Below are positions 1-64,000 of a stretch of 64,000 nucleotides of DNA, one piece after another. The notes beneath the pieces were generated by a model. That model made no database searches. It was not told the origin of the DNA and saw only the letters and a list, made by a program, of their open reading frames with translations. Numbering within the stretch: position 1 is the first letter of the stretch; the number at the start of each line of letters is the position of its first letter. The DNA is from Pseudobdellovibrio exovorus JSS (GTDB lineage: Bacteria; Bdellovibrionota; Bdellovibrionia; Bdellovibrionales; Bdellovibrionaceae): contig NC_020813.1 in the NCBI RefSeq assembly GCF_000348725.1, positions 310,001-374,000 on the forward strand. Reading direction: 5' to 3'. A program made the position numbers and the translations under genes.

Positions 1-138
1 AAAAGAGCCCTTGAAATTCATTCCTCTGAGGTCATCGCGGCGATGGCGCCATGGCGAGGCTATGTGGCCGCTCTGTTCTGGCGTGTGTATGCACAAGAGT
101 TAAAGAAAACAAAAAAAGTAAAAGGAAGTTCAACATGA
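1..138 (+). CDS. alkA: DNA-3-methyladenine glycosylase II (AlkA-like), C-terminal end only
   Basis: An open frame runs from the left edge to a TGA at 136-138 and encodes the last 45 residues of a protein whose start lies outside the window. The motif MAPWRGYVAALFWR resembles the end of AlkA-type glycosylases (W/PWR-Y-A--LW pattern), which excise alkylated bases from DNA. The stop overlaps the ATG of the following ogt gene by four bases, so the two are probably translationally coupled. Pairing with an alkylguanine methyltransferase agrees with an alkylation-repair role. The assignment rests on a short segment and context. Confidence 0.6.
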   Translation, partial: KRALEIHSSEVIAAMAPWRGYVAALFWRVYAQELKKTKKVKGSST

Positions 139-641
139 TGAAAGTGCAAAGAAAAATTAATTCAGCAGTAGGGGTAATATACTTGGTCGCATCAGAAAAA
201 TACTTGCACGGAATTTTTTGGAAAGATCAAAAAATTCAAAAGGAAGAAGCTGCATCTTCAGCTCATTCATCAGCTTCTAAAATTCTAGACAAAACCGAAT
301 GTCAGATAGGCGAGTACTTAGCTGGAAAGCGCCAAGAGTTTAATATTCCGATACAGATGGACGGCACCGCTTTTCAAAAGCGAGTGTGGGCACGTTTAGC
401 GCAAATCCCCTATGGCGAGACCAGATCTTATAAGGATATAGCCAAAGAGCTTAAAGATGCGAATGCCAGTCGTGCGGTGGGAACTGCCAATGGGCGTAAT
501 CCGATCAGTTTGATTGTACCCTGTCATCGTGTTATCTCTTCAGACGGAACAATGGGCGGCTATGCTGGTGGGCTCAGTATCAAAGAAATGCTACTGAATT
601 TAGAAAAGACAAACATGAAAAAGACAGGAAAACTAAAATGA
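135..641 (+). CDS. ogt: Methylated-DNA--protein-cysteine methyltransferase
   Basis: Suicide DNA-repair enzyme that transfers the alkyl group from O6-alkylguanine to its own cysteine in the cytoplasm. The 168-residue protein carries the PCHRV active site (Cys130), the upstream helix-turn-helix part (GETRSYKDIA) and the RAVGTANGRNP motif of the Ogt/Ada family, at normal length for Ogt. The start at 135 is chosen because AGGAAG lies just upstream and the ATG overlaps the alkA stop (ATGA); an in-frame extension to 51 would lie inside alkA. The 3' end overlaps the next gene by four bases. Confidence 0.93.
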   Translation: MMKVQRKINSAVGVIYLVASEKYLHGIFWKDQKIQKEEAASSAHSSASKILDKTECQIGEYLAGKRQEFNIPIQMDGTAFQKRVWARLAQIPYGETRSYKDIAKELKDANASRAVGTANGRNPISLIVPCHRVISSDGTMGGYAGGLSIKEMLLNLEKTNMKKTGKLK

Positions 642-1390
642 GCCAGACAACAAATCAGGCGATAAGTCAAAAAATGCAAATTGAAATTTGGAGCGATGTG
701 ATGTGCCCATACTGCTACTTAGGGAAGACCAAGTTTGACACGGCACTGGCTCAGCTTGGTAAGTCTTCAGATGTGGAAATCATATGGAAGAGTTTTCAAT
801 TAGACCCTTCGATTCCTGATGGAAAAAGTAACCAGAGTAATTATGAATATGTGGCGCAAAAATATGGTTGGTCTTTAGAGCGCAGCAAGCAAGCTCATGC
901 GGGGATTGTGCAGGCGGGGCAAGAGGTCGGATTGGTTTATAACTTTGAAGATATGCAAGTCGCTAACACGCTGAAAGCTCATCGTGTTATTAAATATGCA
1001 CAAGAAAAAGGGCTGGGGTCAGAGGCCGAAGATCGCTTCTTTAAAGCTTACTTTACTGAGGGAAAAGATATCAGTGATACAGCCACGCTAAAAGAAATTG
1101 GCAACAGTATTGGTCTCAGTGATCAGGATGTAGAGGCCGCCTTATCAGAGAACACCTATGCTCAGGCGGTGAACAGTGATATCCAAGAAGCTCGCGCTTT
1201 GCAAATTTCAGGCGTTCCATTTTTTATCTTTGATAGAAAGTACGCGGTTTCTGGAGCGCAGCCTCCGGAAATATTTGTACAGGTCTTACAACAGTCTTTG
1301 GCCGAATGGTCGCAGGCTCAGTCTGCAGGAATCCAAGATTTATCCACTGAGGATGCAGCCACCTGCAAACCAGACGGAGACTGCGACTAA
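638..1390 (+). CDS. DsbA-family oxidoreductase, FrnE/HCCA-isomerase type
   Basis: Thioredoxin-fold protein of 250 residues with a CPYC active site (Cys23, Cys26) right after the first strand. The long helical insertion and the late cis-proline motif SGVPFFIF are typical of the FrnE branch of DsbA. There is no signal peptide, so it probably acts in the cytoplasm as a disulfide oxidoreductase or isomerase; the substrate is unknown. It starts within the ogt stop (ATGA overlap), giving an alkA-ogt-frnE-like operon. Met13 is a possible alternative start. Its stop overlaps the end of the convergent M48 gene. A CxxxxxC pair (CKPDGDC) sits at the C-terminus. Confidence 0.88.
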   Translation: MSQTTNQAISQKMQIEIWSDVMCPYCYLGKTKFDTALAQLGKSSDVEIIWKSFQLDPSIPDGKSNQSNYEYVAQKYGWSLERSKQAHAGIVQAGQEVGLVYNFEDMQVANTLKAHRVIKYAQEKGLGSEAEDRFFKAYFTEGKDISDTATLKEIGNSIGLSDQDVEAALSENTYAQAVNSDIQEARALQISGVPFFIFDRKYAVSGAQPPEIFVQVLQQSLAEWSQAQSAGIQDLSTEDAATCKPDGDCD

Positions 1391-2418
1391 TCTTCTAAAT
1401 CTTCTTCAGCGGTTTGTTCGTGACTGTTGTCATGAGTATCGCTGTGATCGTGGTCATGAACAGGCGTGGCGCTAGTCTTCCTCGCTGGTTTCGGCGGAGC
1501 TGCCGTCGGAGCCTCAGAATTGGGAGTTAATGTTTCCCCTAATGCGGTCATTTTTGGGTCAGGGGGAGGCTCAGCCGTTAAGATCTCTGTCTTCACTGCA
1601 GATAAGTTCGGCGATGTGATTACATTGACCAAGGAACGACTGTCATTCATAAGACGACGAAACTCAGCAGAACGTGCAGGTTCACCATGTCGTACGGACC
1701 AAACACTCCAGCACGGAGCCGGATAAGGCATATTACTTCCAAAGTTCGGTTCACTCATTTGTGCAGAGGAACCACCACAGGTTTGATAGGCATTTGCGAT
1801 ACGCTGTGAAGCTGGAATATCCGGAGACCGAGAATGACCTGCGGTTGTAGTTCGAACTTCTCCGTAGTAATCGGGCTCTGTTACTGAGGCCATCATATCC
1901 GGTAGAACCGCCAACTGTTGCACTCGCCAAGCCAATTCGTCCGAGGTAAAGCCGGCACGCAAATACAAGTGGGCGCCGATAACATCGGCTTCGGCTTCCA
2001 CACGGGCGGCATTGTGTCGGGATGAATTCGGTTCAACATAATGGCGCATACTCACATGGGCTAATTCATGTGCCACAATCCAAGCCAACTGCGCATCATT
2101 CTGCACGCGTAAAACTAAATTAGGATCGATGACCATGGTGCGTGTTTTCGAGTCGGCCCAAGCACGTCCTCCAACGCGGTTGTCGGTGATCCCAATGCAG
2201 AAGTTTTCCGGTGCTAGATCCCCATGAAAAACATCGGAATTGTTTTCCATTATATGCTGCATGAGCTGTTGGGTATAACGTACAGTGGAAGGGTATCTAT
2301 CGCTGAACTGACTGCGATCACAATCTTCTAGTTCAACTGAGGTTTCGCGGCGTAATTCGGTTGTGGCACTTGTTGCAAGTAAAGATACCGCAAATACTAA
2401 AAGACCTAAAAACCTCAA
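1387..2418 (-). CDS. Secreted M48-family zinc metalloprotease
   Basis: The 343-residue protein has an N-terminal signal sequence (MRFLGLLVFAVSLLATSA) and the zinc-protease motif HELAH (117-121), with EAEAD at 141-145 supplying the third ligand, as in M48 peptidases such as BepA/LoiP. It probably works in the periplasm on envelope proteins; the substrate is not known. The C-terminus is low-complexity, first Pro/Ala/Thr and then a His/Asp-rich stretch (HDHDHSDTHD) that could bind metal. The start is TTG at 2418, supported by AGGAGG six bases upstream. It converges on the DsbA-like gene with a four-base overlap. Confidence 0.85.
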   Translation of the reverse strand: MRFLGLLVFAVSLLATSATTELRRETSVELEDCDRSQFSDRYPSTVRYTQQLMQHIMENNSDVFHGDLAPENFCIGITDNRVGGRAWADSKTRTMVIDPNLVLRVQNDAQLAWIVAHELAHVSMRHYVEPNSSRHNAARVEAEADVIGAHLYLRAGFTSDELAWRVQQLAVLPDMMASVTEPDYYGEVRTTTAGHSRSPDIPASQRIANAYQTCGGSSAQMSEPNFGSNMPYPAPCWSVWSVRHGEPARSAEFRRLMNDSRSLVNVITSPNLSAVKTEILTAEPPPDPKMTALGETLTPNSEAPTAAPPKPARKTSATPVHDHDHSDTHDNSHEQTAEEDLED

Positions 2419-2783
2419 AATAGACCTCCTGAAACTAAGAGCTGTTGATAAATTCTTATCGGAGTCATTCTGTTAGAGTTAATTCAGAATAGTCTAAAGA
2501 TCCTATTATTCTTAAAATTTAGGAAAATAGTCTTCGATGGAACCTCAACTGGTCTCAAATTGAAACAATAAAAACCCAGATTTTTTGAGTTCATTACAAT
2601 CAGAAAACCTTTTTCGTCAAGCTCAATCACTCAAAAAATTTACGAGTATTCCTATGTAGTTTCATTTGAGGATTCAACTGTTACATAATTACAAATTCAA
2701 AGATGCAGCATCAGTTCATGACTTGAACTTAACAAAACTTTCTATCAGTATTCTGCCTTTAAAGCCTGCGGAAGGGGTAGAGT
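2419..2783. other. Intergenic region between M48 gene and tolC-like gene
   Basis: About 365 bases, AT-rich, with no open frame that has a ribosome binding site. It must hold the divergent promoters of the leftward M48 gene (its Shine-Dalgarno is at 2424-2429) and of the rightward TolC gene (GGAAGGGG shortly before 2784). I could not pick a convincing -35/-10 pair, hairpin or repeat. Confidence 0.6.
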
Positions 2784-4061
2784 ATGTGGAAGCGTCCATT
2801 GCAAGTGATCAGCTTGCTTTCTTTGATGGTAAGTTCGGCTGACGCGCTAACTTTAGAAGAGACATTACAATCAGCATTTCAAAAAAATGAAACAGTGGCA
2901 CAAAGCCGTCAACAGGTCGTACAAGTTGAAGAGCAGATATCACAAGCCAAGGGTTTAGTTTATCCCAGTTTGTCATTAGAAGGTTCGCATTTGATTCAAC
3001 CGAAGCCAAGTGATCCCGTGGCGGCTCAGTTCTTTCCAGAAAGACAAACAACAGTGAACTTCGCTTTAGTGCAGCCGCTTTTTCGCGGCGGCCGTGAGTT
3101 CGCAGCCATTCGCCAACGCAATAATTTATTAGAAGCGCAAAAGCAGGCTCAGACTCAGAATTTAATTAAAGTCTATGTGGATGTGTCATCAGCTTATTTA
3201 GATGTATTAGCTGCGGAACAAGATTTAAAAAACCTAAACGAACAACGTGAAATCTACGCTGATCGTGTTAAAAAACTGCAAACACGTAGTCGTCGTGGTG
3301 AATCCAGTGCCACAGAAGTATTAACAGCTCAGTCCACAGCAGCAGCTTTAGATGCCGAAGCACAATTGGTGCAGTCACGATTGACGAGTGCCCGTGAAAA
3401 CTTAGCCGTTCTTTCTGGAGTTCCTGTTGATGCACCACTTGTGGATAAACAAGGCGAAACAACTGACATTAAGCTACGTCCACTCGAAGATTATCTAGCG
3501 CGTATTGAAGAGTCGCCGGAAGTGAAAAGCGTCAAAGAGCAACTGGAAGCTTCAGATGAAGAAGTTAGTATTGCAAAAGGCGGACACTGGCCGACAGCTG
3601 ATCTTTTAGGTAATTACTATTTGGAAAGACCGGATGGGTTCACTAAGGATCTGAAGTGGGACATTCAATTCAAAGTCAGTATTCCATTATTTGAAGGTGG
3701 TCTTCGCAGTGCTCAAGTCAGAGAGGCCGTTTCGAAAAAAAGCGTAGCCGATTTAGAGTTAGCACGGCTGCGCCGTTCAAAAGAGGCCGAGATGCGTTCG
3801 CTTTATCAGAACGTGCGTCTGCGTGCAGACCAGTTATCTGCTTTAAAAAAATCAGCCGAGTTAGCTGAAAAAAATTATAAAACAGTGTTGCGTGATTCGC
3901 ATTATGGACTTAGCCGTAATATCGATGTGCAAATGGCGTTAACAGACTATCGCTCGATTCGTCGTACATACGATCAGACGCGATTCCAAGCCAGATTAGA
4001 TTTAATTAAACTCGAATCGTCAGCATTGTACTTACCAGCTGTCGTCACGAAAGAGATGTAA
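2784..4061 (+). CDS. TolC-family outer-membrane efflux protein
   Basis: Outer-membrane channel of a tripartite exporter. The 425-residue precursor begins with a signal peptide ending near SSADA, then shows the two-fold helical repeat of TolC proteins: ALTLEETLQ at the start, QPLFRGGREF in the first half and IPLFEGGLRSAQV in the second. Length is normal. The start at 2784 has an AAGGGG site upstream. The RND pump gene follows after one base, so the two are co-transcribed. No periplasmic adaptor gene is next to them, which is unusual. Confidence 0.93.
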   Translation: MWKRPLQVISLLSLMVSSADALTLEETLQSAFQKNETVAQSRQQVVQVEEQISQAKGLVYPSLSLEGSHLIQPKPSDPVAAQFFPERQTTVNFALVQPLFRGGREFAAIRQRNNLLEAQKQAQTQNLIKVYVDVSSAYLDVLAAEQDLKNLNEQREIYADRVKKLQTRSRRGESSATEVLTAQSTAAALDAEAQLVQSRLTSARENLAVLSGVPVDAPLVDKQGETTDIKLRPLEDYLARIEESPEVKSVKEQLEASDEEVSIAKGGHWPTADLLGNYYLERPDGFTKDLKWDIQFKVSIPLFEGGLRSAQVREAVSKKSVADLELARLRRSKEAEMRSLYQNVRLRADQLSALKKSAELAEKNYKTVLRDSHYGLSRNIDVQMALTDYRSIRRTYDQTRFQARLDLIKLESSALYLPAVVTKEM

Positions 4062-4062
4062 T

Positions 4063-7000
4063 ATGACATTGTCAGATATTTCAATTAAGAACCCCGTATT
4101 TGCATGGATGTTGATGTTTGGATTGATCGTCTTCGGTGCGATCTCGTTCACTCGTATGGGTGTCAGCGAAATGCCAGATGTAGAATTTCCTATTATCTCG
4201 TTAACAGCTCGTTACGAAGGAGCCGCTCCGCAAGTTATGGAAGCGGACGTAGTCGATCCGCTGGAAGACGTTTTGATCAGTATTCAAGGGGTGAAGAATA
4301 TCACATCAAAGTCACGCGTAGGCGTGGCCGAGATCACAGTTGAATTCGATTTGAACCGCGATCTAGATGCGGCTTTTCAAGACGTTCAAGCCAAAGTATC
4401 ACAAGTGCAAGAGATGCTGCCGACAGGGATGAAACCTGTCACCGTGATGAAAATGGCCATGTCTGAATTCCCGATCATGTGGATTTCAGTGAATAGCTCT
4501 AAGATGAGTGTTCCCGAGTTAATGACTTTTGTGAAGAATGATATCCGAGATCAGATCACGACAGTTCCCGGCGTAGGTAACCTTTGGATGCCCGGCTATT
4601 TAGATCCCAACTTACGTATCTGGGTAAAAAATGAAGAACTCAAGCGCTATGCTTTAACAGTGAATGACATCGTTAACACGGTTCGTACCGAGCACAGTGA
4701 ACCACCATCAGGCCGTACAGAGTACAATAACAAAGAATACAGTTTGCGTACTTTGGGTGAAGCAAAAACAGTGGAAAGCTTTTCAAAAATTCTGATTAAC
4801 TCGCGTGGTGGGGCTCCTAACTACACTCCAGTTCAATTAGGAAAACTAACGACTATTGAAGAAGGCACAGTCGATGTCCTTCAATTTGCTCGTACGAATG
4901 GGCAGCCCGCGGTGGGCTTAGGTGTGGTGAAACAGCGTGGAGCCAATGCCGTCAACGTAGCGAAAGCCGTAAAAGAAAAAATTAATTCGATTCAAAAAAA
5001 TATGCCAGAGGGAACTTCAATTGTTGTGAACTTCGATGGAACGAAGTTCGTCGAAGAGTCAGTGGAAGAGCTAGTTCTGACATTAGTGTTAGCGGCTCTA
5101 TTAACATCTTTAGTTTGCTGGATGTTCATTGGTTCTTGGGCGTCAACAGTGAACGTGCTTTTGGCAATCCCAACGTCGATTCTGGGAAGCTTTATCATCT
5201 TAAGCTTCGCCGGATTTACGTTAAATATCTTCACTTTGCTAGGACTCAGTTTGGCTATCGGGATTGTGGTCGACGATGCCATCATGGTTCTAGAAAATAT
5301 TATTCGTCATCGTGAAATGAAGAAACCTCGCCGTCAGGCAGCTATCATCGGTGCACGTGAAATCACCTTCGCAGCCATAGCAGCGTCTATTTCACTTGTA
5401 GCGATTTTCTTGCCGATTGCCTTTATGGAAGGAATCATTGGGCGATTCTTATTCGAGTTCGGTGTGACCCTCAGTGCAGCGGTGATGATCTCGTTATTAG
5501 AAGCCTTAACATTAACTCCGATGCGGGCTTCACAGTTTAAAGGTTCTGTTGAAAGAACAACTCGCTTTGGAAAATTCTTTGAAGATGGTTTTGAAAGCTT
5601 AAGAAAAGCTTATGCGCGTACACTCGAAGTGTCTTTAAGACATCGCTGGAAAGTCATTATTGGCTCTACAGTTTTCTTTATTCTGAGTTTTGCTTCTGTT
5701 TCTTTACTGCGCGGTGAGTTCCAACCGGCACAAGATCAAAGCATGTTCATGATTCAAATGACGAATCCACCGGGTACGTCCATTAGTATGACCGATCAAA
5801 GAACACGTCTTGTAGAGGACTTCTTAGGAAGCCGTTCAGAAATTAACTCTTACTTCGTGGCAGCCGGTGGTTTCACAGGAGGAGAAACGAATTCCGCGAT
5901 GATTTTTGTCGAGATGAAGAAAAAAGGCGAACGTGGCGTTGATGCTGTCAGTGGTAAAGAACTCAGTCAGCAAGAGATGATCAAAGTTGTCCGTGAACAT
6001 CTTAACCAAGTGGTGCCAGAAGCGAAACCGCAAGTGCAAGATCCGTCAACACAGGGCTTCGGTGGCGGCGGAGGCAGCGGTTATCCTGTTGAGTTCACGA
6101 TTCAAGGACCTGATTGGGAAAAGCTTTCAGGTATGGCGGATAAAATTATTGCCGACCTCACCGAGAAAAAAATCATGACCGACATGGGTTCTGATTTGTT
6201 AACAGGTGCGCCCGAGGTTCACATTGTTCCTAATCGTGAAAAAGCCTCAGCCCGCGGAGTAGACGTGGTTTCGGTTGGAGCTGTGGTCAATGCGGCTATC
6301 GGCGGTGTGATTGCAGGTTCCTATGAAAAAGGCGGACATCGCTATGATATTCGCGTGAAGTTAACAGATGATGGCCGTGCACCAGAAGAGCGTATTAAAG
6401 AACTCTATGTGCGTAACAACCGCGGAGAATTAGTTTCATTAGCGTCCGTCGTTGATATCCAGCAGGCGTCAGTGGCTTCGTCGATTTCTCGTAAAAATCG
6501 TGAGCGCGCGATTAGTATCTACGGAAACGTCGGTGAAGGACTCAGCCAACAGCAGACATTAACAAAAGCAGAAGAAGTAGCGAAGTCGCACTTGGATGCC
6601 GATTACGCCTTCCGCTTAAGTGGTTCGTCTGAAGAATTTATGAAGAGCTTTATGAGCTTGGCGTTGGCACTCGTTCTGGGCTTTGTTGTGGCCTACATGG
6701 TCTTGGCGTCTCAGTTCAATAGCTTCATCGATCCATTCACTGTATTTGTAGCGATGCCGTTCAGCTTTTCGGGAGCTTTCTTAGGATTGCTTATTGGAGA
6801 TCAGTCATTAAATCTATTCAGTATGATCGGGTTAGTTTTATTGATGGGTATCGTGAAAAAGAATTCGATTCTATTGGTAGACTTTACCAATCAGGCCCGC
6901 GATGCAGGTAAAACAGATGTCTTTGCCGCCTTGATGGAAGCGTGTCCGAATCGTCTAAGACCGATTTTGATGACATCCATTGCGACGATTGCTGGTGCTA

Positions 7001-7206
7001 TTCCTGCGGCCTTGAGCTTAGGACCTGGGGCTGAAGCTCGTCAGCCGATGGCGATTGCCGTGATCGGTGGGGTTTTAGTATCAACGCTATTAACTTTGTA
7101 TGTGGTTCCGAGCGTGTACAGCGTGTTCTCGCGCTTTGATAAACGCACGAATCCAGATGAAGAAGAAGTGGTAGAAAGAGCGGCGGAAGCTCTAGAAACT
7201 AATTAG
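4063..7206 (+). CDS. RND-family efflux transporter (HAE-type permease)
   Basis: Inner-membrane proton-driven pump of 1047 residues, the normal size for AcrB/MexB homologues, with twelve predicted membrane segments and two large periplasmic loops. The proton relay is visible as two aspartates in [14 protein letters not shown] and the lysine in [14 protein letters not shown] Gly-rich stretch ([11 protein letters not shown]) precedes the second porter domain. It lies one base after the TolC-like gene. The adaptor (MFP) must be encoded elsewhere or be dispensable. The substrate cannot be told from sequence. The last eight bases overlap the convergent flavin monooxygenase gene. Confidence 0.95.
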
Positions 7207-8185
7207 ATTTCACCGCTTGCATAATCAGATCAAAAGATTTCAAGCGGGCTTCTTGGTCGTAGACATCCGACACGACGATGAGTTCGTCGGCGTTGGTTTC
7301 TGCGACTAAGTCCGCAATTCCTTTTTTAACTGTTTCAACAGAGCCCACAATTGAACGTGCGAGCATACGTTGTACCTGCGCTTTTTCTAAAGGGGACCAA
7401 TAGGTATCAATATTGTCGATCGGAGCAAGGCTATAACCGCGGGCTCCGCGGAAGATATTGGTAAATGACATTTGTTGTGTCGTCGCCAATCGTCTTGCTT
7501 CTTCATCGGTGTCAGCGGCGATGATATTGACTCCGACCATGGCATAAGACTTTTGCAGTTGCTTAGAAGGTCTGAAGTTACGGCGGTAGATTTCCAAAGC
7601 TGATAACAATTGATCCGGAGCAAAGTGCGAAGCAAAAGAATAAGGAAGACCTAATTCTGCTGCCAGCATAGCCCCAAAGTGACTGGAACCTAAAATCCAC
7701 AAAGGAATATGTGTGCCTGCAGCCGGAACAGCAACAGTGCGCTGTTCGCTGGCTTCATCAGTGAAATAAGATTGTAACTCGACCACATCCTGAGGAAAAG
7801 TATCCGAAGCCTGCGGTGACCGGCGCAAAGCGCGCAAGGTCAATTGATCTGTTCCTGGGGCTCGTCCCAGTCCCAGATCAATTCGATTTGGATACAGGTG
7901 GGCTAACGTTCCGAATTGCTCCGCGATAATGTAAGGAGCATGATTCGGTAACATGATTCCACCTGCACCGACACGAATCGTATGTGTGGCCTGAGCCAAA
8001 TGAGAAATCACAAGGGAAGTGGCGGCACTGGCGATACTTGGAAAATTGTGGTGTTCCGCAATCCAAATACGCTGATAGCCAAGTTTTTCGGCGTGTACAG
8101 CAAGATCACGAGCTTGATCTAAAGCTATTCGAGGTGTTGTCACATCGCTGACGCGGACGAGTTCTAAAATAGAAAGAGGAATCAC
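7199..8185 (-). CDS. LLM-class flavin-dependent oxidoreductase
   Basis: Bacterial-luciferase-like monooxygenase of 328 residues, close to the YhbW/group-1 subfamily. Typical motifs are [15 protein letters not shown] near residue 40, [14 protein letters not shown] near 90, and [13 protein letters not shown] near 115. These enzymes use reduced FMN to oxidise small substrates; this one's substrate is unknown. The start is GTG at 8185 with AAGGAGG upstream. It converges on the RND gene with an eight-base overlap, so neither has room for a terminator there. Confidence 0.9.
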
Positions 8186-8211
8186 TCGGCCTCCTTTAGT
8201 GTTCAGAAAAT

Positions 8212-8241
8212 AAAAAAGGGAGTCAAAAGACTCCCTTTTTT
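8212..8241. terminator. Bidirectional rho-independent terminator
   Basis: A perfect 13-bp stem (AAAAAAGGGAGTC pairing with GACTCCCTTTTTT) with an AAAA loop. It lies just after the stop of the leftward gene 8262-8594 and has T-runs on either strand. Confidence 0.9.
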
Positions 8242-8261
8242 GCAGAGCTATGTCAAAGAGC

Positions 8262-8594
8262 TTAGCGTAAAGAAGCGCTTACGCCACTTGCAGGGCAACC
8301 AACCAACTTAGCTAAGTTTAAGCCGTTTACATACGTGTAAGCTAAGTCGATACCTTTTTCGTTAACAGTCACTTCAGAATAGTTTTGGTAACCAGTTTTT
8401 TTCATACCTAAAGATTCAACACGAACAGTTTGTGCGCGAGTTTCACCACAAGGCTCACATAGTGTTTGCACTTTAGAAGCATCAACTAAAGCCTTCAAAG
8501 CCTTACCAGCTTGAGCTTTAGAGATATAAGCACATTGGTCAGCAGAGGCGATTGAACCAACTAAGATTAAAGAAGCTACGATTAATTTTTTCAT
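8262..8594 (-). CDS. Small secreted protein of unknown function
   Basis: The 110-residue precursor has a clear signal peptide ([18 protein letters not shown], cleavage before DQ). The mature part of about 92 residues has four cysteines, including a CEPC pair that could form a disulfide or bind metal, and the motif [12 protein letters not shown] do not recognise the family. It is monocistronic: its own hairpin terminator follows and AAGGGTAT-type bases precede the ATG. The real-gene call rests on signal peptide, start context and terminator. Confidence 0.75.
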
Positions 8595-8712
8595 AGGATA
8601 TACCCTTTCATTTCTGTTTAATTAAAAACCATTGTTTATTTAAAGAATTAGAAAGAGGTATAAAGTAAAAGCAGAGGGCTGTAAAAGTGCAAAAAACGGC
8701 AGGCTAGAAAGT

Positions 8713-8743
8713 ACAGGACTGTCAATGCAGTAGACAGTCCTGT
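8713..8743 (-). terminator. Hairpin after acnA, probable terminator
   Basis: An 11-bp stem (ACAGGACTGTC with GACAGTCCTGT) and nine-base loop begin nine bases after the aconitase stop codon. The tail on the minus strand is only mildly T-rich, so it may be a weak terminator or an mRNA 3'-end stabiliser. Confidence 0.6.
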
Positions 8744-8751
8744 GTGTGCGA

Positions 8752-11436
8752 CTAAGGAACTAACTTACGTAAAACAGAATGCAAGATTCCGCCGTGTTTG
8801 AAATAATCCAATTCAACCGCGGTGTCGATACGGGATTTCACTTTCGTCGTCACTTGTTTTCCGTCAGCGTAAGTGATCACCAGATCAAATTCCTGTCCGA
8901 CTTTTAGACCTGAGCTGATTCCTAAAATATCGAAACTTTCATTTCCTGTTAAACCCAGAGTTTTACGGTTTGTGCCCGCAAGAAATTGTAAAGGCAAAAC
9001 ACCCATACCAATTAAATTAGAGCGGTGGATACGTTCAAAGCTTTCTGTGATCACGGCTTTAACCCCTAAAAGTAAAGTCCCTTTAGCGGCCCAGTCACGT
9101 GAAGAACCTGTTCCGTATTCCTGTCCTCCGATCACGATAAGCGGAGTTTTGCTTTCACGATACTTCATAGCCGCATCGTAAATCGACATCGTTTCACCTG
9201 TTGGCAAATAGCGAGTGATTCCGCCCTCGGTGTTGGGTACCATTTCATTTTTTAAACGGATATTCGCGAAAGTTCCACGCACCATAATGTCGTCATTACC
9301 ACGGCGTGTACCATAAGAGTTGAAGTTAAAAACATCGACTCCGGCATCTGTTAAGAACTTTCCAGCAGGCGAGTCTTTTTTGATATTCCCAGCAGGGGAG
9401 ATATGGTCTGTGGTGATCGAGTCACCTAAAAGTGCCAGTAGTTTCGCACCCTTAATATCACTTAACGCCGCTGGAGTTTTGGTCATACCTTCGAAATAAG
9501 GCGGGTTTTTGATGTAGGTACTTTCAGCCCAATCATAGGTTTGCGAAGATGTGGTTTCGATTTTCTGCCAATCCTCGGTGCCGATAAAGACATCATTATA
9601 ACGGCCACTGAACATCTGCGTATTCAAAACAGAGTTCACTACATCTTGAATTTCCTGATTGCTTGGCCAGATATCTTTTAGATAAACCGGTTGACCATTT
9701 TTATCATGGGCTAGAGGTTCTGTTGTGATATCTGTCAGCAAGCTGCCGCCGATAGCATAAGCCACAACTAGCGGAGGCGAAGCTAAGTAATTGGCTTTAG
9801 ACAGTGGATTGATGCGCCCTTCAAAGTTACGATTTCCTGAAAGGACAGAGGCCACCACTAAATTACCTTTTTCAATCGCATTTGAAATCGGCAAAGAAAG
9901 TGGACCCGAGTTTCCAATACAGGTCGTACAACCATAACCCACCAAATTAAAACCGAGTTGATCAAGATATTTTTGTAAACCTGATTTTTCTAAATAGTCT
10001 GTTACGACCTGAGATCCGGGAGCTAAAGAAGTTTTGACCCAAGGTCTGACTTGCAATCCGCGCTCAATGGCTTTCTTAGCAACGAGGCCGGCGCCAATCA
10101 TCACTGAGGGGTTGGATGTGTTGGTACAACTGGTGATCGCCGCGATAACCACATCTCCATTACCTAAATCGTAATCCGTACCTTCAACAGGAATCGTCGA
10201 AGTGTTTTTCGATGTTTTCGATTCAGGAACTTGGAAGCCCGAAATCAATTGATTACGGAAATCTACGGATGTCTGAGCTAAGGCCACACGATCTTGCGGA
10301 CGTTTCGGACCAGCAAGGGAAGGCTCTACTGTGGAAAGATCTAATGTCAGAACGTCGCTGAATTGTATGTTGTCGCCATTGCCGTTTCTCCATAGGCCGG
10401 TTTCTTTGGCATAGGCTTCAACTAAGTTAATTGTCTGTTGATCACGACCAGAAAGCTTTAGGTATTTCAGTGTTTCGTCATCCACAGGGAAGAAACCACA
10501 TGTGGCCCCATATTCCGGAGCCATATTGGCGATCGTCGCTCGATCTGCTAATGGCAAGTGAGCTAAACCTTCACCGAAGAATTCGACGAACTTTCCAACC
10601 ACGCCACGTTTTCTTAAGATATTCGTCACCGTTAAAACCAGATCTGTGGCGGTTGTGCCTTCGCGCAATTTGCCGACTAATTTAAAACCAATCACTTCTG
10701 GAATCAGCATACTGAGTGCTTGTCCCAGCATAGCGGCTTCGGCTTCGATCCCGCCGACGCCCCAACCTAAAACGGATAGGCCATTCACCATGGTGGTATG
10801 GCTGTCGGTTCCGACTAATGTGTCAGGGTAGGCCCAGAGAGTTCCTCCGGCTTCATTACTCCATACTGTTTTGGCCAAGTATTCTAGATTCACTTGGTGA
10901 CAGATACCTGTTCCCGGTGGCACCACGCGGAAGTTGTTGAAGGCTCCCTGTCCCCATTTCAAGAAAACATAGCGTTCACTATTTCTTTGGAATTCAATTT
11001 TTACGTTTTCTTCGAAAGATTTATTGTCTCCGTAGTGATCTACAGTGACCGAGTGATCGATAACCAGATCGACGGGAGTTAAAGGGTTGATCAAAGCGGG
11101 ATCTCCACCTAGTTTTTTTACGGCATCACGCATAGCTGCCAAATCCACCACCGCAGGAACGCCCGTAAAATCTTGCATTAAAACGCGTGCAGGAAAAAAA
11201 GCGATCTCTTTTGTCTGCGACTCTTTGCTAAGACTTAAAAGACTTTCAATATCAGCCGGAGTCACATTAATGCCATCCTCATGGCGTAAAAGATTTTCTA
11301 ATAAAACCTTAAGAGAAAGAGGTAACTTGTCCAAATTAGGATGTTGCAATTTATTAGGATTAAAAATCGTATAGGTTTTTCCACCAACTGTAAGTTCTGT
11401 TTTTGTTTTGAGGCTGTTGCGTGATTGTATCAACAT
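8752..11436 (-). CDS. acnA: Aconitate hydratase A
   Basis: TCA-cycle enzyme that interconverts citrate and isocitrate. The 894-residue length matches the AcnA/IRP1 type (E. coli AcnA is 891). The 4Fe-4S ligands are in SCTNTSNP and GYGCTTCIGNSG, and the swivel domain has GSSRDWAAKG. The start is ATG at 11436 with AAGGATT upstream. It stands alone, with a hairpin after it and about 100 bases before the next leftward gene. Confidence 0.98.
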   Translation of the reverse strand: MLIQSRNSLKTKTELTVGGKTYTIFNPNKLQHPNLDKLPLSLKVLLENLLRHEDGINVTPADIESLLSLSKESQTKEIAFFPARVLMQDFTGVPAVVDLAAMRDAVKKLGGDPALINPLTPVDLVIDHSVTVDHYGDNKSFEENVKIEFQRNSERYVFLKWGQGAFNNFRVVPPGTGICHQVNLEYLAKTVWSNEAGGTLWAYPDTLVGTDSHTTMVNGLSVLGWGVGGIEAEAAMLGQALSMLIPEVIGFKLVGKLREGTTATDLVLTVTNILRKRGVVGKFVEFFGEGLAHLPLADRATIANMAPEYGATCGFFPVDDETLKYLKLSGRDQQTINLVEAYAKETGLWRNGNGDNIQFSDVLTLDLSTVEPSLAGPKRPQDRVALAQTSVDFRNQLISGFQVPESKTSKNTSTIPVEGTDYDLGNGDVVIAAITSCTNTSNPSVMIGAGLVAKKAIERGLQVRPWVKTSLAPGSQVVTDYLEKSGLQKYLDQLGFNLVGYGCTTCIGNSGPLSLPISNAIEKGNLVVASVLSGNRNFEGRINPLSKANYLASPPLVVAYAIGGSLLTDITTEPLAHDKNGQPVYLKDIWPSNQEIQDVVNSVLNTQMFSGRYNDVFIGTEDWQKIETTSSQTYDWAESTYIKNPPYFEGMTKTPAALSDIKGAKLLALLGDSITTDHISPAGNIKKDSPAGKFLTDAGVDVFNFNSYGTRRGNDDIMVRGTFANIRLKNEMVPNTEGGITRYLPTGETMSIYDAAMKYRESKTPLIVIGGQEYGTGSSRDWAAKGTLLLGVKAVITESFERIHRSNLIGMGVLPLQFLAGTNRKTLGLTGNESFDILGISSGLKVGQEFDLVITYADGKQVTTKVKSRIDTAVELDYFKHGGILHSVLRKLVP

Positions 11437-11538
11437 GAGGAATCCTTTCGTTCAGAAAATGAATTAAGATCGGCTTGATTTTAGCAGGTTAATAGGGTGC
11501 AGAGAACTGTTATTGGCTCAAGGTAGATTTTGGTCTAC

Positions 11539-12387
11539 TTATGAGAATCCACCCTCAGTGCGTCGACCATGCGAGTTCACTAAAAACAGTCTTTTGGCTG
11601 AAGGGACCTCTTCAGAAAATTTTTGCGCAGCGGCCAAAGTCATGCGAAATGAATCTGAAATCGTGATCAGACCGACATTCGTCATAATTTGATGGTGAGG
11701 AAAAAAATCAGTCTGGGAAATTTCATAGCGTTTGTTAATAAAATTTAACGGGCAGGGATCATTTGCCCCGAAACGAGTCTCTTTGATGTTACGAACACCA
11801 TCTGTTTTTTCGCTACTAATGGGCTCGGCTGAAATAGCTCCTTCATGGGGTTGCAATGCTTCGCTGATACCTAAGAGTGAATGTCCAGTACCCACTGCGC
11901 CGATGACGGCATCCAAAGTCGGCTGAATTTTATGAAGAAGATGTTCTTGGGCCCACGTTTTGTAGTGCGAACGTAAGGAAGCTCTTTGCATCTGTTGAAA
12001 GGCAAAGAGCTTATTCGCTTTCAAAAAATCTTCATACTCTTGGTAAGCTGTTTGAGGATCACATAGAGTCAACGTCGCTTTCAGCGAAGTGAGTTTTTCT
12101 TTTAAGGGTTCTGCAATACTATTAGGAACAAACAGATGGCATTTTAAATTCAAATGCTGACAGTAATGTGCTAACGAAAGAGCTGTACTACCCGCACTGA
12201 TTTCGCTAACACAGTCCCCAACTCGTAGAGAGCCTGACTTTAGCGCTTGTAATAACTCGGGCAGTACCATGCGATCTTTAATAGAACCACTGGGATTTTC
12301 ACCTTCTAATGTCGTCCACAGTTGTCTTGATTTCAAAGACTCAGATAGACGCTCATCCTGAATGCGTACCAGTAGCGTTCGAATCAC
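11539..12387 (-). CDS. PLP-dependent cysteine-synthase-like enzyme
   Basis: Fold-type II PLP enzyme of 282 residues, related to CysK/CysM but shorter. The PLP lysine lies in the motif NPSGSIKDRM near residue 37, with the phosphate-binding loop at GAVGTGHSLLG. The usual substrate-loop motif (TSGNT type) is replaced by SAGSTALS, so it may not make cysteine from O-acetylserine. The start is GTG, three bases after the stop of the ThiF-like gene, so the two form one operon. Together they suggest a small biosynthetic pathway that uses an amino acid and an adenylated carboxylate or sulfur carrier. That function is inference. Confidence 0.75.
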   Translation of the reverse strand: MIRTLLVRIQDERLSESLKSRQLWTTLEGENPSGSIKDRMVLPELLQALKSGSLRVGDCVSEISAGSTALSLAHYCQHLNLKCHLFVPNSIAEPLKEKLTSLKATLTLCDPQTAYQEYEDFLKANKLFAFQQMQRASLRSHYKTWAQEHLLHKIQPTLDAVIGAVGTGHSLLGISEALQPHEGAISAEPISSEKTDGVRNIKETRFGANDPCPLNFINKRYEISQTDFFPHHQIMTNVGLITISDSFRMTLAAAQKFSEEVPSAKRLFLVNSHGRRTEGGFS

Positions 12388-12390
12388 AAG

Positions 12391-13233
12391 TTAAGCTGCT
12401 TTCTTGAAAGGCTGATACTTATGGGTTTCTAATGTGCGTTCGAGGTAAGAGGCTTTAAATATGCAGGTTTCCACCTTTATAGGATCAGTGAAGATTCCGT
12501 AAGGAGCAAGAACCTCTTTACCTATTCCTAAAATATGTTTTGAAATTTCACTGACAGTTACTGCGGCAGCGATTTCAACTCCGGGCACGACAAAGGGAAT
12601 GTGAGAGTTACGACCAAAAGCTTTATAAAGCTGCTCTTCCATATAGTCAGGAACTTCGGGGCAAAGGAACTGAATAAAGTTTTTGATATTTGTTTCATAG
12701 GGAAGCTCAGGCTTCATACCTGTTAGCTCAGCAAATGTAGGAGTTGTTTTATTAAAGACAACGACGGCTCCGGCGAACCCGAATGATCCGCAGGAAGCTA
12801 CAGGAAGTCCACGTCGAGCAGCTTCTTCGTTCAGAGCTAATTTTTCATTCAAAGCGAAGACATCCACGACATCCACAACCCAATCCACACCTTCTAGAAA
12901 AGCGTGAATATTATTTTTATGAAGTCCTTCAGGAAAGCAGGTGATTTCAAGATCAGGATTAATATCAAGGGCTTCGCGCACCAAGGATTCATCTTTACGT
13001 ACACCAACTGTGGATTCTTTTGCCATACGTTGGCGATTGATATTTGTTCGCTCGTAGACATCAGGGTCAGAGATATGAAATTTTTCGAAACCCATACGGA
13101 CCAGATTTAGAAAGATAGATCCACCTAGACCTAAGCCTCCAATGGCAATTCGAGTCGAGCGAATTTTCTTCATGTGGGGTTCATCGACAATACCTTGGCT
13201 TCTTAAGAATCTCTCTTTATATAGTGAACTCAT
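12391..13233 (-). CDS. ThiF/HesA/MoeB-family (E1-like) adenylyltransferase
   Basis: The 280-residue protein has the E1 Rossmann nucleotide loop GGLGLGGSIFLNLVRMG, then SDPDVYERTNINRQ with the conserved Asp and Arg that handle ATP. The family adenylates a C-terminal glycine of a ubiquitin-like protein, or sometimes a small carboxylate. The CxxC zinc pairs of MoeB/ThiF are absent and no ubiquitin-like partner lies nearby, so a canonical sulfur-transfer role is doubtful. A GGAGG site precedes the ATG. It is divergent from 13306 across 72 bases and followed by the PLP enzyme. Confidence 0.82.
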   Translation of the reverse strand: MSSLYKERFLRSQGIVDEPHMKKIRSTRIAIGGLGLGGSIFLNLVRMGFEKFHISDPDVYERTNINRQRMAKESTVGVRKDESLVREALDINPDLEITCFPEGLHKNNIHAFLEGVDWVVDVVDVFALNEKLALNEEAARRGLPVASCGSFGFAGAVVVFNKTTPTFAELTGMKPELPYETNIKNFIQFLCPEVPDYMEEQLYKAFGRNSHIPFVVPGVEIAAAVTVSEISKHILGIGKEVLAPYGIFTDPIKVETCIFKASYLERTLETHKYQPFKKAA

Positions 13234-13305
13234 TTTGACCTCCGTCTAGGTAAACAAACAAAAAAAATTTAATTATCTTATCTGACTTTCCGTAAAGTAA
13301 CTTGA

Positions 13306-14073
13306 ATGAAAAATGAAACTAATAATGAAAAATTAAAAATAGTAGTGGTCGAATCGCCTTACGACACGTGGGAAGACCCACGAGTAGGGGGGTTCTTAAA
13401 AGATTTCATCGGAGTCAAACTTCGCGGGTATGGGCATGAGTATCCCTATGGAGTTATGCCTGTAGATGGGTCTGATATGATCTCAACTCACATAGCGCTT
13501 TGTCGTGTAGAAGCGGATGAGTCGTTGGTACCGATCATGGCCATGCGCTGGACCTCATTAAAGAAAGCGCGACAGCACTTTATGAATTTTCCAGGAATGA
13601 GTTTGCTTCAACAAGCTGGGGCACCACTGCATCAAAAAGCTCTAGCTGAAATTATTGAAGAAGTAGATCGACAGAACAAAGACATCGTCTACACGGCCTC
13701 ACTCAGTATTGAACCCTCTGAACGAACTTCGAAAGAGCGCTCGCTATTCTTGCGCGAAATTTTAACGATGATGTTTGTCAGCCAGCAAAAAGCAATGGGG
13801 TTTCCTGAGCTTTTTGCCGGAGGCACGTGTCGTTTTAAAATTGAAAAGTGGTTGGATAACTGTGGTTGGAAACCTTTGCAAACGGAAAACGAGGAAAATC
13901 TAGGCCCGATACACATACATCATTTAGCCGGAGAACTGGTTCAGGTGATGCATTTGCAGGAATTCAGTTTTTGGGCTTTAGAGATTTCTCGTAAATGGCA
14001 ACATTTGTGGAATGAAAGATTACTTATTAAAGTTAAACCTCTTTCGACTACAGAAGTTCAACCTGCTGCCTAA
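13306..14073 (+). CDS. Unknown protein, possibly GNAT/autoinducer-synthase-like acyltransferase
   Basis: A 255-residue protein without signal peptide or membrane segment. The order of elements recalls the GNAT fold: IALCRVEADESLVPIMAMRW as a substrate strand region, then TASLSIEP, a long helix ending MGFPELFAGG, and KIEKWLDNCGWKPL resembling the usual ending of GNAT domains. Similarity to N-acyl-amino-acid or homoserine-lactone synthases is a guess from this pattern only. It is divergent from the ThiF-like gene and convergent with the regulator 14085-14993, so it looks like part of one locus. Confidence 0.6.
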   Translation: MKNETNNEKLKIVVVESPYDTWEDPRVGGFLKDFIGVKLRGYGHEYPYGVMPVDGSDMISTHIALCRVEADESLVPIMAMRWTSLKKARQHFMNFPGMSLLQQAGAPLHQKALAEIIEEVDRQNKDIVYTASLSIEPSERTSKERSLFLREILTMMFVSQQKAMGFPELFAGGTCRFKIEKWLDNCGWKPLQTENEENLGPIHIHHLAGELVQVMHLQEFSFWALEISRKWQHLWNERLLIKVKPLSTTEVQPAA

Positions 14074-14084
14074 AAAATTATTAG

Positions 14085-14993
14085 TTACACACGGGCATGC
14101 ATACGAACTTTAGGAAATGTAATCTCTAAAGTGCAGACGGCATCGCCTTGATGGACACAAGACGTCTTTTCGATTTGTGAAGGCGGTAATCCGATATAAC
14201 GAGTTACGTTGGCAATAGAGCCAACTTTCAAATGACATACATGTGTATTACCTAAGTGAGGCACGCCAGATTCCGCTGCGACATGAGGGTTCGTTACATA
14301 CTCGACAGTCATTCCTAGGGCCGTTGAGTGTGTGATCGTGTAGATACAGTTTTGTTCAAAAAGTTTCATACAATCATTGAAGAAAAACTCATAGGCATCT
14401 AGAGGGCACGATAAATTGGCAAACAACTGTGCTATCACTGAATTTTTATTGCCTTCGTATGTAAAAGCACCCATTGCGAAAAAGTCTTGTTCGCTAAATT
14501 GGCGATCATGTAAATAAGCACAAAGATCAGTGATGAATCTCATACTGATGGGCGAGAAAGGATCCTGTAGATCTTTTTCACCGATGCCCAAACTTTTCAT
14601 GGCGTCTAGGCGGAGTCTCCAACCGACATATTTTTCTAGAAAGTTAACAGAAGTGATTGAAGTTCGTTTTCTTCCGAAAGCGGCTTTGGAATAACTTTCA
14701 GGAATTTCTTGATCTGTATTTTGGTGGCGTAAAGCCAGATCTTTAAAATCAATACGTCCTTTTAGCAAAGATAGAGGATCAACATGAAAATGTTCCGAGA
14801 CATTTTCGACAAGTTTATCTGTGATTTCGGCTTTTCCTAAACGTAGATTTTGATAGTCTTTCGCTGGCATTTTCAAAACTTCATGCCATGTTTCATTGTC
14901 AGTATCTGTCGTAAGGCGAATACGCTCTAATGTGTCTAAAAACTTAGAGCTACAGAAAAGGCCATCAAGAGTGAAACCTGCAGTCTGAGACAT
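14085..14993 (-). CDS. HTH regulator with C-terminal V4R-like sensor domain
   Basis: The 302-residue protein starts with a helix-turn-helix-like region (about residues 35-80, WHEVLKMPAKDYQNLRLGKA) as in XRE-type regulators. The C-terminal half ends with CVHQGDAVCTLEITF, the Cys-Gly-Asp-Cys ending seen in V4R/heme-NO-binding-like ligand domains. It probably senses a small molecule and controls the adjacent PLP/ThiF/GNAT-like genes; that link is inferred from position. Two inverted repeats upstream (15053-15071, 15109-15142) are candidate operators. The alternative is an unrelated one-component sensor. Confidence 0.65.
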   Translation of the reverse strand: MSQTAGFTLDGLFCSSKFLDTLERIRLTTDTDNETWHEVLKMPAKDYQNLRLGKAEITDKLVENVSEHFHVDPLSLLKGRIDFKDLALRHQNTDQEIPESYSKAAFGRKRTSITSVNFLEKYVGWRLRLDAMKSLGIGEKDLQDPFSPISMRFITDLCAYLHDRQFSEQDFFAMGAFTYEGNKNSVIAQLFANLSCPLDAYEFFFNDCMKLFEQNCIYTITHSTALGMTVEYVTNPHVAAESGVPHLGNTHVCHLKVGSIANVTRYIGLPPSQIEKTSCVHQGDAVCTLEITFPKVRMHARV

Positions 14994-15052
14994 AGATAGG
15001 TTCTCTCATGCTTTAGTAAGAGGGTCAAATTTGAACGCGAATAATATGAGTA

Positions 15053-15071
15053 GTCCCCCCTGTTAGGGGAC
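15053..15071. promoter_or_regulatory. Inverted repeat upstream of V4R-like regulator
   Basis: GTCCCC and GGGGAC are separated by seven bases, centred about 70 bases before the start of the leftward regulator gene. Spacing and position fit a dimer-binding operator, perhaps for autoregulation. Confidence 0.4.
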
Positions 15072-15108
15072 ATCTTCGTAGATATTTATAAAGAAGTGGA
15101 TATGATGA

Positions 15109-15142
15109 CAGAGATATTTTCCTTATAAGGAAAATATCTCTG
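15109..15142. repeat. Perfect 34-bp palindrome
   Basis: The half-site CAGAGATATTTTCCTTA is followed at once by its exact reverse complement with no loop. It lies eight bases after the CNNM gene end and 116 bases before the regulator start. It could be the CNNM 3' hairpin, but no T-run follows on the minus strand, so an operator role is also possible. Confidence 0.7.
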
Positions 15143-15150
15143 AGTGTTAA

Positions 15151-16218
15151 CTAGTTTCCGTGTTCGTCGACGATGTCGCCGACTAGTTCTTCCAGAATAT
15201 CTTCTAATGTCACAATTCCTAATGTGGTGTGATCTTCTGTATTACGAACAATCGCCAAGTGGAAACGGCGCTCTTTAAACTGCTTCATCAATTTATCTTC
15301 TGGCATGTGTGCTGGAATGAAAAACGGAGGACGCATTTTTTCTTCAAAAGTGGCATTGGCTTCCACATCATGAAAGCGAATATCTTTCATATTCAGAATA
15401 CCGATCACATCGTTCATGTCCGTGCGACAAACAGGAAAACGAGTGTGGTTTCGACTGAGGATAACTTGTTTGTTTTCTTCAAAACTGCGCGACAAAGAAA
15501 TATATTGAACCTTTTCAACAGGAATCAAAATATCTTTAGCGAGCTTATCCGAAAAGCTGAAAGCCTGTTGGATGATTTGTGCTTCGCTATCTGAAATCAC
15601 ACCGCCAGTTGTCGAATGTGAAATCACCATGCGTAGCTCATCTTCACTCATCAGATCTTCTTTGCTTTGGCGAAAACCAATGGATTTCAGAATCAGATTG
15701 GCTAACGCGGTGAAAGCATCAATCAAAGGTTTAGAAATCAGATAGAAGTAACGAAGTGGTTTAGCTAAAGCCAAAGTGACTTTTTCAGCCCTTTGGATCG
15801 CCATGCTTTTAGGGACAAGCTCACCCAGTACAACGTGCAACATCGAAATGATGAAGAACGAAATACCAGTTGCGATAATATGGAATAGCTCCACGCGGAA
15901 AGGTGGATTTGGGAACATGATTTTTAGAAGAGTGTAGAACGACTGTTCACCGATCCATCCAAGCCCCAGACTGACTAAGGTGATCCCTAATTGGCAGACA
16001 GAGAGGTATTCATCTAATTTGTTAACGACGGATAAGGCAAGGCTAGCGGTTTTGTTGCCGTTATTGGCTAATTCTTCTAGGCGTGTTTTGCGTACTTTAA
16101 CGATGGCGAATTCTGCGGCGACAAAGAAAGCGTTCAAAAAGACAAGAACGATGGCGAAAAAGATAAAAATAAAGGTCACTAATAAACTTTGAGAACTGGG
16201 GTCTGGGTCCATATACAT
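15151..16218 (-). CDS. CNNM/CorC-type membrane protein with CBS pair
   Basis: The protein has an N-terminal CNNM (DUF21) domain with about four membrane segments, including LNAFFVAAEFAIVKVRKTRL, then two CBS domains (to VTLEDILEELVGDIVDEHGN). The family includes Mg/Co efflux and hemolysin-C-like proteins of the inner membrane. The usual C-terminal CorC_HlyC domain is missing. The frame is open further upstream, but the ATG pair at 16218/16212 is chosen: CAGGA lies next to it and CNNM proteins begin with the first membrane helix. ATG 16317 is a less likely alternative. Confidence 0.85.
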   Translation of the reverse strand: MYMDPDPSSQSLLVTFIFIFFAIVLVFLNAFFVAAEFAIVKVRKTRLEELANNGNKTASLALSVVNKLDEYLSVCQLGITLVSLGLGWIGEQSFYTLLKIMFPNPPFRVELFHIIATGISFFIISMLHVVLGELVPKSMAIQRAEKVTLALAKPLRYFYLISKPLIDAFTALANLILKSIGFRQSKEDLMSEDELRMVISHSTTGGVISDSEAQIIQQAFSFSDKLAKDILIPVEKVQYISLSRSFEENKQVILSRNHTRFPVCRTDMNDVIGILNMKDIRFHDVEANATFEEKMRPPFFIPAHMPEDKLMKQFKERRFHLAIVRNTEDHTTLGIVTLEDILEELVGDIVDEHGN

Positions 16219-16558
16219 CCTGGGTTGAGTTAAGGCTTGATCTAGTGCCGAGCCGAAGTTCGTGAGTTTAGTGAAGATGGGAAAGGCTGTCATAACGCAG
16301 ATTGTAAAGGTCTTCATGTTTCGTATAGGGGCGATTGTGGTGCTATCTGCCAATCTTTCCACCAAGCGTGGGGGCTTTTTTTCTCGGCTAGTTTTTAAAA
16401 AAATCCCATAAACGAATAGAAAGTATCTCAACTCAGAATTTGGATTTCTGCTATTTGGTCTCGTGATTGCTTCAGTAAAAAGCAAGGGCGCGGCGGTAAG
16501 TCCTAAAAGATCGGGACGAACTCTGAAGCCACAAAAAATTAATTAAAGGAGAACGTCC

Positions 16559-16813
16559 ATGGCACAAAATCAACAACAACCGCAGCGTCAGCAGCAGCAA
16601 CCGCAACAACAAAAGCAACAGCAAGCCCAGCAGGGTAAGCAGAACAATCAAGACAACCAAAAAAATGTTCAGAAACCACAATCCCAACAGGTTTCGGGAC
16701 AGCACAACAACCAAAATCAGAGAAGTCAGCAACAGAACAAAGGTTCTCAGCAGACATTCTCTTCAACCAAAACTAAGTCATTTAATAAGTTACCTACTCA
16801 AGGCAACGCTTAG
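16559..16813 (+). CDS. Q/N-rich low-complexity protein
   Basis: An 84-residue protein in which I count 33 Gln and 11 Asn, so over half is Q/N; most of the rest is Lys, Ser, Pro and Arg. There is no signal peptide, membrane segment or cysteine, and it should be disordered and basic. The gene is supported by AAAGGAG seven bases before the ATG and by a strong terminator after the stop. It is short and monocistronic. Function is unknown; a nucleic-acid-binding or condensate-forming (prion-like) protein is possible. Open frames on the opposite strand are mirror images of the CAG/CAA repeats. Confidence 0.8.
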   Translation: MAQNQQQPQRQQQQPQQQKQQQAQQGKQNNQDNQKNVQKPQSQQVSGQHNNQNQRSQQQNKGSQQTFSSTKTKSFNKLPTQGNA

Positions 16814-16825
16814 TTTCGGTTTTCG

Positions 16826-16859
16826 GAAACCGGCTTTATGAGGGCCGGTTTCTTTTTTT
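16826..16859 (+). terminator. Rho-independent terminator
   Basis: A 9-bp stem (GAAACCGGC with GCCGGTTTC), nine-base loop and a run of seven T follow the Q/N-rich gene. Confidence 0.93.
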
Positions 16860-16910
16860 ATTTTTTCTAATAACTTTGCGCTTGCAGGTGATTTCTTTTA
16901 CCATGTGCGG

Positions 16911-17975
16911 ATGAAAAAAATTCTATCTGTTTGTTCTGCAAAGCTATTCCTATTTTTTCTATTTCTTTCTACACAGTCTTTCGCCTCAGATTGCCTTGTA
17001 ACTCAAGGAGCTTTGGATATTGGTTCTGGCTCTACGAAATCAGTTGTAGCTATCGTTGATACATGTCAGAAAAAAATTCATAAAGTTTTATTCGAAGAAA
17101 ATATGGCGGTTCCTTTCAGTGAAGCCCATGAAACTTCTGCTGATCAAAAGATTCCAGAGGCCTTTGTTAAAGCACAGTTGCCACGAATGAAAGAGTTAAG
17201 TCAGAAAATGCGTCAACATGGGGCTGTGTCGATCCACGCTTTAGCGACATCTGTTTTTCGTCGTGCGAAGAATGGCGAGGATGTGATGAAGAAAATCTCG
17301 GAAGCGATTTCGGGTCCAGTGCAAATGATCTCGCAAGAAGATGAAGCCCGCTTAGGATACTGGTCAGCCTTAGCACAGCGCCCACCACGTCAGGGCGAAC
17401 AAGTCGTCGTCTGGGATATTGGTGGTGGTTCTATGCAGATGATCACTCAACCTAAAGCTGCTGAAACAGGTTTGACGATTTATCAAGGTGAACTGGCGGC
17501 GGTAAATTTCAAGAATCGTGTTATCAACGAACTTCAAAAAAAAGATGCTAAAACACAAAATTCGCCGAATCCTCTAGGTGCGCAGTGGACCGATGCGGTG
17601 AAACTTTCAGAAACTTATGCAAGCGCCCATGTGCCCTCAGAGTTTCAAAAGCTATCACGTCAGGTAACATGGATTGGGATCGGGGGTGTTTTGTACAACT
17701 CGGTTCGCGAGCAGACAAAAGTAAAAAACACCTACCAAGTTAAAGATTTACAAAAAGCTTTGAAGAAACGTGCGAAGCTCAACGATCAACAACTAGGTGG
17801 CGATTATGCTGCAACAGATGTGACGAACTTGGCTCTGGTTGCAGGCTTCATGCAAGCCCTGAAGATAAAAAAAGTTGAAACAGTAAAAGCCTCGTTAGCT
17901 CAAGGCTGGTTGCTGTTTCAACTGGATGAACAAGATGATAAACAAAGTAATGAAAATACCGAAAAGAAAAACTAA
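16911..17975 (+). CDS. Exported Ppx/GppA-family phosphatase-like protein
   Basis: The ASKHA-fold motifs of exopolyphosphatase/pppGpp phosphatase are present: GALDIGSGSTKSVVAIVD near residue 35 and VWDIGGGSMQMI near 165, plus ISQEDEARLGYWSAL holding the catalytic Glu. Only the phosphatase core (about 350 residues) is present, as in short Ppx proteins. It starts with a signal peptide (MKKILSVCSAKLFLFFLFLS...SFAS), so it should be periplasmic, which is unusual for a family acting on cytoplasmic polyphosphate or pppGpp. A GTG at 16905 is the alternative start. Promoter not seen. Confidence 0.85.
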   Translation: MKKILSVCSAKLFLFFLFLSTQSFASDCLVTQGALDIGSGSTKSVVAIVDTCQKKIHKVLFEENMAVPFSEAHETSADQKIPEAFVKAQLPRMKELSQKMRQHGAVSIHALATSVFRRAKNGEDVMKKISEAISGPVQMISQEDEARLGYWSALAQRPPRQGEQVVVWDIGGGSMQMITQPKAAETGLTIYQGELAAVNFKNRVINELQKKDAKTQNSPNPLGAQWTDAVKLSETYASAHVPSEFQKLSRQVTWIGIGGVLYNSVREQTKVKNTYQVKDLQKALKKRAKLNDQQLGGDYAATDVTNLALVAGFMQALKIKKVETVKASLAQGWLLFQLDEQDDKQSNENTEKKN

Positions 17976-17988
17976 GTCCAGCAATGAA

Positions 17989-18483
17989 CTATTGAATCGA
18001 GACAGGTTCCCATTCCGCTGAGTAGACTTGCCAGCCATCATCATCTGTCTTTTCCATTTGTAACGAGAAATCGTAATAAGACGCACTTTCAGGAATAAGA
18101 TCTAAGGCACCCGCATTGCGGGCCCCTTGGGCCAAAGCGGCTTGAAAAGTCAGATGGGCTTTCGGTGGATCTGTTGTTATATCCAAACTTTTCACCTGTG
18201 GTTTTAAGGTATAAACAGAGATCGCACCGCCACGTAACATATAGGCGGTGATGATTCCACCCACATCTTGAAAGGTTCTGTTTTTCGAATCGGAATAGTT
18301 TTTAGAAATGAATTTTTTAATTTCTCCACCCTGTTGTTTTTCAGCTAAGGCTGCAATATGGGCGGGAAGTGCTAACAAAAAGGCGCGTTCATCTGGTTTC
18401 GGGCGAGTCGCACGATAGATAGCGAAGCCTAAAACAAAGATAACGATCAATACAGCTATGTTTTTGAGGGTTTTGTTTTGCAT
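17989..18483 (-). CDS. Membrane-anchored protein of unknown function
   Basis: The 164-residue protein has an N-terminal membrane helix (NIAVLIVIFVLGFAIYRA) followed by an exported domain of about 135 residues with alternating strands, perhaps NTF2-like (HLTFQAALAQGARNAG, YYDFSLQMEKTDDDGWQVY). GGAGG stands just before the ATG at 18483. It converges with the Ppx-like gene and diverges from rlmN. No family was recognised. Confidence 0.75.
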   Translation of the reverse strand: MQNKTLKNIAVLIVIFVLGFAIYRATRPKPDERAFLLALPAHIAALAEKQQGGEIKKFISKNYSDSKNRTFQDVGGIITAYMLRGGAISVYTLKPQVKSLDITTDPPKAHLTFQAALAQGARNAGALDLIPESASYYDFSLQMEKTDDDGWQVYSAEWEPVSIQ

Positions 18484-18514
18484 TGGGTCCTCCGATTTAG
18501 TATCAGTGTAAGCG

Positions 18515-19579
18515 ATGTCGACATCGTTTTACCAATACTCTTTTCAAGAACTCCAAGAGCTCTGCCAAAGTCGGCAAATACCTGTGGCCAGTGCGAGGCT
18601 GTTATTTAATTGGTATTACAAAAAAAATCGTCGTGACGAATATGGACGGCAAGAGTTGTCGCAAAAAGCCCGTGCATTTGTTTACGAGAATTTTAATTTT
18701 GACCTGCCTCAAATTGATTTTATTCAACAATCACAGGATCTGACAGTTAAGTTTCTTTTTGAATTGCACGATGGGATGAAAGTTGAAAGTGTTTTAATTC
18801 CTTTTCAAAAAAAATACACTCTGTGTCTGTCTTCGCAGGTCGGGTGTGGGATGAACTGCGCTTTTTGTTTTACAGGGAAACAGGGGTTTACTCGTCACTT
18901 GAAAACAGAAGAGATCATAGGCCAGTTCTTACAAGCCAAGAAGTGGTTAACTGAAAATCGTCCCGAGGATGATAAGATTTTAAATATCGTTTTCATGGGG
19001 CAGGGTGAACCATTACACAATTTCGATTCTGTTAAAAAAGCCACCGAGATTTTTCTTTCACAGCATGGACTGAGTTTAGCTCCGCATAAAATCACTATCT
19101 CGACCTCTGGTTACTTGCCAGGTTTAAAGCGTTGGAAAGAGGAAATGCCGAATGTGAACATTGCGCTGTCTTTGCATTCTCCGTTTGAGGCCAAACGGAA
19201 TGAACTCATTCCGATCAATCGTAAGTTTCCATTAGAAGAAGTTTTGCCCATCGTGGCGGCCATTCCGCAGGGGGAAAAGCGATTTGCCACATTTGAGTAT
19301 CTTCTGATTAAAAACTTCAATGACAGTGATGAGGATGCTCACGCCACAGGAAAATTATTGCAGGATAAAAAGGCCTTCATTAACTTAATTCCTTTTAATC
19401 CATTTCCGGAATCCCCTTTTGAACGTCCCGAAAAAGCCACTGTCGAGCGCTTCCGTGATATCCTCAAAACCTACGATGTTCCGGTTACTATCCGTACGAC
19501 CAAAGGGGACGAGATCCTTGCGGCCTGTGGACAGCTCAATACGAAATCTAAATCGTCGGCTTCGAGCCTTGAAGTTTAG
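18515..19579 (+). CDS. rlmN: 23S rRNA (adenine-2503-C2)-methyltransferase RlmN
   Basis: Radical-SAM enzyme that methylates A2503 of 23S rRNA and A37 of some tRNAs. The 4Fe-4S cluster cysteines are in CGMNCAFCF (111, 115, 118), the SAM motif is MGQGEPLHN, and the methyl-carrying cysteine is Cys338 in AACGQL. Length (354) is normal. The start ATG at 18515 has only a weak ribosome site. The 31 bases before it are shared with the divergent gene 17989-18483. Confidence 0.96.
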   Translation: MSTSFYQYSFQELQELCQSRQIPVASARLLFNWYYKKNRRDEYGRQELSQKARAFVYENFNFDLPQIDFIQQSQDLTVKFLFELHDGMKVESVLIPFQKKYTLCLSSQVGCGMNCAFCFTGKQGFTRHLKTEEIIGQFLQAKKWLTENRPEDDKILNIVFMGQGEPLHNFDSVKKATEIFLSQHGLSLAPHKITISTSGYLPGLKRWKEEMPNVNIALSLHSPFEAKRNELIPINRKFPLEEVLPIVAAIPQGEKRFATFEYLLIKNFNDSDEDAHATGKLLQDKKAFINLIPFNPFPESPFERPEKATVERFRDILKTYDVPVTIRTTKGDEILAACGQLNTKSKSSASSLEV

Positions 19580-19683
19580 AGAGCCATGTCACTCTTGAAA
19601 AAAGTACAAAATCTGTCTTTTTCAGCAGCATTCCCCCGTTTTCTGAGTTGCCAGAGTCGCTGAAAGTTTCTACAGCTACGTCT

Positions 19684-20931
19684 ATGAAAAAAATAAGCAC
19701 GCGAGGGATATTGGCACTGGTTTTAGTGTGGGTTTGGTCGTTCTTGGGGGCCGTGGTGGCCTCGGCACAGGTGTCAACGGCGCCAGCCCAGATTTCTATG
19801 CCCGCACTGGATATGCGATTTACGAATCCTCAGTGTAAAGCTTATGGTGATAAACCCAAAAATTCATTCTGCACTCGCGATGATCTTCCACGCAATCAAG
19901 CGAATCCTGAAGGACCCTTTCAGCAAGTGGTGTCTCTGATTCGTGATCGCCAGAATGTGAAGATCACGCTGGGAACCATGACCTTTTCCCATAAAGAAAT
20001 TGCAGCTGAACTTTGCAAAGTTATTCGTCGTGGTGTGCGTGTTGAGGTTCTTATTGATTCCGGAGCTGAAGCGGCAACAGCCGAACAGGTGCGTGCCTGT
20101 GGCGGAGAATTATTTTCTATCGGTGTAGCTGAAGCCGAAGATGAACCACGCGGAGACCTACATCATAACAAATTTTTATTAGTTGAAAGACGTAATGATA
20201 GTGTTTTGGTTTTTGCTACAGCCAACTTTTCCAATCCGGGCTTAACCATCAATCACGAAACGTGGGGTTTTGTTACCGACAAGAAAGAGTCGCCGCTGAT
20301 GCGCCATCATCAATGCCTTATCGAGTCTTTGAAGCGCTATACAGACAACTTACGTCGCTTCGGACGTGATATGTCGAATTGTGGCATCAACTATCCACGG
20401 AACTCAAAAATGGAAGCCCTATTTGTGCCTGCGGATTCTCCGAAATTATTAAAATTGATTGAAGATGAAATGCGCCGTTCATCGCGAGTTTTGATGACAT
20501 CGAATCGCTACTCGTTTGCTCGTATCACAAAGGCATTCGGTTCATCGAAAGCGACAGATCGTCGTGCGGTATTCGATGACGATTTGTATTGGGGTGGACT
20601 GCAACCAATTGAAGGGTACGAGCGTGAAGCCGTAGATGCCCGCAGTGTCAGTGGTTTAGAGCGAACAGGGGTCAGTGTTCGGTTTACACAGACATCTTTT
20701 GGTGCAGCTCAAAAGATGCACAACAAATTCATCGTCTTAGATAATATGGTGATTGTAGGTGCCGGTAACTACACAGGTGGTGGTTTGCTGAAAAATTTTG
20801 AAAACTTCTACATCATTCGTGATCGGGACACCATCGCGGCTTTTGCAAGTCAATTCGATTACTTATGGTCGATCTCGTCGTCGCGCCGTCAAATGCCAGC
20901 AACCTACTGGGACCCTGGAGTGAGACCCTAA
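19684..20931 (+). CDS. Secreted phospholipase D-family protein
   Basis: Phosphodiesterase of the PLD superfamily with two active-site motifs: HNKFLLVE (Glu in place of the usual Asp) followed by FATANFSN, and HNKFIVLD followed by GAGNYT. The signal peptide MKKISTRGILALVLVWVWSF sends it to the periplasm or outside, where it may act on phospholipid or nucleic acid, perhaps of prey. The ATG at 19684 is preferred because the signal peptide begins there; a TTG at 19648 in the same frame would put 12 residues before it. It follows rlmN by about 100 bases. Confidence 0.87.
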   Translation: MKKISTRGILALVLVWVWSFLGAVVASAQVSTAPAQISMPALDMRFTNPQCKAYGDKPKNSFCTRDDLPRNQANPEGPFQQVVSLIRDRQNVKITLGTMTFSHKEIAAELCKVIRRGVRVEVLIDSGAEAATAEQVRACGGELFSIGVAEAEDEPRGDLHHNKFLLVERRNDSVLVFATANFSNPGLTINHETWGFVTDKKESPLMRHHQCLIESLKRYTDNLRRFGRDMSNCGINYPRNSKMEALFVPADSPKLLKLIEDEMRRSSRVLMTSNRYSFARITKAFGSSKATDRRAVFDDDLYWGGLQPIEGYEREAVDARSVSGLERTGVSVRFTQTSFGAAQKMHNKFIVLDNMVIVGAGNYTGGGLLKNFENFYIIRDRDTIAAFASQFDYLWSISSSRRQMPATYWDPGVRP

Positions 20932-21058
20932 GCTACGGCATGGATTCTGACATTGGATTCAAGTGCGGGATCAATAGTGCGTTACTTGACGGAATCTTAA
21001 CGAGCTTTTTGAAAAGCACAGCGGTATACCTCCTGTAAATTTTTACAAGGAGAAACCG

Positions 21059-21637
21059 ATGAAGACTTTATTCACTATCGTTTTTTTAACCCTTTCGCAG
21101 GCTCTAGCTTCTGGCTGGATGGATGTTCGTGTACTCCCTCACTCGGTCTTCACCGAAGATGCACAAAGAAATGAAGTTTTCGCACTATTTAAAGAAAAAA
21201 GTGGAGTTTCTTCGGCAGAACGCTACGAATGCCGTTTGAGTTTAAAAGCAGATTCGCGTCAATTAGAAGAGCTAGGACAATACAGACAAGAAGGCTCGTG
21301 GATTCGTTGGGTTTTACAACAGGAAATCTATTTACAAGATCGTGAAATCACAAACGAGATGGTTCTAACTCCAGACCTCAGCAGCCGCTGTCTTGCATGG
21401 GGCGAAGAGTATTATGACGATGGATACATGCATCGCGATTGTCTACAGTATGAAGGACATATTCAAACCATGAAAAACACATTGCGTATGATAGACACGA
21501 AGAAAGGTGTTGAGGCCTATTTGACATGTGAAAAGTGGAGATCGGCAAAAGCCTTCGATAACTTGGATCAGTTTTTTCATTTAGTGCGAAAAGCTGAAGG
21601 CAACTTCCCGCTATTTTTGAAAGCAGAGCTGGATTAA
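21059..21637 (+). CDS. Secreted protein of unknown function
   Basis: The 192-residue precursor has a signal peptide ending at ALASG. The mature protein is acidic with several Cys residues (YECRL, SSRCLAWGEE, RDCLQYE, LTCEKW) that could form two disulfides in the periplasm. A strong AAGGAG precedes the ATG. The upstream 127 bases probably hold its promoter. No family recognised. Confidence 0.78.
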   Translation: MKTLFTIVFLTLSQALASGWMDVRVLPHSVFTEDAQRNEVFALFKEKSGVSSAERYECRLSLKADSRQLEELGQYRQEGSWIRWVLQQEIYLQDREITNEMVLTPDLSSRCLAWGEEYYDDGYMHRDCLQYEGHIQTMKNTLRMIDTKKGVEAYLTCEKWRSAKAFDNLDQFFHLVRKAEGNFPLFLKAELD

Positions 21638-21660
21638 TTCCAGCTCTGAGAGCTTTTTGA

Positions 21661-22371
21661 TTATTTCTTTTTCTTAGCTTCTTGGTCGTACTTAGCTACT
21701 TGTTTCCAGTTAATAATTTCCCAGAAGTTTTTCAAGTATTCAGCACGCTTATTTTGATATTTTAAATAGTAAGCGTGTTCCCAAACATCAATTCCTAAGA
21801 TAGGAGTTCCACGTTTAGATGCAACATCCATAAGTGGATTATCTTGGTTAGGTGTTGCGGTGACTTCTAATTTTCCTTCAGCATTGCGGATCAGCCATGC
21901 CCAGCCAGAACCAAACTGTGAAAGGCCATTTTTTTCAAACTCAGCTTTGAAAGCATCAAATGAACCAAATGTCTGAACGATTTCAGCTTCTAAGTCCTTA
22001 GGAATTTTTTGATCTTCTTTATTCGGAGTCAGAATTGTCCAAAAGAAACTGTGGTTCCAGTGCCCACCAGCATTGTTTCGAATAGCGGCGCTACGAGTAG
22101 AAACATTCGCTAATAGCTGTTGAAGGTTCGCTTTTTCATTTTTCTCTAGAGCTTTATTTAAGTTGTCTACATACGCTTGGTGATGGCGTGTGTGATGGAT
22201 CTTCATCGTTTCAGCATCAATGATGGGCTCTAATGCATTCTCAGCATAAGGCAGCTTAGGTAGTTTATATGGAGACTTAAGAGTGTTCAGATTTTGTAAC
22301 GAAGCGCACGCTTGCAAAGAAAGAAGTAGAATCGCGAGGCCGGGAATAAAAGCGGAAAAGATTTTTTTCAT
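21661..22371 (-). CDS. sodA: Exported manganese-type superoxide dismutase
   Basis: The Mn/Fe-SOD fold is complete: [45 protein letters not shown] and [15 protein letters not shown] hold the metal ligands (His59, then His, Asp, His). The GGHxNH and NQDNP forms are those of manganese SodA rather than FeSOD. An N-terminal export signal ends in LSLQAC, a plausible lipobox with Cys22, so it is likely a periplasmic lipoprotein that removes superoxide outside the cytoplasm, unlike ordinary SodA. AGGAGG before the ATG lies partly inside a hairpin at 22373-22403. A convergent secreted-protein gene lies downstream. Confidence 0.92.
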
Positions 22372-22372
22372 T

Positions 22373-22403
22373 AGAGTCCTCCTGTAAGGTTAAAGAGGAC
22401 TCT
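22373..22403 (-). promoter_or_regulatory. Hairpin overlapping the sodA ribosome binding site
   Basis: AGAGTCCT and AGGACTCT form a perfect 8-bp stem in the leader. The last bases of the AGGAGG Shine-Dalgarno are in the stem, so folding could limit translation. It has no T-run, so it is not a terminator of the upstream gene. Confidence 0.45.
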
Positions 22404-22430
22404 ATTTCATCACGAGTTAACTAAATGAGT

Positions 22431-22775
22431 CTACCAAGTTGAGTAGCAGTACTCTTTTTGCCACTGCGAACGTCCTGCGTTGTAGTGGTATTCACATGAG
22501 TATTCATTGTAATGCAATGTGATGACTGTGTGAGTTTCATATTGGCCGCTGTCTTGGTAAAAAAAGCGACGTGGCTCATCTTGAATGTCCAAAATACGTT
22601 CGTGGTTGCAAAGCTGTTCCATTGAGTAAGAAAGTTTCTTTGCTAAGATTTGAACTACAGTTTGAACCGCTGGACGAGATTCAAATTTAGTGCAAAGTCT
22701 GCCAGAAGCCAACGCGGCATCCGCAAACAAAGTTGTAAATACAGATAGGGCTACAATTGCTAATGTTTGACGCAT
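22431..22775 (-). CDS. Small secreted protein of unknown function
   Basis: The 114-residue precursor has a signal peptide (cleavage near AALAS). The mature part of about 90 residues has five cysteines and is rich in Tyr/His toward the end (CEYHYNAGRSQWQKEYC). AAGGATA precedes the ATG. It lies upstream of and in line with the SOD gene, separated by about 60 bases. Function unknown. Confidence 0.72.
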   Translation of the reverse strand: MRQTLAIVALSVFTTLFADAALASGRLCTKFESRPAVQTVVQILAKKLSYSMEQLCNHERILDIQDEPRRFFYQDSGQYETHTVITLHYNEYSCEYHYNAGRSQWQKEYCYSTW

Positions 22776-22866
22776 AAAATATCCTTTTTTGTTAATACAG
22801 GCCTTTTACTGAGAGGCCGAGTTGAAGTAAAGTGAATGGATAAAAACGAAAGAAGCTGAAAGCTAA

Positions 22867-23208
22867 ATGAAAGAAATCAAGTTTGGACTCTGTACAGGCT
22901 GTTTAGAGCGAGCAGAAATTGATCGCGACGAGTTTTTACAGCGCTTAAATGATCAGCTTCTGGCAGATGAAGACCTTAAAGATATACCACCAGAGGGAAT
23001 CTCTTGGAGTATTGAAACTTATAGCTGTTTGCGTTTTTGCCCCGAGGGACGAATCAGCGTGGTCGCGCCGCGGGCGGAAGACCCTCAGCAAGGTCGACTA
23101 GGCATGTCTCGTTCGATTCAATTTGCAGATGTCTACGATTGTCTGGTCAGAGATATAAAAAGTCATACAAAAACTTTGAATGACAGTAAAACGAAAGCAG
23201 AGAAGTAA
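22867..23208 (+). CDS. Small cysteine-motif protein, possibly 2Fe-2S thioredoxin-like
   Basis: A 113-residue protein with CTGC near the N-terminus and CLRFCPEGRISV in the middle. The four cysteines match the layout of small metal-binding or thioredoxin-like ferredoxin domains (DUF1636-like). No signal peptide, so cytoplasmic. The next gene starts two bases after its stop, so they are an operon. The metal-cluster role is inference from the cysteines. Confidence 0.65.
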   Translation: MKEIKFGLCTGCLERAEIDRDEFLQRLNDQLLADEDLKDIPPEGISWSIETYSCLRFCPEGRISVVAPRAEDPQQGRLGMSRSIQFADVYDCLVRDIKSHTKTLNDSKTKAEK

Positions 23209-23210
23209 AT

Positions 23211-23855
23211 ATGAAAAAAGTCGGTTGGTTGATTGGACTTGGACTTATCATCATTACAGTTTGTATGGGGTATTTAATAAAGCAGGGAATTAGTTTGCGA
23301 AGTGCTCCCTTGATTCAGCCCTCAGTGATGGATGCCGACAGAGCGAATGTGGCGACCAGTGTGATCCAGCGTATGCACCAAAACTTTGAAGACGTCGATT
23401 ATGCAATCTTTGGTGTGGCTGAAAAAGCGGAAGATCAGCAGTTGATTCGAATGATGGCTGAAGAGTACGAAAAAGTATTTAAAGCTCCGGTTCAGTTCTT
23501 AGTACAAAACGATTCGGTCACGGCGGATGTCGTGGCGGCTTGTACCCGACCTTGTTGGATTTTAACAGGTTTTGAAAAAGCTCACACTTTGGCGGGAGTG
23601 AATACTTGGATGCAGGATAATTTGATCTCTCAGCAGAAACCCTTTTTAAGTTTAACGATTGTGGACTTTCAAGTTGGTGAGCCAGGTGACGACGTGGTGT
23701 CTGACGAATGTCATCAGCAAAAAAGGTTGAGTTTTGACTGCCTTGTGCCGGTTTCTGTTCGCGAGATCAAACGCCGCATGAAAAAGCCAGACCAGAAGTA
23801 CTTTTTCTTACGCCAGTACAATGGCGAGGACTTCTTCCTTTTTCTACAGAAATAG
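23211..23855 (+). CDS. Membrane-anchored protein of unknown function
   Basis: The 214-residue protein has one N-terminal membrane helix (VGWLIGLGLIIITVCMGYLI) and an exported domain with a CTRPCW motif near residue 112 and a later C-C pair (DECHQQKRLSFDC). It is co-transcribed with the small cysteine protein upstream (2-base gap). The disulfide-capable pairs suggest a periplasmic domain. No family recognised. Confidence 0.72.
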   Translation: MKKVGWLIGLGLIIITVCMGYLIKQGISLRSAPLIQPSVMDADRANVATSVIQRMHQNFEDVDYAIFGVAEKAEDQQLIRMMAEEYEKVFKAPVQFLVQNDSVTADVVAACTRPCWILTGFEKAHTLAGVNTWMQDNLISQQKPFLSLTIVDFQVGEPGDDVVSDECHQQKRLSFDCLVPVSVREIKRRMKKPDQKYFFLRQYNGEDFFLFLQK

Positions 23856-23915
23856 CCTACAGTATTTTCATTCAAACTAGAATCAACTATAGGATTCAAT
23901 TAAAGTGAGGAACCC

Positions 23916-24452
23916 ATGAACTGTCCTTGTCAATCTCAGCAGAGTTTTGAAACATGCTGCCAACCTTTTTTAACAGGAAGCGCTTTGCCTGAAACGGCTG
24001 AAAAATTAATGCGCTCTCGTTACACCGCTTTCACGCAAGCTGATGTAGCTTATTTGAAAAAGACTTTAGCTCCAGAATCACGCCATGATTTCGACGAAGC
24101 GGCGACTCGCAAATGGGCGGAAACAGCTAAGTGGAAGGGTCTACAAATCTTAGCTACTGTAAAAGGCACGGCTCAGGATAAAAAAGGCACAGTCGAATTT
24201 ATCGCGACATACGAAGCCGATGGCGAGGGTTTAGATCACCATGAAGTGTCTGAGTTCCGTAAAGCTGAAAATGGACAATGGCTATTTGTAGAAGGTGATG
24301 GACATACTCACGCCGAAGGTGAAGGTCATCATCATCACCATGAAAAACCACAGACAGTACAAAGAGAAGCTCCAAAGATAGGTCGTAACGATCCTTGTAC
24401 TTGCGGCAGCGGTAAAAAATATAAAAAATGCTGCGGCACCGACGCCGCCTAA
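23916..24452 (+). CDS. ychJ: YchJ-family protein with two SEC-C zinc motifs
   Basis: The 178-residue protein matches the YchJ (UPF0225) family: an N-terminal [13 protein letters not shown] zinc motif, the [11 protein letters not shown] signature, and a central NTF2-like domain. The C-terminal SEC-C motif is [16 protein letters not shown], as at the end of SecA. An added His-rich loop ([13 protein letters not shown]) lies before the last motif and could bind metal. It has an AGTGAGGA ribosome site. It is cytoplasmic and the family's exact role is not established. Confidence 0.9.
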
Positions 24453-24476
24453 TAAACGCTTAATAAAAAAGAAGTT

Positions 24477-24530
24477 CCAAAAAAATCCAGCTAACTTATT
24501 TGTAAAAGAAATTACTTGTAGGTTAGCTGA
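24477..24530 (-). terminator. Probable terminator of the pqi-like operon
   Basis: CAGCTAAC and GTTAGCTG form an 8-bp stem with a long 27-base loop; on the minus strand seven T follow. It overlaps the last codons of the MCE gene. Confidence 0.55.
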
Positions 24531-25369
24531 GGATTCCATTTTTCATAGCCTTTAGGGGCATCATTTAAAAGTTCAAAGCGGGTACCGGCCTTAGCCAGCG
24601 GACCGGCTTCATCTGGAGTGAATAGCTCCACTCCACCACGCATCAGCGTGTCTAAAGAACCAATTTTCACTTCAGAATTAAAAAGTCCTAAATTCGCTTG
24701 AATCCCTGATTTCCTCCAAAAGTTAGTATTGGTGCGGATCAGTTTGGTGTAGCGATTTTGGATATTGATTTGGATGTTCACCACACGTGAATCCTGAGAC
24801 AGACTCACGCGCGTGACAGAGCCTACCACGAGCCCTCTGAATGTGATGCTGTCACCAGCGTTGACGGACTGGGCATCGGCGGTTTGCAAAATGTAGCTGC
24901 TGGTATTTTCAAGAGCATCGTTGGTAACTGCGGTTTCCTGCGCGATAAAATCAAACTTACTTTTCTCTTTTGAGTCTCCGGGGTGAACGGCGATGTAAGT
25001 TCCTTCAATCAGGGTTTCTAGGCCACTGATGCCCTGAAAATTGACTTGCGGTGAAACCACCCAAAAACGTGAACCTTCCACAGCGAAATGCGCAGATTCT
25101 TTTTGTAGATCGACAGTGGCAATGGCTTTTCGGTAGTCGTCTGAAATTGCAATGTCACTGACGACTCCGATTGTGACTCCGCGAAAGCGCACTTGTGTTC
25201 GACCGACTTGTAAGCTGGCCGCATCGTCAAAAAGAATACGAATTTGCGGTCCACGTTTGTCATAGTGGTCATAGGCGAGCCATGCACAGATGCAGATTGC
25301 AAAGACAGGGAATAGCCAAATGTACCAACTGTTACTAAGGCGATGGGTGAAGTTTTTAAATTTACTCAT
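24512..25369 (-). CDS. MCE-domain protein, short PqiB-like
   Basis: Inner-membrane-anchored lipid-transfer protein. One N-terminal membrane helix (SWYIWLFPVFAICICAWLAY) is followed by two MCE domains: VGRTQVRFRGVTIGVVSDI (about residue 55) and NAGDSITFRGLVVGSVTRV (about 165). E. coli PqiB has three MCE domains and is about twice this length, so this is a reduced version. The start overlaps the end of the PqiA-like gene by eight bases; the pair probably makes an envelope lipid transporter between inner and outer membranes. Confidence 0.87.
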   Translation of the reverse strand: MSKFKNFTHRLSNSWYIWLFPVFAICICAWLAYDHYDKRGPQIRILFDDAASLQVGRTQVRFRGVTIGVVSDIAISDDYRKAIATVDLQKESAHFAVEGSRFWVVSPQVNFQGISGLETLIEGTYIAVHPGDSKEKSKFDFIAQETAVTNDALENTSSYILQTADAQSVNAGDSITFRGLVVGSVTRVSLSQDSRVVNIQINIQNRYTKLIRTNTNFWRKSGIQANLGLFNSEVKIGSLDTLMRGGVELFTPDEAGPLAKAGTRFELLNDAPKGYEKWNPQLTYK

Positions 25370-25889
25370 GTGAGCCCTCTTTCTTTTGCGGTAAAGGGGG
25401 TGAAGTGTTTTGTAGCCAATCTGGTTTAAAACAAGCCGATGACATCATGGTAAAAATCACAACCAAGGCGAACATCACGGCACCGGCTTCAGGCCGTACT
25501 TGTGCCCAATTTCCTAATTTAACTAACGCGACAAGCACCGCCAGCAAAAAAATATCTAACATCGACCAGCGACCGATCACTTCAACAAAATCATAAAGCC
25601 TTTTCTTCGACTGGTAACTTTGGGGATTATTTCCGGTATGGCTTGCAGTGAACGACAGATAAAATAAAATCAAAAGCTTTAATAGGGGAATCAGTAAGCT
25701 CGCTAAAAAAACAACAAGGGCGATAAACCATGCCCCATCATCTGCTAAAGTTACAATTCCTTCCCAAATGGTTGAGCTGTTGCGACGGCCGTACATTTCG
25801 ATAGTCATAAAAGGCAAAACATTCGCCGGTATGTAAAAAATCAAAGCAGTTAAAGAAAGTGCCGTGCTGGCCTTAACAGAAGAGTTCAT
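25362..25889 (-). CDS. PqiA-family integral membrane protein
   Basis: The 175-residue protein has four predicted membrane helices with the PqiA signatures IPANVLPFMTIEMYG, GAWFIALVVFLASLLIPLLK and IGRWSMLDIFLLAVLVALVK. E. coli PqiA has two such domains; here there is one and the zinc-ribbon cysteines are absent. It is the first gene of a two-gene operon with the MCE protein and is thought to deliver or receive lipid at the inner membrane. Confidence 0.88.
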   Translation of the reverse strand: MNSSVKASTALSLTALIFYIPANVLPFMTIEMYGRRNSSTIWEGIVTLADDGAWFIALVVFLASLLIPLLKLLILFYLSFTASHTGNNPQSYQSKKRLYDFVEVIGRWSMLDIFLLAVLVALVKLGNWAQVRPEAGAVMFALVVIFTMMSSACFKPDWLQNTSPPLPQKKEGSHE

Positions 25890-25900
25890 CGTCAGTCAGC

Positions 25901-27490
25901 TCACAGTGAAGCGGTGGGGTTAGGGGTGGATGGTTCATTGTCTTTTGAGTCCTCTGGCGCGGGTGGATTCGATATTTTTTTAAGCCCGTCTGTGCTGGGA
26001 CCTTCTAGAGTTTCGCCATAGCAGTTAAAGCGTGATCCATGACAAGGGCAATCCCAAGATTTTTCAACTGAGTTCCACTGCACAATCCCGCCCAAATGTG
26101 GGCAGACCGCTGACATATAAGAGATCTGACCAGAGGTGTTTTTGTAAGCGGCCACGAGCTTGAAACCCTCGCGATAGACAACGCCTGTTTCGTTAGGAAT
26201 TTTGGAAAGAAGAGGTTTTGGTTTTGATAAAAACCAATGACTGTATTGAGCCATGGCATTTGAGTTTGTGCGAATGAACTCTTCAAAACGGCGCAGTGTT
26301 ATACGTGAGGGATCGTAAATTTTTTCGTAAGGGTTATCCCGCTGCATGATTTGATCGGTGATGAGTTTCGCTCCAATCGTACAGTTTGTAATCCCATTTC
26401 CAGAGTCACCCGTGATGACATAGATGTGTCGAGGCTCATACGGACTACGCCCTAGAAGTGCCAAGCCATCAAGTGAAGTCAAAATTTGTCCTGACCAGCG
26501 GTGGATAACTTTTTTCGACATCGGAAAGCGCAGGCGTGCCCAAGCCTCTACGCGAGCAAAGCACAGCTCAGGATGATCTTCCTGTCCTGTTTTATGGTCT
26601 TCTCCGCCGACGATCAACATGTCGTGTGAAGGAGTGTGTTCGCTGATGCGGAAATAGTGGTAAGGGGAAGACGTGTCCCATGCAAGGATGTGGGGGACAG
26701 TTCCTTTGGGAACCTCTAAGCCTAAGACATAAGTTCGAAATGGAGCCTGTTTCGTATGAAGACCAAAAAGGTCATTAATCGGGGAATGGGTTGCCATCAC
26801 AACAGAATCCGCAGTGACACGAAATCCCTGTCGTGTAAAAACCAAAGCCGGTTCTTCTGAACGAACATGAGTGACTTCTGTTTCAGAAAATATTTTTCCA
26901 CCTTTTTTGAAGATGGCTTCAGCTAAACCTCGTAAGTATAAAAGAGGATTCATTTCATATTGCTCGGTGAAAGCCAATGCGGGTCCTGATCGGAAAGATT
27001 TGACAGGAACACTTTCCATCAATTTGACATCTAAACCGATTCTGCGTGCAGCATGGTATTCGTCATGTAAAATTTTAAGATCCTCATCGTAGGCGGCAAA
27101 CAAGTAGCCAGTGACCGGATGAAAGTCACATTCGATTTTTTCATCCGTAATAATTTTTTTAATTAAAGCTAAAGATTCAAGATGGCTTTGCGCCACTAAT
27201 CGAGCTGTGTTTGGTCCATGCAGTTCTTCGATGTCGCTGTAGCGCTCATCTAAAGCCACTGTCAGGTGGGCCGTACTACGACCGCTTTGACCTTTGCAAA
27301 ATGTCGATTTTTCGACGACGACAACATTAAAACCTTCTTGTAGTAATAGATAGGCTGTTGTCAGTCCGGCAATTCCTCCGCCGATGATACAAATGTCGGC
27401 GTTGATATCGCGATCTAAAGGAGGAAGATAGACAGACTCTTTCTGGCGATGCCAAAGTGAATTGGTTTCGTTCGAGTGAATTGATTCCAT
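25901..27490 (-). CDS. FAD-dependent oxidoreductase with C-terminal Rieske domain
   Basis: A 529-residue fusion. The N-terminal DAO-type FAD domain shows the dinucleotide motif DICIIGGGIAGLTTAYLL and the GQSGRSTAHLT motif. The last 100 residues form a Rieske 2Fe-2S domain with CPHLGG and CPCHGSRF ligands. The architecture matches YhfW-like proteins of Bacillus. Electrons may pass between FAD and the cluster; the substrate is unknown. No signal peptide, so cytoplasmic. It lies just upstream of and in line with the PqiA-like gene (11 bases), so the three may be one operon. Confidence 0.9.
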   Translation of the reverse strand: MESIHSNETNSLWHRQKESVYLPPLDRDINADICIIGGGIAGLTTAYLLLQEGFNVVVVEKSTFCKGQSGRSTAHLTVALDERYSDIEELHGPNTARLVAQSHLESLALIKKIITDEKIECDFHPVTGYLFAAYDEDLKILHDEYHAARRIGLDVKLMESVPVKSFRSGPALAFTEQYEMNPLLYLRGLAEAIFKKGGKIFSETEVTHVRSEEPALVFTRQGFRVTADSVVMATHSPINDLFGLHTKQAPFRTYVLGLEVPKGTVPHILAWDTSSPYHYFRISEHTPSHDMLIVGGEDHKTGQEDHPELCFARVEAWARLRFPMSKKVIHRWSGQILTSLDGLALLGRSPYEPRHIYVITGDSGNGITNCTIGAKLITDQIMQRDNPYEKIYDPSRITLRRFEEFIRTNSNAMAQYSHWFLSKPKPLLSKIPNETGVVYREGFKLVAAYKNTSGQISYMSAVCPHLGGIVQWNSVEKSWDCPCHGSRFNCYGETLEGPSTDGLKKISNPPAPEDSKDNEPSTPNPTASL

Positions 27491-27726
27491 AAAATCGTCC
27501 TTGTGCTTTTATACTGAGGACATAACCCCAGCATTTAATGAGCGCAGATTTAGCACAAACTATAAAGAGCAAATCCGCTGCCATATCTGGACGAGGTCCT
27601 AATCTATAAAAGAATCAACCAAAGGAATAGGACGTGATAAATGCGCATCAGCACGTCCCACTTTGTCCCGTATGTTCCGTATTTCCCGTTGCTGGTTCAT
27701 AACGACGTATTCGGTAGCTCTTATCA

Positions 27727-27742
27727 AGGAATAGAAATTGCT
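27727..27742 (+). promoter_or_regulatory. Possible sigma-54 promoter (weak match)
   Basis: AGGAAT-AGAAA-TTGCT keeps the GG and GC at the right spacing, but the -24 half is poor. It lies about 27 bases before the lipoprotein start at 27769. Confidence 0.3.
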
Positions 27743-27768
27743 TTTCTAATAGGGTTAAGGAGTGGCCT

Positions 27769-28095
27769 ATGTTGTCCTATCAAAATGTGCGCTTCGTGAT
27801 GTCTTGGATGTATGCCTTAGCTTTTGTAGCTATGGCCAGTTGTGCCTCTACAGATTCCAATTCTTGTCCCAGCCTAGAGGAAGAATCTGTTTCTATCTGT
27901 CGCGCACAAGACATGTGTCGCCAGCAGAAGACCACGTATGGTCTGGGCTTAGGAGTCGGAGCCGCCACAGATAGCAGCATCATTGGAACACGCACAATGG
28001 CGACAACAGATAACTACACCAATTGCATTGATCGCGATTTAGATATGCAAAGACAAAATGCAGTCTTAAAGGAACAAAGCAAGTCAATGCAATAA
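27769..28095 (+). CDS. Small lipoprotein of unknown function
   Basis: The 108-residue precursor has a hydrophobic N-terminus and a lipobox MASC (Cys24) after AFVA, so it should be membrane-anchored. The mature part has a Gly-rich hydrophobic stretch (YGLGLGVGAATDSSIIG) and four Cys. AAGGAG stands before the ATG at 27769. It is 37 bases upstream of the PNPOx-like gene and probably shares its transcript. No family recognised. Confidence 0.72.
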   Translation: MLSYQNVRFVMSWMYALAFVAMASCASTDSNSCPSLEEESVSICRAQDMCRQQKTTYGLGLGVGAATDSSIIGTRTMATTDNYTNCIDRDLDMQRQNAVLKEQSKSMQ

Positions 28096-28132
28096 CTCAG
28101 AGTAATAACCAGAGCAATAACAAGGAGGGATA

Positions 28133-28645
28133 ATGAAAAATAGACTTAAGGATACAGAGCGTGACGAGTTTCACAGTATCGCCGAAGCTATCGAAATGAC
28201 TGAGGTGGCGATGATCACGACAGTAACTCCAACAGGGAATATGTGCAGTCGTCCGATGATGGTGCAAGAGATCGACGCGGATGGAAACTTATTGTTTTTT
28301 ACACTCAGCAACTCACAGTTAATGAAAGATATTCGAAGAGTTCCTTTAGTGAATATTACATTTTCATGTCCCGAGAAAAACACATTTATCTCGGCAGCGG
28401 CCGTGGCGTATGAGTCTTTTGACCAAACGAAAATGAAAGAGCTTTGGAATCCAACTCTTGAAAAGTGGTTTCCACGTGGGGTGGAAACACCTGACCTGAC
28501 ATTGTTAAAGCTAGACCTACAAGAAGTTGAAATGTGGGATTCTCCGAGTACTTCTATTGTGCGTGTAATGGACTTTGTTAAAGCGATTGTGGGGGAAACG
28601 ACGATCAGTCAAGCCCACTATGAAAAATTCGATTTACGTCAATAG
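28133..28645 (+). CDS. Pyridoxamine-phosphate-oxidase-like general stress protein
   Basis: Split-barrel flavin-binding protein of 170 residues resembling general stress protein 26 of Bacillus: MITTVTPTGNMCSRPM near the N-terminus, LLFFTLSNSQLMKDI and VNITFSCPEKNTFISAAAVA in the barrel, and a final MWDSPSTS. It probably binds FMN or F420; the substrate is unknown. CAAGGAGG is upstream. It opens the stress-gene region and a strong terminator follows. Confidence 0.85.
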   Translation: MKNRLKDTERDEFHSIAEAIEMTEVAMITTVTPTGNMCSRPMMVQEIDADGNLLFFTLSNSQLMKDIRRVPLVNITFSCPEKNTFISAAAVAYESFDQTKMKELWNPTLEKWFPRGVETPDLTLLKLDLQEVEMWDSPSTSIVRVMDFVKAIVGETTISQAHYEKFDLRQ

Positions 28646-28708
28646 GCAAGTCAACAGGTCACAGCCACTCAAAACCTGTTTAAAAGAACATCGCCAAAAT
28701 TGAAAATA

Positions 28709-28740
28709 GAAAAAGGGAGGTTGTTACCTCCCTTTTTCTA
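28709..28740. terminator. Bidirectional rho-independent terminator
   Basis: A 13-bp stem (GAAAAAGGGAGGT with ACCTCCCTTTTTC) and TGTT loop lie between two convergent genes, with A/T-runs on both sides. Confidence 0.92.
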
Positions 28741-28772
28741 TGTGGTTTCTAAGCGTTGCCTTGTGAGTAACC

Positions 28773-29258
28773 TTAGCGATCGACAGAATGAGTTTCCGAG
28801 CCAGAAGAGAATCCGGTTTGGCGGCGTTCATGATTTAATTGTAATTGATTATGAATAGTGCCGATACCACTCACCATACGGCAGCAGGTTTCTGCTTGAC
28901 GACGCATCTGATCGGAAGTGACCCAGCCTGTTAAGGTACAGATGCCATCCTGTACTTCGACATGGATGTGACGATCTTCTACTTCAGGATGTTGTGCAAG
29001 GGCTTCACAGACCTCGTCACAGAGGGTGTCATCGGTACGACGATCCGAATCTTCATTTTGAGTCGAGCTACCCATTCTATCTTGGTGGTAGCCATCATCT
29101 TCTTGTCGTGCGAGGTAATCTTGACTGTAGCGCCCTGTTAAATCCATAGGTGTGCGCTCGGCAAAAGATCTTTTATCCTGAATGCGATCATTTTGAAGAC
29201 GGCTTGATCGGCGCTCTTGCTCTTCTTGATTTTGGGGAGGCGTTTTTTTGTTTTTCAT
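28773..29258 (-). CDS. BON-domain protein
   Basis: The 161-residue protein has a long charged, probably disordered N-terminal half and a C-terminal BON domain (about 75-145: DDTLCDEVCEALAQHP, then VEVQDGICTLTGWVTS). BON domains bind phospholipid or envelope surfaces and are common in osmotic or general stress proteins such as OsmY. Here there is no signal peptide. The ATG at 29258 is chosen because AAGGAG lies seven bases before it; an ATG five codons earlier has no site. A sigma-54-like promoter lies upstream at 29325-29340. Confidence 0.83.
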   Translation of the reverse strand: MKNKKTPPQNQEEQERRSSRLQNDRIQDKRSFAERTPMDLTGRYSQDYLARQEDDGYHQDRMGSSTQNEDSDRRTDDTLCDEVCEALAQHPEVEDRHIHVEVQDGICTLTGWVTSDQMRRQAETCCRMVSGIGTIHNQLQLNHERRQTGFSSGSETHSVDR

Positions 29259-29324
29259 GAGGACTCCTTTCATTCATGTTTAAAACTGACTGAGTTTTGT
29301 GGTGATTATCTGTATATTTAATAA

Positions 29325-29340
29325 AGCAAATTTGGGGCCT
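29325..29340 (-). promoter_or_regulatory. Sigma-54-type promoter of the BON gene
   Basis: On the minus strand AGGCCC-CAAAT-TTGCT: invariant GG and GC ten bases apart with a full TTGCT -12 element. Transcription would start near 29314, about 56 bases before the ATG. Confidence 0.55.
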
Positions 29341-29517
29341 AAGAACTTAACAAGAGGTCTTAACAGCATCGAGGTGAAGTCGAATTGTATGCAGGACATG
29401 CAGATATGCCATCTAGACGTCTAAAATAAAGACGCGATAAAAAGTCTGATTTTCAGAAAGAATTCCATACTTTTTAGCTAGGGTTATCGTGTAGTATGAA
29501 AGAGGGGATGAGGCCGT

Positions 29518-30255
29518 ATGAAACTAAAAGTGTTATCATACAATATCCATAAGGGATATGATTGGAAGATGCAGAACTATTTTCTGCAGGATATGAAGAC
29601 GTTAATTCAGTCCTCATCAGCTGATATTGTCTTTTTACAAGAAGTCGTCGGAGAAAATCTAAACTACCGCCGCAAAGGCCTGGTGGATTCACAATTCGAA
29701 TTTTTTGCAGATTCGATTTGGCAGCACTATTCCTACGCAAGAAATGCTCTGTACGATCACGGCCACCATGGAAACTTAATTTTAAGTAAATATCCAATTG
29801 AAAGTTGGGAAAATATAAATCTGAGCACTAACACTCTTGAACGCAGAGGCTTATTGGTCTGTAAAATCCGATTAAGCGAGCAGCAATATGTCTACGCTGC
29901 GTGTGTACATCTAAATTTACTTCATTCGGGGCGAATGCGCCAATATCAGATGATCAAAGAAAAAATGTTGTCTTTGAATTTGTCAGACCAGCCTCCGGTT
30001 ATTATTGCCGGTGATTTTAATGACTGGAATAAAAAGGCTCATCACGTTTTTGAACAGGAACTGGGAATGTCAGAAACTCATAAAGTTCATCATGGCATGT
30101 TGGCAAAAACGTTTCCTGCACACTATCCTATGCTCAGCCTAGATCGTATCTATGTTAAAAATCTGCAGGTGACCAATGCTGAGGTGATTAAGTCTCAAGG
30201 AATGCAGCATCTTTCTGACCATTTGCCACTCTTTTGTGATTTGGAAACTCTATGA
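29518..30255 (+). CDS. Endonuclease/exonuclease/phosphatase-family protein (YbhP-like)
   Basis: The 245-residue protein has the EEP-fold motifs VLSYNIHKGYD, DIVFLQEVVGEN, HHGNLILSKYP, VIIAGDFNDWNKK and the final LSDHLPLFCD with the catalytic His. These enzymes cleave phosphodiester bonds in nucleic acid, lipid or inositol phosphates. In E. coli the same pair, ybhP followed by clsB, exists, and here too the stop overlaps the start of a ClsB-like gene by four bases. A lipid-related role is therefore likely. A GAGG-rich ribosome site precedes the ATG. Confidence 0.88.
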   Translation: MKLKVLSYNIHKGYDWKMQNYFLQDMKTLIQSSSADIVFLQEVVGENLNYRRKGLVDSQFEFFADSIWQHYSYARNALYDHGHHGNLILSKYPIESWENINLSTNTLERRGLLVCKIRLSEQQYVYAACVHLNLLHSGRMRQYQMIKEKMLSLNLSDQPPVIIAGDFNDWNKKAHHVFEQELGMSETHKVHHGMLAKTFPAHYPMLSLDRIYVKNLQVTNAEVIKSQGMQHLSDHLPLFCDLETL

Positions 30256-31583
30256 ATCTGAGTTTTTTTAAGAAGACTGACGGAAATCATATTGAATTTT
30301 TCCAAGAGGGCGACGACTACTACACACGCTATCTTCAAATGATAGATGAGGCTCAAAGCAGTATTCATTTGCAGACTTACATCTTTAAAGAAGATGCCTT
30401 TGGTCAGCAGGTCATTCGCGCTTTGATTCGTAGCGCTGAACGTGGAGTTAAAGTCTATGTACTCATAGACAGTGTGGGTTCGTTTGATTTTAGTCGTCAG
30501 GCAGAAGAGCGCTTGAAAGAGGCGGGAATATACTTTTGTCGCTTTAATGGTATCCGCATCCGCTGGTTAGGACAGTGGGGGCGCCGCCTTCACCATAAAG
30601 TTTTACTGACAGATCATGAGCGTGCGATTATTGGTGGAATCAACGTAATTTCAGAATCCTATCTGGACAGTCAGAAGGTGCCACATCAGTTGGACTTTGC
30701 TGTTTATTTAGAGGGCCCCGTGGCCACGGATCTGACTCGTTATTGCCAATTGATTTTCAGTAAGGCTTGTAAACTCAAACTTAAGTTTCCAGATCCTCGT
30801 TTAGAACCCCGTACTGAGTTCCCCGATGGGGTCGCTTTACAGATTTCGATTAACGACTGGATTTACAGACGTTGGCAGATCACACGCTTATATTCCCAAC
30901 TGACAAAAGTGGCTAACCGCGAAATTATCATTGTGAATTCTTATTTTTTCCCTAGGAAAAAATTTATGAAACAGCTGAAGGCGGCCGCTGAGCGTGGTGT
31001 AAGAGTGCGCCTGATCTTGCCTCGATTTTCGGATTGGCCTAGCTATGTGAAAGCGACACAGTACTTGTACGCCTATTTCTTAAAGAACAAGATTGAAGTT
31101 TATGAGTGGAAAAGCTCGATTCTACATGGAAAGTTGGCTTTAATTGATGGAACCTGGAGCACGATTGGCTCGTTTAATCTTAATTATACAAGTTACCAGC
31201 AAAATCTAGAAATGAATGTAAACGTATTCGATCCTGCTTTTAATCAGAAGCTAAATCAACAGCTACAAAAATATATGGATGAAGGCTGTGAAAAGATCAA
31301 TTCGAGCACTTTTTTAGAAAAAGCAGATTGGATGACCAAGGCCTCGCGTTTCTTTTTCTATATTATTTTATCTTTAGTAGCGAACTTTTCGATCGGAATC
31401 GCTTTTCAGATCGAAGAGGGGCGTGGCATGACTCGTAAATTCATTACTGTCGGTGTTTCGATAATATTCTTCATTATCGGTGTCATGGGACTGATGCTTC
31501 CGTTGATACCAGGCACACCTTTTTTAATTGTGAGTTTGCTCTTAATTTGTCGTCAGATTGCCAAGAACAATGTTCAAGTTTAG
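30252..31583 (+). CDS. clsB: Cardiolipin synthase B-like PLD protein with C-terminal DUF454 domain
   Basis: Two PLD active sites are present: HHKVLLTD followed by GGINVISESY (about 110-135) and HGKLALID followed by GSFNLNY (about 285-310). The enzyme should condense phospholipids to cardiolipin at the inner membrane. After residue 365 there are two added membrane segments ending LMLPLIPGTPFLIVSLLLI, which match the YbaN/DUF454 family, so this is a ClsB-DUF454 fusion. It is coupled to the EEP gene by an ATGA overlap, as in the E. coli ybhPO operon. Confidence 0.88.
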   Translation: MNLSFFKKTDGNHIEFFQEGDDYYTRYLQMIDEAQSSIHLQTYIFKEDAFGQQVIRALIRSAERGVKVYVLIDSVGSFDFSRQAEERLKEAGIYFCRFNGIRIRWLGQWGRRLHHKVLLTDHERAIIGGINVISESYLDSQKVPHQLDFAVYLEGPVATDLTRYCQLIFSKACKLKLKFPDPRLEPRTEFPDGVALQISINDWIYRRWQITRLYSQLTKVANREIIIVNSYFFPRKKFMKQLKAAAERGVRVRLILPRFSDWPSYVKATQYLYAYFLKNKIEVYEWKSSILHGKLALIDGTWSTIGSFNLNYTSYQQNLEMNVNVFDPAFNQKLNQQLQKYMDEGCEKINSSTFLEKADWMTKASRFFFYIILSLVANFSIGIAFQIEEGRGMTRKFITVGVSIIFFIIGVMGLMLPLIPGTPFLIVSLLLICRQIAKNNVQV

Positions 31584-31599
31584 ATATTGAGTTGGGTAG

Positions 31600-31640
31600 A
31601 AAAGAAAAAAGTCCTTCGCTAGACATCTCGCGAGGACTTA
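31600..31640 (-). terminator. Leftward terminator
   Basis: AAGTCC-TTCGC pairs with GCG-AGGACTT (one bulge). Only the minus strand has a T-run after it (TTTTTTCTTTT), so it ends leftward transcription, ending right at the stop of 31641-31925. Confidence 0.65.
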
Positions 31641-31925
31641 TCATATCTTCCAGTAAACTAGAAGGAATGATGGGCCTTTGTGGTGCGATTCAGAAATTCC
31701 TCGTATTAACGAGTTCTTAAAGCCTCTGCACTTCATGTCACATTGACCACTCAGTAGCGCATCAAGGAGCAACTCCCGACCGCGCATTCTTAACTTAGTA
31801 CTAATGCAGGGGCGATGCCAATGCGTAAGCCACTTATTGTCATCTTCAGAAAAAATGGGACATATTTGTGGTGGTAGAAGTTCAATCAAGAGATTTTTTT
31901 GCACGTAAATGTCGAAGTCTTTCAA
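31641..31925 (-). CDS. Doubtful small gene, unknown product
   Basis: An open frame of 94 residues with a TTG start and no clear Shine-Dalgarno. It has four Cys and no signal peptide or membrane segment. The only positive evidence is the leftward terminator directly at its stop codon and the fact that it fills most of an otherwise empty 456-base gap (31584-32039). If it is not a gene, the gap holds only the terminator and the promoter of 32040. Confidence 0.3.
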   Translation of the reverse strand: MKDFDIYVQKNLLIELLPPQICPIFSEDDNKWLTHWHRPCISTKLRMRGRELLLDALLSGQCDMKCRGFKNSLIRGISESHHKGPSFLLVYWKI

Positions 31926-31934
31926 CTTCTTATA

Positions 31935-31950
31935 AGGTCTAATAATTGCA
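31935..31950 (+). promoter_or_regulatory. Possible sigma-54 promoter (weak match)
   Basis: AGGTCT-AATAA-TTGCA keeps GG and GC at the correct spacing and a good -12 element, but the -24 half is poor. It lies about 90 bases before the SpoIIAA-like gene. Confidence 0.3.
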
Positions 31951-32039
31951 TTTATATGTAGATAACGAGTCGGAATAAACTCGAAGATATTTTTTTACGT
32001 TGGAATGTAGACGTAAATGGGATTTGTCAGGAGGCTTTT

Positions 32040-32450
32040 ATGGTGGAAATACTAGGATCTCCGAAAGACGTGGTCGCACTTAGAGTGACGCAGACTTTGG
32101 ATGCAGATGACTATCAAGAGATTATCGAAGAGATCGAATTTCGTTTGGTGACACATCAAAAGGTTTCCATATATGCGGATTTGTTAGATCTGAATCACGT
32201 TACTGCTCAAGCGGTGGCTAAACGTATAGCTTATAGCATAGCTAAAATCGGTGAATGGCATCGATTCCCGCGCGTCGCTTTACTGACAGAGAAAAGCTGG
32301 ATGTCTGCCATGTCTAAAATATCAAGCGCGTTGATTCCAAGAGTTCAGATTAAAACTTTTGATCGTGCTTCTAAAGATGAAGCTTTAAGATGGGCCTACG
32401 GAGTGACGTCACCAAGTGTCGAAATGCCCTCTCACTCGGTGACGAGTTAA
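32040..32450 (+). CDS. SpoIIAA-like (STAS/SEC14-type) protein
   Basis: The 136-residue protein has the pattern of the SpoIIAA-like family: ALRVTQTLDADDYQEIIEEI, VSIYADLLDLNHVTAQAVAK, FPRVALLTEKSWMSAMSKI and a final DEALRWAYG. These cytoplasmic proteins are related to anti-sigma-factor antagonists and lipid-binding CRAL-TRIO domains; their role is not firmly known. CAGGAGG stands before the ATG. It converges with the Lys-rich/Hpt operon and sits inside the stress cluster. Confidence 0.82.
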   Translation: MVEILGSPKDVVALRVTQTLDADDYQEIIEEIEFRLVTHQKVSIYADLLDLNHVTAQAVAKRIAYSIAKIGEWHRFPRVALLTEKSWMSAMSKISSALIPRVQIKTFDRASKDEALRWAYGVTSPSVEMPSHSVTS

Positions 32451-32463
32451 ATCTTATTCAGTC

Positions 32464-32919
32464 TTAAACTTTTTCAGTTACAATTCGTCCGGTCTTCCCA
32501 ATAGCAGCTCCGGTGATCACACGTCTATTGGTCCGTGAAGTTCTGCGGATTTGCTCGGCACGACTCATGTATTGGTTGGCGGACTCTTGTGTATGAGTCT
32601 TAGCACCACTTCTTTCTTGAAAGTTATCTTTAAGATTTAAGGTGCGATGTCCAGGCTTCTTTGAAGGATCTGGTGGCGTCTGTGGTAAAAACTCTGACGG
32701 AGCAATAAGAGGTATTTTCTTTTGACCTCGTTTCGGTGATCCCGATTTTTTCGCTGTGGATTTAATCTTTTTTGCCGATTTAATTTTCGTCTTTGCTGCC
32801 GACTTTGGCTTAGCTTTTGACTTGGTCTTTGTTTTAGATTTGCTGGCCTTTGCTACAGCTTTCTTTTTCGCCACCTTTTTGGTTGTCTTCGTCTTTTTTG
32901 CCTGAGCTCTTTTTTTCAT
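32464..32919 (-). CDS. Lysine-rich histone H1-like protein
   Basis: The first 70 residues of this 151-residue protein are almost only Lys, Ala, Thr and Ser (KKVAKKKAVAKASKSKTKTK...), like the tails of bacterial H1-like DNA-binding proteins. The rest is polar with some Arg. It should bind nucleic acid or acidic polymer in the cytoplasm. It lies 18 bases after the Hpt gene and so should be expressed from that gene's sigma-54 promoter. An AGGAGG-like site is present between the two genes. Confidence 0.75.
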   Translation of the reverse strand: MKKRAQAKKTKTTKKVAKKKAVAKASKSKTKTKSKAKPKSAAKTKIKSAKKIKSTAKKSGSPKRGQKKIPLIAPSEFLPQTPPDPSKKPGHRTLNLKDNFQERSGAKTHTQESANQYMSRAEQIRRTSRTNRRVITGAAIGKTGRIVTEKV

Positions 32920-32937
32920 TCGACCTCCTAATTGTCG

Positions 32938-33294
32938 TTATTGGTTTTTTAAGTATTCGTCCATTTCACTTTCTGAAAGAACTACGATTTGGGCGTTATC
33001 TAAATAGCCATTAACAGAAGAAATAAGTGGTTCGAGTTCTTCTGCTTTTTGCTGTTCTGCTAAAAGCTCTATCTGAGCCCCTAGATCACTTAGGTAGCGA
33101 AAGCCATAGCTGGAGCAGACACCTTTCCAGTTGTGACCAATCTTTTTGATAAAGGCAAAGTCTTGACGTTTTAAAGCTTCAAGCAACTTTTGCTGTTCTT
33201 CTTTTTTACTGGCGATGAACTTAGGAATATGCTCAGCTAAAAAGTCTTCCACAAAAACCTTTTCATTAAATTTTGAGTTAGCTGACACTTGCAT
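32938..33294 (-). CDS. Histidine phosphotransfer (Hpt) domain protein
   Basis: A stand-alone Hpt protein of 118 residues, an all-helical bundle with the phosphorylation motif IGHNWKGVCSSYGF (His54). Hpt proteins carry phosphate between response-regulator domains in phosphorelays. No histidine kinase is nearby; the nearest receiver is the NtrC-type activator at 41843. A consensus sigma-54 promoter lies 66 bases upstream, so the gene is probably part of the same regulon, which would allow feedback. Confidence 0.83.
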   Translation of the reverse strand: MQVSANSKFNEKVFVEDFLAEHIPKFIASKKEEQQKLLEALKRQDFAFIKKIGHNWKGVCSSYGFRYLSDLGAQIELLAEQQKAEELEPLISSVNGYLDNAQIVVLSESEMDEYLKNQ

Positions 33295-33359
33295 AAGCCC
33301 CCTTAAACAGGAACAGCGGCGTGTAAAAACCGAACAAAATCTGCACCTCTCATTTACGC

Positions 33360-33375
33360 AGCAATAGGGGTGCCA
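33360..33375 (-). promoter_or_regulatory. Sigma-54 promoter, exact consensus (Hpt operon)
   Basis: On the minus strand TGGCAC-CCCTA-TTGCT, a full match to the -24/-12 consensus. Transcription would begin near 33349, about 55 bases before the Hpt start. Confidence 0.85.
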
Positions 33376-33498
33376 TCTAAGAATAAATCAGAGTCATGGA
33401 AATTCAAAATACGTGTAAAAAAGTCTCTGAAAAGCATTCCGCTTTGGGACTCTGGACTTACAAATAAATCTCATAATAAGCAAAATGACGGACATTAC

Positions 33499-33514
33499 TG
33501 GCACTTGGCTTGCT
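33499..33514 (+). promoter_or_regulatory. Sigma-54 promoter, exact consensus (hemerythrin gene)
   Basis: TGGCAC-TTGGC-TTGCT, a full -24/-12 consensus match. The expected start is near 33525, about 50 bases before the ATG at 33576. Confidence 0.87.
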
Positions 33515-33575
33515 TTATTTAGTTTGAGCAACTTTCGGTTGAATCTCACCTTGATCTTAGAGTGAAGGAGTCAGA

Positions 33576-34064
33576 ATGAATTTGATCAGCTATCTTAAGG
33601 AAGACCACGAGCGTATTCGTAAATTAATATCCAAACTAGAGCAAAGTGAAGACATCAAAAAGAAGAAACTAGCTTTTACTGAGCTTCTTATTGTGGTGCG
33701 TATACACATGAGGGCTGAAGAAAGTGCTGTCTATGCAAAATGTTTGAAATTAAAAGAACCAGAAACCAGTGAAATGGCTCTGGAAGGCTATGATGATCAC
33801 CAGTTGTTAGAAGACTACATCTATAAAATCAGAGCTTCTGCTTCAGACGATATCTGGCTATCACGAGTTACTACGTACTGCCAGATCTTACAGCTTCATA
33901 TAGCCGTGGAAGAGAGTGATTTCTTTGCCGAGATCAAATCTTTCTTTTCTGATTTTGATATGCAGCAGGCGGCCATTCTGTATTTACAAGCCAAGAAATC
34001 CCATGAACTCGAACTTAGAAGCGCCGAAGCTTTTGGTTTTTCTAAAAGATTCTTTCTGAATTAG
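33576..34064 (+). CDS. Hemerythrin-domain protein
   Basis: The 162-residue four-helix protein starts with LISYLKEDHERIRKLI and has VVRIHMRAEESAVYAK, GYDDHQLLEDYI and QLHIAVEESDFFAEI, which supply the His and Glu ligands of a di-iron site. Such proteins bind oxygen, NO or iron in the cytoplasm and help in oxidative or nitrosative stress. AGTGAAGGAG precedes the ATG. It is monocistronic, with a sigma-54 promoter before and a hairpin terminator after. Confidence 0.87.
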   Translation: MNLISYLKEDHERIRKLISKLEQSEDIKKKKLAFTELLIVVRIHMRAEESAVYAKCLKLKEPETSEMALEGYDDHQLLEDYIYKIRASASDDIWLSRVTTYCQILQLHIAVEESDFFAEIKSFFSDFDMQQAAILYLQAKKSHELELRSAEAFGFSKRFFLN

Positions 34065-34080
34065 TCCTTCACAAAAAAAC

Positions 34081-34104
34081 AAAAAGAGCCATAAGGCTCT
34101 TTTT
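34081..34104. terminator. Bidirectional rho-independent terminator
   Basis: A 10-bp stem (AAAAAGAGCC with GGCTCTTTTT) and ATAA loop between two convergent genes. Confidence 0.9.
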
Positions 34105-34133
34105 GGGCATTCACCGTATCTGATAAGAAAGGG

Positions 34134-34337
34134 TTAAACTCGGTTTAACTTACTCTCTAACAAACTCAGTTTTGCCTGAAGCATTTTTGTAATAGGAAGG
34201 GCGATGTCGACAGCTTTTTCAGAAAGAATGGATTGAATTCTTCTGACCTGTACAGGTAATTCATCTTGAGCTGCTTTGATTGAAGAGGCTACTTTTTTTG
34301 ATTTCAAAGATTTTTTCTTTACGCTTTTCTTTCTCAT
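34134..34337 (-). CDS. Small basic protein of unknown function
   Basis: A 67-residue protein whose first 20 residues are mainly Lys/Ser (MRKKSVKKKSLKSKKVASSI). The rest is a predicted amphipathic helix (QSILSEKAVDIALPITKMLQ). AGGACAGGTAA lies upstream of the ATG. A sigma-54-type promoter is placed 85 bases upstream. Function unknown; the Lys-rich end suggests a nucleic-acid or membrane contact, as in its neighbour 32464-32919. Confidence 0.65.
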   Translation of the reverse strand: MRKKSVKKKSLKSKKVASSIKAAQDELPVQVRRIQSILSEKAVDIALPITKMLQAKLSLLESKLNRV

Positions 34338-34421
34338 TTTTTTTACCTGTCCTTTTTAGCTGTTGAGTGTATTAAAAATTAAATACATATTTCTTACGCA
34401 CAACTATACACAGCAATTTCT

Positions 34422-34437
34422 TCGCCAGAGCTGAAAA
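34422..34437 (-). promoter_or_regulatory. Sigma-54-type promoter (gene 34134-34337)
   Basis: On the minus strand TGGCGA-AGAAA-TTGCT; TGGC and TTGCT are intact, with two mismatches in the -24 half. The expected start is near 34411. Confidence 0.65.
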
Positions 34438-34570
34438 TCTTCTTGGTTGAGTTTGGACTGTAATCTGTTTGGAACTGGGAAATTTTTGAACGTGCAAAGG
34501 CGTCGGTTGGGGGAAAAATCTTCATAGAGGGTTCTGGATGGTATCAAAACCAACTCAGCGCTGATGCCCT

Positions 34571-34586
34571 AGGTACGCCATTTGCT
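34571..34586 (+). promoter_or_regulatory. Sigma-54-type promoter (gene 34646-35143)
   Basis: AGGTAC-GCCAT-TTGCT: GG, AC and a full -12 element at correct spacing. The expected start is near 34598, about 48 bases before the GTG start. Confidence 0.55.
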
Positions 34587-34645
34587 CTGCTTATTAAGAT
34601 GTTTAGGTTTTCAGAAGTCAAAGCTCGAATACGAAAGGAAATAGT

Positions 34646-35143
34646 GTGACAGCAGCGATTAAGTATTTAGATATCAAGGATTTGATCCAAGCCCAGCATG
34701 GAACATTACGTTTTTTATTAAAAGAGATAGAAAATTTAATTGAGCAAGAACAGGACTATCAGGGCCTCTTGTCGCAATTAATTGCTGAATTTGATTGTCT
34801 TTTACAAGCCGAGCGCAGAACTTTGATCAGAGCTTGTTACCACTTGAATCGTCTAGTTCCTGAAGTTGAAGATGTCGTAGAAGACTCTGCAATTATCCAA
34901 ATCTTAGTGGCCGATATGAAGTCGCATGCTGAAAATACAGAAAATCGAACGAGCTCGGATATGAGGTCAGCTCAAAAGCTCAGAGTGTTGTTACAATTAA
35001 TTGAAAAGCTTTTGTCTCAGAAAGAAGAAAAAATATTAAATCTGGTCCGTGAGACTTTTTCTTACAAGCAGATGTTTGATATGGGAGTGATCTTTAGACG
35101 GGAACTCCTTTTAAGAAGGAGCCCGTCGGTTTTACATCAGTAG
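34646..35143 (+). CDS. Helical-bundle protein, possible degenerate hemerythrin
   Basis: A 165-residue all-helical protein. The start DLIQAQHGTLRFLLKEIENL and the position of AERRTLIRACYHLN and MKSHAENTENR recall the hemerythrin gene upstream, but most di-iron ligands are missing (for example no HxxxE in helix 2). It may have lost metal binding. Start GTG at 34646 with AAAGGAA nearby. Its promoter is of sigma-54 type. The last codons form part of a long inverted repeat (GACGGG...CCCGTC). Confidence 0.6.
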   Translation: MTAAIKYLDIKDLIQAQHGTLRFLLKEIENLIEQEQDYQGLLSQLIAEFDCLLQAERRTLIRACYHLNRLVPEVEDVVEDSAIIQILVADMKSHAENTENRTSSDMRSAQKLRVLLQLIEKLLSQKEEKILNLVRETFSYKQMFDMGVIFRRELLLRRSPSVLHQ

Positions 35144-35145
35144 CT

Positions 35146-35165
35146 GGCGACAGAGTCTTGTCGCC
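35146..35165. terminator. Hairpin between convergent genes, possible terminator
   Basis: GGCGACA and TGTCGCC form a 7-bp stem with a six-base loop. The flanks are only weakly T-rich on the plus strand. Confidence 0.45.
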
Positions 35166-35172
35166 TATGGTT

Positions 35173-35445
35173 TTACTGAATGTTCTTTTTCTCTAATGGA
35201 TTAAAATTTGAATTCAAAGATTTCCATGCACGTGAAAGATAAGCCCCAAGACGTTGGCTGAAGGGTTTGTCGTCATAGAATTCTGGATCATCTTCCGTTA
35301 TCGGCACACAACCACCTTCGTCTTCCCATCGTTGTAACTGCTTATCCGTGGGACTTTTTGTTTTTCGTTGCAGGAAACGATTAAAAAGAGTTTCTGGGGT
35401 CGTCTTGATGGGGATAACTTTGTTGGTTTCTTGATTTGTATCCAT
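35173..35445 (-). CDS. Small protein of unknown function
   Basis: A 90-residue cytoplasmic protein, hydrophilic, with the segment LQRWEDEGGCVPITEDDPEF and one Cys. The ATG at 35445 is chosen because AAGGAGG ends five bases before it; a GTG two codons upstream lies inside that site. A sigma-54-type promoter sits just upstream at 35469-35484. No family recognised. Confidence 0.7.
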   Translation of the reverse strand: MDTNQETNKVIPIKTTPETLFNRFLQRKTKSPTDKQLQRWEDEGGCVPITEDDPEFYDDKPFSQRLGAYLSRAWKSLNSNFNPLEKKNIQ

Positions 35446-35468
35446 GTTCACCTCCTTATAAATAAGAA

Positions 35469-35484
35469 AGCAAATCGAATGCCT
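35469..35484 (-). promoter_or_regulatory. Sigma-54-type promoter (gene 35173-35445)
   Basis: On the minus strand AGGCAT-TCGAT-TTGCT; GGCA and TTGCT intact. The start would be near 35458, next to the Shine-Dalgarno, so the leader would be very short. Confidence 0.6.
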
Positions 35485-35493
35485 TGTTTAAGT

Positions 35494-35509
35494 TGGCCTT
35501 TGTGTTGCT
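35494..35509 (+). promoter_or_regulatory. Sigma-54-type promoter (small membrane protein/LpxR operon)
   Basis: TGGCCT-TTGTG-TTGCT; TGGC and TTGCT intact. It is back-to-back with the leftward promoter at 35469-35484 (nine bases between). The next rightward gene starts at 35668, so the leader would be about 145 bases. Confidence 0.65.
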
Positions 35510-35667
35510 GTTATGAGTTGAAGAGGAATATAGATGCGTAAGAGCACTATAAAATCGAGTTTATTAGGACCACATGTGAATTTATGCCCCTTGATGAGCA
35601 TAAAGACTCGTATCAGCCTAATAGAGTGAAAAGTAAGATCTAAAAACAAGTAGAAAGGAAATCTCAG

Positions 35668-35796
35668 ATGAAATCTATTTTAAAGCCGGAAATCATTAAT
35701 AACACCCGTGGCAAGATTGGTTGGATTTTACTTTGGCTGATCGGTGTTCCTGTGCCAATATTATTAATCTTATTTTTAATCAGAGGTTGTACTTAG
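35668..35796 (+). CDS. Small single-pass membrane protein (42 residues)
   Basis: A short open frame, below usual cut-offs, with AAAGGAA about ten bases before the ATG. The product has a polar N-terminus (MKSILKPEIINNTRGK) and one hydrophobic helix (GWILLWLIGVPVPILLILFL) ending IRGCT. It stands 18 bases before the lpxR-like gene in the same direction, behind a sigma-54-type promoter. The compact membrane helix and ribosome site make it a likely real small protein of the inner membrane. Confidence 0.7.
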   Translation: MKSILKPEIINNTRGKIGWILLWLIGVPVPILLILFLIRGCT

Positions 35797-35814
35797 AATC
35801 TAGACGGAGAGCTC

Positions 35815-36888
35815 GTGTTATTTACAGGAAAGAAAATCAGCAATCAAAAACTAAAAAAGATTTCCGTCCTTCAAATAACACTGGCACTTTGTGCGTCTAC
35901 ATTAGCATGGACTCCATCCGTTTTAGCTCAAGATGGGCGTGCTATTACTTTATATGTTGAAAATGATTCACGCTTTCTAGGTGGGCCGGGATCAGATAAT
36001 GCGTATACGAATGGTCTTAAGCTTTCCTATACATCCGCGAATGATCATATTCCCGAGTGGGCACGTCCTTTCCTTGCCAACTCCCGTGTTCTACGTCGTT
36101 TGAAGGACGATTCCCAAAGTAACTTTTCGATTTCTTTAGGACATCAAATTTATACTCCTAATAATACCGGAGCCACCGAGCTTTTGCCCGATGACCGCCC
36201 GTATGCGGGCTGGCTCTACGTGGGCTTAGGGGCACACTTTAAGGATCGCTTACGCAGTCATGCTTTTGAACTGGATATAGGAATTGTGGGGCCTCAGGCT
36301 CTAGGGCGTGAAGTGCAAAATGGCTATCATCAATTTATTGGAATTCGAAAAGCCTATGGTTGGGAACACCAAATTGCTTTTGAGCCCACATTGCAATTAT
36401 CCTATCAAGAGCGTCAGCGCTTTATCGAAAAAACCAGTGAAGAGTATGGAAACTATTTTGATCTGATTCCTTTTTACGGAGCGAGTTTAGGTAACGTAGC
36501 TATAAATGGTTATGGCGGAGCCATGGTCCGTTTGGGTGCGCAGTTGCCCAATGATTTCGGACCGAGCCGTGCCTCTTCATTTGAAGGAGACCTTTTTGTT
36601 GAACCGAAGCAAGCCCGCGTAGAGGAGTCCTCAAGAGCAAGCTTGTATGGATTTGCCGGTGCACGTGGCATAGTCGTTCTTCGAAATATCTTTCTTGATG
36701 GAAATACATTTCGGGACAGTCATCGCGTGCATAAAAATAATTTTGTCGTCGAGACAGAATTCGGTGCCGCTTTACAGGTAAGACCATGGAATCTGGCATG
36801 GAGATTTGTCAGTCGCACAGCCGAGTTCCGAAAAAATCGCGGGGTCAATAGTTTCGCCTCGATCTCTGTTTCCTATGCCTTTCATTAG
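35815..36888 (+). CDS. lpxR: LpxR-family lipid A deacylase
   Basis: Outer-membrane beta-barrel enzyme that removes the 3'-acyloxyacyl group of lipid A. The 357-residue precursor has a signal region ending near VLAQ. It also has the family signatures ITLYVENDSRFLGG, SDNAYTNGLKLSY, HQIYTPNN and LPDDRPYAGWLYVGLG. Start GTG at 35815 with GGAG upstream. It follows the 42-residue membrane protein by 18 bases and ends in an aromatic barrel strand (SISVSYAFH). In this setting it may remodel the outer membrane under stress. Confidence 0.88.
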   Translation: MLFTGKKISNQKLKKISVLQITLALCASTLAWTPSVLAQDGRAITLYVENDSRFLGGPGSDNAYTNGLKLSYTSANDHIPEWARPFLANSRVLRRLKDDSQSNFSISLGHQIYTPNNTGATELLPDDRPYAGWLYVGLGAHFKDRLRSHAFELDIGIVGPQALGREVQNGYHQFIGIRKAYGWEHQIAFEPTLQLSYQERQRFIEKTSEEYGNYFDLIPFYGASLGNVAINGYGGAMVRLGAQLPNDFGPSRASSFEGDLFVEPKQARVEESSRASLYGFAGARGIVVLRNIFLDGNTFRDSHRVHKNNFVVETEFGAALQVRPWNLAWRFVSRTAEFRKNRGVNSFASISVSYAFH

Positions 36889-36985
36889 TTCCTATCATAA
36901 GGTGGAAAACAGCCCCATCTTCGCACCAAAACTTCATCGCCTTGATCTGTATTCAAATAGACGATGATTTCAGCGTAAATTTTTT

Positions 36986-37001
36986 TGGAGACTCTTTTGC
37001 A
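36986..37001 (+). promoter_or_regulatory. Possible sigma-54 promoter (ferritin-like gene)
   Basis: TGGAGA-CTCTT-TTGCA: TGG and a full -12 element at correct spacing, poor CAC part. The start would be near 37013, 33 bases before the ATG. Confidence 0.5.
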
Positions 37002-37045
37002 ATGACCTTAAGGGGTACAAAGCAAACTACAGTAAAGGAGTCTGT

Positions 37046-37612
37046 ATGGATAGGAACTCACACAATAACAACGAAATCATCAATGTAGACGAGATCAGAA
37101 AGCAGGCGGGGCGCTCGATCAACGAAGGGGCTGTGACTGCAGATTATCCTCTGGATCGCGAAATGGCTTGTCAGCTACTGAATGAAGCTTTAGCCAGCGA
37201 AATTCTTTGTGTGCTGAGATATCGTCATCATCAGGTTATTGCCAAAGGGATCAACTATCCTCAGGTAGCCGCTGAATTTAAAGAACACGCCATCGAGGAA
37301 GAAGAGCACATGATGCAGTTGGCAGAGCGTATCGATCAATTAGGTGGTGATCCCGATATGAATCCTGCGAATATCACTCGTCTTTCTGCTACAGAATATG
37401 GAAGCTCTTCTAATGATCTAGTCACACTTATTCGTGAAGACCTTGTTGCAGAACGCGTAGCGATTGATGTCTACCGCCGCTTGATTGAGTGGTTCGGTCA
37501 AGGTGACCCAACGACTCGTCGTCTATTAGAACAAATTTTAGCAGATGAAGAAGAACATGCGACGGATCTAGCAGACTTGCTGGTCACAGTCGAAAGAAAA
37601 CAATTGTCTTAA
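37046..37612 (+). CDS. Ferritin-like (bacterioferritin-type) protein
   Basis: The 188-residue four-helix protein has the di-iron ligand pattern: LNEALASEILCVLRYRHH, EFKEHAIEEEEHMMQLAERI, REDLVAERVAIDVYRRLIEW and ILADEEEHATDLADLL (two ExxH motifs). It should store or oxidise iron in the cytoplasm and guard against peroxide. AAAGGAG is upstream. It may be co-transcribed with the outer-membrane and acetyl-CoA hydrolase genes that follow. Confidence 0.88.
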   Translation: MDRNSHNNNEIINVDEIRKQAGRSINEGAVTADYPLDREMACQLLNEALASEILCVLRYRHHQVIAKGINYPQVAAEFKEHAIEEEEHMMQLAERIDQLGGDPDMNPANITRLSATEYGSSSNDLVTLIREDLVAERVAIDVYRRLIEWFGQGDPTTRRLLEQILADEEEHATDLADLLVTVERKQLS

Positions 37613-37712
37613 GCCATTTCGAGTCTAAAGCCGACGAGCTTAAGACCGAGCCTAAGACAATTTCTATAAATCAAAAAACATTTCAACAACAACATATCAT
37701 AAGGAGATGAAT

Positions 37713-38282
37713 ATGAAGTTTAAACTACCAATCAGTGTTTTTATTATGGCTCTAGGTTTGAGTCTAACGGTTTTAGCCCAGTCCAAAAATACCAGCGGCG
37801 CTTCGACTCTACCGAAGCCTCGTCCCGTCGAAAGTACTCAGGAATGGAAACCCCACGTGGGGCTTTTAGGTGGGATTTCCACGCCAGATGGCAGCGGGAA
37901 CAGCTCTGGAGCTTTCGGTATTGATGTGGGTTATCAGTACTATATTCCCTTTTCATTAGGAGCCGAATACATTCACTCCGATGTAGATAATGGTGCGACC
38001 ACAGACAGCCGTGACTCGTTGATGGTGAAGGGCAGTTATAATTTCGGAGGCGAAAACGCCTTCTTAAGTAAAACCTATGCCGCTGTGGCTCTAGGTGTTG
38101 TTTTCACTCCAGATGGAACGGCCGTCGCGGCAGCACCGATTTTAGGATTTGATTATCCTTTAAAAGATGGTGAAAAATCGAAAGATTATTTCTCTGTCGG
38201 TGCCAGCACACGCTACACCTTTGTTGGTAACAATGAAACAGACACATTCTCGTTGTTAGGAGCCGTTAAGTACTGGTACTAA
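37713..38282 (+). CDS. Outer-membrane beta-barrel protein
   Basis: The 189-residue precursor has a signal peptide (MKFKLPISVFIMALGLSLTV, cleavage near LAQS). The rest shows alternating barrel strands (FGIDVGYQYYIPFSLGAEYI, TYAAVALGVVF) and ends in the aromatic residue of YWY, the usual C-terminal signal for BAM. AAGGAG lies seven bases before the ATG at 37713; an ATG two codons earlier is too close. Function unknown; maybe a small porin-like or structural barrel. Confidence 0.78.
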   Translation: MKFKLPISVFIMALGLSLTVLAQSKNTSGASTLPKPRPVESTQEWKPHVGLLGGISTPDGSGNSSGAFGIDVGYQYYIPFSLGAEYIHSDVDNGATTDSRDSLMVKGSYNFGGENAFLSKTYAAVALGVVFTPDGTAVAAAPILGFDYPLKDGEKSKDYFSVGASTRYTFVGNNETDTFSLLGAVKYWY

Positions 38283-38301
38283 CGAAAGGCAGGTTGGTCG
38301 A

Positions 38302-40194
38302 ATGACAAATCGGATGCCCAAAAGGTTTAATTCTTTAAACGATGCACACGACTACATTCTAGATCAATACGATGGCGACCTGCGGGTCGCCATTCCTTTA
38401 GGTTTAGGAAAGCCAAATCAATTGATCAATATGATCTACGATAGCTTTGTTTCGAATCCGCAGAAAAAACTAGAAATTTACACCGCATTATCGCTGGATA
38501 TTCCTCAGCCAAAAACTGAAATTGAAGCCAAGCTTTTAGAAAAATTTATCGAGCGCCATTTCGGAGGTCAGTATCCACGCCTTAATTACCTGAAGGATTT
38601 ATTAGATCGTCGCCCTCCGGAAAATATTAAAGTCTATGAGTTTTATTTTTTAGCGGGACAATACAGTCAGGTTAAACCAGCTCAACAGAATTATATCAGC
38701 TTAAATTACACCCATGTAGCTCGTGGTATAGCCGGACGTGGTCTTCAGATGGCTATCCAATACATCAGTCCTGCACGAAAAAATACAGCAGGGCAAAGGA
38801 TGTACAGCTTAAGTTGTAATCCAGATGTGACGTTAGATCTTGTAGATCATTATCAAAAAGAAAATAAAAGAATTTTCACCATTGGGGTAGTACATCCTGA
38901 TTTGCCTTACTTGGGTGGTGATGCGGAAGTCTCAGAAGATTTTTTTGATGTCATTATTGAAAGCCCCGAAGTTCAGCATCCTTTGTTTGCTTTGCCTCGC
39001 AACTCTGTGGATGATGTGGACCATATGATTGGATTTCACGCCAGTCAGCTTTTGCCCGATGGGGGCACTTTGCAAATAGGCATAGGTTCTTTATCTGATG
39101 CCTTGGTTTATTCTTTGATTCTTCGTCACGAAAAAAACGCTGAATACAAAACATTGGTGGAAAGCTTTTGGAACTTTAAACAGCGGCCATTGGGACTCGA
39201 GTACTGTGAAGAGCCATTTGAATCAGGTATCTATGGTACCAGCGAAATGTTGATGGACGGATTTATGTATCTTCGCCAAGCGAATATCCTAAAACGAGAA
39301 ATTTTTGATCACGACGAGCATAAAAAGACTTATCTACATGGAGCCTTCTTTCTTGGAAGTCGAGCTCTTTACGACTGGCTTAAAAACTTAAATGAAGCCG
39401 ACTACAGTGGTCTTTCTATGACCCGTGTGTCCAAAGTAAATGATTTGTACGATTCTAATGAGCATGCATTACGCCGGCAGCGCCGAAAAGCGCGGTTTTA
39501 CAATACCACCATGAACGTCAATTTATTAGGCGGAGTCTCTTCTGATACACTTCCGAATGGGACTGTGATCAGTGGAGTCGGCGGGCAGTATAACTTTGTT
39601 TCGATGGCGCAAGAGCTACACGATGCCCACTCGGTGTTATTGGTGCGCAGTACACGGACAAGTAAAGGTAAACGCATCTCTAACATCACCATTCTAGGTG
39701 AACAGATGACGATTCCCCGTCATTTAAGGGACATCGTGATCACTGAGTACGGCATTGCAAATTTAAAAGGTAAGACAGATGCTGAGGTTGTAGCCGCGCT
39801 TATTGAAATTGCCGACAGCGAGTTTCAACCCGAGCTGATCCGCTGGGCGAAAGAGCAAGGAAAACTTCCCCAGTCCTACGAGCTTCCGAAAAGTGCACAG
39901 AATAATACACCTCAAAAAATACAAGAGTTCCTTGGTCGCTCTCAAGAAAAAGGACTGTTTTCAAACTATCCATTTGGTTCAGACTTCACAGAAGTCGAAC
40001 AAAAACTGATTGCATCCCTGTCTGCACTGAAAGAAAAATCCAAGTTAGAGGTGGCTCTGCTGTTACTGCGAGGAGTATTCACTTCCGCTTCGCCATTTCG
40101 TGAAGAGCTTCAGCATCTGCACTTAGATTCGCCGCGCACTTTGAAACAGTGGATAGGACGCTTCCTAGTCTTAGGATCTCTACAAAAATCTTAA
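38302..40194 (+). CDS. Acetyl-CoA hydrolase/CoA-transferase family protein
   Basis: The 630-residue protein has the fold of the acetyl-CoA hydrolase/4-hydroxybutyrate CoA-transferase family: GGTLQIGIGSLSDALVYSL, GTSEMLMDGFMYL with the likely catalytic Glu, and GVGGQYNFVSMAQEL in the C-terminal domain. It is longer than typical members (about 430-550) by an N-terminal region and a final helical tail. It should move or release CoA from acetyl- or other short acyl-CoA; the substrate is not clear. It is 19 bases after the barrel gene. Very strong inverted repeat follows. Confidence 0.87.
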   Translation: MTNRMPKRFNSLNDAHDYILDQYDGDLRVAIPLGLGKPNQLINMIYDSFVSNPQKKLEIYTALSLDIPQPKTEIEAKLLEKFIERHFGGQYPRLNYLKDLLDRRPPENIKVYEFYFLAGQYSQVKPAQQNYISLNYTHVARGIAGRGLQMAIQYISPARKNTAGQRMYSLSCNPDVTLDLVDHYQKENKRIFTIGVVHPDLPYLGGDAEVSEDFFDVIIESPEVQHPLFALPRNSVDDVDHMIGFHASQLLPDGGTLQIGIGSLSDALVYSLILRHEKNAEYKTLVESFWNFKQRPLGLEYCEEPFESGIYGTSEMLMDGFMYLRQANILKREIFDHDEHKKTYLHGAFFLGSRALYDWLKNLNEADYSGLSMTRVSKVNDLYDSNEHALRRQRRKARFYNTTMNVNLLGGVSSDTLPNGTVISGVGGQYNFVSMAQELHDAHSVLLVRSTRTSKGKRISNITILGEQMTIPRHLRDIVITEYGIANLKGKTDAEVVAALIEIADSEFQPELIRWAKEQGKLPQSYELPKSAQNNTPQKIQEFLGRSQEKGLFSNYPFGSDFTEVEQKLIASLSALKEKSKLEVALLLLRGVFTSASPFREELQHLHLDSPRTLKQWIGRFLVLGSLQKS

Positions 40195-40250
40195 AAAAGA
40201 AGAAGGAGTCACCTGTGCTGAGGTCTACTGCGCAGGTGACTCCTTCTTGT
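40193..40250 (-). terminator. Long hairpin terminator, mainly leftward
   Basis: A 16-bp perfect stem (AAGAAGGAGTCACCTG with CAGGTGACTCCTTCTT), extendable by three pairs. The minus strand continues into TTCTTTTTT, so it terminates the leftward gene 40298-40924; it may also block the rightward transcript. Confidence 0.8.
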
Positions 40251-40297
40251 AGGTCGGAAGACTGTCGAGTGACTTCAACAGTCGGGCTAGATTTTAA

Positions 40298-40924
40298 TTA
40301 CAGCTCTAGCGGGAACGACACGCTGACTAACCATGATTTGTTTTCAAGTTTCACGTCGTCAAATGTAGTTCCAGGTGGGAATAAAATACCGCCGCCATCT
40401 TCAACTGTGGCTTTGCCGTATTTGAGTTCCTGATATTCTGCATTGATGCTGACCATGGCAACGCGGAAGCCTGCGCCCACACGGTATCCTGTGGCGTCGG
40501 TGTACTTCACGTCGACATTGTTGCCGTTGGCTTCAGGATTAAGTTCACCTGTGGCAACATAGGCACCCCAAATGCGAACTCCGATTCCAGGCATTTGCAC
40601 GCCCAACACAGGTGCTAAATTGTACTGTGTCGCACGAGCTTTATAGTCGATCGAGGAGTCTTTAAAGTTAGGCATTGAGTAGCGTCCATCGGCAGCGATG
40701 AAAAACGACTCTAAGATATGAACTCCTAAACGAGCTCCAATCCCGAAGCCTTCAACTTTTCCTGTTGAGTTTGAAAAGGGAGCTGGAAAGTTAGTTTCCG
40801 TATCACCATTTTCATAGGTGATCATGGGCTCGACAAAAAGCCCTCCGGAACTAACGGCTAAAGCGGTAGAGCTAAGCCAGGTAGAGCAAGCAATAGCTAA
40901 TAATAGGCTACGAGATAATTTCAT
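40298..40924 (-). CDS. Outer-membrane beta-barrel protein
   Basis: The 208-residue precursor has a signal peptide (MKLSRSLLLAIACSTWLSST, cleavage near ALA). Barrel strands follow (FVEPMITYENGD, GIGARLGVHILESFFIAADG, YRVGAGFRVAMVSINAEYQE), and it ends in WLVSVSFPLEL. It resembles OmpW/OprF-like small barrels, but no exact family was assigned. AAAGGATAT is upstream. The DUF1328 gene lies 40 bases upstream in the same direction, so both may use its sigma-54 promoter. Confidence 0.78.
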   Translation of the reverse strand: MKLSRSLLLAIACSTWLSSTALAVSSGGLFVEPMITYENGDTETNFPAPFSNSTGKVEGFGIGARLGVHILESFFIAADGRYSMPNFKDSSIDYKARATQYNLAPVLGVQMPGIGVRIWGAYVATGELNPEANGNNVDVKYTDATGYRVGAGFRVAMVSINAEYQELKYGKATVEDGGGILFPPGTTFDDVKLENKSWLVSVSFPLEL

Positions 40925-40964
40925 GTGATATCCTTTGTTAAGTTGTTGGTATTAAATGTGTTCT

Positions 40965-41147
40965 TCAGGGCAATTGTTTTGGGTTCTTGCCAGTTAAAAT
41001 CCCATATAAGAACGACAGACCTGCTAGTATTAAGAAGACGATCAACAAGATCTTACCGATTTCCATAGAAAGACCGGCGATGTTGTTGGCTCCTAACAGG
41101 AAAGCCACAATGGCGATTATAAAAAACGTGATGGCTGCGCGTATCAT
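40965..41147 (-). CDS. DUF1328 (YtjA-type) small membrane protein
   Basis: A 60-residue inner-membrane protein with two hydrophobic helices (AAITFFIIAIVAFLLG and GKILLIVFLILAGLSFLYGI). It matches the DUF1328/YtjA family, common near CsbD and other stress genes. AAGGAGG stands directly before the ATG. It is preceded by a consensus sigma-54 promoter and is divergent from the csbD gene. Confidence 0.9.
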   Translation of the reverse strand: MIRAAITFFIIAIVAFLLGANNIAGLSMEIGKILLIVFLILAGLSFLYGILTGKNPKQLP

Positions 41148-41177
41148 GCAATACCTCCTTCTGATTTAGCGTGAAAT

Positions 41178-41193
41178 TGCAACGCGGGTGCCA
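41178..41193 (-). promoter_or_regulatory. Sigma-54 promoter, exact consensus (DUF1328 gene)
   Basis: On the minus strand TGGCAC-CCGCG-TTGCA, a full -24/-12 match. Transcription would start near 41167, about 20 bases before the ATG. Confidence 0.85.
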
Positions 41194-41328
41194 TCGATTT
41201 TGCGAGCTTAAACTCGTTTTTAACGACTTCAGTAGAAATTAAAAGACTAAATGGACTTTTAATGAACTTGATGTCCGTTCCAAAAAATCACATGGCCTGC
41301 TCAGAATCAATTAATGCGGTCGAGTTGT

Positions 41329-41344
41329 TGGAACAGTGATTGCT
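41329..41344 (+). promoter_or_regulatory. Sigma-54-type promoter (csbD)
   Basis: TGGAAC-AGTGA-TTGCT, one mismatch to the -24/-12 consensus. The start would be near 41355, about 30 bases before the ATG. Confidence 0.78.
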
Positions 41345-41385
41345 GAACCATCAATCAAGATGAACCAATCACAAGGAGAAACGTC

Positions 41386-41631
41386 ATGATGAATACTCAG
41401 ATCGCAAAAGGTAAGTGGACCCAAATCAAAGGTGAAATTATGAAAGCTTGGGGAAAGCTAACTGACGACGAGTTAGAACAAACCAAGGGTGACATGGTAA
41501 AGGTCGCTGGCTTGGTGCAACAGAAGTATGGTGAGACGCAAGAATCAGTACGAGACCGTATTAATGACTTCTTAAAAAGCGTTAAAACGGATACAGATTC
41601 TAAAAACGAACAGCCTCGTAATAGAATGTAA
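41386..41631 (+). CDS. CsbD-family stress protein
   Basis: The 81-residue cytoplasmic protein has the CsbD pattern AKGKWTQIKGEIMKAWGKLT, then DELEQTKGDMVKVAGLVQQKYG. The family is strongly induced in general stress in many bacteria, but its biochemical job is unknown. AAGGAG precedes the ATG (a second ATG follows at once). It is monocistronic, with its own sigma-54-type promoter and a hairpin after it. Confidence 0.92.
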   Translation: MMNTQIAKGKWTQIKGEIMKAWGKLTDDELEQTKGDMVKVAGLVQQKYGETQESVRDRINDFLKSVKTDTDSKNEQPRNRM

Positions 41632-41674
41632 GTTGTTGAAATAACATACAAAAACAATAACTTTTAAAAGCGCA

Positions 41675-41705
41675 GGGCCGCTTACTTCAAGCGGCCCACT
41701 CTTTA
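41675..41705 (+). terminator. Hairpin after csbD, probable terminator
   Basis: A 9-bp GC-rich stem (GGGCCGCTT with AAGCGGCCC) and five-base loop, followed by a mildly T-rich stretch. Confidence 0.7.
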
Positions 41706-41768
41706 AGCAGTTTTATGAAGAAATCTTCAAATCAATCCCGCACGTCCATGAAATCTCGCAGGTACTTT

Positions 41769-41820
41769 TCTAGTACGAACACAAACAAGTTTTGGTCATG
41801 CCGTACTAGAGAGACCAAAA
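41769..41820 (+). promoter_or_regulatory. Leader with two mutually exclusive hairpins
   Basis: TCTAGTACG (41769-41777) pairs with CGTACTAGA (41802-41810), and TTTTGGTC (41790-41797) pairs with GACCAAAA (41813-41820). The two stems interleave, so they can form only one at a time or a strained pseudoknot. The Shine-Dalgarno AAGGAG of the activator gene begins six bases later. Either an RNA switch or operator half-sites. Confidence 0.45.
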
Positions 41821-41842
41821 AACACAAGGAGATGGGTGCTAT

Positions 41843-43285
41843 ATGAACGAAAAGCTGAATGCAAGATTAGTTGTGGTGGATGATGATGAAACAATTCAAG
41901 ATCTTTTAACAGCTTACTTCAAACCACGCGGGTACGAAGTGATCACATATTCAGACGCTGAATCAGCGTTGGCTGAAAGTAAAAACAAAAATACAAAATG
42001 GGATATTCTGATCTCGGACTTAGAGTTACCTCAAATGTCAGGTTTGAAGTTTATCGAAGAGCTGAAAAAAATCAGACCAGAGCTTCCTATTATATTTGTA
42101 ACAGCAACCAATACTGTCGAAACCGCTGTTGAAGCGATTCATAATGGAGCTTATGACTTTATCGTAAAGCCTATCCATTTGCCTCAATTGCAGATTTCAG
42201 TAGAGCGTGCTCGTCACTTTGCAACTTTGAACGAAAATATTTCTGAATTACGCCAACACATTAAAACTAAGGATACAAAGCACAGCGATCTGATTATCGG
42301 TCGTAGTCCGAAGTTATTGGCGGCACTCGACGTTGCTAAAAAAGTGGCTCCAAGTAATACGAATATTTTTATTTCTGGTGAAAGTGGAACAGGTAAAGAA
42401 ATCTTTGCCCGTTACATTCACTCTCAAAGTAGCCGTGCGAAAGGTCCTTTTGTTGCGATCAACTGTTCTGCGATTCCAGAAAACTTATTGGAATCGGAGT
42501 TATTTGGTCATGCTAAAGGTGCCTTTACAGGTGCGGTTGATAAGAAAATCGGTCTTTTTGAAGAGGCTGAAAACGGAACCTTATTCTTAGACGAGATCGG
42601 TGATCTGAGCCTCTCCCTTCAGGCAAAATTATTACGTGTATTGCAAGAGCGTAAAATCAAACGCGTGGGTGAAAATGAATTCCGCCCTATCAATGCACGT
42701 ATTATCTCGGCAACGCATAAAAACCTTTCGCAAGAGGTGATTGAAGGGCGTTTCCGTGAGGACTTGTTCTTCCGTTTGAATGTTATTCCTATACACATTC
42801 CGAACTTACGTTCACGTCCAGAAGATATCATGCCATTAGCAGAGCACTTCTTGAAAAAGTACACTCTTATCAATGGCTCTCCGGCTCGCGAGTTTTCACG
42901 TGAAGCTAAAAAATTCTTATTAGAGAACACATGGAAAGGTAATGTGCGTGAGCTTGAAAACTCAATTGAACGTGCGGTGGTGATGTGTACAGAGCCGACG
43001 ATCCAATGTTCAGATTTCTTAGTGGCCAATGCCGAAGGCGAAGCTACATCTATTGATCTGAGTTCAATGACACAGAATACGTCTATGGACATGAGCAATA
43101 GCACTGAAGTTTTCGTGTTGCGAGTGAATCAATCTTTACCCGAGTTGCAAGAGGTAGTTCAGAAATACATTGAATTTGCCGTGCATCGTAATGGTGGAGC
43201 TAAAGATAAAACCGCAAAAGAAATCGGAATCGATCGTAAGACACTTTATAGAAAAATGAAAATGGCAGAAGGATTTGTCCAGTAA
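41843..43285 (+). CDS. Sigma-54-dependent response regulator (NtrC family)
   Basis: Transcription activator of 480 residues: receiver domain (about 8-125) with the acidic pair in VVDDDE, phospho-Asp59, Thr and Lys in FVTATN and VKPI. The AAA+ domain (about 150-385) has Walker A GESGTGKE and the sigma-54 contact loop GAFTGA. The C-terminal Fis-type helix-turn-helix is KTAKEIGIDRKTLYRKMKMA. It hydrolyses ATP to open sigma-54 promoters. It lies next to a cluster headed by such promoters and is the best candidate for their activator. No cognate histidine kinase is adjacent. AAGGAG lies 11 bases before the ATG. Confidence 0.95.
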   Translation: MNEKLNARLVVVDDDETIQDLLTAYFKPRGYEVITYSDAESALAESKNKNTKWDILISDLELPQMSGLKFIEELKKIRPELPIIFVTATNTVETAVEAIHNGAYDFIVKPIHLPQLQISVERARHFATLNENISELRQHIKTKDTKHSDLIIGRSPKLLAALDVAKKVAPSNTNIFISGESGTGKEIFARYIHSQSSRAKGPFVAINCSAIPENLLESELFGHAKGAFTGAVDKKIGLFEEAENGTLFLDEIGDLSLSLQAKLLRVLQERKIKRVGENEFRPINARIISATHKNLSQEVIEGRFREDLFFRLNVIPIHIPNLRSRPEDIMPLAEHFLKKYTLINGSPAREFSREAKKFLLENTWKGNVRELENSIERAVVMCTEPTIQCSDFLVANAEGEATSIDLSSMTQNTSMDMSNSTEVFVLRVNQSLPELQEVVQKYIEFAVHRNGGAKDKTAKEIGIDRKTLYRKMKMAEGFVQ

Positions 43286-43340
43286 TTAGTAGATAGGGAA
43301 GAAAACTAACAAACCAAAACGGATATAAGAAGGAGACTTT

Positions 43341-44657
43341 ATGACAAAATATCTAACAGGCTTAACTCTGGCACTGCTGGTAGCTGGATGCGCCCAAACA
43401 CAGTACAAGGTGGAATTGCCGGCCGATACCGATGTACGGACTGCGATCAGCGAAGGAGACGCTAGAATTGCCCACGCCTATAATGAGCAATGGGATATCT
43501 TGGCAAAAGATGAACTCATGAAAAGTTCCGATGCCTTAGCCTCAGCTAAAAAAGCGAGTGCTGATGGCAAATCACAAGAAAAAATTGTCGAGCAACTATC
43601 AAAATTTGAAATGCACTACACGCAGGCTCAAAACCAAAGTTCGAATCGTCGCGAACGAGTTCAGGGACTATTGGAAGCACGTGAGGCCGCATTACAAAGT
43701 GGTATCCGTGAATACTCGAAAGATGACCAAAGAAAATTCTATAAGCTCGATGAAGACTTTCGAGATATGGCAGAAAGCCGTCGTATTGACACTGAAGATT
43801 ACGCTGAATTACAGCAAGGTTACCTAAAAATGGCGACAGATATGAAAAAGAATGTGGCTTTAGGTAAAGCCCGCGAAAATATCAAATTCGCTATTGATAA
43901 CAAAGGTAAACGTTACGCTCCGCAAGCGTTAAACGCAGCTGAGTTAGACATGAAGAGTGCAGAAAACATGATTGATGCTAACTTAGAAAATCCACAGGCT
44001 TATCAACAGTCTGTAGAAAGAGCGAAACACTCAGCAGGTTTAGTAGCCGCGATTGTATCTGAACAGAAAAAAGTGGGTTACAACTTGGACGAGCGTGCAG
44101 CTATGCGCCTAGTTGAACAAAATGGTACTTTAGCACAGTTGAATCGTGAACTTTCGATTTCAAGTACAATGTTACTTGGTACTCAAGCCGAGGTAGATGC
44201 ACAAGCGGAAGCTTTAAGAAAAGCAGATTCAGAGCGTCGCTTTCAACAGGCTTTAGCTGATGCACAAGCACAGTTCTCTCCGAACGAAGCGGATGTATAT
44301 CGCCAAGGTGACAAAATTCTAATCCGTATCAAAAGTATGGATTTCCCAACAGGTAATGCACAAGTTCCATCGGGATCAAGATCCGTGCTGGATCGCGTAG
44401 CTTCGGTAGCGCAAGGCCTACAAGCTAAAGAAGTGGTAGTGGAAGGCCATACAGACTCAACCGGTAGTGCGCAAATCAATGACAGGCTGTCACAAGAGCG
44501 TGCTGAAAACGTAGTGGATTACTTAGCAACAACGGGTGTGAACAGAACAGCTATGCAGTCTGTAGGTTATGGTTTCCAAAAACCAATCAGCACAAATAAA
44601 TCTAAAGAGGGTCGTGCACAAAATCGCCGTGTCGATGTGTGGATTACACCTCAGTAG
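43341..44657 (+). CDS. OmpA-family lipoprotein with helical DUF4398-like region
   Basis: The 438-residue lipoprotein has lipobox LVAGC (Cys17). A long helical, charged middle follows (about 40-310, partly DUF4398-like), then a C-terminal OmpA peptidoglycan-binding domain: MDFPTGNAQVPSGSRSVLD, VVEGHTDSTGSAQIND, LSQERAENVVDYL, and the final GRAQNRRVDVWI. It should tie the outer membrane to peptidoglycan. It is 55 bases after the activator in the same direction, with AAGGAG before the ATG, and is probably in its operon or its target. A terminator follows. Confidence 0.9.
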   Translation: MTKYLTGLTLALLVAGCAQTQYKVELPADTDVRTAISEGDARIAHAYNEQWDILAKDELMKSSDALASAKKASADGKSQEKIVEQLSKFEMHYTQAQNQSSNRRERVQGLLEAREAALQSGIREYSKDDQRKFYKLDEDFRDMAESRRIDTEDYAELQQGYLKMATDMKKNVALGKARENIKFAIDNKGKRYAPQALNAAELDMKSAENMIDANLENPQAYQQSVERAKHSAGLVAAIVSEQKKVGYNLDERAAMRLVEQNGTLAQLNRELSISSTMLLGTQAEVDAQAEALRKADSERRFQQALADAQAQFSPNEADVYRQGDKILIRIKSMDFPTGNAQVPSGSRSVLDRVASVAQGLQAKEVVVEGHTDSTGSAQINDRLSQERAENVVDYLATTGVNRTAMQSVGYGFQKPISTNKSKEGRAQNRRVDVWITPQ

Positions 44658-44736
44658 TGAAGAGTTAAAAATAAAGAATCAAAATAATAAAATATAATAA
44701 TAAAATAGTAATTGGGTTTAACTCAAGAGCGAGAAG

Positions 44737-44764
44737 AGGGGCTTTGGAAACTAAAGCCCTTTTC
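44737..44764 (+). terminator. Rho-independent terminator after ompA-like gene
   Basis: GGGCTTT and AAAGCCC form a 7-bp stem with a seven-base loop, followed by TTTT. It lies just before the left end of the IS element. Confidence 0.8.
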
Positions 44765-44770
44765 CCTTTG

Positions 44771-44794
44771 AAACTGGCCCCCGAAACTGCTGCA
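44771..44794 (+). repeat. Left terminal inverted repeat of the IS
   Basis: It begins AAACTGGCCCCC and ends CTGCTGCA. It pairs with the right end at 18 of 24 positions. Confidence 0.7.
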
Positions 44795-44840
44795 AAAATT
44801 ATTTTCAAGCCCGGCTCAGTATCTGCAAAAGATACATCCC

Positions 44841-45755
44841 ATGAAGATAATATGCCCAAAATGCAAAAACCCCTACCGAACCTCGGACAATAGCTCCAGA
44901 TCTATCCGTAAATTCGGATTTTTCTATAGAATATCTGATCGAAAAAAAGTGCAGCGCTTTTACTGCAAACTCTGTAGTTTACACTTCTCAGTAGCGACAT
45001 TGTCTTTTTGTTATCGTCAGAAGAAACGTCAAATCAACCATCGTGTGGCCAGACAATTGGTTTCAGGAACTTCTCAACGAGAGTGTGCACGATTAATGAA
45101 GATTAATCGTAAAACAGTAGTTAGAAAGTTTATCTTCATGGCCGAGCGAGCGAAGTTAACACTTGAAAAGCTTAATAAAAAACGACCAAGTATAGCGCAA
45201 TTAGAATTTGATGATCTCGAGACCTTCGAGCATACCAAATGCAAACCGATCTCTGTGACTCTTGCCGTAGAGTCGAAGAGCCGGTGGATTGTTGGTTATG
45301 AGGTCGCTTCAATGCCTGCTAAAGGCTTAATCGCTAAATTATCCGTAAAGAAATATGGAAAACGACATGATGGAAGAAGTACTGCAAGAAAGAAACTATT
45401 TGGTCGAATACAAAAATATATAGCCAGTGAAGCTGATATAAAATCAGATCAGAATCCTCATTACGTCACAGATGTGCAGAGATTTTTTCCAAGAAGTAGA
45501 CATTATAGGTATAAGGGAAGAAGAGGCTGTGTTGTGGGCCAAGGAGAGTTAAAAGCCGGAGGTTCTGACCCTTTATTTAGCTTAAATCATACGTGTGCTA
45601 TGGCACGGTATCGTATAAGTCGATTAATTCGAAGGACATGGAATACGACGAAAAAAATGGAGATGCTGGATCTTCATTTTGCCTTGATGAGTTTACATCA
45701 TAATTTAAGTTTAAAGGAAACTTCACTTTTGAGAGGAAGAACTGCAACAGGCTGA
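44841..45755 (+). CDS. Transposase, IS1-like with N-terminal zinc ribbon
   Basis: The 304-residue protein starts with a CPKC...CKLC zinc ribbon (about 5-50) and a helix-turn-helix (SQRECARLMKINRKTVVRKF). A DDE-type domain follows: LEFDDLETFEHTK, YVTDVQRFFP, and GELKAGGSDPLFSLNHT. The ending RLIRRTWNTTKKMEMLDLHF is typical of a transposase family found in delta-type proteobacteria and related to IS1 InsAB. It appears intact. Start codon context is weak, as is common for transposases. It fills the IS between its inverted repeats. Confidence 0.85.
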   Translation: MKIICPKCKNPYRTSDNSSRSIRKFGFFYRISDRKKVQRFYCKLCSLHFSVATLSFCYRQKKRQINHRVARQLVSGTSQRECARLMKINRKTVVRKFIFMAERAKLTLEKLNKKRPSIAQLEFDDLETFEHTKCKPISVTLAVESKSRWIVGYEVASMPAKGLIAKLSVKKYGKRHDGRSTARKKLFGRIQKYIASEADIKSDQNPHYVTDVQRFFPRSRHYRYKGRRGCVVGQGELKAGGSDPLFSLNHTCAMARYRISRLIRRTWNTTKKMEMLDLHFALMSLHHNLSLKETSLLRGRTATG

Positions 45756-45766
45756 GGGGGCAGTTT
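45743..45766 (-). repeat. Right terminal inverted repeat of the IS
   Basis: Read on the minus strand it starts AAACTGCCCCC and ends CTGTTGCA. The outermost AA forms the last two bases of the TAA stop of the neighbouring lipoprotein gene. Confidence 0.7.
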
Positions 45767-46307
45767 AAAAAAAGTTACTTTGGGTTGAAATCGCCTTCCC
45801 CTCACCTTCCTGTTTCCCCTCAAACCCCAGAACCCTATTCACCTTATTAATCGACTCTTCCACCAGCTTCATTCGCTCCATTATATTTCGGTGAATCATA
45901 TCACTGATCATGTAGGCCCCTTGCTGGCTGCCATCTTCAGACATAAGTTCATCCACCATCATAGATCGCAATTTGACGTTCATAACGCTGTTCTGCTCCA
46001 GTTGTTTACCGATATCGACGCGAATATCATAAAGGGCACTTTTTTGCTCTTCCGAGAGCTGTCCTTTGATGATCAGTTCATCTAAAGCATAGCGAAGTTC
46101 TGCATCGGAAGAGATAATGATCTCTTGATCTGTGTGTTGAGGCACAGGTGCAGGCTCTAACGAAAAACCAGATGTGGCTCCTGATGTTGATTCAGAAGTT
46201 GATTCTGAAGTTGATTCTGAATCGATTTGGCGCTGTGAGTGGATAGAGGAATGGGTACAAGTCGTGAATAGGGCCACAGCCAGTAGGCTGACAAGATATT
46301 TTTTCAT
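45765..46307 (-). CDS. Lipoprotein, C-terminus probably cut by the IS
   Basis: The 180-residue precursor has a lipobox FTTC (Cys17). A Ser/Glu/Thr repeat (SESTSESTSES) follows, then a helical domain with HTDQEIIISSDAELRYALDE and LSEEQKSALYDIRVDIGKQL. The stop codon TAA uses two bases of the IS inverted repeat, and the last residues (STQSNFF) read through A/T-rich flank, so the original protein may have been longer. AGGTGG precedes the ATG. Function unknown. Confidence 0.75.
   Translation of the reverse strand: MKKYLVSLLAVALFTTCTHSSIHSQRQIDSESTSESTSESTSGATSGFSLEPAPVPQHTDQEIIISSDAELRYALDELIIKGQLSEEQKSALYDIRVDIGKQLEQNSVMNVKLRSMMVDELMSEDGSQQGAYMISDMIHRNIMERMKLVEESINKVNRVLGFEGKQEGEGKAISTQSNFF
46186..46221. 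repeat. Three 12-bp tandem repeats inside a lipoprotein gene
   Basis: Units GTTGATTCAGAA, GTTGATTCTGAA, GTTGATTCTGAA encode the repeated SEST linker after the lipid anchor. Copy number may vary by slippage. Confidence 0.85.
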
Positions 46308-46396
46308 AGGCCACCTCCATCTTACATTCTAGAAGTGGCATGTGTGATTAGATTGTCACGGATGTGAAGAAAACCACAAACAGACAATATCTAAGT

Positions 46397-47527
46397 CTAA
46401 CGTGCTGATTGAAGTGTCACGCGTGTTTCGTTATCAGAGCTATCTTTGACCAGAATGGTGATCGGTCCGTCATAAGTCGCGGGTAATTTTAGTCGGAATA
46501 GAAACTCTGTGTTGCGATAATCCCCTTGGGTAGTGAATAGACGTCCATCTGAAAGACGTAGATTGCGTGCATAGACTTCACGAATATCAGGGAAGCCACC
46601 CAATTGATTCACGAGTTTCTGTGTAAAATCCCACGCTACAGTAAATACAGAAGGTAGAGTCGGCTCGCTAGAGGCCTGAACCAGCACAGGAGGCAGGGGA
46701 TAGATATTATCCCCTTTCATATCATAAGCTGAAATCACAAGTTCCTGAGGGCGTCCCACAAGTGTTTGATCACGCACCTCAACTTTTTTGTCGGGATAGA
46801 TCGCGAAGATATTTTTAATCACCGGAGCTTTATCGTCATGTAGAGCTTTTGAAAAATATTCGGGATTGACCTTCACTCCTTGTGGCGAAACTAAGTTGTA
46901 GTGGATATGGTCATAGCGATCTCCGTAGCGCAGAACCGGCCAACTGACAGTGTAGCCAACTAAGTCGCCTTTTTTCACTTGTCCACCACCGCGCACGATC
47001 ATGTTGTAGATGTCCTGTGGTAAGTTGCGAGGACTCACATGATGTAGTTCTAACTGATAGCCATTTTCCATACGGATGTTAATTTCGAAGTAAAGCTCTT
47101 GCCCGCCAGAGGTGATGGGTTTGGTAAATTTTTGATCTTCGCCAGTTTGTGGATCGGTCACATAGCTGTAGTAAAAACCTGTTAAGTATCCATCTACGGG
47201 TGTGTACACAGCTTGTGAGCGCGCTACGCGCAGATCAGAACCACCATGAAAGTAAGCTTCTGTTCCATAGTTTTGATATTGAGGCATACTGTTGCCAATC
47301 GTGTGGCGTGAGTCGATAAACTCAACAGGCCAATCCAGCTCATGTCGCTCTAACTCAGCGGAAGGGCTTTCTGTTCCCGCACCTATGGTTGTGGCTGCGA
47401 GCTGCGGACGTGATTGGAAGCCCTGTTTGAGGGCCTGTTCGCGGCTCAGCTTTAATTCACCGGCAAAGGCGCTAGTGAATATAAAAAATGAAAGAAGAAA
47501 TAGAGGGGTTGATTTTGATGATTGCAT
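46397..47527 (-). CDS. Secreted M23-family (LytM-type) protein
   Basis: The 376-residue precursor has a signal peptide (SSKSTPLFLLSFFIFTSAFA). The M23 motifs are HGGSDLR (His and Asp ligands), PVDGYLTGFYY, GGQVKKGDLVGYT, and YDHIHYNL with the HxH ligand. All zinc ligands appear present, so it could cleave peptidoglycan cross-links or act on other peptides in the periplasm or prey. After the M23 domain there is a C-terminal beta-rich part (PLPPVLVQ, FLFRLKLPATYDGPITILVK), probably Ig-like. It starts with ATG at 47527; other in-frame starts are not better. Confidence 0.82.
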   Translation of the reverse strand: MQSSKSTPLFLLSFFIFTSAFAGELKLSREQALKQGFQSRPQLAATTIGAGTESPSAELERHELDWPVEFIDSRHTIGNSMPQYQNYGTEAYFHGGSDLRVARSQAVYTPVDGYLTGFYYSYVTDPQTGEDQKFTKPITSGGQELYFEINIRMENGYQLELHHVSPRNLPQDIYNMIVRGGGQVKKGDLVGYTVSWPVLRYGDRYDHIHYNLVSPQGVKVNPEYFSKALHDDKAPVIKNIFAIYPDKKVEVRDQTLVGRPQELVISAYDMKGDNIYPLPPVLVQASSEPTLPSVFTVAWDFTQKLVNQLGGFPDIREVYARNLRLSDGRLFTTQGDYRNTEFLFRLKLPATYDGPITILVKDSSDNETRVTLQSAR

Positions 47528-47652
47528 TCATCAAGTGTGCGCCTTTTTAGAACAAACGGGAAAGGCAGAATGTTTGACTCGCTGGCGCTCTAGACTTTAG
47601 GCGTGTTGCTGTGAAAGTCTAAAAAGGGCTCCCATGACAGAGGCCTCACTGA

Positions 47653-48099
47653 TTACTTTTTGAAAAGAGCTAAGTATTGGCCGTATCCCGTTTTTTCTAA
47701 ATCTTCTTTCGGAATGAAACGTAAGGCCGCTGAGTTAATACAATAGCGAAGACCACCATCGTCTAATGGCCCATCTTCAAAAACGTGTCCTAAGTGGGAG
47801 TCCGCTTGTAATGAGCGCACTTCCACTCGTCGCATAAAATCAGTTTCTTGATGGTAAGTGATATTTTCTTTTTCAATAGGACGGGTAAAGCTCGGCCAAC
47901 CAGTTCCAGAGTCAAACTTATCAACTGAGCTAAAAAGAGGCTCGCCCGAAACCACATCTACATAGATGCCTTCACTCTTATTATCCCAGTAGGCATTGCG
48001 GAAAGGAGGTTCTGTCCCACAAAGCTGAGTGATCTTGTACTGCTCAGGAGTTAAAGACTCTTTCAAAACTTGATCTTCGGGTTTTTTATATTGGCTCAT
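47653..48099 (-). CDS. msrB: Peptide-methionine (R)-S-oxide reductase
   Basis: Reduces methionine-R-sulfoxide in oxidised proteins. The 148-residue protein has the MsrB motifs [42 protein letters not shown], and the catalytic Cys120 in [11 protein letters not shown]. The zinc-binding CxxC pairs found in many MsrB proteins are missing, as in the zinc-free subgroup. There is no signal peptide. AGGTCC-type bases precede the ATG. It stands between the M23 and ABC genes. Confidence 0.95.
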
Positions 48100-48121
48100 A
48101 GGACCTCTTATTTAACTACAA

Positions 48122-48904
48122 CTAGGTTACCAGTTTTTTACGTATTTGGTAATAGGACCAAACACATAGAATAAGACTTTGTACAATTAAGATACTGCCA
48201 CTGTACAAAAAAGCTCCTATGATGTCGCGTTCCCAAAAAATAGCCTGTGCCAGTCGAACCCCGTGAATCAGAGGGAAGAATTCAGCCAGTACACGCACAG
48301 CCGTATGCATTTGATCGATCGGAAAGAAAATTCCAGAAAGAAAATACAGCGGAGCAATAATAAATGAATACACCGTTTGAAACTGATTGATGTTGTTCAC
48401 CAGAGCTGTTGCCAGTAATCCCATAGCGCCACATGGAAGAGCCACAAGGCCACCAACGATACCGATTAAAGGAATCAGCCAAGGATTTACCATTAAACCA
48501 AAAAGAGCTAAAACCACAGCCACGCCAATAGCCATGATCCCGCCTTTTAAGCCAATCCAAAGCATCTCACCCATGACGACTTCTTTCACACCGATAGGTG
48601 TGGTCAGCATGGCTTTATAGACATTTTCGTAGCTCATGCGGACATAGAATCCATAGCTGCTTTCAAAGAAAGATGTGAATAGGGCGGTGGCCACAGTTAA
48701 ACCCGGAGCCAAAAACTGCATGTATCCCATGCCTTCCACATCAGTAAGAAAGGAACCCAGTCCTAACCCGAGAGAAACTAAAATCAAGGCAGGGTCGGCG
48801 ACAGTTGGGGAAATATTCGCAATCAGATCTTTTTTATAGACCACCCAATTGCGAATGGTGATATTCCAACAAAGTACAAGTGATTGAAGTGCAGAGTTAA
48901 GCAT
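48122..48904 (-). CDS. ABC-2 type transporter permease
   Basis: A 260-residue membrane protein with about six helices. The motifs are LGLGSFLTDVEGMGYMQFLA and MLTTPIGVKEVVMGEMLW, then a late segment FIIAPLYFLSGIFFPIDQM, typical of NodJ/YadH/DrrB-type ABC-2 permeases. Its start overlaps the end of the ATPase gene by eight bases, so the two form one exporter. The substrate could be a lipid, sugar or drug; sequence alone does not tell. Confidence 0.9.
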   Translation of the reverse strand: MLNSALQSLVLCWNITIRNWVVYKKDLIANISPTVADPALILVSLGLGLGSFLTDVEGMGYMQFLAPGLTVATALFTSFFESSYGFYVRMSYENVYKAMLTTPIGVKEVVMGEMLWIGLKGGIMAIGVAVVLALFGLMVNPWLIPLIGIVGGLVALPCGAMGLLATALVNNINQFQTVYSFIIAPLYFLSGIFFPIDQMHTAVRVLAEFFPLIHGVRLAQAIFWERDIIGAFLYSGSILIVQSLILCVWSYYQIRKKLVT

Positions 48905-49808
48905 CGGAAGAAAGCTCCTGTCCAGTCAGTTTTAAAAAGACATCTTCAAGATTTGACGGACGAATTTGTAAAGGAATCAGACCGTGTTCTGCATGAAGGT
49001 TTGTGAGGTCCGCTAAAGCGGGTGTACGTAAGTAGATTCCAGAAGAATCTTCGTGGAAGTGACGATCGGCACGATCGCGGAAAAGAGATTGAATTTTTTC
49101 CCGATCTTTCGCATCGAAGATGCCCACATATCCGGGGGTGTGCTCTTGAATCATTTTCTGCGGAGACCCTTCTGCTACCACATGACCTTGATTCATAATC
49201 ACCAGACGATCACATAGAACTTCGGCTTCATGCATGTAATGAGTCGTCAAAATAATCGTCGTTCCCGCTTGGTGAAGCTCTTTCACTTTTCCCCAAAGCA
49301 AGTGACGTACTGCTGGATCTAATCCAGTGGTGGGTTCATCGAGTATCAGCACTTCTGGCTTATTCAGTAGTGCGCGTACGAAAACCAAACGGCGTTTCAT
49401 ACCACCAGATAAAGACTGAATGCGAGCCGTGCGTTTGTGTGACAGATTCATATACTCGAGCAATTCATTGATGCGATTTTGTCTTTCATTTTTAGGGATA
49501 CCCACGAAAGAACAATAGAGGTGCATATTTTCTTCAACGGTTAAGCTTTCATCTAAGGCATTATCTTGTGTTACCACACCAAGACGTTTTTTTATCTCAC
49601 GAGCGTTGGTTTTGGGGTCATAACCAAAAACTTTAAGTTCTCCGCCAGAGCGAACCACGCTTCCGTAGGTCATACCGATAAAGGTGGACTTGCCTGCACC
49701 GTTGGGTCCAAGTAAGCCGAAGCATTCGCCTTTACGGATTTGCAGGTCCATTTTCTTTACAGCATGGAAATCGCCAAAAGATTTAGTCAGAGCTTGAGCG
49801 ACGATCAT
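48897..49808 (-). CDS. ABC transporter ATP-binding protein (NodI/DrrA type)
   Basis: The 303-residue ATPase has Walker A GPNGAGKSTFIG, Q-loop VVTQDNALDESLTVEEN, signature LSGGMKRRLVF, Walker B EVLILDEPTTGLDP and the switch His in TTHYMHEAEVLC. The C-terminal extension of about 90 residues is usual for the ABC-2 exporter ATPases. It powers the permease encoded after it. Confidence 0.94.
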   Translation of the reverse strand: MIVAQALTKSFGDFHAVKKMDLQIRKGECFGLLGPNGAGKSTFIGMTYGSVVRSGGELKVFGYDPKTNAREIKKRLGVVTQDNALDESLTVEENMHLYCSFVGIPKNERQNRINELLEYMNLSHKRTARIQSLSGGMKRRLVFVRALLNKPEVLILDEPTTGLDPAVRHLLWGKVKELHQAGTTIILTTHYMHEAEVLCDRLVIMNQGHVVAEGSPQKMIQEHTPGYVGIFDAKDREKIQSLFRDRADRHFHEDSSGIYLRTPALADLTNLHAEHGLIPLQIRPSNLEDVFLKLTGQELSSDA

Positions 49809-49884
49809 AATTCACTTCCTAGTTTCATCAGTCGGCCAAGATAACAGACTTTTCTTCTACAGAGTAGTGCCGTATATTCTAGTT

Positions 49885-50355
49885 ATGAAAAAATACTTTG
49901 ATGTGAAAATAATAGTGATTATAGGGATTATGGTTGGCATTGGCGCCATGATGCTTTTTGGCTATAACGTGCAGAACACATTAGATGCGAAACTGTACTA
50001 TACATTTGATTTTGTAAAAGAATTTTTCAACACCCTAAGTCTGGAAGATCGTCAGGCCTATTTAAAACACGAGTACCTAGATATGGGATTCATGCTAGCT
50101 TATACAGCTTTCTTTTTTCTGAGTCTTAAAAGATTCTACGAGGGTTGGAACTGGGTTCCCTCTATCGCATTAGCTGCCTTGGTTTTTGATGTGGCCGAGA
50201 CAGGATTAATTATTCTGTGCTTACAGGGCCATGTTTTACCAGAGCAGCTCTTTTTTCTAGGATGGTTAACAGCATGTAAATGGTTAGGGGTGGCTGTCAC
50301 CTTCTGCTTTTTTGTAGTAGGAGCCCTTAAAAGGCTCTCAGTGAAAACTACTTAG
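49885..50355 (+). CDS. Integral membrane protein of unknown function
   Basis: The 156-residue protein has four predicted membrane helices (IIVIIGIMVGIGAMMLFGY, DMGFMLAYTAFFFLSL, PSIALAALVFDVAETGLIIL, LGVAVTFCFFVVGALK). An ATG at 49885 is taken as the start; a GTG six codons earlier is possible. It is divergent from the ABC operon and ends with an eight-base overlap with the next, convergent gene. Confidence 0.75.
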   Translation: MKKYFDVKIIVIIGIMVGIGAMMLFGYNVQNTLDAKLYYTFDFVKEFFNTLSLEDRQAYLKHEYLDMGFMLAYTAFFFLSLKRFYEGWNWVPSIALAALVFDVAETGLIILCLQGHVLPEQLFFLGWLTACKWLGVAVTFCFFVVGALKRLSVKTT

Positions 50356-50848
50356 TTTCGATAACTTTCACGCCGGTGGCGATCATTTGGTAGTCGGTAC
50401 GAGGCTCAGTTACTTTTGAAGGGTCGCCGCCTTCGTCTTCAACGTAGTGTTTTGTTTGACCTAATGTCAGTTCTTTTTTCAACATAACACCTTCAGCAAG
50501 AACAGTTTTGCCTACTAAACTAATCGGTACAAAGAACCCGTAGTCTTTGAATTTAACACGCACGTCAGATGTTTTACTTTTTAAACTCATCCAGCAGCCT
50601 TTTTTCACACAAACTTTATCCACTTGTGCTTCTACTAAAACTGTTTTGCTTTCAGAATTTTCTTTTTGGTTATTTAGATTCGCAAGAGCTTGATCAATCG
50701 TGATGGATTTTTTTAAAGTTAATGCCGCTCCGAATTCAGTTGTAGATACGGCTGCGGCTGGAGCCGTAGTTGTTGGCGTCGCCGTTTCACTATTTGCGAA
50801 AGAATTGAAAGATACGGCTAAAACTAAAACAGATAAAAGTGTTTTCAT
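50348..50848 (-). CDS. Exported DUF4920 protein
   Basis: The 166-residue precursor has a signal peptide (MKTLLSVLVLAVSFNSFANS), then a Thr/Ala linker and a DUF4920 domain with VDKVCVKKGCWMSL and VRVKFKDYGFFVPISLVGKT. The CWM motif recalls metal-binding domains. AGGAGAG stands before the ATG at 50848, which is why the longer open frame up to 50974 is not used. Periplasmic; the role is unknown. Confidence 0.83.
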   Translation of the reverse strand: MKTLLSVLVLAVSFNSFANSETATPTTTAPAAAVSTTEFGAALTLKKSITIDQALANLNNQKENSESKTVLVEAQVDKVCVKKGCWMSLKSKTSDVRVKFKDYGFFVPISLVGKTVLAEGVMLKKELTLGQTKHYVEDEGGDPSKVTEPRTDYQMIATGVKVIETK

Positions 50849-50975
50849 TATGCTCTCCTGTGCAGATTGGTTATACCGAGAGCCCGCTTCAAGAACAAGT
50901 CCGAATCGGGCACTCTTATTCACCGATAGCCAATAGAAAGCTAACTGAGAGCTAAATGAAAATAAACCCGTCAAT

Positions 50976-51001
50976 AAAGAGCCTAGGAAAAGAGCCTAGG
51001 A
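50976..51001. repeat. 13-bp exact tandem repeat
   Basis: AAAGAGCCTAGGA occurs twice back to back, directly after the stop of the small leftward gene 51005-51178. Each unit holds the palindrome CCTAGG. Confidence 0.85.
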
Positions 51002-51004
51002 TGA

Positions 51005-51178
51005 CTAGGCCGCTTTATCAAAAGAGTTTATATAGCCGATTTTGCTATTTTCTAAGGCCTGTTCGTAGCGTAATTGCTCGTGGCGGTAGTAAAACTCGTT
51101 GGAAACCTTTGTTGTGAACAACCGTGTCAGAGCCGCTTTTAAGTAACTGGTAAGATTTTGTAGTCTTGCACTGTTCAT
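51005..51178 (-). CDS. Small protein of 57 residues, unknown function
   Basis: A short gene with a perfect AAGGAGG five bases before the ATG and a TAG stop at 51005. The product starts MNSARLQNLTSYLKAALTRL, an amphipathic helix with positive charge, followed by NEFYYRHEQLRYEQALENSK and a short tail. No signal peptide. It lies between two unrelated genes, so it has its own transcript. I do not recognise it; the helix pattern suggests a membrane-surface or protein-binding peptide. Confidence 0.68.
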   Translation of the reverse strand: MNSARLQNLTSYLKAALTRLFTTKVSNEFYYRHEQLRYEQALENSKIGYINSFDKAA

Positions 51179-51361
51179 GCGTCCTCCTTTTGCTTCGTTC
51201 TTGGTTTCATTTTATCGGCTTTCCAATAGCACCGAAAGGGATGGTTTTTAAGTATCGTTATATGGTAATATAAGTATTATAATTTAATACTATTGATAGT
51301 CTCGAATAGACCTCGAAATAGGAATCAATAGGAAGTATTAGAGCTTTGAAAAAGGGGATTT

Positions 51362-52120
51362 ATGTCTCAAGAGAGTAGTGCCAAGCTTGTTCTTGAAAGT
51401 TTAAAAGCGCATTTAAAATTACGGGGATTGTCTTATCGTGATTTAGCAAAGGCGTGGGATCTTTCAGAGTCCAGTGTAAAGCGGGTGATGGCTTCGGATG
51501 AACTTTCGCTATCCAAAATTGAAAAAGCCTGCGAGCTGATGGATTTACCTCTAGGTGATTTTTTTAAACAGATTAATTTCGAAAAAAATTCTGAGCTGTT
51601 CTTTCTTTCGCACGATCAAGAGTTAAAGCTTTCAAAAGACCCAGAGGCCCTGCACTATTTTCTTTTGATCAGCGAGGGACGAAACCCCACAGATATTGTA
51701 CGTGAATACTCGGTGAGTTCAGAAAAGAATATCCGTATTTTAAATCAGCTAGAGCGCTGGGGGCTCATTGAGTTACTTCCTCAGAATAAAATCAAAAGAA
51801 AATTTATGGGCAACTTGCGCTTTCGAAAAAAAGGTCCTTTAGGAAAAAACTTAGAAGGCATTGTGCGCAGTGAGTTTTTGCAAGCGAACTTTGAAAGGGA
51901 AGATGAGTATTTTACATTTTTAAATCTGAATTTTTTAGCTCAGGATTTTGTGCGCTTTAAAAGCCGCTTTTTAGAGTTAGCCAAAGAGCTCATCGCCGAG
52001 TCGGATGAGCATCGGGATCATCCGAATGTGCAGATGTATGGAATGATAATGGCGGTGCGCCCATGGACTTCTCCGCTCACGCAGGCCTTTCCAAAGCGCA
52101 AGCGCCAAGGTCAAAACTAA
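51362..52120 (+). CDS. XRE-type helix-turn-helix regulator
   Basis: The 252-residue protein has an N-terminal XRE/Cro-type HTH (about 13-68: LKLRGLSYRDLAKAWDLSES, SVKRVMASDELSLSKIEKAC). A second winged-helix-like part follows (about 110-140: NPTDIVREYSVSSEKNIRIL), then a C-terminal helical domain. It resembles regulators common in Bdellovibrio and Fibrobacter. Targets are unknown; the upstream 180 bases hold its promoter. The end overlaps the convergent GlsB/YeaQ-like gene by four bases. Confidence 0.82.
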   Translation: MSQESSAKLVLESLKAHLKLRGLSYRDLAKAWDLSESSVKRVMASDELSLSKIEKACELMDLPLGDFFKQINFEKNSELFFLSHDQELKLSKDPEALHYFLLISEGRNPTDIVREYSVSSEKNIRILNQLERWGLIELLPQNKIKRKFMGNLRFRKKGPLGKNLEGIVRSEFLQANFEREDEYFTFLNLNFLAQDFVRFKSRFLELAKELIAESDEHRDHPNVQMYGMIMAVRPWTSPLTQAFPKRKRQGQN

Positions 52121-52413
52121 CTTTTTGTCACAATGCGATTCACGACAACCAGTACGACGGCTCCAGCAATGCCAATGCCGATCCCAGGTAAACTGAAGGG
52201 GTTGTAGGTCGGCCAGTCAAAAAGTTTAGGAGCAAGGAAGTTCCCTAGGAAGGAACCCAGAAGACCCACACCAATGGTGCGAATCCAACCCATTTGTTCA
52301 TTTCCAGGAATAATAATTTTAGCCACGATGCCCACACCTAAACCCAATGCTAGCCATAGTAGGATTTGACGGACGATGGGGTGATTCAAAATTTCGTTGA
52401 TGTCGATATCCAT
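52117..52413 (-). CDS. GlsB/YeaQ/YmgE-family membrane protein
   Basis: The 98-residue protein has three hydrophobic helices with the Gly-rich pattern of the family: LALGLGVGIVAKIIIPG, GWIRTIGVGLLGSFLGNFLA and GIGIGIAGAVVLVVVNRI. These small inner-membrane proteins are linked to general stress. No sigma-54 element was seen upstream. It overlaps the convergent HTH regulator gene. Confidence 0.88.
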   Translation of the reverse strand: MDIDINEILNHPIVRQILLWLALGLGVGIVAKIIIPGNEQMGWIRTIGVGLLGSFLGNFLAPKLFDWPTYNPFSLPGIGIGIAGAVVLVVVNRIVTKS

Positions 52414-52614
52414 GTTGTACCTGCCCTGTTGTGTGACCTTAGAACTAGTATCTGTCGTTCAGAAAATCGGGTCAAGCTCAGGGCAAATCAAGATTTTTTG
52501 TAAAAGAGATCGTCTTTTTCATGGAAATTCTTTTTATGAAACAGCTCTTTGTTATGAGCCGTCTGAATATGAGTCAGAGCTTAAGTTTACTGGATGAAGG
52601 TCGATAAGAATTAC

Positions 52615-54147
52615 ATGAAACTGAACCTATGGTCTCGTATTATGTTGGTGATGATTTTAGGGGGAGCGTTGGCGTCGTGTGATCGCGCGACTTCTAACTC
52701 TTCAACAGTTTCTTTGCAGTTACCACAATACAGCCAGCAGGGTTCGTCTTCTCATTCTCAGAAAAGCAATGCGATAGCGGTTTTATGTAACCCGTGTTTA
52801 AAGTCAGTGGCGATCAGTATTGAAGGCAGTGATTTTGCGACACTGAGCCATCAGGCTTACCATCCTAATTTTGAACAAAATTTTGCGTCGATCGAGACCA
52901 GCATTAGCTTTGAAGTTCCCGGAGGCACGGGACGTGTAATTAAAGTGTTAGCGCTCTATCGGCACAACTCAGACGATGAAAATGAGGCCGAGTATTTTGT
53001 TCACTACGGAACTGTGAAAGTAGACTTACTTTCACCAGAGCCTCCTCCGATTGTTTTGAATCTTTCTAAAGTTGGACAATTTCGCCAAGGCTCAATACAA
53101 GGTCGCTATATGTCTAATGCCAATGGAGGACTTACTGGAAGCGTCTATGGGGATCTTCTGCATGCGCCTTCAGGGTTAACTTTGAACTTAGGCGTTGTCG
53201 GTGAAATGGTAAATGGATGGTTCAGTTTTAATGCCTCTGAAAATTTTCCTATTACTTATAGACTCGCACAGGCACGAAGCCCATTTTTTCAGAATGTAAC
53301 GACAGAAACATTTAAGGCAGAAATCGAAAATCAGATTATAGCAACTGGGTCTAATGGCTCGCCAAGAATAGCCCATGTTCATCGCCCAGTTAATTATTAT
53401 CGTAAGATCTATGATACAAATGAAAATGCTTACGTATTTAAACTAGTCAAAGAAAGTCGCAATCTTGTTTTCGGCTACTTCGGGCCTGCGGCTGAAACGA
53501 GTGGCGGTGTGATCTGTAAGCAAAAAGTTGCAGGAGCGATAAGTGTGGGCAACCTTGTGACCCAGCCAGCGCAAGTAGCGCCGAATGTCGATTACAGTGA
53601 TACAGCTAACAGTCAAAAAATATATGTGACAGGGGGCATGTCGCAGAATTCAGGCTGTTATTTCTCGAACCCAATGAAATTAATAAATCCCAACCAAATC
53701 AATATCACAGTAGATCAGTTTAATGCTCACGGCGAAGAAGTGGCGCGCGGCTTAGGCGGTCCTTTCTCAATGTTATATGACAATGGCGTAGTTACTAAGT
53801 TTCAACGCAGTGGCAATCAGGTTTATCTACAAACTGTAACTGATCTGTTTGGCTTTGGTTTAACATCTTCTTACGACAGTGTTCGCGTGTACATAAAAGA
53901 AGATGATGATTCGAGCCAAAATGTTAAAGCCGCAGTTAATTGTCATGAAAAGCTTTTAGATCGTGATGGTTATACAGAGCTATTGCTTCTTGATAGTCCA
54001 CAGCTTTTTGCGACTCTTGAAAACAATGTGAAATTCACAGTTCCTACAGGTTATAATTCATCTCAGTTTGCTTTTGCCGTGTGTCCAACGAAATCAGGGA
54101 ACTTAACAGGTGTTGGCGGCCTTTATTTAGGGAAAGTCTTCCCATAA
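52615..54147 (+). CDS. Lipoprotein, shorter of two tandem paralogues
   Basis: The 510-residue precursor has a lipobox LASC following MLVMILGG. The mature start RATSNSSTVSLQLPQYSQQ and segments CNPCLKSVAISIEGSDF, PPIVLNLSKVGQF, GEMVNGWFSFNASEN and CPTKSGNLTGVGGLYLG recur in the next gene. It is predominantly beta-structured, so probably an outer-surface or periplasmic protein. ATG at 52615 is favoured because the signal starts there; ATG 52594 in the same frame is possible. Unknown function. Confidence 0.8.
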   Translation: MKLNLWSRIMLVMILGGALASCDRATSNSSTVSLQLPQYSQQGSSSHSQKSNAIAVLCNPCLKSVAISIEGSDFATLSHQAYHPNFEQNFASIETSISFEVPGGTGRVIKVLALYRHNSDDENEAEYFVHYGTVKVDLLSPEPPPIVLNLSKVGQFRQGSIQGRYMSNANGGLTGSVYGDLLHAPSGLTLNLGVVGEMVNGWFSFNASENFPITYRLAQARSPFFQNVTTETFKAEIENQIIATGSNGSPRIAHVHRPVNYYRKIYDTNENAYVFKLVKESRNLVFGYFGPAAETSGGVICKQKVAGAISVGNLVTQPAQVAPNVDYSDTANSQKIYVTGGMSQNSGCYFSNPMKLINPNQINITVDQFNAHGEEVARGLGGPFSMLYDNGVVTKFQRSGNQVYLQTVTDLFGFGLTSSYDSVRVYIKEDDDSSQNVKAAVNCHEKLLDRDGYTELLLLDSPQLFATLENNVKFTVPTGYNSSQFAFAVCPTKSGNLTGVGGLYLGKVFP

Positions 54148-54207
54148 TATCAAAATAGTACATTGGATTGATTAAGATAAAATCGAAAAAAGTCGATAAA
54201 TAGAAAT

Positions 54208-56481
54208 ATGATTCGTTGCACGTGGCATGGTCTTTCTACTCTGATTTTGGCTTTGGGAATGGCATTATGGTCATCCTCGTGTACGCGTGCTGCATCAGAT
54301 ATGTCGACAGTATCTTTGCAACTTCCATCCTATTCACAGTCACAAGGGGTGAATTCTAAGAGCGCAGCCTTTAACAGCAGCTCATCGAGCCTAAGTGGAA
54401 GTTGTAATCCGTGTTTGAAGTCGATCACAGTACATGTTGATGGTGACGAATTCAAAACAATTAGCTTCAAACAAAAACACAGCTCTACAAGTCAGATCGG
54501 CACAGAACTCGATACGGCTATTTCATTAGAGGTTCCAGGTGGTAATAATCGCCGCATTCAGATATTGGCCTTGTATATTGGTCAGGTGACAGGCAGTGAT
54601 ATGGTGACAGCTTCTATCCAATATGGAAGTACCACTGTTAATTTGCTTTCGGCAGAACCGCCGCCGATTGTTTTAAAACTCGCCAGCATAGGAGCTTTTA
54701 TTCCTGCCACGATTGCAGGTCGCTATTTAACTCAGGCGAATGCAGGACCCACAGGTATAGTTGATATTTCTTACGAGCATCCGTCCTCTGGTTTGGTGCT
54801 GCAAATGCCATCGGGTGAAGTTGTTAATGGTTGGTTTAAGTGGTTGGCCTCTGAAAACATTCCTCTAACATACAAACTCAATTCATCTGGTGCCATCTTG
54901 ATGAGTAAGATGTCTACAAATACTGTAAAAAACAATGTGACATCAGCGGCACATGTCGTGCATTTTACGCGACCCAAAGTTTATTACTATGATGATGGTT
55001 CTTCGGGAGCTAACTTTAAAATGGCTTCTGGAGGTTTTGATATTGTCTACGGTTTTTTCTCGGCGAATAGCAGTTTGCTCAACGGGAAAAAAGTGTGCGT
55101 GCAGAATAACTCACCAGCAACGTATGCCACCAGTTACGCTTCACTGTATACAGAAGCTGATCCTAACTCAGTCAGTAACCGAAATATTTTGTACCATCAC
55201 CAGCCCAGTGCGACGGGTAGTCCTCCGCACATCTATGCAACAGGTGGAGCCACGGCCGCTGCTTGTGGTAGCTTTCTTAATAATAAGTTATACACCAGCG
55301 ACCAAATTTCTATTTTTAAAGATCAGTTTGCGGGGAAAGGAAATGATATGGCGATTGCTATATCAGGAGTCTTCACCGCCTTCGCAGAAGAGGGAATTGT
55401 TCAGAAGTACAAATTTATAGGGACTTATAACAATCCGACATACACAATTAAAGCGATGGCGGGTCTTTTCTCTCCGACAGGGACGGGAATATCTGGATCA
55501 AATCTTTTTGATGGAATCCGCTTATTCAAAACAGCGACGCCATTTGCTGATGACATTCGCTGCAGCGAAAAGTGGTTACAGGAAAATGCATTTATAGAAA
55601 ATCCAGTGACTTCGTCGAATATACAAACTGGCGGAGAGATTGAATTTTCGACCACTCTAGGATCAGAACAAAGCGAATCCACTTTGCGCTACATTGTGTG
55701 CCCAACTCGGTCTGGCGAACTTCAAGATATTGGGGGCATGCGCCTAGGCCCATTACTACGACCACCGGCGGGGCCATTATTACAGGCATTGGATATCAGC
55801 ACACCAATAGGGAGCTCTTTGTTCCTACCGAACATTATGGTGAGTCATTCCATAGACAAAATAATCACATTGAAAAATATAGGCTCTAGCGCAGCAGAAA
55901 ATATTACGCTCACTTCAACCGCTGCAGAGCTAGTAGTTAATAATATAAATTGTCCTGCAGGTGCAAATTTTCTTGCTGTCGATGACAGTTGCACTGTGCG
56001 ATTGACGATAACTCCTATTGGTGTGGGCCCTTTGATTAATACAGCTCTTGTTGTGAGCTACAATCAAGCGGGAGCCGGCCATGTCGAGACTCGACTGGAT
56101 ATAACAGCAACGGCTATACCTGAACAAGCCAACTTGATAGCGTCATCAGCGACCATTGTATTGAGTATCCCAAATCTTGCTGCAACACCTTCGACGGCAC
56201 AGCCGATTACTTTGACAAATGTGACAGGGACTGGGCGTGCGGAAAATATTATATTTTCTCTTACTGGTGCAGATCCAACTGCATTCACGGTGCTTTCGCA
56301 GACCTGTGGAAATATAAACATTCCGATAATAATGGAGCCGTTGTTTACTTGTGATATTCAAGTTGTGTATCAGCCCAGTGTGGCCGCTGTTCACAATGCG
56401 ACATTAGCCATCAGCTATGAAAGTAATGGGCAGATCATGCCACAAAAGCTCATTACTTTAACAGGAGAAGCTGGACCATGA
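54208..56481 (+). CDS. Lipoprotein paralogue with two added Ig/ASH-like repeats
   Basis: The 757-residue precursor has lipobox SSSC in its N-terminus. It shares the whole length of the upstream paralogue: RAASDMSTVSLQLPSYSQ, CNPCLKSITVHVDGDEF, PPIVLKLASIGAF, GEVVNGWFKWLASEN and CPTRSGELQDIGGMRLG. About 240 extra residues follow, with two repeats of the choice-of-anchor-D/ASH type (ITLKNIGSSAAENITL... and ITLTNVTGTGRAENIIFSLT, each with a late Cys-x-V/I-x-hydrophobic strand). Surface adhesion is a possible role. The next gene overlaps its stop. Confidence 0.8.
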   Translation: MIRCTWHGLSTLILALGMALWSSSCTRAASDMSTVSLQLPSYSQSQGVNSKSAAFNSSSSSLSGSCNPCLKSITVHVDGDEFKTISFKQKHSSTSQIGTELDTAISLEVPGGNNRRIQILALYIGQVTGSDMVTASIQYGSTTVNLLSAEPPPIVLKLASIGAFIPATIAGRYLTQANAGPTGIVDISYEHPSSGLVLQMPSGEVVNGWFKWLASENIPLTYKLNSSGAILMSKMSTNTVKNNVTSAAHVVHFTRPKVYYYDDGSSGANFKMASGGFDIVYGFFSANSSLLNGKKVCVQNNSPATYATSYASLYTEADPNSVSNRNILYHHQPSATGSPPHIYATGGATAAACGSFLNNKLYTSDQISIFKDQFAGKGNDMAIAISGVFTAFAEEGIVQKYKFIGTYNNPTYTIKAMAGLFSPTGTGISGSNLFDGIRLFKTATPFADDIRCSEKWLQENAFIENPVTSSNIQTGGEIEFSTTLGSEQSESTLRYIVCPTRSGELQDIGGMRLGPLLRPPAGPLLQALDISTPIGSSLFLPNIMVSHSIDKIITLKNIGSSAAENITLTSTAAELVVNNINCPAGANFLAVDDSCTVRLTITPIGVGPLINTALVVSYNQAGAGHVETRLDITATAIPEQANLIASSATIVLSIPNLAATPSTAQPITLTNVTGTGRAENIIFSLTGADPTAFTVLSQTCGNINIPIIMEPLFTCDIQVVYQPSVAAVHNATLAISYESNGQIMPQKLITLTGEAGP

Positions 56482-56909
56482 TGTATGGCCCTTACACACC
56501 TCAAGAATGTGAAAACGTTGTTTCGTGGTTAAAAGATCAAAATATAAAATTTGAAGTTTTAAAAGATGAAGATAAAGAAAAAGAGTTCCGTAGAAGTGAT
56601 GGACAGAATCTTGTGAATCAAGCTCACTGGCGAACGGAAGTTTTTTTAGCTCAGGTTTTTTATATTCAAATTTTGCAGTGGTCGTCAGAACAAGAGTCAG
56701 CCTTTTCACAAAAGTTTATTCAAAAACAGGAAGTCCCACCAGAATTTCTGCGTGACCGACAAAATGAAGCTGAAAGTGACAACAAACAGTTGCATCTTGA
56801 TGCTGAGCGCTCAGCTAAAATCAAAAGGTATTGTGCGCGGGCCATCGTCATTGTGTGGGTTGGCTATATGCTTTATTGGATAGTTAAAAGCATTGCCGCG
56901 CCAGAGTGA
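56478..56909 (+). CDS. Protein with C-terminal membrane anchor, unknown
   Basis: The 143-residue protein has an N-terminal polar domain (YGPYTPQECENVVSWLKDQN, then KFEVLKDEDKEKEFRRSDGQ), a helical middle and one C-terminal membrane helix (AIVIVWVGYMLYWIVKSI). It starts inside the stop of the paralogous lipoprotein gene (ATGA overlap), so it is co-translated with it. Function unknown. Confidence 0.7.
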   Translation: MMYGPYTPQECENVVSWLKDQNIKFEVLKDEDKEKEFRRSDGQNLVNQAHWRTEVFLAQVFYIQILQWSSEQESAFSQKFIQKQEVPPEFLRDRQNEAESDNKQLHLDAERSAKIKRYCARAIVIVWVGYMLYWIVKSIAAPE

Positions 56910-56927
56910 ATGGGTTAGTCTTGCGGC

Positions 56928-57338
56928 ATGTCCGCGTCTAAGACTTTAAAAGCAGCAACAGGATTAAAAAAGTACTTATATCTAAGTGTGGGAACATTGT
57001 CCTTAGCGCTCGGAATAATAGGTGCCTTTTTACCTCTTTTGCCGACGACAGTTTTCTTATTGATTACAGCTTATTGTTACGAGCGGGGCTCGGATCGTTT
57101 CCATGATTGGTTGATTCAACATCGTTACTTAGGACCTCCGATAGTGGACTGGCGCAAACATCAAGTTATCCGTGTTCGTCATAAAATGCTGGCAACATCG
57201 ATGATGCTTATTGGAGCCTACTTTGTTTACTCTAAGCCAACGATTCCATTGTGGGTGCAAATCATGTACGGATTTTTAATGGTGGGTGTGTTGTCATTCA
57301 TTTGGACACGAAAAAGTCAGCGGGATACACAAGCTTAA
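56928..57338 (+). CDS. DUF454 (YbaN-type) inner-membrane protein
   Basis: The 136-residue protein has the DUF454 signature GIIGAFLPLLPTTVFLLITA and a WLIQHRYLGPPIVDWRKHQ loop, with about four membrane segments. A related domain is fused to the cardiolipin synthase at 30252. It lies 18 bases after the preceding gene; the GreA-like gene follows after five bases, so all may share a transcript. Confidence 0.87.
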   Translation: MSASKTLKAATGLKKYLYLSVGTLSLALGIIGAFLPLLPTTVFLLITAYCYERGSDRFHDWLIQHRYLGPPIVDWRKHQVIRVRHKMLATSMMLIGAYFVYSKPTIPLWVQIMYGFLMVGVLSFIWTRKSQRDTQA

Positions 57339-57343
57339 ATTCC

Positions 57344-57826
57344 ATGCTGAACAAATCACAACTTCTAAAATTATTAAAAGACAAAACTCGTCAAGATCTA
57401 GAGTCGGCATTAACAGCGGCTCGCAATACGTATGATGTGGCCACACATGAAGACAACAAAGCTGAAAATAAATACGACACGCGGGGGTTGGAAGCGTCGT
57501 ACTTGGCAGGTGCTCAAGCGAAACGAGCTGCCGATATTAAGCTGACATTGGACATGTTCGAAAATCTTCAACTGCGAGAATTCAAAGAAGATTCTAAAAT
57601 TGCTTTAACAGCACTGATTGAAATTCAACACCAAGATAAATCGCAACTGGTATTTCTTCTCCCTCGTGGGGGCGGGTTGTCCGTTCAAATTGAAGGGCAA
57701 GGGGTGCAGGTTATTACTCCAGAAAGTCCCTTAGGAAAAGCTCTTATCGGCCGCGAATGTGGTGATGTGGTCGAAGTTCCAACTGGTGCGATTTTAAAAG
57801 AATATGAAATCAACCAATTAAGCTAA
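57344..57826 (+). CDS. GreA/GreB-family transcription elongation factor-like protein
   Basis: The 160-residue protein has the length and order of GreA: an N-terminal helical region (KSQLLKLLKDKTRQDLESAL) and a C-terminal FKBP-like domain ending QVITPESPLGKALIGRECGD, then VVEVPTG. Gre factors enter the RNA polymerase secondary channel and rescue stalled complexes. The usual acidic pair at the tip of the coiled coil is not obvious, so it may be a variant. Start ATG at 57344 lies after the DUF454 stop; an upstream in-frame ATG would overlap that gene. Confidence 0.8.
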   Translation: MLNKSQLLKLLKDKTRQDLESALTAARNTYDVATHEDNKAENKYDTRGLEASYLAGAQAKRAADIKLTLDMFENLQLREFKEDSKIALTALIEIQHQDKSQLVFLLPRGGGLSVQIEGQGVQVITPESPLGKALIGRECGDVVEVPTGAILKEYEINQLS

Positions 57827-57980
57827 TACTTTCTAGGTAAAAGTCGGGTCAGGAGCCCAAGAATTAAGCGACTAGACTAGCCGCCACAAAACTTCAATAC
57901 ACAAAAAAACCTCTTTCTGTAAATATAAAAAAGTCTATTTAAGTGCATAGAAATACGTGATTTAAGATCAAAGGAAGTTT

Positions 57981-59543
57981 ATGAAAACGATTTTTGGTGT
58001 GATGTTGGCATTGGCTTTAACAGGGGCTTTTACAACGGCGAAGGCTCAGTCATTAAGTAACAAAATTCATAACCCATATTCGTCCTTACGTGCACTGGGA
58101 ATGGGAAATGCCTTTACTGCGGTTGCAGATGATTATTCTTTGATTATGTACAACCCTGCTGGTTTCGCTCGTAAGAAACACAACGAAGTACAGATCACTT
58201 TAGCTGGTGGCGGTGTTTCTTCTAAAACGATGACAGTAGTTGATGATATTAAAAAAGCTTCAGATACTCCGGGTACGGATGCAGATAAGGCGCAAGCGGT
58301 ATCGGATGTATTGGAAAAATATTATGGTGAGTCTTTAGGTGGAAAACTACAGGCTTTAGAAATGTTTTGGATCCGTCGTAACTGGGGTGTCGCTATTTTA
58401 CCTGCGGACTTAACCGTTGATATGTACATCAATAGACAAGTTGGACCGGCATTAGATTTAAACGTTAAAGGGGATAGCATCTTAGCGTTTGGTTATGGTC
58501 ACAATTTAACAAGCACATTGGATGTGGGTATTACGGCAAAATACATTCATCGCGTTTCTGTAGAAGAAATTCTGCCTGCATTTGAATTAGCTACAGACCC
58601 TAACATGCTCAGCTCAAAGCGTTTCCGCGAAGGAAATAAAATTGATTTTGACTTAGGCTTCATGTGGACACCAGATTGGTTCACCAAACGTGTGGCTCGC
58701 CAAAAAGTAGAATCGCCAGCCACAACAACATCTACGTCAGTAGCTCCACCAGCAGAAGCCACTGCAGTTGACACGGCACCTGTGGCAGAAACAGCTCCAG
58801 AGACTCCAACTGAAGACACGGCACCAGCAGAGACGACGCCAACAGAGGCAACAGCCGATGAAACGCGTACGCCACAGTCTGAACAACCTGAACAATCTGA
58901 AACTGTAGTGGCGCAGCAAGGACCAGAAAATACAGTTCCAGAGCCAGTTGGTGCTATTACTAATTCTGCCCCAGGGACAACTCCGGTTCCTGTGCCTCAA
59001 GATATTCAACCGAATTTATCAGAGCCAGCACAAGCAGAAGAACCAGTTTCTGCTCCGGCGGAACAAAAACCCGCTGTGGCCCAAGATGGATATGACGTGG
59101 TGCCATCTTATCCGCTGTCATTTGGTGTCGTCGTTCATAACGTTATCGGCGGAGACTTTTCACAGTCGAAAATGATAAACAAAGATGCTGTAGACAAGCC
59201 AAGTAAATTGGAAAGAACAGTGGACGTTGGTGCTCAGTACAAAATCGTAGACTGGGATGATTTTGCGATTCGTTACATGATCGATTTCCGTAATTTAGGT
59301 TACCCTGGTGCCACAACATTTAATCGCGTGTTTCACACAGGTATCGAATTCGATTACTCGCCAAACACATGGTTTAAAACACAGTTGCGCGCGGGCCTAA
59401 ATCAGATGTATTTCACAGCCGGAGCAAGTTTCCTTTTCGGCGTTCTTAATTTAGATATCGTGACTTATGGTGAAGAGGCTGGAACATTAGATCAAAAACG
59501 CGAAAGCCGCGTAACCGCCGCTAAAGTGGGATTTAATTTCTAA
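57981..59543 (+). CDS. Outer-membrane protein with long Pro/Thr/Glu insert
   Basis: The 520-residue precursor has a signal peptide (cleavage near AKAQ) and begins like the PorV/OMPP1-type barrels: SSLRALGMGNAFTAVADDYS and NPAGFARKKH. Barrel strands run to about residue 235. Then comes about 130 residues of low-complexity sequence rich in Pro, Thr, Glu, Ala and Gln, and then further barrel strands to a C-terminal Phe (AAKVGFNF). The insert may form a surface loop. Possible ligand: hydrophobic molecules, by family. AAAGGAAG precedes the ATG. Confidence 0.82.
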   Translation: MKTIFGVMLALALTGAFTTAKAQSLSNKIHNPYSSLRALGMGNAFTAVADDYSLIMYNPAGFARKKHNEVQITLAGGGVSSKTMTVVDDIKKASDTPGTDADKAQAVSDVLEKYYGESLGGKLQALEMFWIRRNWGVAILPADLTVDMYINRQVGPALDLNVKGDSILAFGYGHNLTSTLDVGITAKYIHRVSVEEILPAFELATDPNMLSSKRFREGNKIDFDLGFMWTPDWFTKRVARQKVESPATTTSTSVAPPAEATAVDTAPVAETAPETPTEDTAPAETTPTEATADETRTPQSEQPEQSETVVAQQGPENTVPEPVGAITNSAPGTTPVPVPQDIQPNLSEPAQAEEPVSAPAEQKPAVAQDGYDVVPSYPLSFGVVVHNVIGGDFSQSKMINKDAVDKPSKLERTVDVGAQYKIVDWDDFAIRYMIDFRNLGYPGATTFNRVFHTGIEFDYSPNTWFKTQLRAGLNQMYFTAGASFLFGVLNLDIVTYGEEAGTLDQKRESRVTAAKVGFNF

Positions 59544-59603
59544 CTCAGTCCAGTCCAGATCGCGGCTACATCCCTATCGGCTAGGATGAGGATGTGTTTC
59601 GTT

Positions 59604-59670
59604 CCCGAAGTTGGGTGTCGGTTCGATGCAGCATTACAGCTAACATGCCATACCAACACAGAACTTCGGG
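59604..59670. repeat. Long imperfect inverted repeat between convergent genes
   Basis: CCCGAAGTT (59604-59612) pairs with AACTTCGGG (59662-59670); inside it GTGT and GGT pair with ACAC and ACC. A further small hairpin (GCGAAAG with CTTTCGC) lies near 59700-59717. The roughly 200-base gap 59544-59742 has no gene; it may be a structured 3' end, a non-coding RNA or a small repeat element. Confidence 0.5.
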
Positions 59671-59742
59671 CATAAGACACAAAGTCTATGAATCGTGCGC
59701 GAAAGTAAGGCTTTCGCTAAAAGACCCATCGAGCAATAACAA

Positions 59743-60480
59743 TTAAGTGCAGATATAATCAGGATCTTTTAGTTTCTCTTTTAAACAATCCCCAATACCT
59801 TGCGGAGTCGCATTTGGATTTTCAACAGCTGACTTCAGTTCGGCACAGTACTTCTTAGTGGCATCGGAAGCTTTTTCGATATCTTGGCAAGCGGTATTGT
59901 AAGTTGTCGTAACCACAGTTCCTAACTGCACGCTGTCCATATTTCCAATTTGAGCTTTGATTTCATCTTCTGATGGAGTCGCACCACCAGGGCCACCATT
60001 CTTATAAACCAGCATCGAAACTTCAGTTCCGATTTTAAAAAGGGAACTAATCTGAGTGTAAAACTTCACACCGGAAAGACTGCAAACATTGAACGCTTCT
60101 GTAGCTGTGGCGTTGTTAGTCGCTCGACCCGTTGGATCCGTGGGATCTGCACTTTTGAAATTCAAAGCATTTAAGGCGTTAATCGTTGAAGAGCAACCAC
60201 CAGTACAACTACCTGAGTTATTATTGATACTTTCAATGGCATTTACAAAGGAAGCCGCATCGCCATAGCCCTCTGAAATAAAGATCGCGGCACATTTTAA
60301 ACTGTTGGCCTGAGGGCTGTTATCGCCACTGATCTTAGAAACACAACCACGCGCTTCTGCTGCAGAGGCACGGTTTAGGCAACTTTGCGCTTCTTGTAAA
60401 TCATTTAAATTACTTTTTTGGCAAGATGCCAAAACTAATAAGCTGGATAGAAGGTAAACGTGTGGTTTTAAGAAGCTCAT
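59743..60480 (-). CDS. Lipoprotein of unknown function
   Basis: The 245-residue precursor has lipobox LASC after HVYLLSSLLV. The mature protein has at least 10 cysteines, including CTGGC, and several helical repeats (EAQSCLNRASAAEARGCVSK, IGDCLKEKLKDPDYICT), so it is probably disulfide-bonded. The ATG at 60480 is chosen since AAGGACA precedes it; the frame is open 20 codons further. No family recognised. Confidence 0.77.
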   Translation of the reverse strand: MSFLKPHVYLLSSLLVLASCQKSNLNDLQEAQSCLNRASAAEARGCVSKISGDNSPQANSLKCAAIFISEGYGDAASFVNAIESINNNSGSCTGGCSSTINALNALNFKSADPTDPTGRATNNATATEAFNVCSLSGVKFYTQISSLFKIGTEVSMLVYKNGGPGGATPSEDEIKAQIGNMDSVQLGTVVTTTYNTACQDIEKASDATKKYCAELKSAVENPNATPQGIGDCLKEKLKDPDYICT

Positions 60481-60579
60481 TTCGATTGTCCTTGATGTAA
60501 AGTTAACTCGCTTTAATTTTTCGGATATTCTCAGGGGCAACTTGAGTCGAGACTTGCCTTGTTTTGAGAAAATGGTTCA

Positions 60580-61725
60580 ATGAAGTCTATGCTAAAGCTC
60601 ACTCAAACACAGGCGCGTAATATATGGATTCAAGCTCAGAAGCTAGATCAATTGCAGCCGTTTGGTAAAGGGGTTAAGGCAGTAGAAAAGGCCGTCGAGC
60701 AATTGGGATATGTTCAAATTGATACAATTCATGTGATTGAGCGTTCTCATCATCATATTCTTTTCAGTCGAATTCCGAACTATAAGAAAAGTGATTTGCA
60801 ACGAGCACAGTCAGAAGAGAAAACTGTTTTTGAGTATTGGACACATGCCTTATCTTATGTGCCCACATCCCACTATCGTTATTTTCGGCCACGAATGTCG
60901 CGCTATAAAAAGAATGCCGGTTCGTGGTTTGGTTCAGTCACTTCGTCCGAGATGCAAAAAGTTTTGCGTTTGATCAAATCGGAAGGTGCGCTATCAATTC
61001 GTGATATTCAAGACGATGTTTTAGTCGAAAAATCACATCTGTGGGCAAGCAAGAAACCTTCGAAAAAAGCGCTGCAATTGGGATTTCACCGCGGAGACTT
61101 CACCATCAGTAAACGTCAAGGCATGCTCAAAAGTTACGAACTAACAGATCGTCACTTTGATTGGGAAGAGCGACCTAAAGCCGCAAGCCCAAAAGAGTAC
61201 ATCCAGTTTATTGTTCAACGAGCGTTGAAGGCACAGGGTTTTGTCAGTGTCGATTCTATTTGCTATTTAGAGTCTCATATTAAAAAAGAAGTTCTGTCTC
61301 ATCTAAAGGATTTAGAAAATAAAAAGATCTTGCAGCCAGTTAAAATTTCAAATTGTGAAAAAGTGGCTTTTTGGATGTTACTCGAGGTGTATGACGACAC
61401 ATGGAACGATGTCAGTGAGCAGCTTCATATTCTTTCACCCTTTGATCCACTGATTATTCAACGCAAACGTCTGAACATGATTTTTGATTATGAACATATC
61501 TTTGAAGCTTATGTGCCGCCAGCGAAGCGTCGTTACGGCTATTTTACTTTGCCGGTATTGCACGGAAATAACATTATCGCGATGTTAGATTTAAAAACGG
61601 ACCGCGAGCAGCAGAAGTTGCGGGTGCAAAGTTGGCATTGGCGTCCCCGCCATAAGTCTAGTTCCAATCGTCAATATATTGAAGAATCTCTGCATCGTTT
61701 TGAAAAATTCCAGTTAGAAAAATAA
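60580..61725 (+). CDS. YcaQ/AlkX-family DNA glycosylase
   Basis: The 381-residue protein matches the YcaQ winged-helix family, which unhooks interstrand DNA cross-links. The catalytic QxD motif is VQID (Gln46, Asp48) followed by HVIERSHH. Other family motifs are FEYWTHALSYVPTSHYRYF and the winged-helix segments to the C-terminal SPFDPLIIQRKRL and GYFTLPVLHGN. Length is near normal (E. coli about 410). It is cytoplasmic. Together with alkA and ogt at the left edge it widens the alkylation-repair set. Confidence 0.9.
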   Translation: MKSMLKLTQTQARNIWIQAQKLDQLQPFGKGVKAVEKAVEQLGYVQIDTIHVIERSHHHILFSRIPNYKKSDLQRAQSEEKTVFEYWTHALSYVPTSHYRYFRPRMSRYKKNAGSWFGSVTSSEMQKVLRLIKSEGALSIRDIQDDVLVEKSHLWASKKPSKKALQLGFHRGDFTISKRQGMLKSYELTDRHFDWEERPKAASPKEYIQFIVQRALKAQGFVSVDSICYLESHIKKEVLSHLKDLENKKILQPVKISNCEKVAFWMLLEVYDDTWNDVSEQLHILSPFDPLIIQRKRLNMIFDYEHIFEAYVPPAKRRYGYFTLPVLHGNNIIAMLDLKTDREQQKLRVQSWHWRPRHKSSSNRQYIEESLHRFEKFQLEK

Positions 61726-61772
61726 ATCGATCAGAATCGTGCAACTGTCTGCGATATTTTTTGGCTTTTTGT

Positions 61773-61802
61773 TTGACTGGTTTTTCAGCTGCTTTCTAGA
61801 AT
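61773..61802 (+). promoter_or_regulatory. Sigma-70-type promoter
   Basis: TTGACT and TAGAAT are separated by 18 bases, about 23 bases upstream of the hydrolase ATG. A GAGGGG ribosome site follows. Confidence 0.55.
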
Positions 61803-61824
61803 TATATCTTATCGAGGGGAAAAC

Positions 61825-62826
61825 ATGAAAAACACGATCGTGATGTTGGCGATTCTAGCTTTAGCTCCACAGTTATTAGCCTATACTCCAATCAGCGATG
61901 AACGCCGCGCTGAACTTCTAGTGCAATTCCAATACACTCCACAAGTACAAGTGCATAAGTTCCCTCAGCAGGTGGGTTGTAAAGCTCAAGATGTACATTA
62001 CGATACGACTTATCCTCAGCGCGAAACACCTTATCGTGTGCAAGCTCAGGCCTATGTTCCCAACAAAGCGAATGTGCCAGTTGTCTTTATGCTGCCGCCA
62101 TTGGGGGGAAGTAATCAGCTGGATCGTGCGATGGCTATGGCCTTTTGCCGTAATAACATTGCTGCATTTGTTATTCTGAATGATTTTACGGGATTAGATA
62201 GCAATACTCTGATGCCGGTTACAGATCATGATCATACACCTCGCCGTGTGGTGTCTGCGGTTAAGGGCGGAATTTTAGTAGCCCAAGCTTTCCCGAATAT
62301 TAATACACGCAAAGTAGGATTGTTTGGTGCGAGCCTTGGGGGAATCTTAGGGTCCATCGCTTACGGAGTTATGCCTGAGGTGTCAGCGGCAACATTCATT
62401 GTGAATGGTGGCGATGTTCCCAACACATTGGCCTATAGCGATCAACAGCCGATTATTCGCATTAAACGTGGACGTATGGCTGCCGAAAATTTAAAAAATG
62501 AGGCGGAGTATGAACATTACCTCAATCAACATATCACTCTAGATCCGTTGCACTTTGCTCCGCTGATTGTGCCTGAAAGTATTAAGCTTTACTTATCCCG
62601 CAATGACAAAGCTGTGCCATCAGCAAATCAAATGGCTTTCTATCGTGCGGTGGGCTCACCGAAAGAAACCGGATTTTACGCTGTAGATCATGGTTTAACG
62701 ATCTTCGCTGTTTTGGGTATTGGTGATCAGAAGCAGGCGATTGCAAATTGGTTTCATGGACGATTCGCACAACCGAATCCACGAGACCTCTACACGGATA
62801 GTGTCTACAGTTTAGACAACCCGTAA
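61825..62826 (+). CDS. Exported alpha/beta hydrolase
   Basis: The 333-residue precursor has a signal peptide (MKNTIVMLAILALAPQLLA). The hydrolase motifs are the oxyanion region PPLGGSNQ, the nucleophile elbow GASLGG (Ser170), Asp in LSRNDKAVP and His in VDHGLT, giving a full Ser-Asp-His triad. It may be an esterase, lipase or peptidase of the periplasm or medium. GAGGGG lies upstream of ATG. Confidence 0.85.
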   Translation: MKNTIVMLAILALAPQLLAYTPISDERRAELLVQFQYTPQVQVHKFPQQVGCKAQDVHYDTTYPQRETPYRVQAQAYVPNKANVPVVFMLPPLGGSNQLDRAMAMAFCRNNIAAFVILNDFTGLDSNTLMPVTDHDHTPRRVVSAVKGGILVAQAFPNINTRKVGLFGASLGGILGSIAYGVMPEVSAATFIVNGGDVPNTLAYSDQQPIIRIKRGRMAAENLKNEAEYEHYLNQHITLDPLHFAPLIVPESIKLYLSRNDKAVPSANQMAFYRAVGSPKETGFYAVDHGLTIFAVLGIGDQKQAIANWFHGRFAQPNPRDLYTDSVYSLDNP

Positions 62827-62853
62827 AAAATTACAGTCCCCTTATCAGGTGAA

Positions 62854-62875
62854 GGCCGAGGTGATAAACTCGGCC
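62854..62875 (+). promoter_or_regulatory. Hairpin directly before a start codon
   Basis: GGCCGAG and CTCGGCC form a 7-bp GC-rich stem, with the ATG of the next gene two bases later. The only purine-rich ribosome site (GAAGG, 62851-62855) overlaps its 5' arm. No T-run, so not a terminator of the upstream gene. Confidence 0.4.
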
Positions 62876-62877
62876 CC

Positions 62878-63861
62878 ATGCGTTTTGGGATTCTTTCTTT
62901 TATTCTACTTTTAAGTTTAAGCACTCAAGCGGCTATATATAATTATGACTATTGGTGGCCACTAGAACTCACTCGCTATTTTCAGCAGGTCAATCGTAAA
63001 ACGCAGATGTCTCCACCGGCTTCTACAGGTGTAGCTGAAAAATGCGGTGGCATTTACACTCAAGCCATAGCTAAGGGCGAAATGGATGTTCGTTACGCTC
63101 TAGGATATTTCGATGATACACAGGGGAAAGAAGTTCATTTTGATGGACGCAACTATGGTCTGTCGCCAAGTTTAGACATCGCGGTTTTCCATGTGATTCG
63201 TGGTTTTATGAAACGCCCATGCGTGAATCAAGGCCAGCAGATTTGTGAGTTCGCCGAGTCCGGAAATCCAGAGCAAGGATTAGTGGTGCTATCTAAGACG
63301 ATTTTTTTAGATCAGCGCCCAGTCAATGTGAAAATGACACTGACTCATGCTTCGGCCTCTGAAAGTTTCACGGCGAATAAAGGAACGTTGGTAACACGTC
63401 AGTCTCAATTAACTCGTCAATCCGAGCAAAATTTCTTCGGAGCTTTAGGGCGGGCGGATATCGTATTTTATAATGGTCACTCGCGCAATGGAGGTGGACC
63501 TGATTTCAACCCACCGATCTTAAATCGCCAAAATAAAACCAATTACACAGGCCACTATGAAGTCAGACGTGATGGCATCAAACGCTTTTTAGATCTGATG
63601 GGGCAGTCTCGTAATCCTGATCAAGTTGTGGGTTTCTTTTCGTGTTATTCCCGTCGTCACTTTCACCGCGATATCATGCGTGTGAATCCGAATCAGAAGG
63701 TGATCCTTTCTGCGGATGAAATCGATTACTTGGATTCGTTATTGGCTTCGATGGGATATCTAGAGGGCTTTATGCAAGGTCGCTGCGGACAAGATCTCGC
63801 TGACTTTGCAAAACAAGGCGCTAAAATTCAAAATGGATTTCAAGGTTATAATTTACGCTAG
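62878..63861 (+). CDS. Secreted protein with caspase-like His/Cys pair
   Basis: The 327-residue precursor has a signal peptide (cleavage near TQAA). The C-terminal half shows ADIVFYNGHSRNGGG (His201) and VVGFFSCYSRRHF (Cys256), each after a hydrophobic strand. That is the layout of caspase-like/C25/CHAT cysteine peptidases, with the catalytic His in a strand-GH motif and the Cys in a strand-xCxS motif. The active-site call is a fold-pattern inference. It may be an extracellular protease used on prey. It could also be non-catalytic. Confidence 0.7.
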   Translation: MRFGILSFILLLSLSTQAAIYNYDYWWPLELTRYFQQVNRKTQMSPPASTGVAEKCGGIYTQAIAKGEMDVRYALGYFDDTQGKEVHFDGRNYGLSPSLDIAVFHVIRGFMKRPCVNQGQQICEFAESGNPEQGLVVLSKTIFLDQRPVNVKMTLTHASASESFTANKGTLVTRQSQLTRQSEQNFFGALGRADIVFYNGHSRNGGGPDFNPPILNRQNKTNYTGHYEVRRDGIKRFLDLMGQSRNPDQVVGFFSCYSRRHFHRDIMRVNPNQKVILSADEIDYLDSLLASMGYLEGFMQGRCGQDLADFAKQGAKIQNGFQGYNLR

Positions 63862-63874
63862 TACGAGTAGATGA

Positions 63875-64000
63875 TTAGGCCGCGACATCTTCTTCGCTAT
63901 TGCTCGAGAAGATGCGATTAACGTCAATCAAAGAGGGAAAAACTAAAGCTTGCACACGAGGAATTTTCTGAGAAGCCTTGCGGACACCATTATTGTGCTC
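63875..64000 (-). CDS. C-terminal end of a leftward gene, unknown product
   Basis: An open frame on the minus strand enters from the right edge and stops with TAA at 63875-63877, giving the last 41 residues (PRVQALVFPSLIDVNRIFSS near the end, then an acidic tail EEDVAA). Convergent with the secreted protein gene by 13 bases. Too short to name; no signal or membrane segment is visible in it. Confidence 0.55.
   Translation of the reverse strand, partial: EHNNGVRKASQKIPRVQALVFPSLIDVNRIFSSNSEEDVAA

Follow-up and report, generated by a model that had tools for sequence, protein, structure and literature searches.

The closest described relatives of the locus examined here are the acyl-oxazolone clusters oxzAB, tyzACB and trzAS, in which a FeeM-type acyl synthase is accompanied by a ThiF-like enzyme, stand-alone or fused, that works without a carrier (PMC10404671, PMC12856293). 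In these clusters the ThiF-like proteins or domains next to the acyl synthases (TyzB, OxzB and TrzS) use ATP to cyclise N-acyl amino acids (PMC10404671, PMC12856293), and loss of an aspartate in TrzS abolished cyclisation. The window, the 64,000-nucleotide stretch analysed here (310001-374000 in a genome of 2,657,893 bases on a single contig), contains four genes that recall these clusters: an acyl synthase of predicted FeeM type adjoins a ThiF-like putative cyclase, as it does at 28 further loci of the 65 compared. A sequence-only reading had counted an E1 without a carrier as a departure from known pathways; in the acyl-oxazolone clusters this arrangement has a clear precedent (PMC10404671, PMC12856293).

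However, the likeness is partial. Unlike the acyl-oxazolone clusters, the locus has no nitroreductase-family flavin oxidase; what it has instead is a CysK-like enzyme together with an HTH-V4R regulator. The genome does contain three nitroreductase genes, at 284788, 2325060 and 2406317, all far from the locus at 321539-324993. Its synthase and E1 are also distant in sequence from their counterparts in those clusters, TyzA, TyzB, OxzA and OxzB having been compared by description. LuxI/LuxR provides a second comparison: here too an acyl synthase with the AHL-synthase fold has its own adjacent regulator, and the pairs diverge together. In contrast to LuxI/LuxR, the candidate receptor is an HTH-V4R protein, the synthase lies outside the AHL-synthase Pfam family and extra enzymes would act on the product; neither synthase nor regulator has a Pfam or NCBIfam match to the LuxI (autoinducer synthase) or LuxR families. 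AHL analogues built from an N-acyl amino acid are the product type expected of sister loci that carry a methyltransferase, which the window lacks. The locus is assigned to neither the oxazolone clusters nor LuxI/LuxR, because the flavin oxidase is absent, the receptor family is different and the synthase falls outside the named families.

The four genes of the locus

All four open reading frames lie where the sequence-only reading had placed them. The plus-strand gene at 13306-14073 encodes a putative N-acyl amino acid synthase, identified through an AlphaFold2 model and profile comparison. Its product has no match in Pfam, and its family profile has none among PDB sequences; PF21926 does not match the window protein and matches two of 28 family members weakly (best E = 0.076). 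The model, predicted from three sequences, is of middling confidence (pLDDT 64, pTM 0.64), and matched GNATs when searched against the PDB. After realignment the first nine rows are LasI, BjaI, RpaI, EsaI, MesI and FeeM at Z 10.3-11.3 (FeeM, 2g0b, at Z 10.8), and generic GNATs follow from Z 10.2 downward, a small lead (Z about 1) for AHL synthases and FeeM. In a separate profile comparison, the family reached P = 4e-4 and 1e-4 with two FeeM-type sets of this phylum, while unrelated families gave 0.1 to 0.6. D54-x-x-D57-x-x-x-T-H62 of the synthase aligns over a FeeM-like D-x-x-D-x-x-x-x-H in the second of these sets, and D57 is invariant (28 of 28 sequences); a D-x-x-D at a comparable place is, we assume, common to AHL synthases. 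Structure prediction and structure search thus support a predicted GNAT of the AHL-synthase/FeeM type, by a narrow margin over generic GNATs, and uphold the GNAT-like pattern that had been claimed for this divergent gene. A dioxygenase reading was rejected against this fold, as it came from one weak match (NCBIfam hilA, E = 0.004, 16.5 of 500 bits) in one of 28 members. Elsewhere in the genome (L084, 2211077-2211415) there is a second FeeM-like GNAT, of 286 aa and above the Pfam cut-off; the type is widespread in the phylum.

On the minus strand, 12391-13233 encodes a PRK08223-like ThiF/E1-like adenylating enzyme (Pfam ThiF, 7.5e-35), putatively a carboxylate-activating cyclase. Its adenylation site is intact, with the glycine loop, NxNRQ, K80 and D124 conserved, and D124, judged by motif, occupies the place of the TrzS aspartate. 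It has four cysteines and no CxxC, in line with the lack of zinc cysteines claimed for it, and of the 29 E1s from related loci not one has two CxxC motifs. Its best NCBIfam family is PRK08223 (NF006077; 178 bits, below the cut-off of 266), followed by PRK14851 (129), PRK14852 (98), ThiF and MoeB (about 70) and Rv1355c/TrzS (55 bits). True PRK08223 members form a separate clade in the E1 tree, and the E1s of synthase loci form three clades that are not joined in it, a pattern compatible with repeated recruitment. Across the phylum, 12 of 144 genomes have true PRK08223 members, and in eight of these 12 loci (L092, L093, L094, L095, L097, L098, L101 and L102) a FeeM-type synthase adjoins them. 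These Bdellovibrionota pairs resemble the locus in that an E1, here from the nearest named family, adjoins an acyl synthase sharing that fold. Unlike the locus, however, they have synthases that are true PF21926 members of ~420-450 residues, and they lack a neighbouring V4R gene in the stretches examined. PRK08223 carries only the name 'hypothetical protein', and its FeeM-type N-acyl amino acid synthase neighbours suggest a hint of its function.

A spacer of three bases (12388-12390) separates the E1 gene from that of a fold-type-II PLP enzyme at 11539-12387, also on the minus strand (Pfam PALP, 5.6e-27). This CysK/CysM-like outlier scores best with NCBIfam cysKM (84 bits, below the cut-off of 344) and keeps the PLP-lysine motif NPSGSIKDR, K37 being invariant in six homologues. 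The usual substrate loop of CysK is TSGNT; here it is SAGST, invariant in the same six homologues. The close spacing and the altered loop had both been seen in the sequence-only reading. The gene is confined to six of the 65 loci (the window, L041 and L044-L047), none of which has an alpha/beta hydrolase; it is the accessory of a local sub-group, not part of the core. Near the E1 or PLP gene, L045 has a PAS/GAF hybrid histidine kinase with a receiver (11861-13954), with homologues in L041-L044 and L046-L048; an aconitase occupies this position in the window.

Convergent with the synthase, the minus-strand gene at 14085-14993 encodes a predicted HTH-V4R regulator and putative receptor for the product, recognised by a weak Pfam V4R match, an HTH profile, and its pairing and co-divergence with the synthase. 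V4R (PF02830) is matched at E = 7e-4 with a score of 20.1 against a gathering score of 31. The match is weak but consistent, as nine of 24 family members show it at E <= 0.01. Ahead of it lies a Cro/C1-type HTH, supported by profile against PDB (best 1.8e-7) and by the confident part of the predicted model, whose V4R part is too poor in quality for use of its fold. The convergent HTH-V4R-like sensor of the earlier reading holds to this extent. It is the single full-length V4R gene of this family in the window's genome. Many other loci (L049-L053, L158, L160 and others) have two V4R genes in tandem with very different sequences, which may point to a heterodimeric receptor or to an anti-activator.

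Gaps of 102, 3, 72, 11 and 157 bases around and inside the locus leave no space within it for a ubiquitin-like or JAMM gene, as had been claimed. The 72-base divergent region at 13234-13305 is the presumed promoter region for both transcription units. No consensus promoter was found in it, promoter-like sites being no more frequent than expected, and a comparison of seven loci by eye gave no shared operator motif. The space separating the V4R gene from its next neighbour holds a perfect palindrome of 32 bases at window positions 15110-15141, AGAGATATTTTCCTTATAAGGAAAATATCTCT, a terminator or an operator. Farther on, 16559-16813 is an 84-aa low-complexity reading frame of mainly Gln, Asn and Lys.

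A conserved pair and its changing partners

A first search with the 13306 protein against 197 relatives found 27 genomes with homologues; in a second, a profile was run on 291 genomes sampled from the whole phylum, of which 71 (in 44 of 163 genera) have the family. Neighbourhoods were compared for 65 synthase genes, made up of the window's own, 26 found by the first search and another 38 found by the second. A V4R gene lies within 4.5 kb of the synthase in 59 of the 65 loci, about a tenth being without one, so that the expected co-occurrence in relatives is borne out. The nearest V4R gene is convergent and less than 300 bases away in 47 of the 64 loci other than the window, with ends that often overlap. 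Within the same stretches, 96 V4R genes fall in the 564 kb near a synthase and one in the 297 kb farther off, and chance neighbourhood is ruled out by this control together with the conservation.

Pairwise distances of synthase and V4R are strongly correlated (r = 0.89, Mantel p = 2e-4, n = 23), shared descent contributing to the value; for synthase and E1 r = 0.59 (n = 19). Some genomes carry several distinct cassettes (G010, G056). The two in G056 share 18% (synthase) and 13% (V4R) identity, and each is 57-66% identical to a cassette in another genome. Cassettes are therefore inherited as units, since those of G056 differ from one another but match those of other genomes. Spread by plasmid or phage was rejected, as the synthase has no match in plasmids and the V4R protein none in phages.

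The E1 is present in 29 of the 65 loci and a SAM methyltransferase in 28, with both in one and neither in seven. This exclusion is significant by a Fisher test that ignores descent (p = 1.5e-10). On the synthase tree there are at least six changes between the E1 and methyltransferase states. Counting well-supported independent branches alone leaves about three contrasts; in nearly every draw all of them point the expected way, but so small a number does not reach significance. Both states occur in genus g98, where L158 (E1) and L160 (methyltransferase) share 61% identity in the synthase and have the same two V4R genes in tandem. The swap would make sense if ring closure and methylation were alternative fates of one carboxylate, the presumed site of methylation. 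Alpha/beta hydrolases stand beside many loci and acyl-CoA dehydrogenases in three, in keeping with acyl chemistry. At three loci without V4R, E1 or methyltransferase (L039:9855-10610, L054:10579-11235 and L056:9970-10614) there is a Haem_oxygenas_2 enzyme, possibly a further tailoring enzyme. The four genes that had been read as a set do belong to a conserved unit, but the set is not fixed: synthase and HTH-V4R form the core, the E1 alternates and the PLP enzyme is accessory.

Proposed pathway and competing explanations

Taken together, the locus probably produces and detects a small hydrophobic derivative of an amino acid, through successive roles of the synthase, the E1, the CysK-like enzyme and the HTH-V4R regulator. 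The 13306 protein would take an acyl group from acyl-CoA or acyl-ACP and attach it to an amino acid at the amino group, a reaction that its predicted fold makes fairly likely. The E1-like protein would then adenylate the free carboxylate of the acylated product, and a ring, an oxazolone or a lactone/thiolactone, would close without a carrier protein; the precedent of TyzB, OxzB and TrzS and the gene neighbourhood make such activation and closure likely. The CysK-like protein may make or alter the amino acid, a step placed ahead of acylation because an N-acylated amino acid cannot form a PLP aldimine. Finally, the HTH-V4R protein would bind the product and switch transcription, a likely role given its pairing with the synthase and the hydrophobic ligands that V4R domains are thought to bind (PMC2253512). 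The earlier proposal of an amino-acid-based metabolite that the regulator detects is still the best reading and largely supported, except that the core differs from the four-gene set. Against it stand the absence of a flavin oxidase, the loci without a V4R neighbour, the narrow margin of the synthase fold and family scores that stay below the Pfam and NCBIfam cut-offs for the synthase, V4R and E1 family alike.

What would such a product be for? A diffusible extracellular signal of the quorum type is a plausible purpose and the likeliest. The more specific proposal is a new class of quorum sensing spread through the Bdellovibrionota, an obligate predator among them, in which an enzyme with the AHL-synthase fold would make an N-acyl amino acid, an E1-type cyclase or a methyltransferase would cap its carboxylate and an HTH-V4R protein would be the receptor. 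This is a tentative proposal, for and against being almost in balance.

Could the product instead stay within the lipid economy of the cell? The genes would then form an acyl-amino-acid lipid pathway for a surfactant, antimicrobial or membrane lipid, in which HTH-V4R would do no more than sense feedback or substrate inside the cell, and cells would not signal to one another. The genomic evidence is the same as for a signal, no signalling role has been proven for the known oxazolones, tryptazolones were enriched inside cells (PMC12856293), and N-acyl tyrosines are reported to alter biofilm composition (PMC7293339). However, co-divergence of synthase and V4R and the presence of multiple cassettes in G010 and G056 suit private signal-receptor pairs better, and a lipid pathway is unlikely, though it deserves weight.

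HTH-V4R might also sense a molecule from prey or environment, which the locus enzymes would modify or detoxify. The host is an obligate predator, and in DmpR/XylR-type regulators the V4R domains respond to aromatic compounds of foreign origin (work cited in PMC2253512). But an outside ligand does not require synthase and V4R to diverge jointly, and the predicted synthase fold is, by its small margin, that of AHL synthases and FeeM and not of a detoxifying acetyltransferase; this explanation is improbable. Less likely still is a carrier-dependent sulfur pathway of the CysM/CysO type, where the E1 would activate a ubiquitin-like carrier and the CysK-like enzyme build a sulfur amino acid from the thiocarboxylate. 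The E1 does adjoin the CysK-like gene in six loci, but the missing room for a carrier or JAMM gene, the E1s without a zinc CxxC pair, the absence of the PLP gene from most E1 loci and an E1 nearer PRK08223 than ThiF or MoeB together leave it very improbable. An antiphage E1-type defence system, suggested by weak PADLOC E1-E2 matches to the E1 core (best 3.5e-10), is scarcely credible and was rejected, since no E2, JAMM, ubiquitin-like or nucleotidyltransferase partner was found and PADLOC has no match for synthase or V4R.

A candidate signalling module

The synthase, the HTH-V4R regulator and their swappable finishing enzymes look like an undescribed chemical signalling module; no prior description of a synthase/V4R module was found in the largely open-access literature searched. 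The purpose of acyl-oxazolones and of most bacterial N-acyl amino acids is an open question, and a synthase family that travels with a candidate receptor would make that purpose directly testable. If the signalling reading is true, predatory bacteria, which are studied as living antibiotics, would gain a means of chemical communication that is open to assay.

Follow-up and report, generated by a model that had tools for sequence, protein, structure and literature searches.

Small bacterial proteins rich in Gln and Asn include the gamma-type small acid-soluble spore proteins (SASPs), in which basic residues are interspersed along the chain. A survey of N/Q-rich disordered (NQID) proteins, mostly Q-rich regions by its account, counted 27,472 of them in 6,469 bacterial proteomes, or 4.3 per proteome, and describes prion-like domains as sporadic in distribution within the set (PMC6400439). 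The prion-like domain of Clostridium botulinum Rho is reported to be part of an RNA-binding termination factor, to be predicted by PAPA and to have an N-rich amyloid core that includes Phe (PMC4703818). Closer in lineage, Bd0108 of Bdellovibrio bacteriovorus is described as a small disordered lifestyle-switch protein that carries a signal peptide and works together with Bd0109; its B. exovorus homologue is named there as A11Q_2208, a different gene from the one considered below (PMC4267844).

The window, by which we mean the whole stretch of 64,000 nucleotides that was analysed (bases 310001-374000 of the complete 2,657,893-bp genome of Pseudobdellovibrio exovorus JSS), contains on its plus strand a Q/N-rich open reading frame (ORF) of 84 aa, correctly placed by the initial annotation (Table 1). 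We tentatively interpret it as a genuine, probably monocistronic and lineage-restricted gene for a disordered, strongly basic, Q/N-rich chain that may bind polyanions. The ORF has the interval between a divergent CNNM/CBS-domain gene and a same-strand Ppx/GppA-type gene to itself. As had been proposed, it has a start signal and a terminator of its own: AAAGGAG precedes the ATG by 7 nt, and a terminator with a 13-bp stem begins 11 nt past the stop codon. The stem has a folding energy of -18.3 kcal/mol (z -3.29), a stability equalled in 0 of 200 shuffles, and the Ppx/GppA-type gene starts about 50 nt downstream of the terminator. The further claim that these clear signals show expression holds as far as their presence goes, whereas expression from them is suggested rather than shown. 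A scan of 2.7 kb (15500-18200) gave no sigma-70-like promoter for the plus strand.

Table 1. Coordinates of the features discussed; positions are those of the window except for Rho
Feature	Position	Strand	Basis or remark
Q/N-rich ORF, 84 aa, stop TAG included	16559..16813	+	ORF listing, composition, codon usage, AlphaFold2
Q/N tract, residues 2-65	16562..16753	+	composition; pLDDT 54-58 per ten-residue block, residues 1-60
C-terminal 19 residues TFSSTKTKSFNKLPTQGNA, candidate short linear motif	16754..16810	+	pLDDT 70-83 per block, residues 61-84
Imperfect simple repeat (CAGCAA)6 within Q tract	16589..16624	+	repeat reading
Ribosome-binding site AAAGGAG, 7 nt 5′ of ATG	16545..16551	+	sequence reading; 464-kb pattern count
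Intrinsic terminator, 13-bp stem 16825-16853 then T-run	16825..16861	+	terminator scan, folding
CNNM/CBS-domain gene, divergent	start 16212	-	domain search
Ppx/GppA-type gene, signal-peptide-like start	16905-17975		sequence reading and domain search
Rho	L200:1201-2967 (G000:C1:75500-77266)		Q/N/G/R-rich N-terminal region

The surroundings of the ORF were also examined. The 5′ leader was considered as a structured RNA and dropped: no Rfam match reached gathering level across the window, the only four matches in 16210-16910 fell far below gathering scores, and the leader folds with a z of -0.93. The matches to the leader that were inspected in other genomes (L041, L045) represent a common ribosome-site context, TTAATTAAAGGAGA, ahead of unrelated genes, and ATTAAAGGAG occurs twice in the 464-kb sample of the own genome, at the ORF and at one other site, both times 7 nt before an ATG. 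Between the two divergent genes, at 16356-16382 (+), there is a terminator-like hairpin with a T-run after it but no obvious plus-strand gene ahead of it. Ppx/GppA-type proteins were found, at E up to 1e-15, in 22 of the 66 family genomes (own included) and in 0 of 13 other genomes of the same genus.

The Q+N composition of the predicted product is extreme for the sampled part of the genome. Gln and Asn account for 44 of the 84 residues (52%), which bears out the earlier statement that they make up over half; the counts are Q 33, N 11, K 8, S 7, P 4, R 2, F 2, D 1 and E 0, with no Tyr or Trp. The richest 40 residues hold 27 Q+N, and an 80-residue window holds 43. In the background of 466 called ORFs, the Q+N fraction averaged 0.089 (sd 0.025, maximum 0.18) and the richest 60-residue window contained 17. 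This background was drawn from 464 kb of the same genome, namely the window and 20 stretches of 20 kb, one of them deliberately placed over the ferredoxin locus; the ORF caller was crude and greedy and chose a longer overlapping frame over the Q/N-rich ORF, which was therefore compared from outside the set. With 10 Lys/Arg residues against 1 acidic residue, the protein has a pI of 11.3, a net charge of +8.6 at pH 7 (about +9) and a GRAVY of -2.3. The basic residues had been described as regularly spaced, but 8.7% of 10,000 random placements of 10 basic residues were equally even.

A single-sequence AlphaFold2 model of the product contained no secondary structure (mean pLDDT 61.9, pTM 0.15). 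The last 24 residues were modelled with higher pLDDT per block than the rest (Table 1), and both Phe residues and the sole Leu lie within the last 19. The protein thus combines N/Q bias with predicted disorder, as NQID-type proteins do, the disorder being assessed here with AlphaFold2. The C-terminal pattern TKSFNKL was rejected as a family signature: across 66 genomes its degenerate form had 6 matches and the reversed control had 5, which we treat as chance. Matches to the pattern in L057 and L060-L062 are out of frame or antisense within unrelated genes, and a small ORF of the same genus (L042, G054) matches at 23 of 24 bases.

We consider it likely that the ORF is a translated gene, because its start signal is found mostly at gene starts, its codon usage fits its frame best and its terminator is strong. 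Counting both strands of the 464 kb, there are 14 AAAGGAG-N5-9-ATG sites. Ten of them are close to, and in frame with, the start of a called ORF that is 100 aa or longer; the remaining four lead into frames of 1, 5, 57 and 84 codons, and the 84-codon frame is the Q/N-rich ORF. Relative to genome base composition, codon usage was best in the ORF frame among all six (+0.225 per codon), the second-best frame lying on the minus strand (+0.160 per codon), and the synonymous-codon log-ratio was +9.8 in the ORF frame and -29.2 to +1.3 in the remaining five. Relative to the region's own base composition, all six frames fell below zero, the ORF frame still being the best (-0.074), and these sub-zero scores are a caution for the coding claim. 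They would also suit an origin without a gene, in which a CAA/CAG/AAC-rich stretch grew by slippage and stayed open through composition only. The imperfect (CAGCAA)6 array, two partly open antisense frames that overlap the ORF region (86 and 75 codons, TTG starts) and the empty homologue search point the same way. Such an origin is nevertheless unlikely in view of the AAAGGAG-N7-ATG start, the preference of both codon usage and synonymous-codon choice for the ORF frame, and the strong terminator so close to the stop codon. Were the ORF untranslated repeat-derived DNA, the finding would be an ordinary one.

The ORF is probably lineage-specific. Protein searches returned nothing convincing in the 66 family genomes or in 140 genomes of the order (own included in both), the other sequences reaching E 0.04-0.83 (five in the family) and 0.039-0.050 (three in the order). 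Pfam gave 0 families at E up to 1, NCBIfam no meaningful match, and PHROGs only E 1.8 and 2.1 at best. None of 198 pattern stretches in the genome_contigs collection and none of 34 in viral_contigs was confirmed as a relative, a scan of genome_contigs with the Ppx neighbour found nothing, and the plasmids yielded no relative; a DNA search of phage records gave three records with short 82-88% matches. Protein searches are weak for low-complexity queries, and low-complexity masking probably blinds them: the 84-aa query missed ferredoxin tails that blastn found. The CNNM orthologues (L008-L011) have no adjoining Q/N-rich ORF of at least 50 aa, and the 1.5 kb inspected on each side of the 21 other Ppx loci of the family contained no ORF that was 50 aa or longer and exceeded 25% Q+N. 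At the RlmN orthologues (L152-L154), there is only a 39-codon antisense frame with 26% Q+N, inside a 490-aa ORF.

With blastn, the region 16440-16860 matched the C-terminal tails of ferredoxins in two family genomes, at E 1.2e-10 in G006 (81% over about 60 bases) and at E 1.7e-5 in G003. Such scores mean little here, because an unrelated poly-Q protein in G043 reaches E 1.0e-7. Both of the tailed ferredoxin orthologues that were scanned have a Fer2 domain, and the gene directly upstream of the G006 ferredoxin is presumably tyrS. This 2Fe-2S ferredoxin was found in 64 of the 66 genomes of the family (E up to 1e-15). Among the 30 best-scoring loci, 12 encode a C-terminal tail that is 50 aa or longer and has a Q+N content of 30% or more. 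L118 (29.6% Q+N) falls outside this count, and inspection of L119-L121 showed no tail of this kind. Eight further loci were chosen for their long open frames, and five of the seven that were parsed have such a tail, four of them from the genus of the window. As cut by script (L093-L130), tails range from 9 to 187 aa between species; the counted tails contain 33-52% Q+N, and the 14 that were scored contain 12-21% K+R and 0-2 aromatics. This variation suggests that a low-complexity tail has been gained or lost repeatedly.

The ferredoxin of the own genome is tailless, ending in MILAQKKPEKPQ, and the in-frame stretch past its stop is not Q/N-rich. Together with the nucleotide matches, this would fit an ORF that was derived from the Q/N-rich ferredoxin tail or replaces it in trans. 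By Smith-Waterman comparison, however, the mean score of the ORF over all 14 tails was reached by 150-184 of 1,000 local shuffles. The four same-genus tails, a subset chosen post hoc, lay slightly above local shuffles (31-53 of 1,000 reached their mean). For the single tails L038, L124 and L125, the score was reached by 1, 0 and 1 of 200 global shuffles, and by 7, 9 and 21 of 500 local shuffles of width 10, respectively. Because scores against local shuffles are unexceptional over the 14 tails, the likeness is taken as compositional, one of kind, and does not establish descent. Derivation from a tail, or its replacement, is also hard to square with the comparable score of low-complexity DNA against the unrelated poly-Q protein, with the open frames of only 132-151 codons in 8 of the 12 other same-genus genomes that have the ferredoxin, and with the few genus stretches inspected, in which no free-standing counterpart was seen; we consider it quite unlikely.

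The initial annotation had called the product prion-like, and its Q/N tract could be imagined to switch to a self-propagating amyloid, as proposed for C. botulinum Rho, given its high Q+N density (43 in an 80-residue window) and no predicted fold. This is very unlikely. In an uncalibrated PAPA-type script, the ORF scored -0.14 and its best single 41-residue window -0.07, short of the PAPA threshold, which is given as 0.09 (PMC5402983); by the same script, the Rho region scored -0.08 and the 14 ferredoxin tails lay between -0.16 and -0.48. The chain contains 10 basic residues and 4 prolines, its only 2 aromatics lie outside the Q/N tract, and it is rich in Gln, in contrast to the C. botulinum Rho amyloid core, for which 67% Asn and the presence of Phe are reported (PMC4703818). 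Of the prion-like label, the Q/N richness is what stands, and the description of such proteins as rare in bacteria was overstated in the light of the survey counts given above (PMC6400439). In character, the ORF product appears closer to a sticky chain that binds RNA or another polyanion than to a prion. In the Bdellovibrio literature, no paper on prion-like or low-complexity ferredoxin sequences was found by title.

We give hardly any credence to a leader-peptide role, in which ribosome pausing at Gln codons under glutamine shortage would control terminator read-through into the Ppx/GppA-type gene. In its favour, the ORF is small and codon-biased, with its stop 11 nt before the terminator and that gene about 50 nt beyond, and part of the terminator's 5′ arm is shared with a small alternative hairpin (-6.0 kcal/mol). 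Against it, a leader peptide of 84 codons would be a long one, the majority of the Gln codons are far from the terminator, the terminator (-18.3 kcal/mol) faces no antiterminator of comparable stability, and the 1.5 kb on each side of the 21 other Ppx loci of the family showed no such Q/N-rich ORF.

Rho of the own genome has a Q/N/G/R-rich N-terminal region that includes QQGSQQQQQHRQFRKFGNNQGGG, QQQQQHRQFRKFGNNQ and HRHQNNNNNQNRYNNNQRRDFRDNRR; a similar-looking protein is encoded at L210 (G048). Rho condensation via a disordered region has reportedly been observed in Bacteroides. A 12-codon K/N/Q/H/R/S pattern gave 21 matches at 14 places in the own genome, all of which were inspected, and among these places Rho and the ORF are the ones that are Q/N-rich in frame in a plausible gene. 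The place at 58768-58908 of the window is a 46-codon frame with 30% Q+N inside a 520-aa ORF. The pattern does not capture all Q/N-rich regions, and it is unselective, because in 14 genus genomes it matched at least 302 times against at least 972 times for the reversed control. In the other genus genomes, pattern loci among the matches listed and 10 further chosen stretches were inspected; a 55-codon frame at L169 lies within a 206-aa ORF, on the opposite strand. A protein at L211:2506-3906 (G044), which resembles FtsZ, contains a Q/M/P-rich region, MQPMQPQQPVNHAAQTMQQAQQQAAMYAQMMQQQQ.

Under the interpretation that we favour, a disordered polyanion-binding chain, we read the ORF product as a polycation whose charges are set apart by polar residues, because it has 10 basic residues against one acidic residue, no predicted fold and a sequence that is half Gln/Asn. 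We infer its expression, polyanion binding and purpose. The scattered Lys/Arg residues of this flexible chain would touch a polyanion, RNA in the first place, or else nucleoid DNA or polyphosphate; Gln and Asn would serve as soluble spacers capable of hydrogen bonding, and one specific contact may come from TFSSTKTKSFNKLPTQGNA at the C-terminus. RNA is a common partner of basic disordered chains. Polyphosphate is a weaker second candidate, suggested by the adjoining Ppx/GppA-type gene; the link is only weak because the terminator separates the two genes and the Ppx/GppA-type protein appears to have a signal peptide. The product might thereby be a free-standing counterpart of the low-complexity Q/N + K/R regions on family Rho and ferredoxin, and might tune ribonucleoprotein solubility or condensation. 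Similar regions at 12 of the 30 best-scoring family ferredoxin loci and in the own Rho argue for this interpretation. Against it, the Q/N composition could come from neutral repeat expansion, with the (CAGCAA)6 array inside, and the likeness to the 14 ferredoxin tails stays within local composition.

A more far-reaching version, to which we assign a slim chance, is that the lineage keeps a common low-complexity Q/N + K/R 'phase' (Rho, the ferredoxin beside tyrS and the free peptide) in one RNA-rich condensate, the function of the ferredoxin tail having moved in trans in this species. If true, it would be a natural case of a disordered region acting as a separate molecule. Provided that it is translated, the ORF would in any case offer a minimal test case, a complete bacterial protein consisting solely of a Q-rich, basic, disordered chain, and would let tail function be probed without a folded domain in a lineage with species-variable ferredoxin tails and a Rho region of this type.

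Among the systems compared, the ferredoxin Q/N tails resemble the ORF product in Q+N, in K+R and in their few aromatics, and they vary between species; they differ in being fused to Fer2, in being richer in Pro and in lacking the TFSSTKTKSFNKL end, whereas the ORF has no Pfam domain. With the gamma-type SASPs the product shares its small size, its Q/N richness and its interspersed basic residues, but it has no Pfam match at E up to 1, and the lineage is not, to our knowledge, known as endospore-forming. Like Bd0108, it would be a small disordered protein of a predatory bacterium, from which the signal peptide of Bd0108 and the partnership with Bd0109 set it apart, going by the published description (PMC4267844). 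Like the domain of C. botulinum Rho, it is a Q/N-rich disordered bacterial sequence (PMC4703818), but it is Q-rich, basic, domainless and, by the PAPA-type score, below the PAPA threshold. It shares N/Q bias and disorder with the NQID set and, as that set is described (Harrison 2019, PMC6400439), differs in having no detected family and no folded domain, being in its entirety a free-standing and strongly basic protein of 84 aa.
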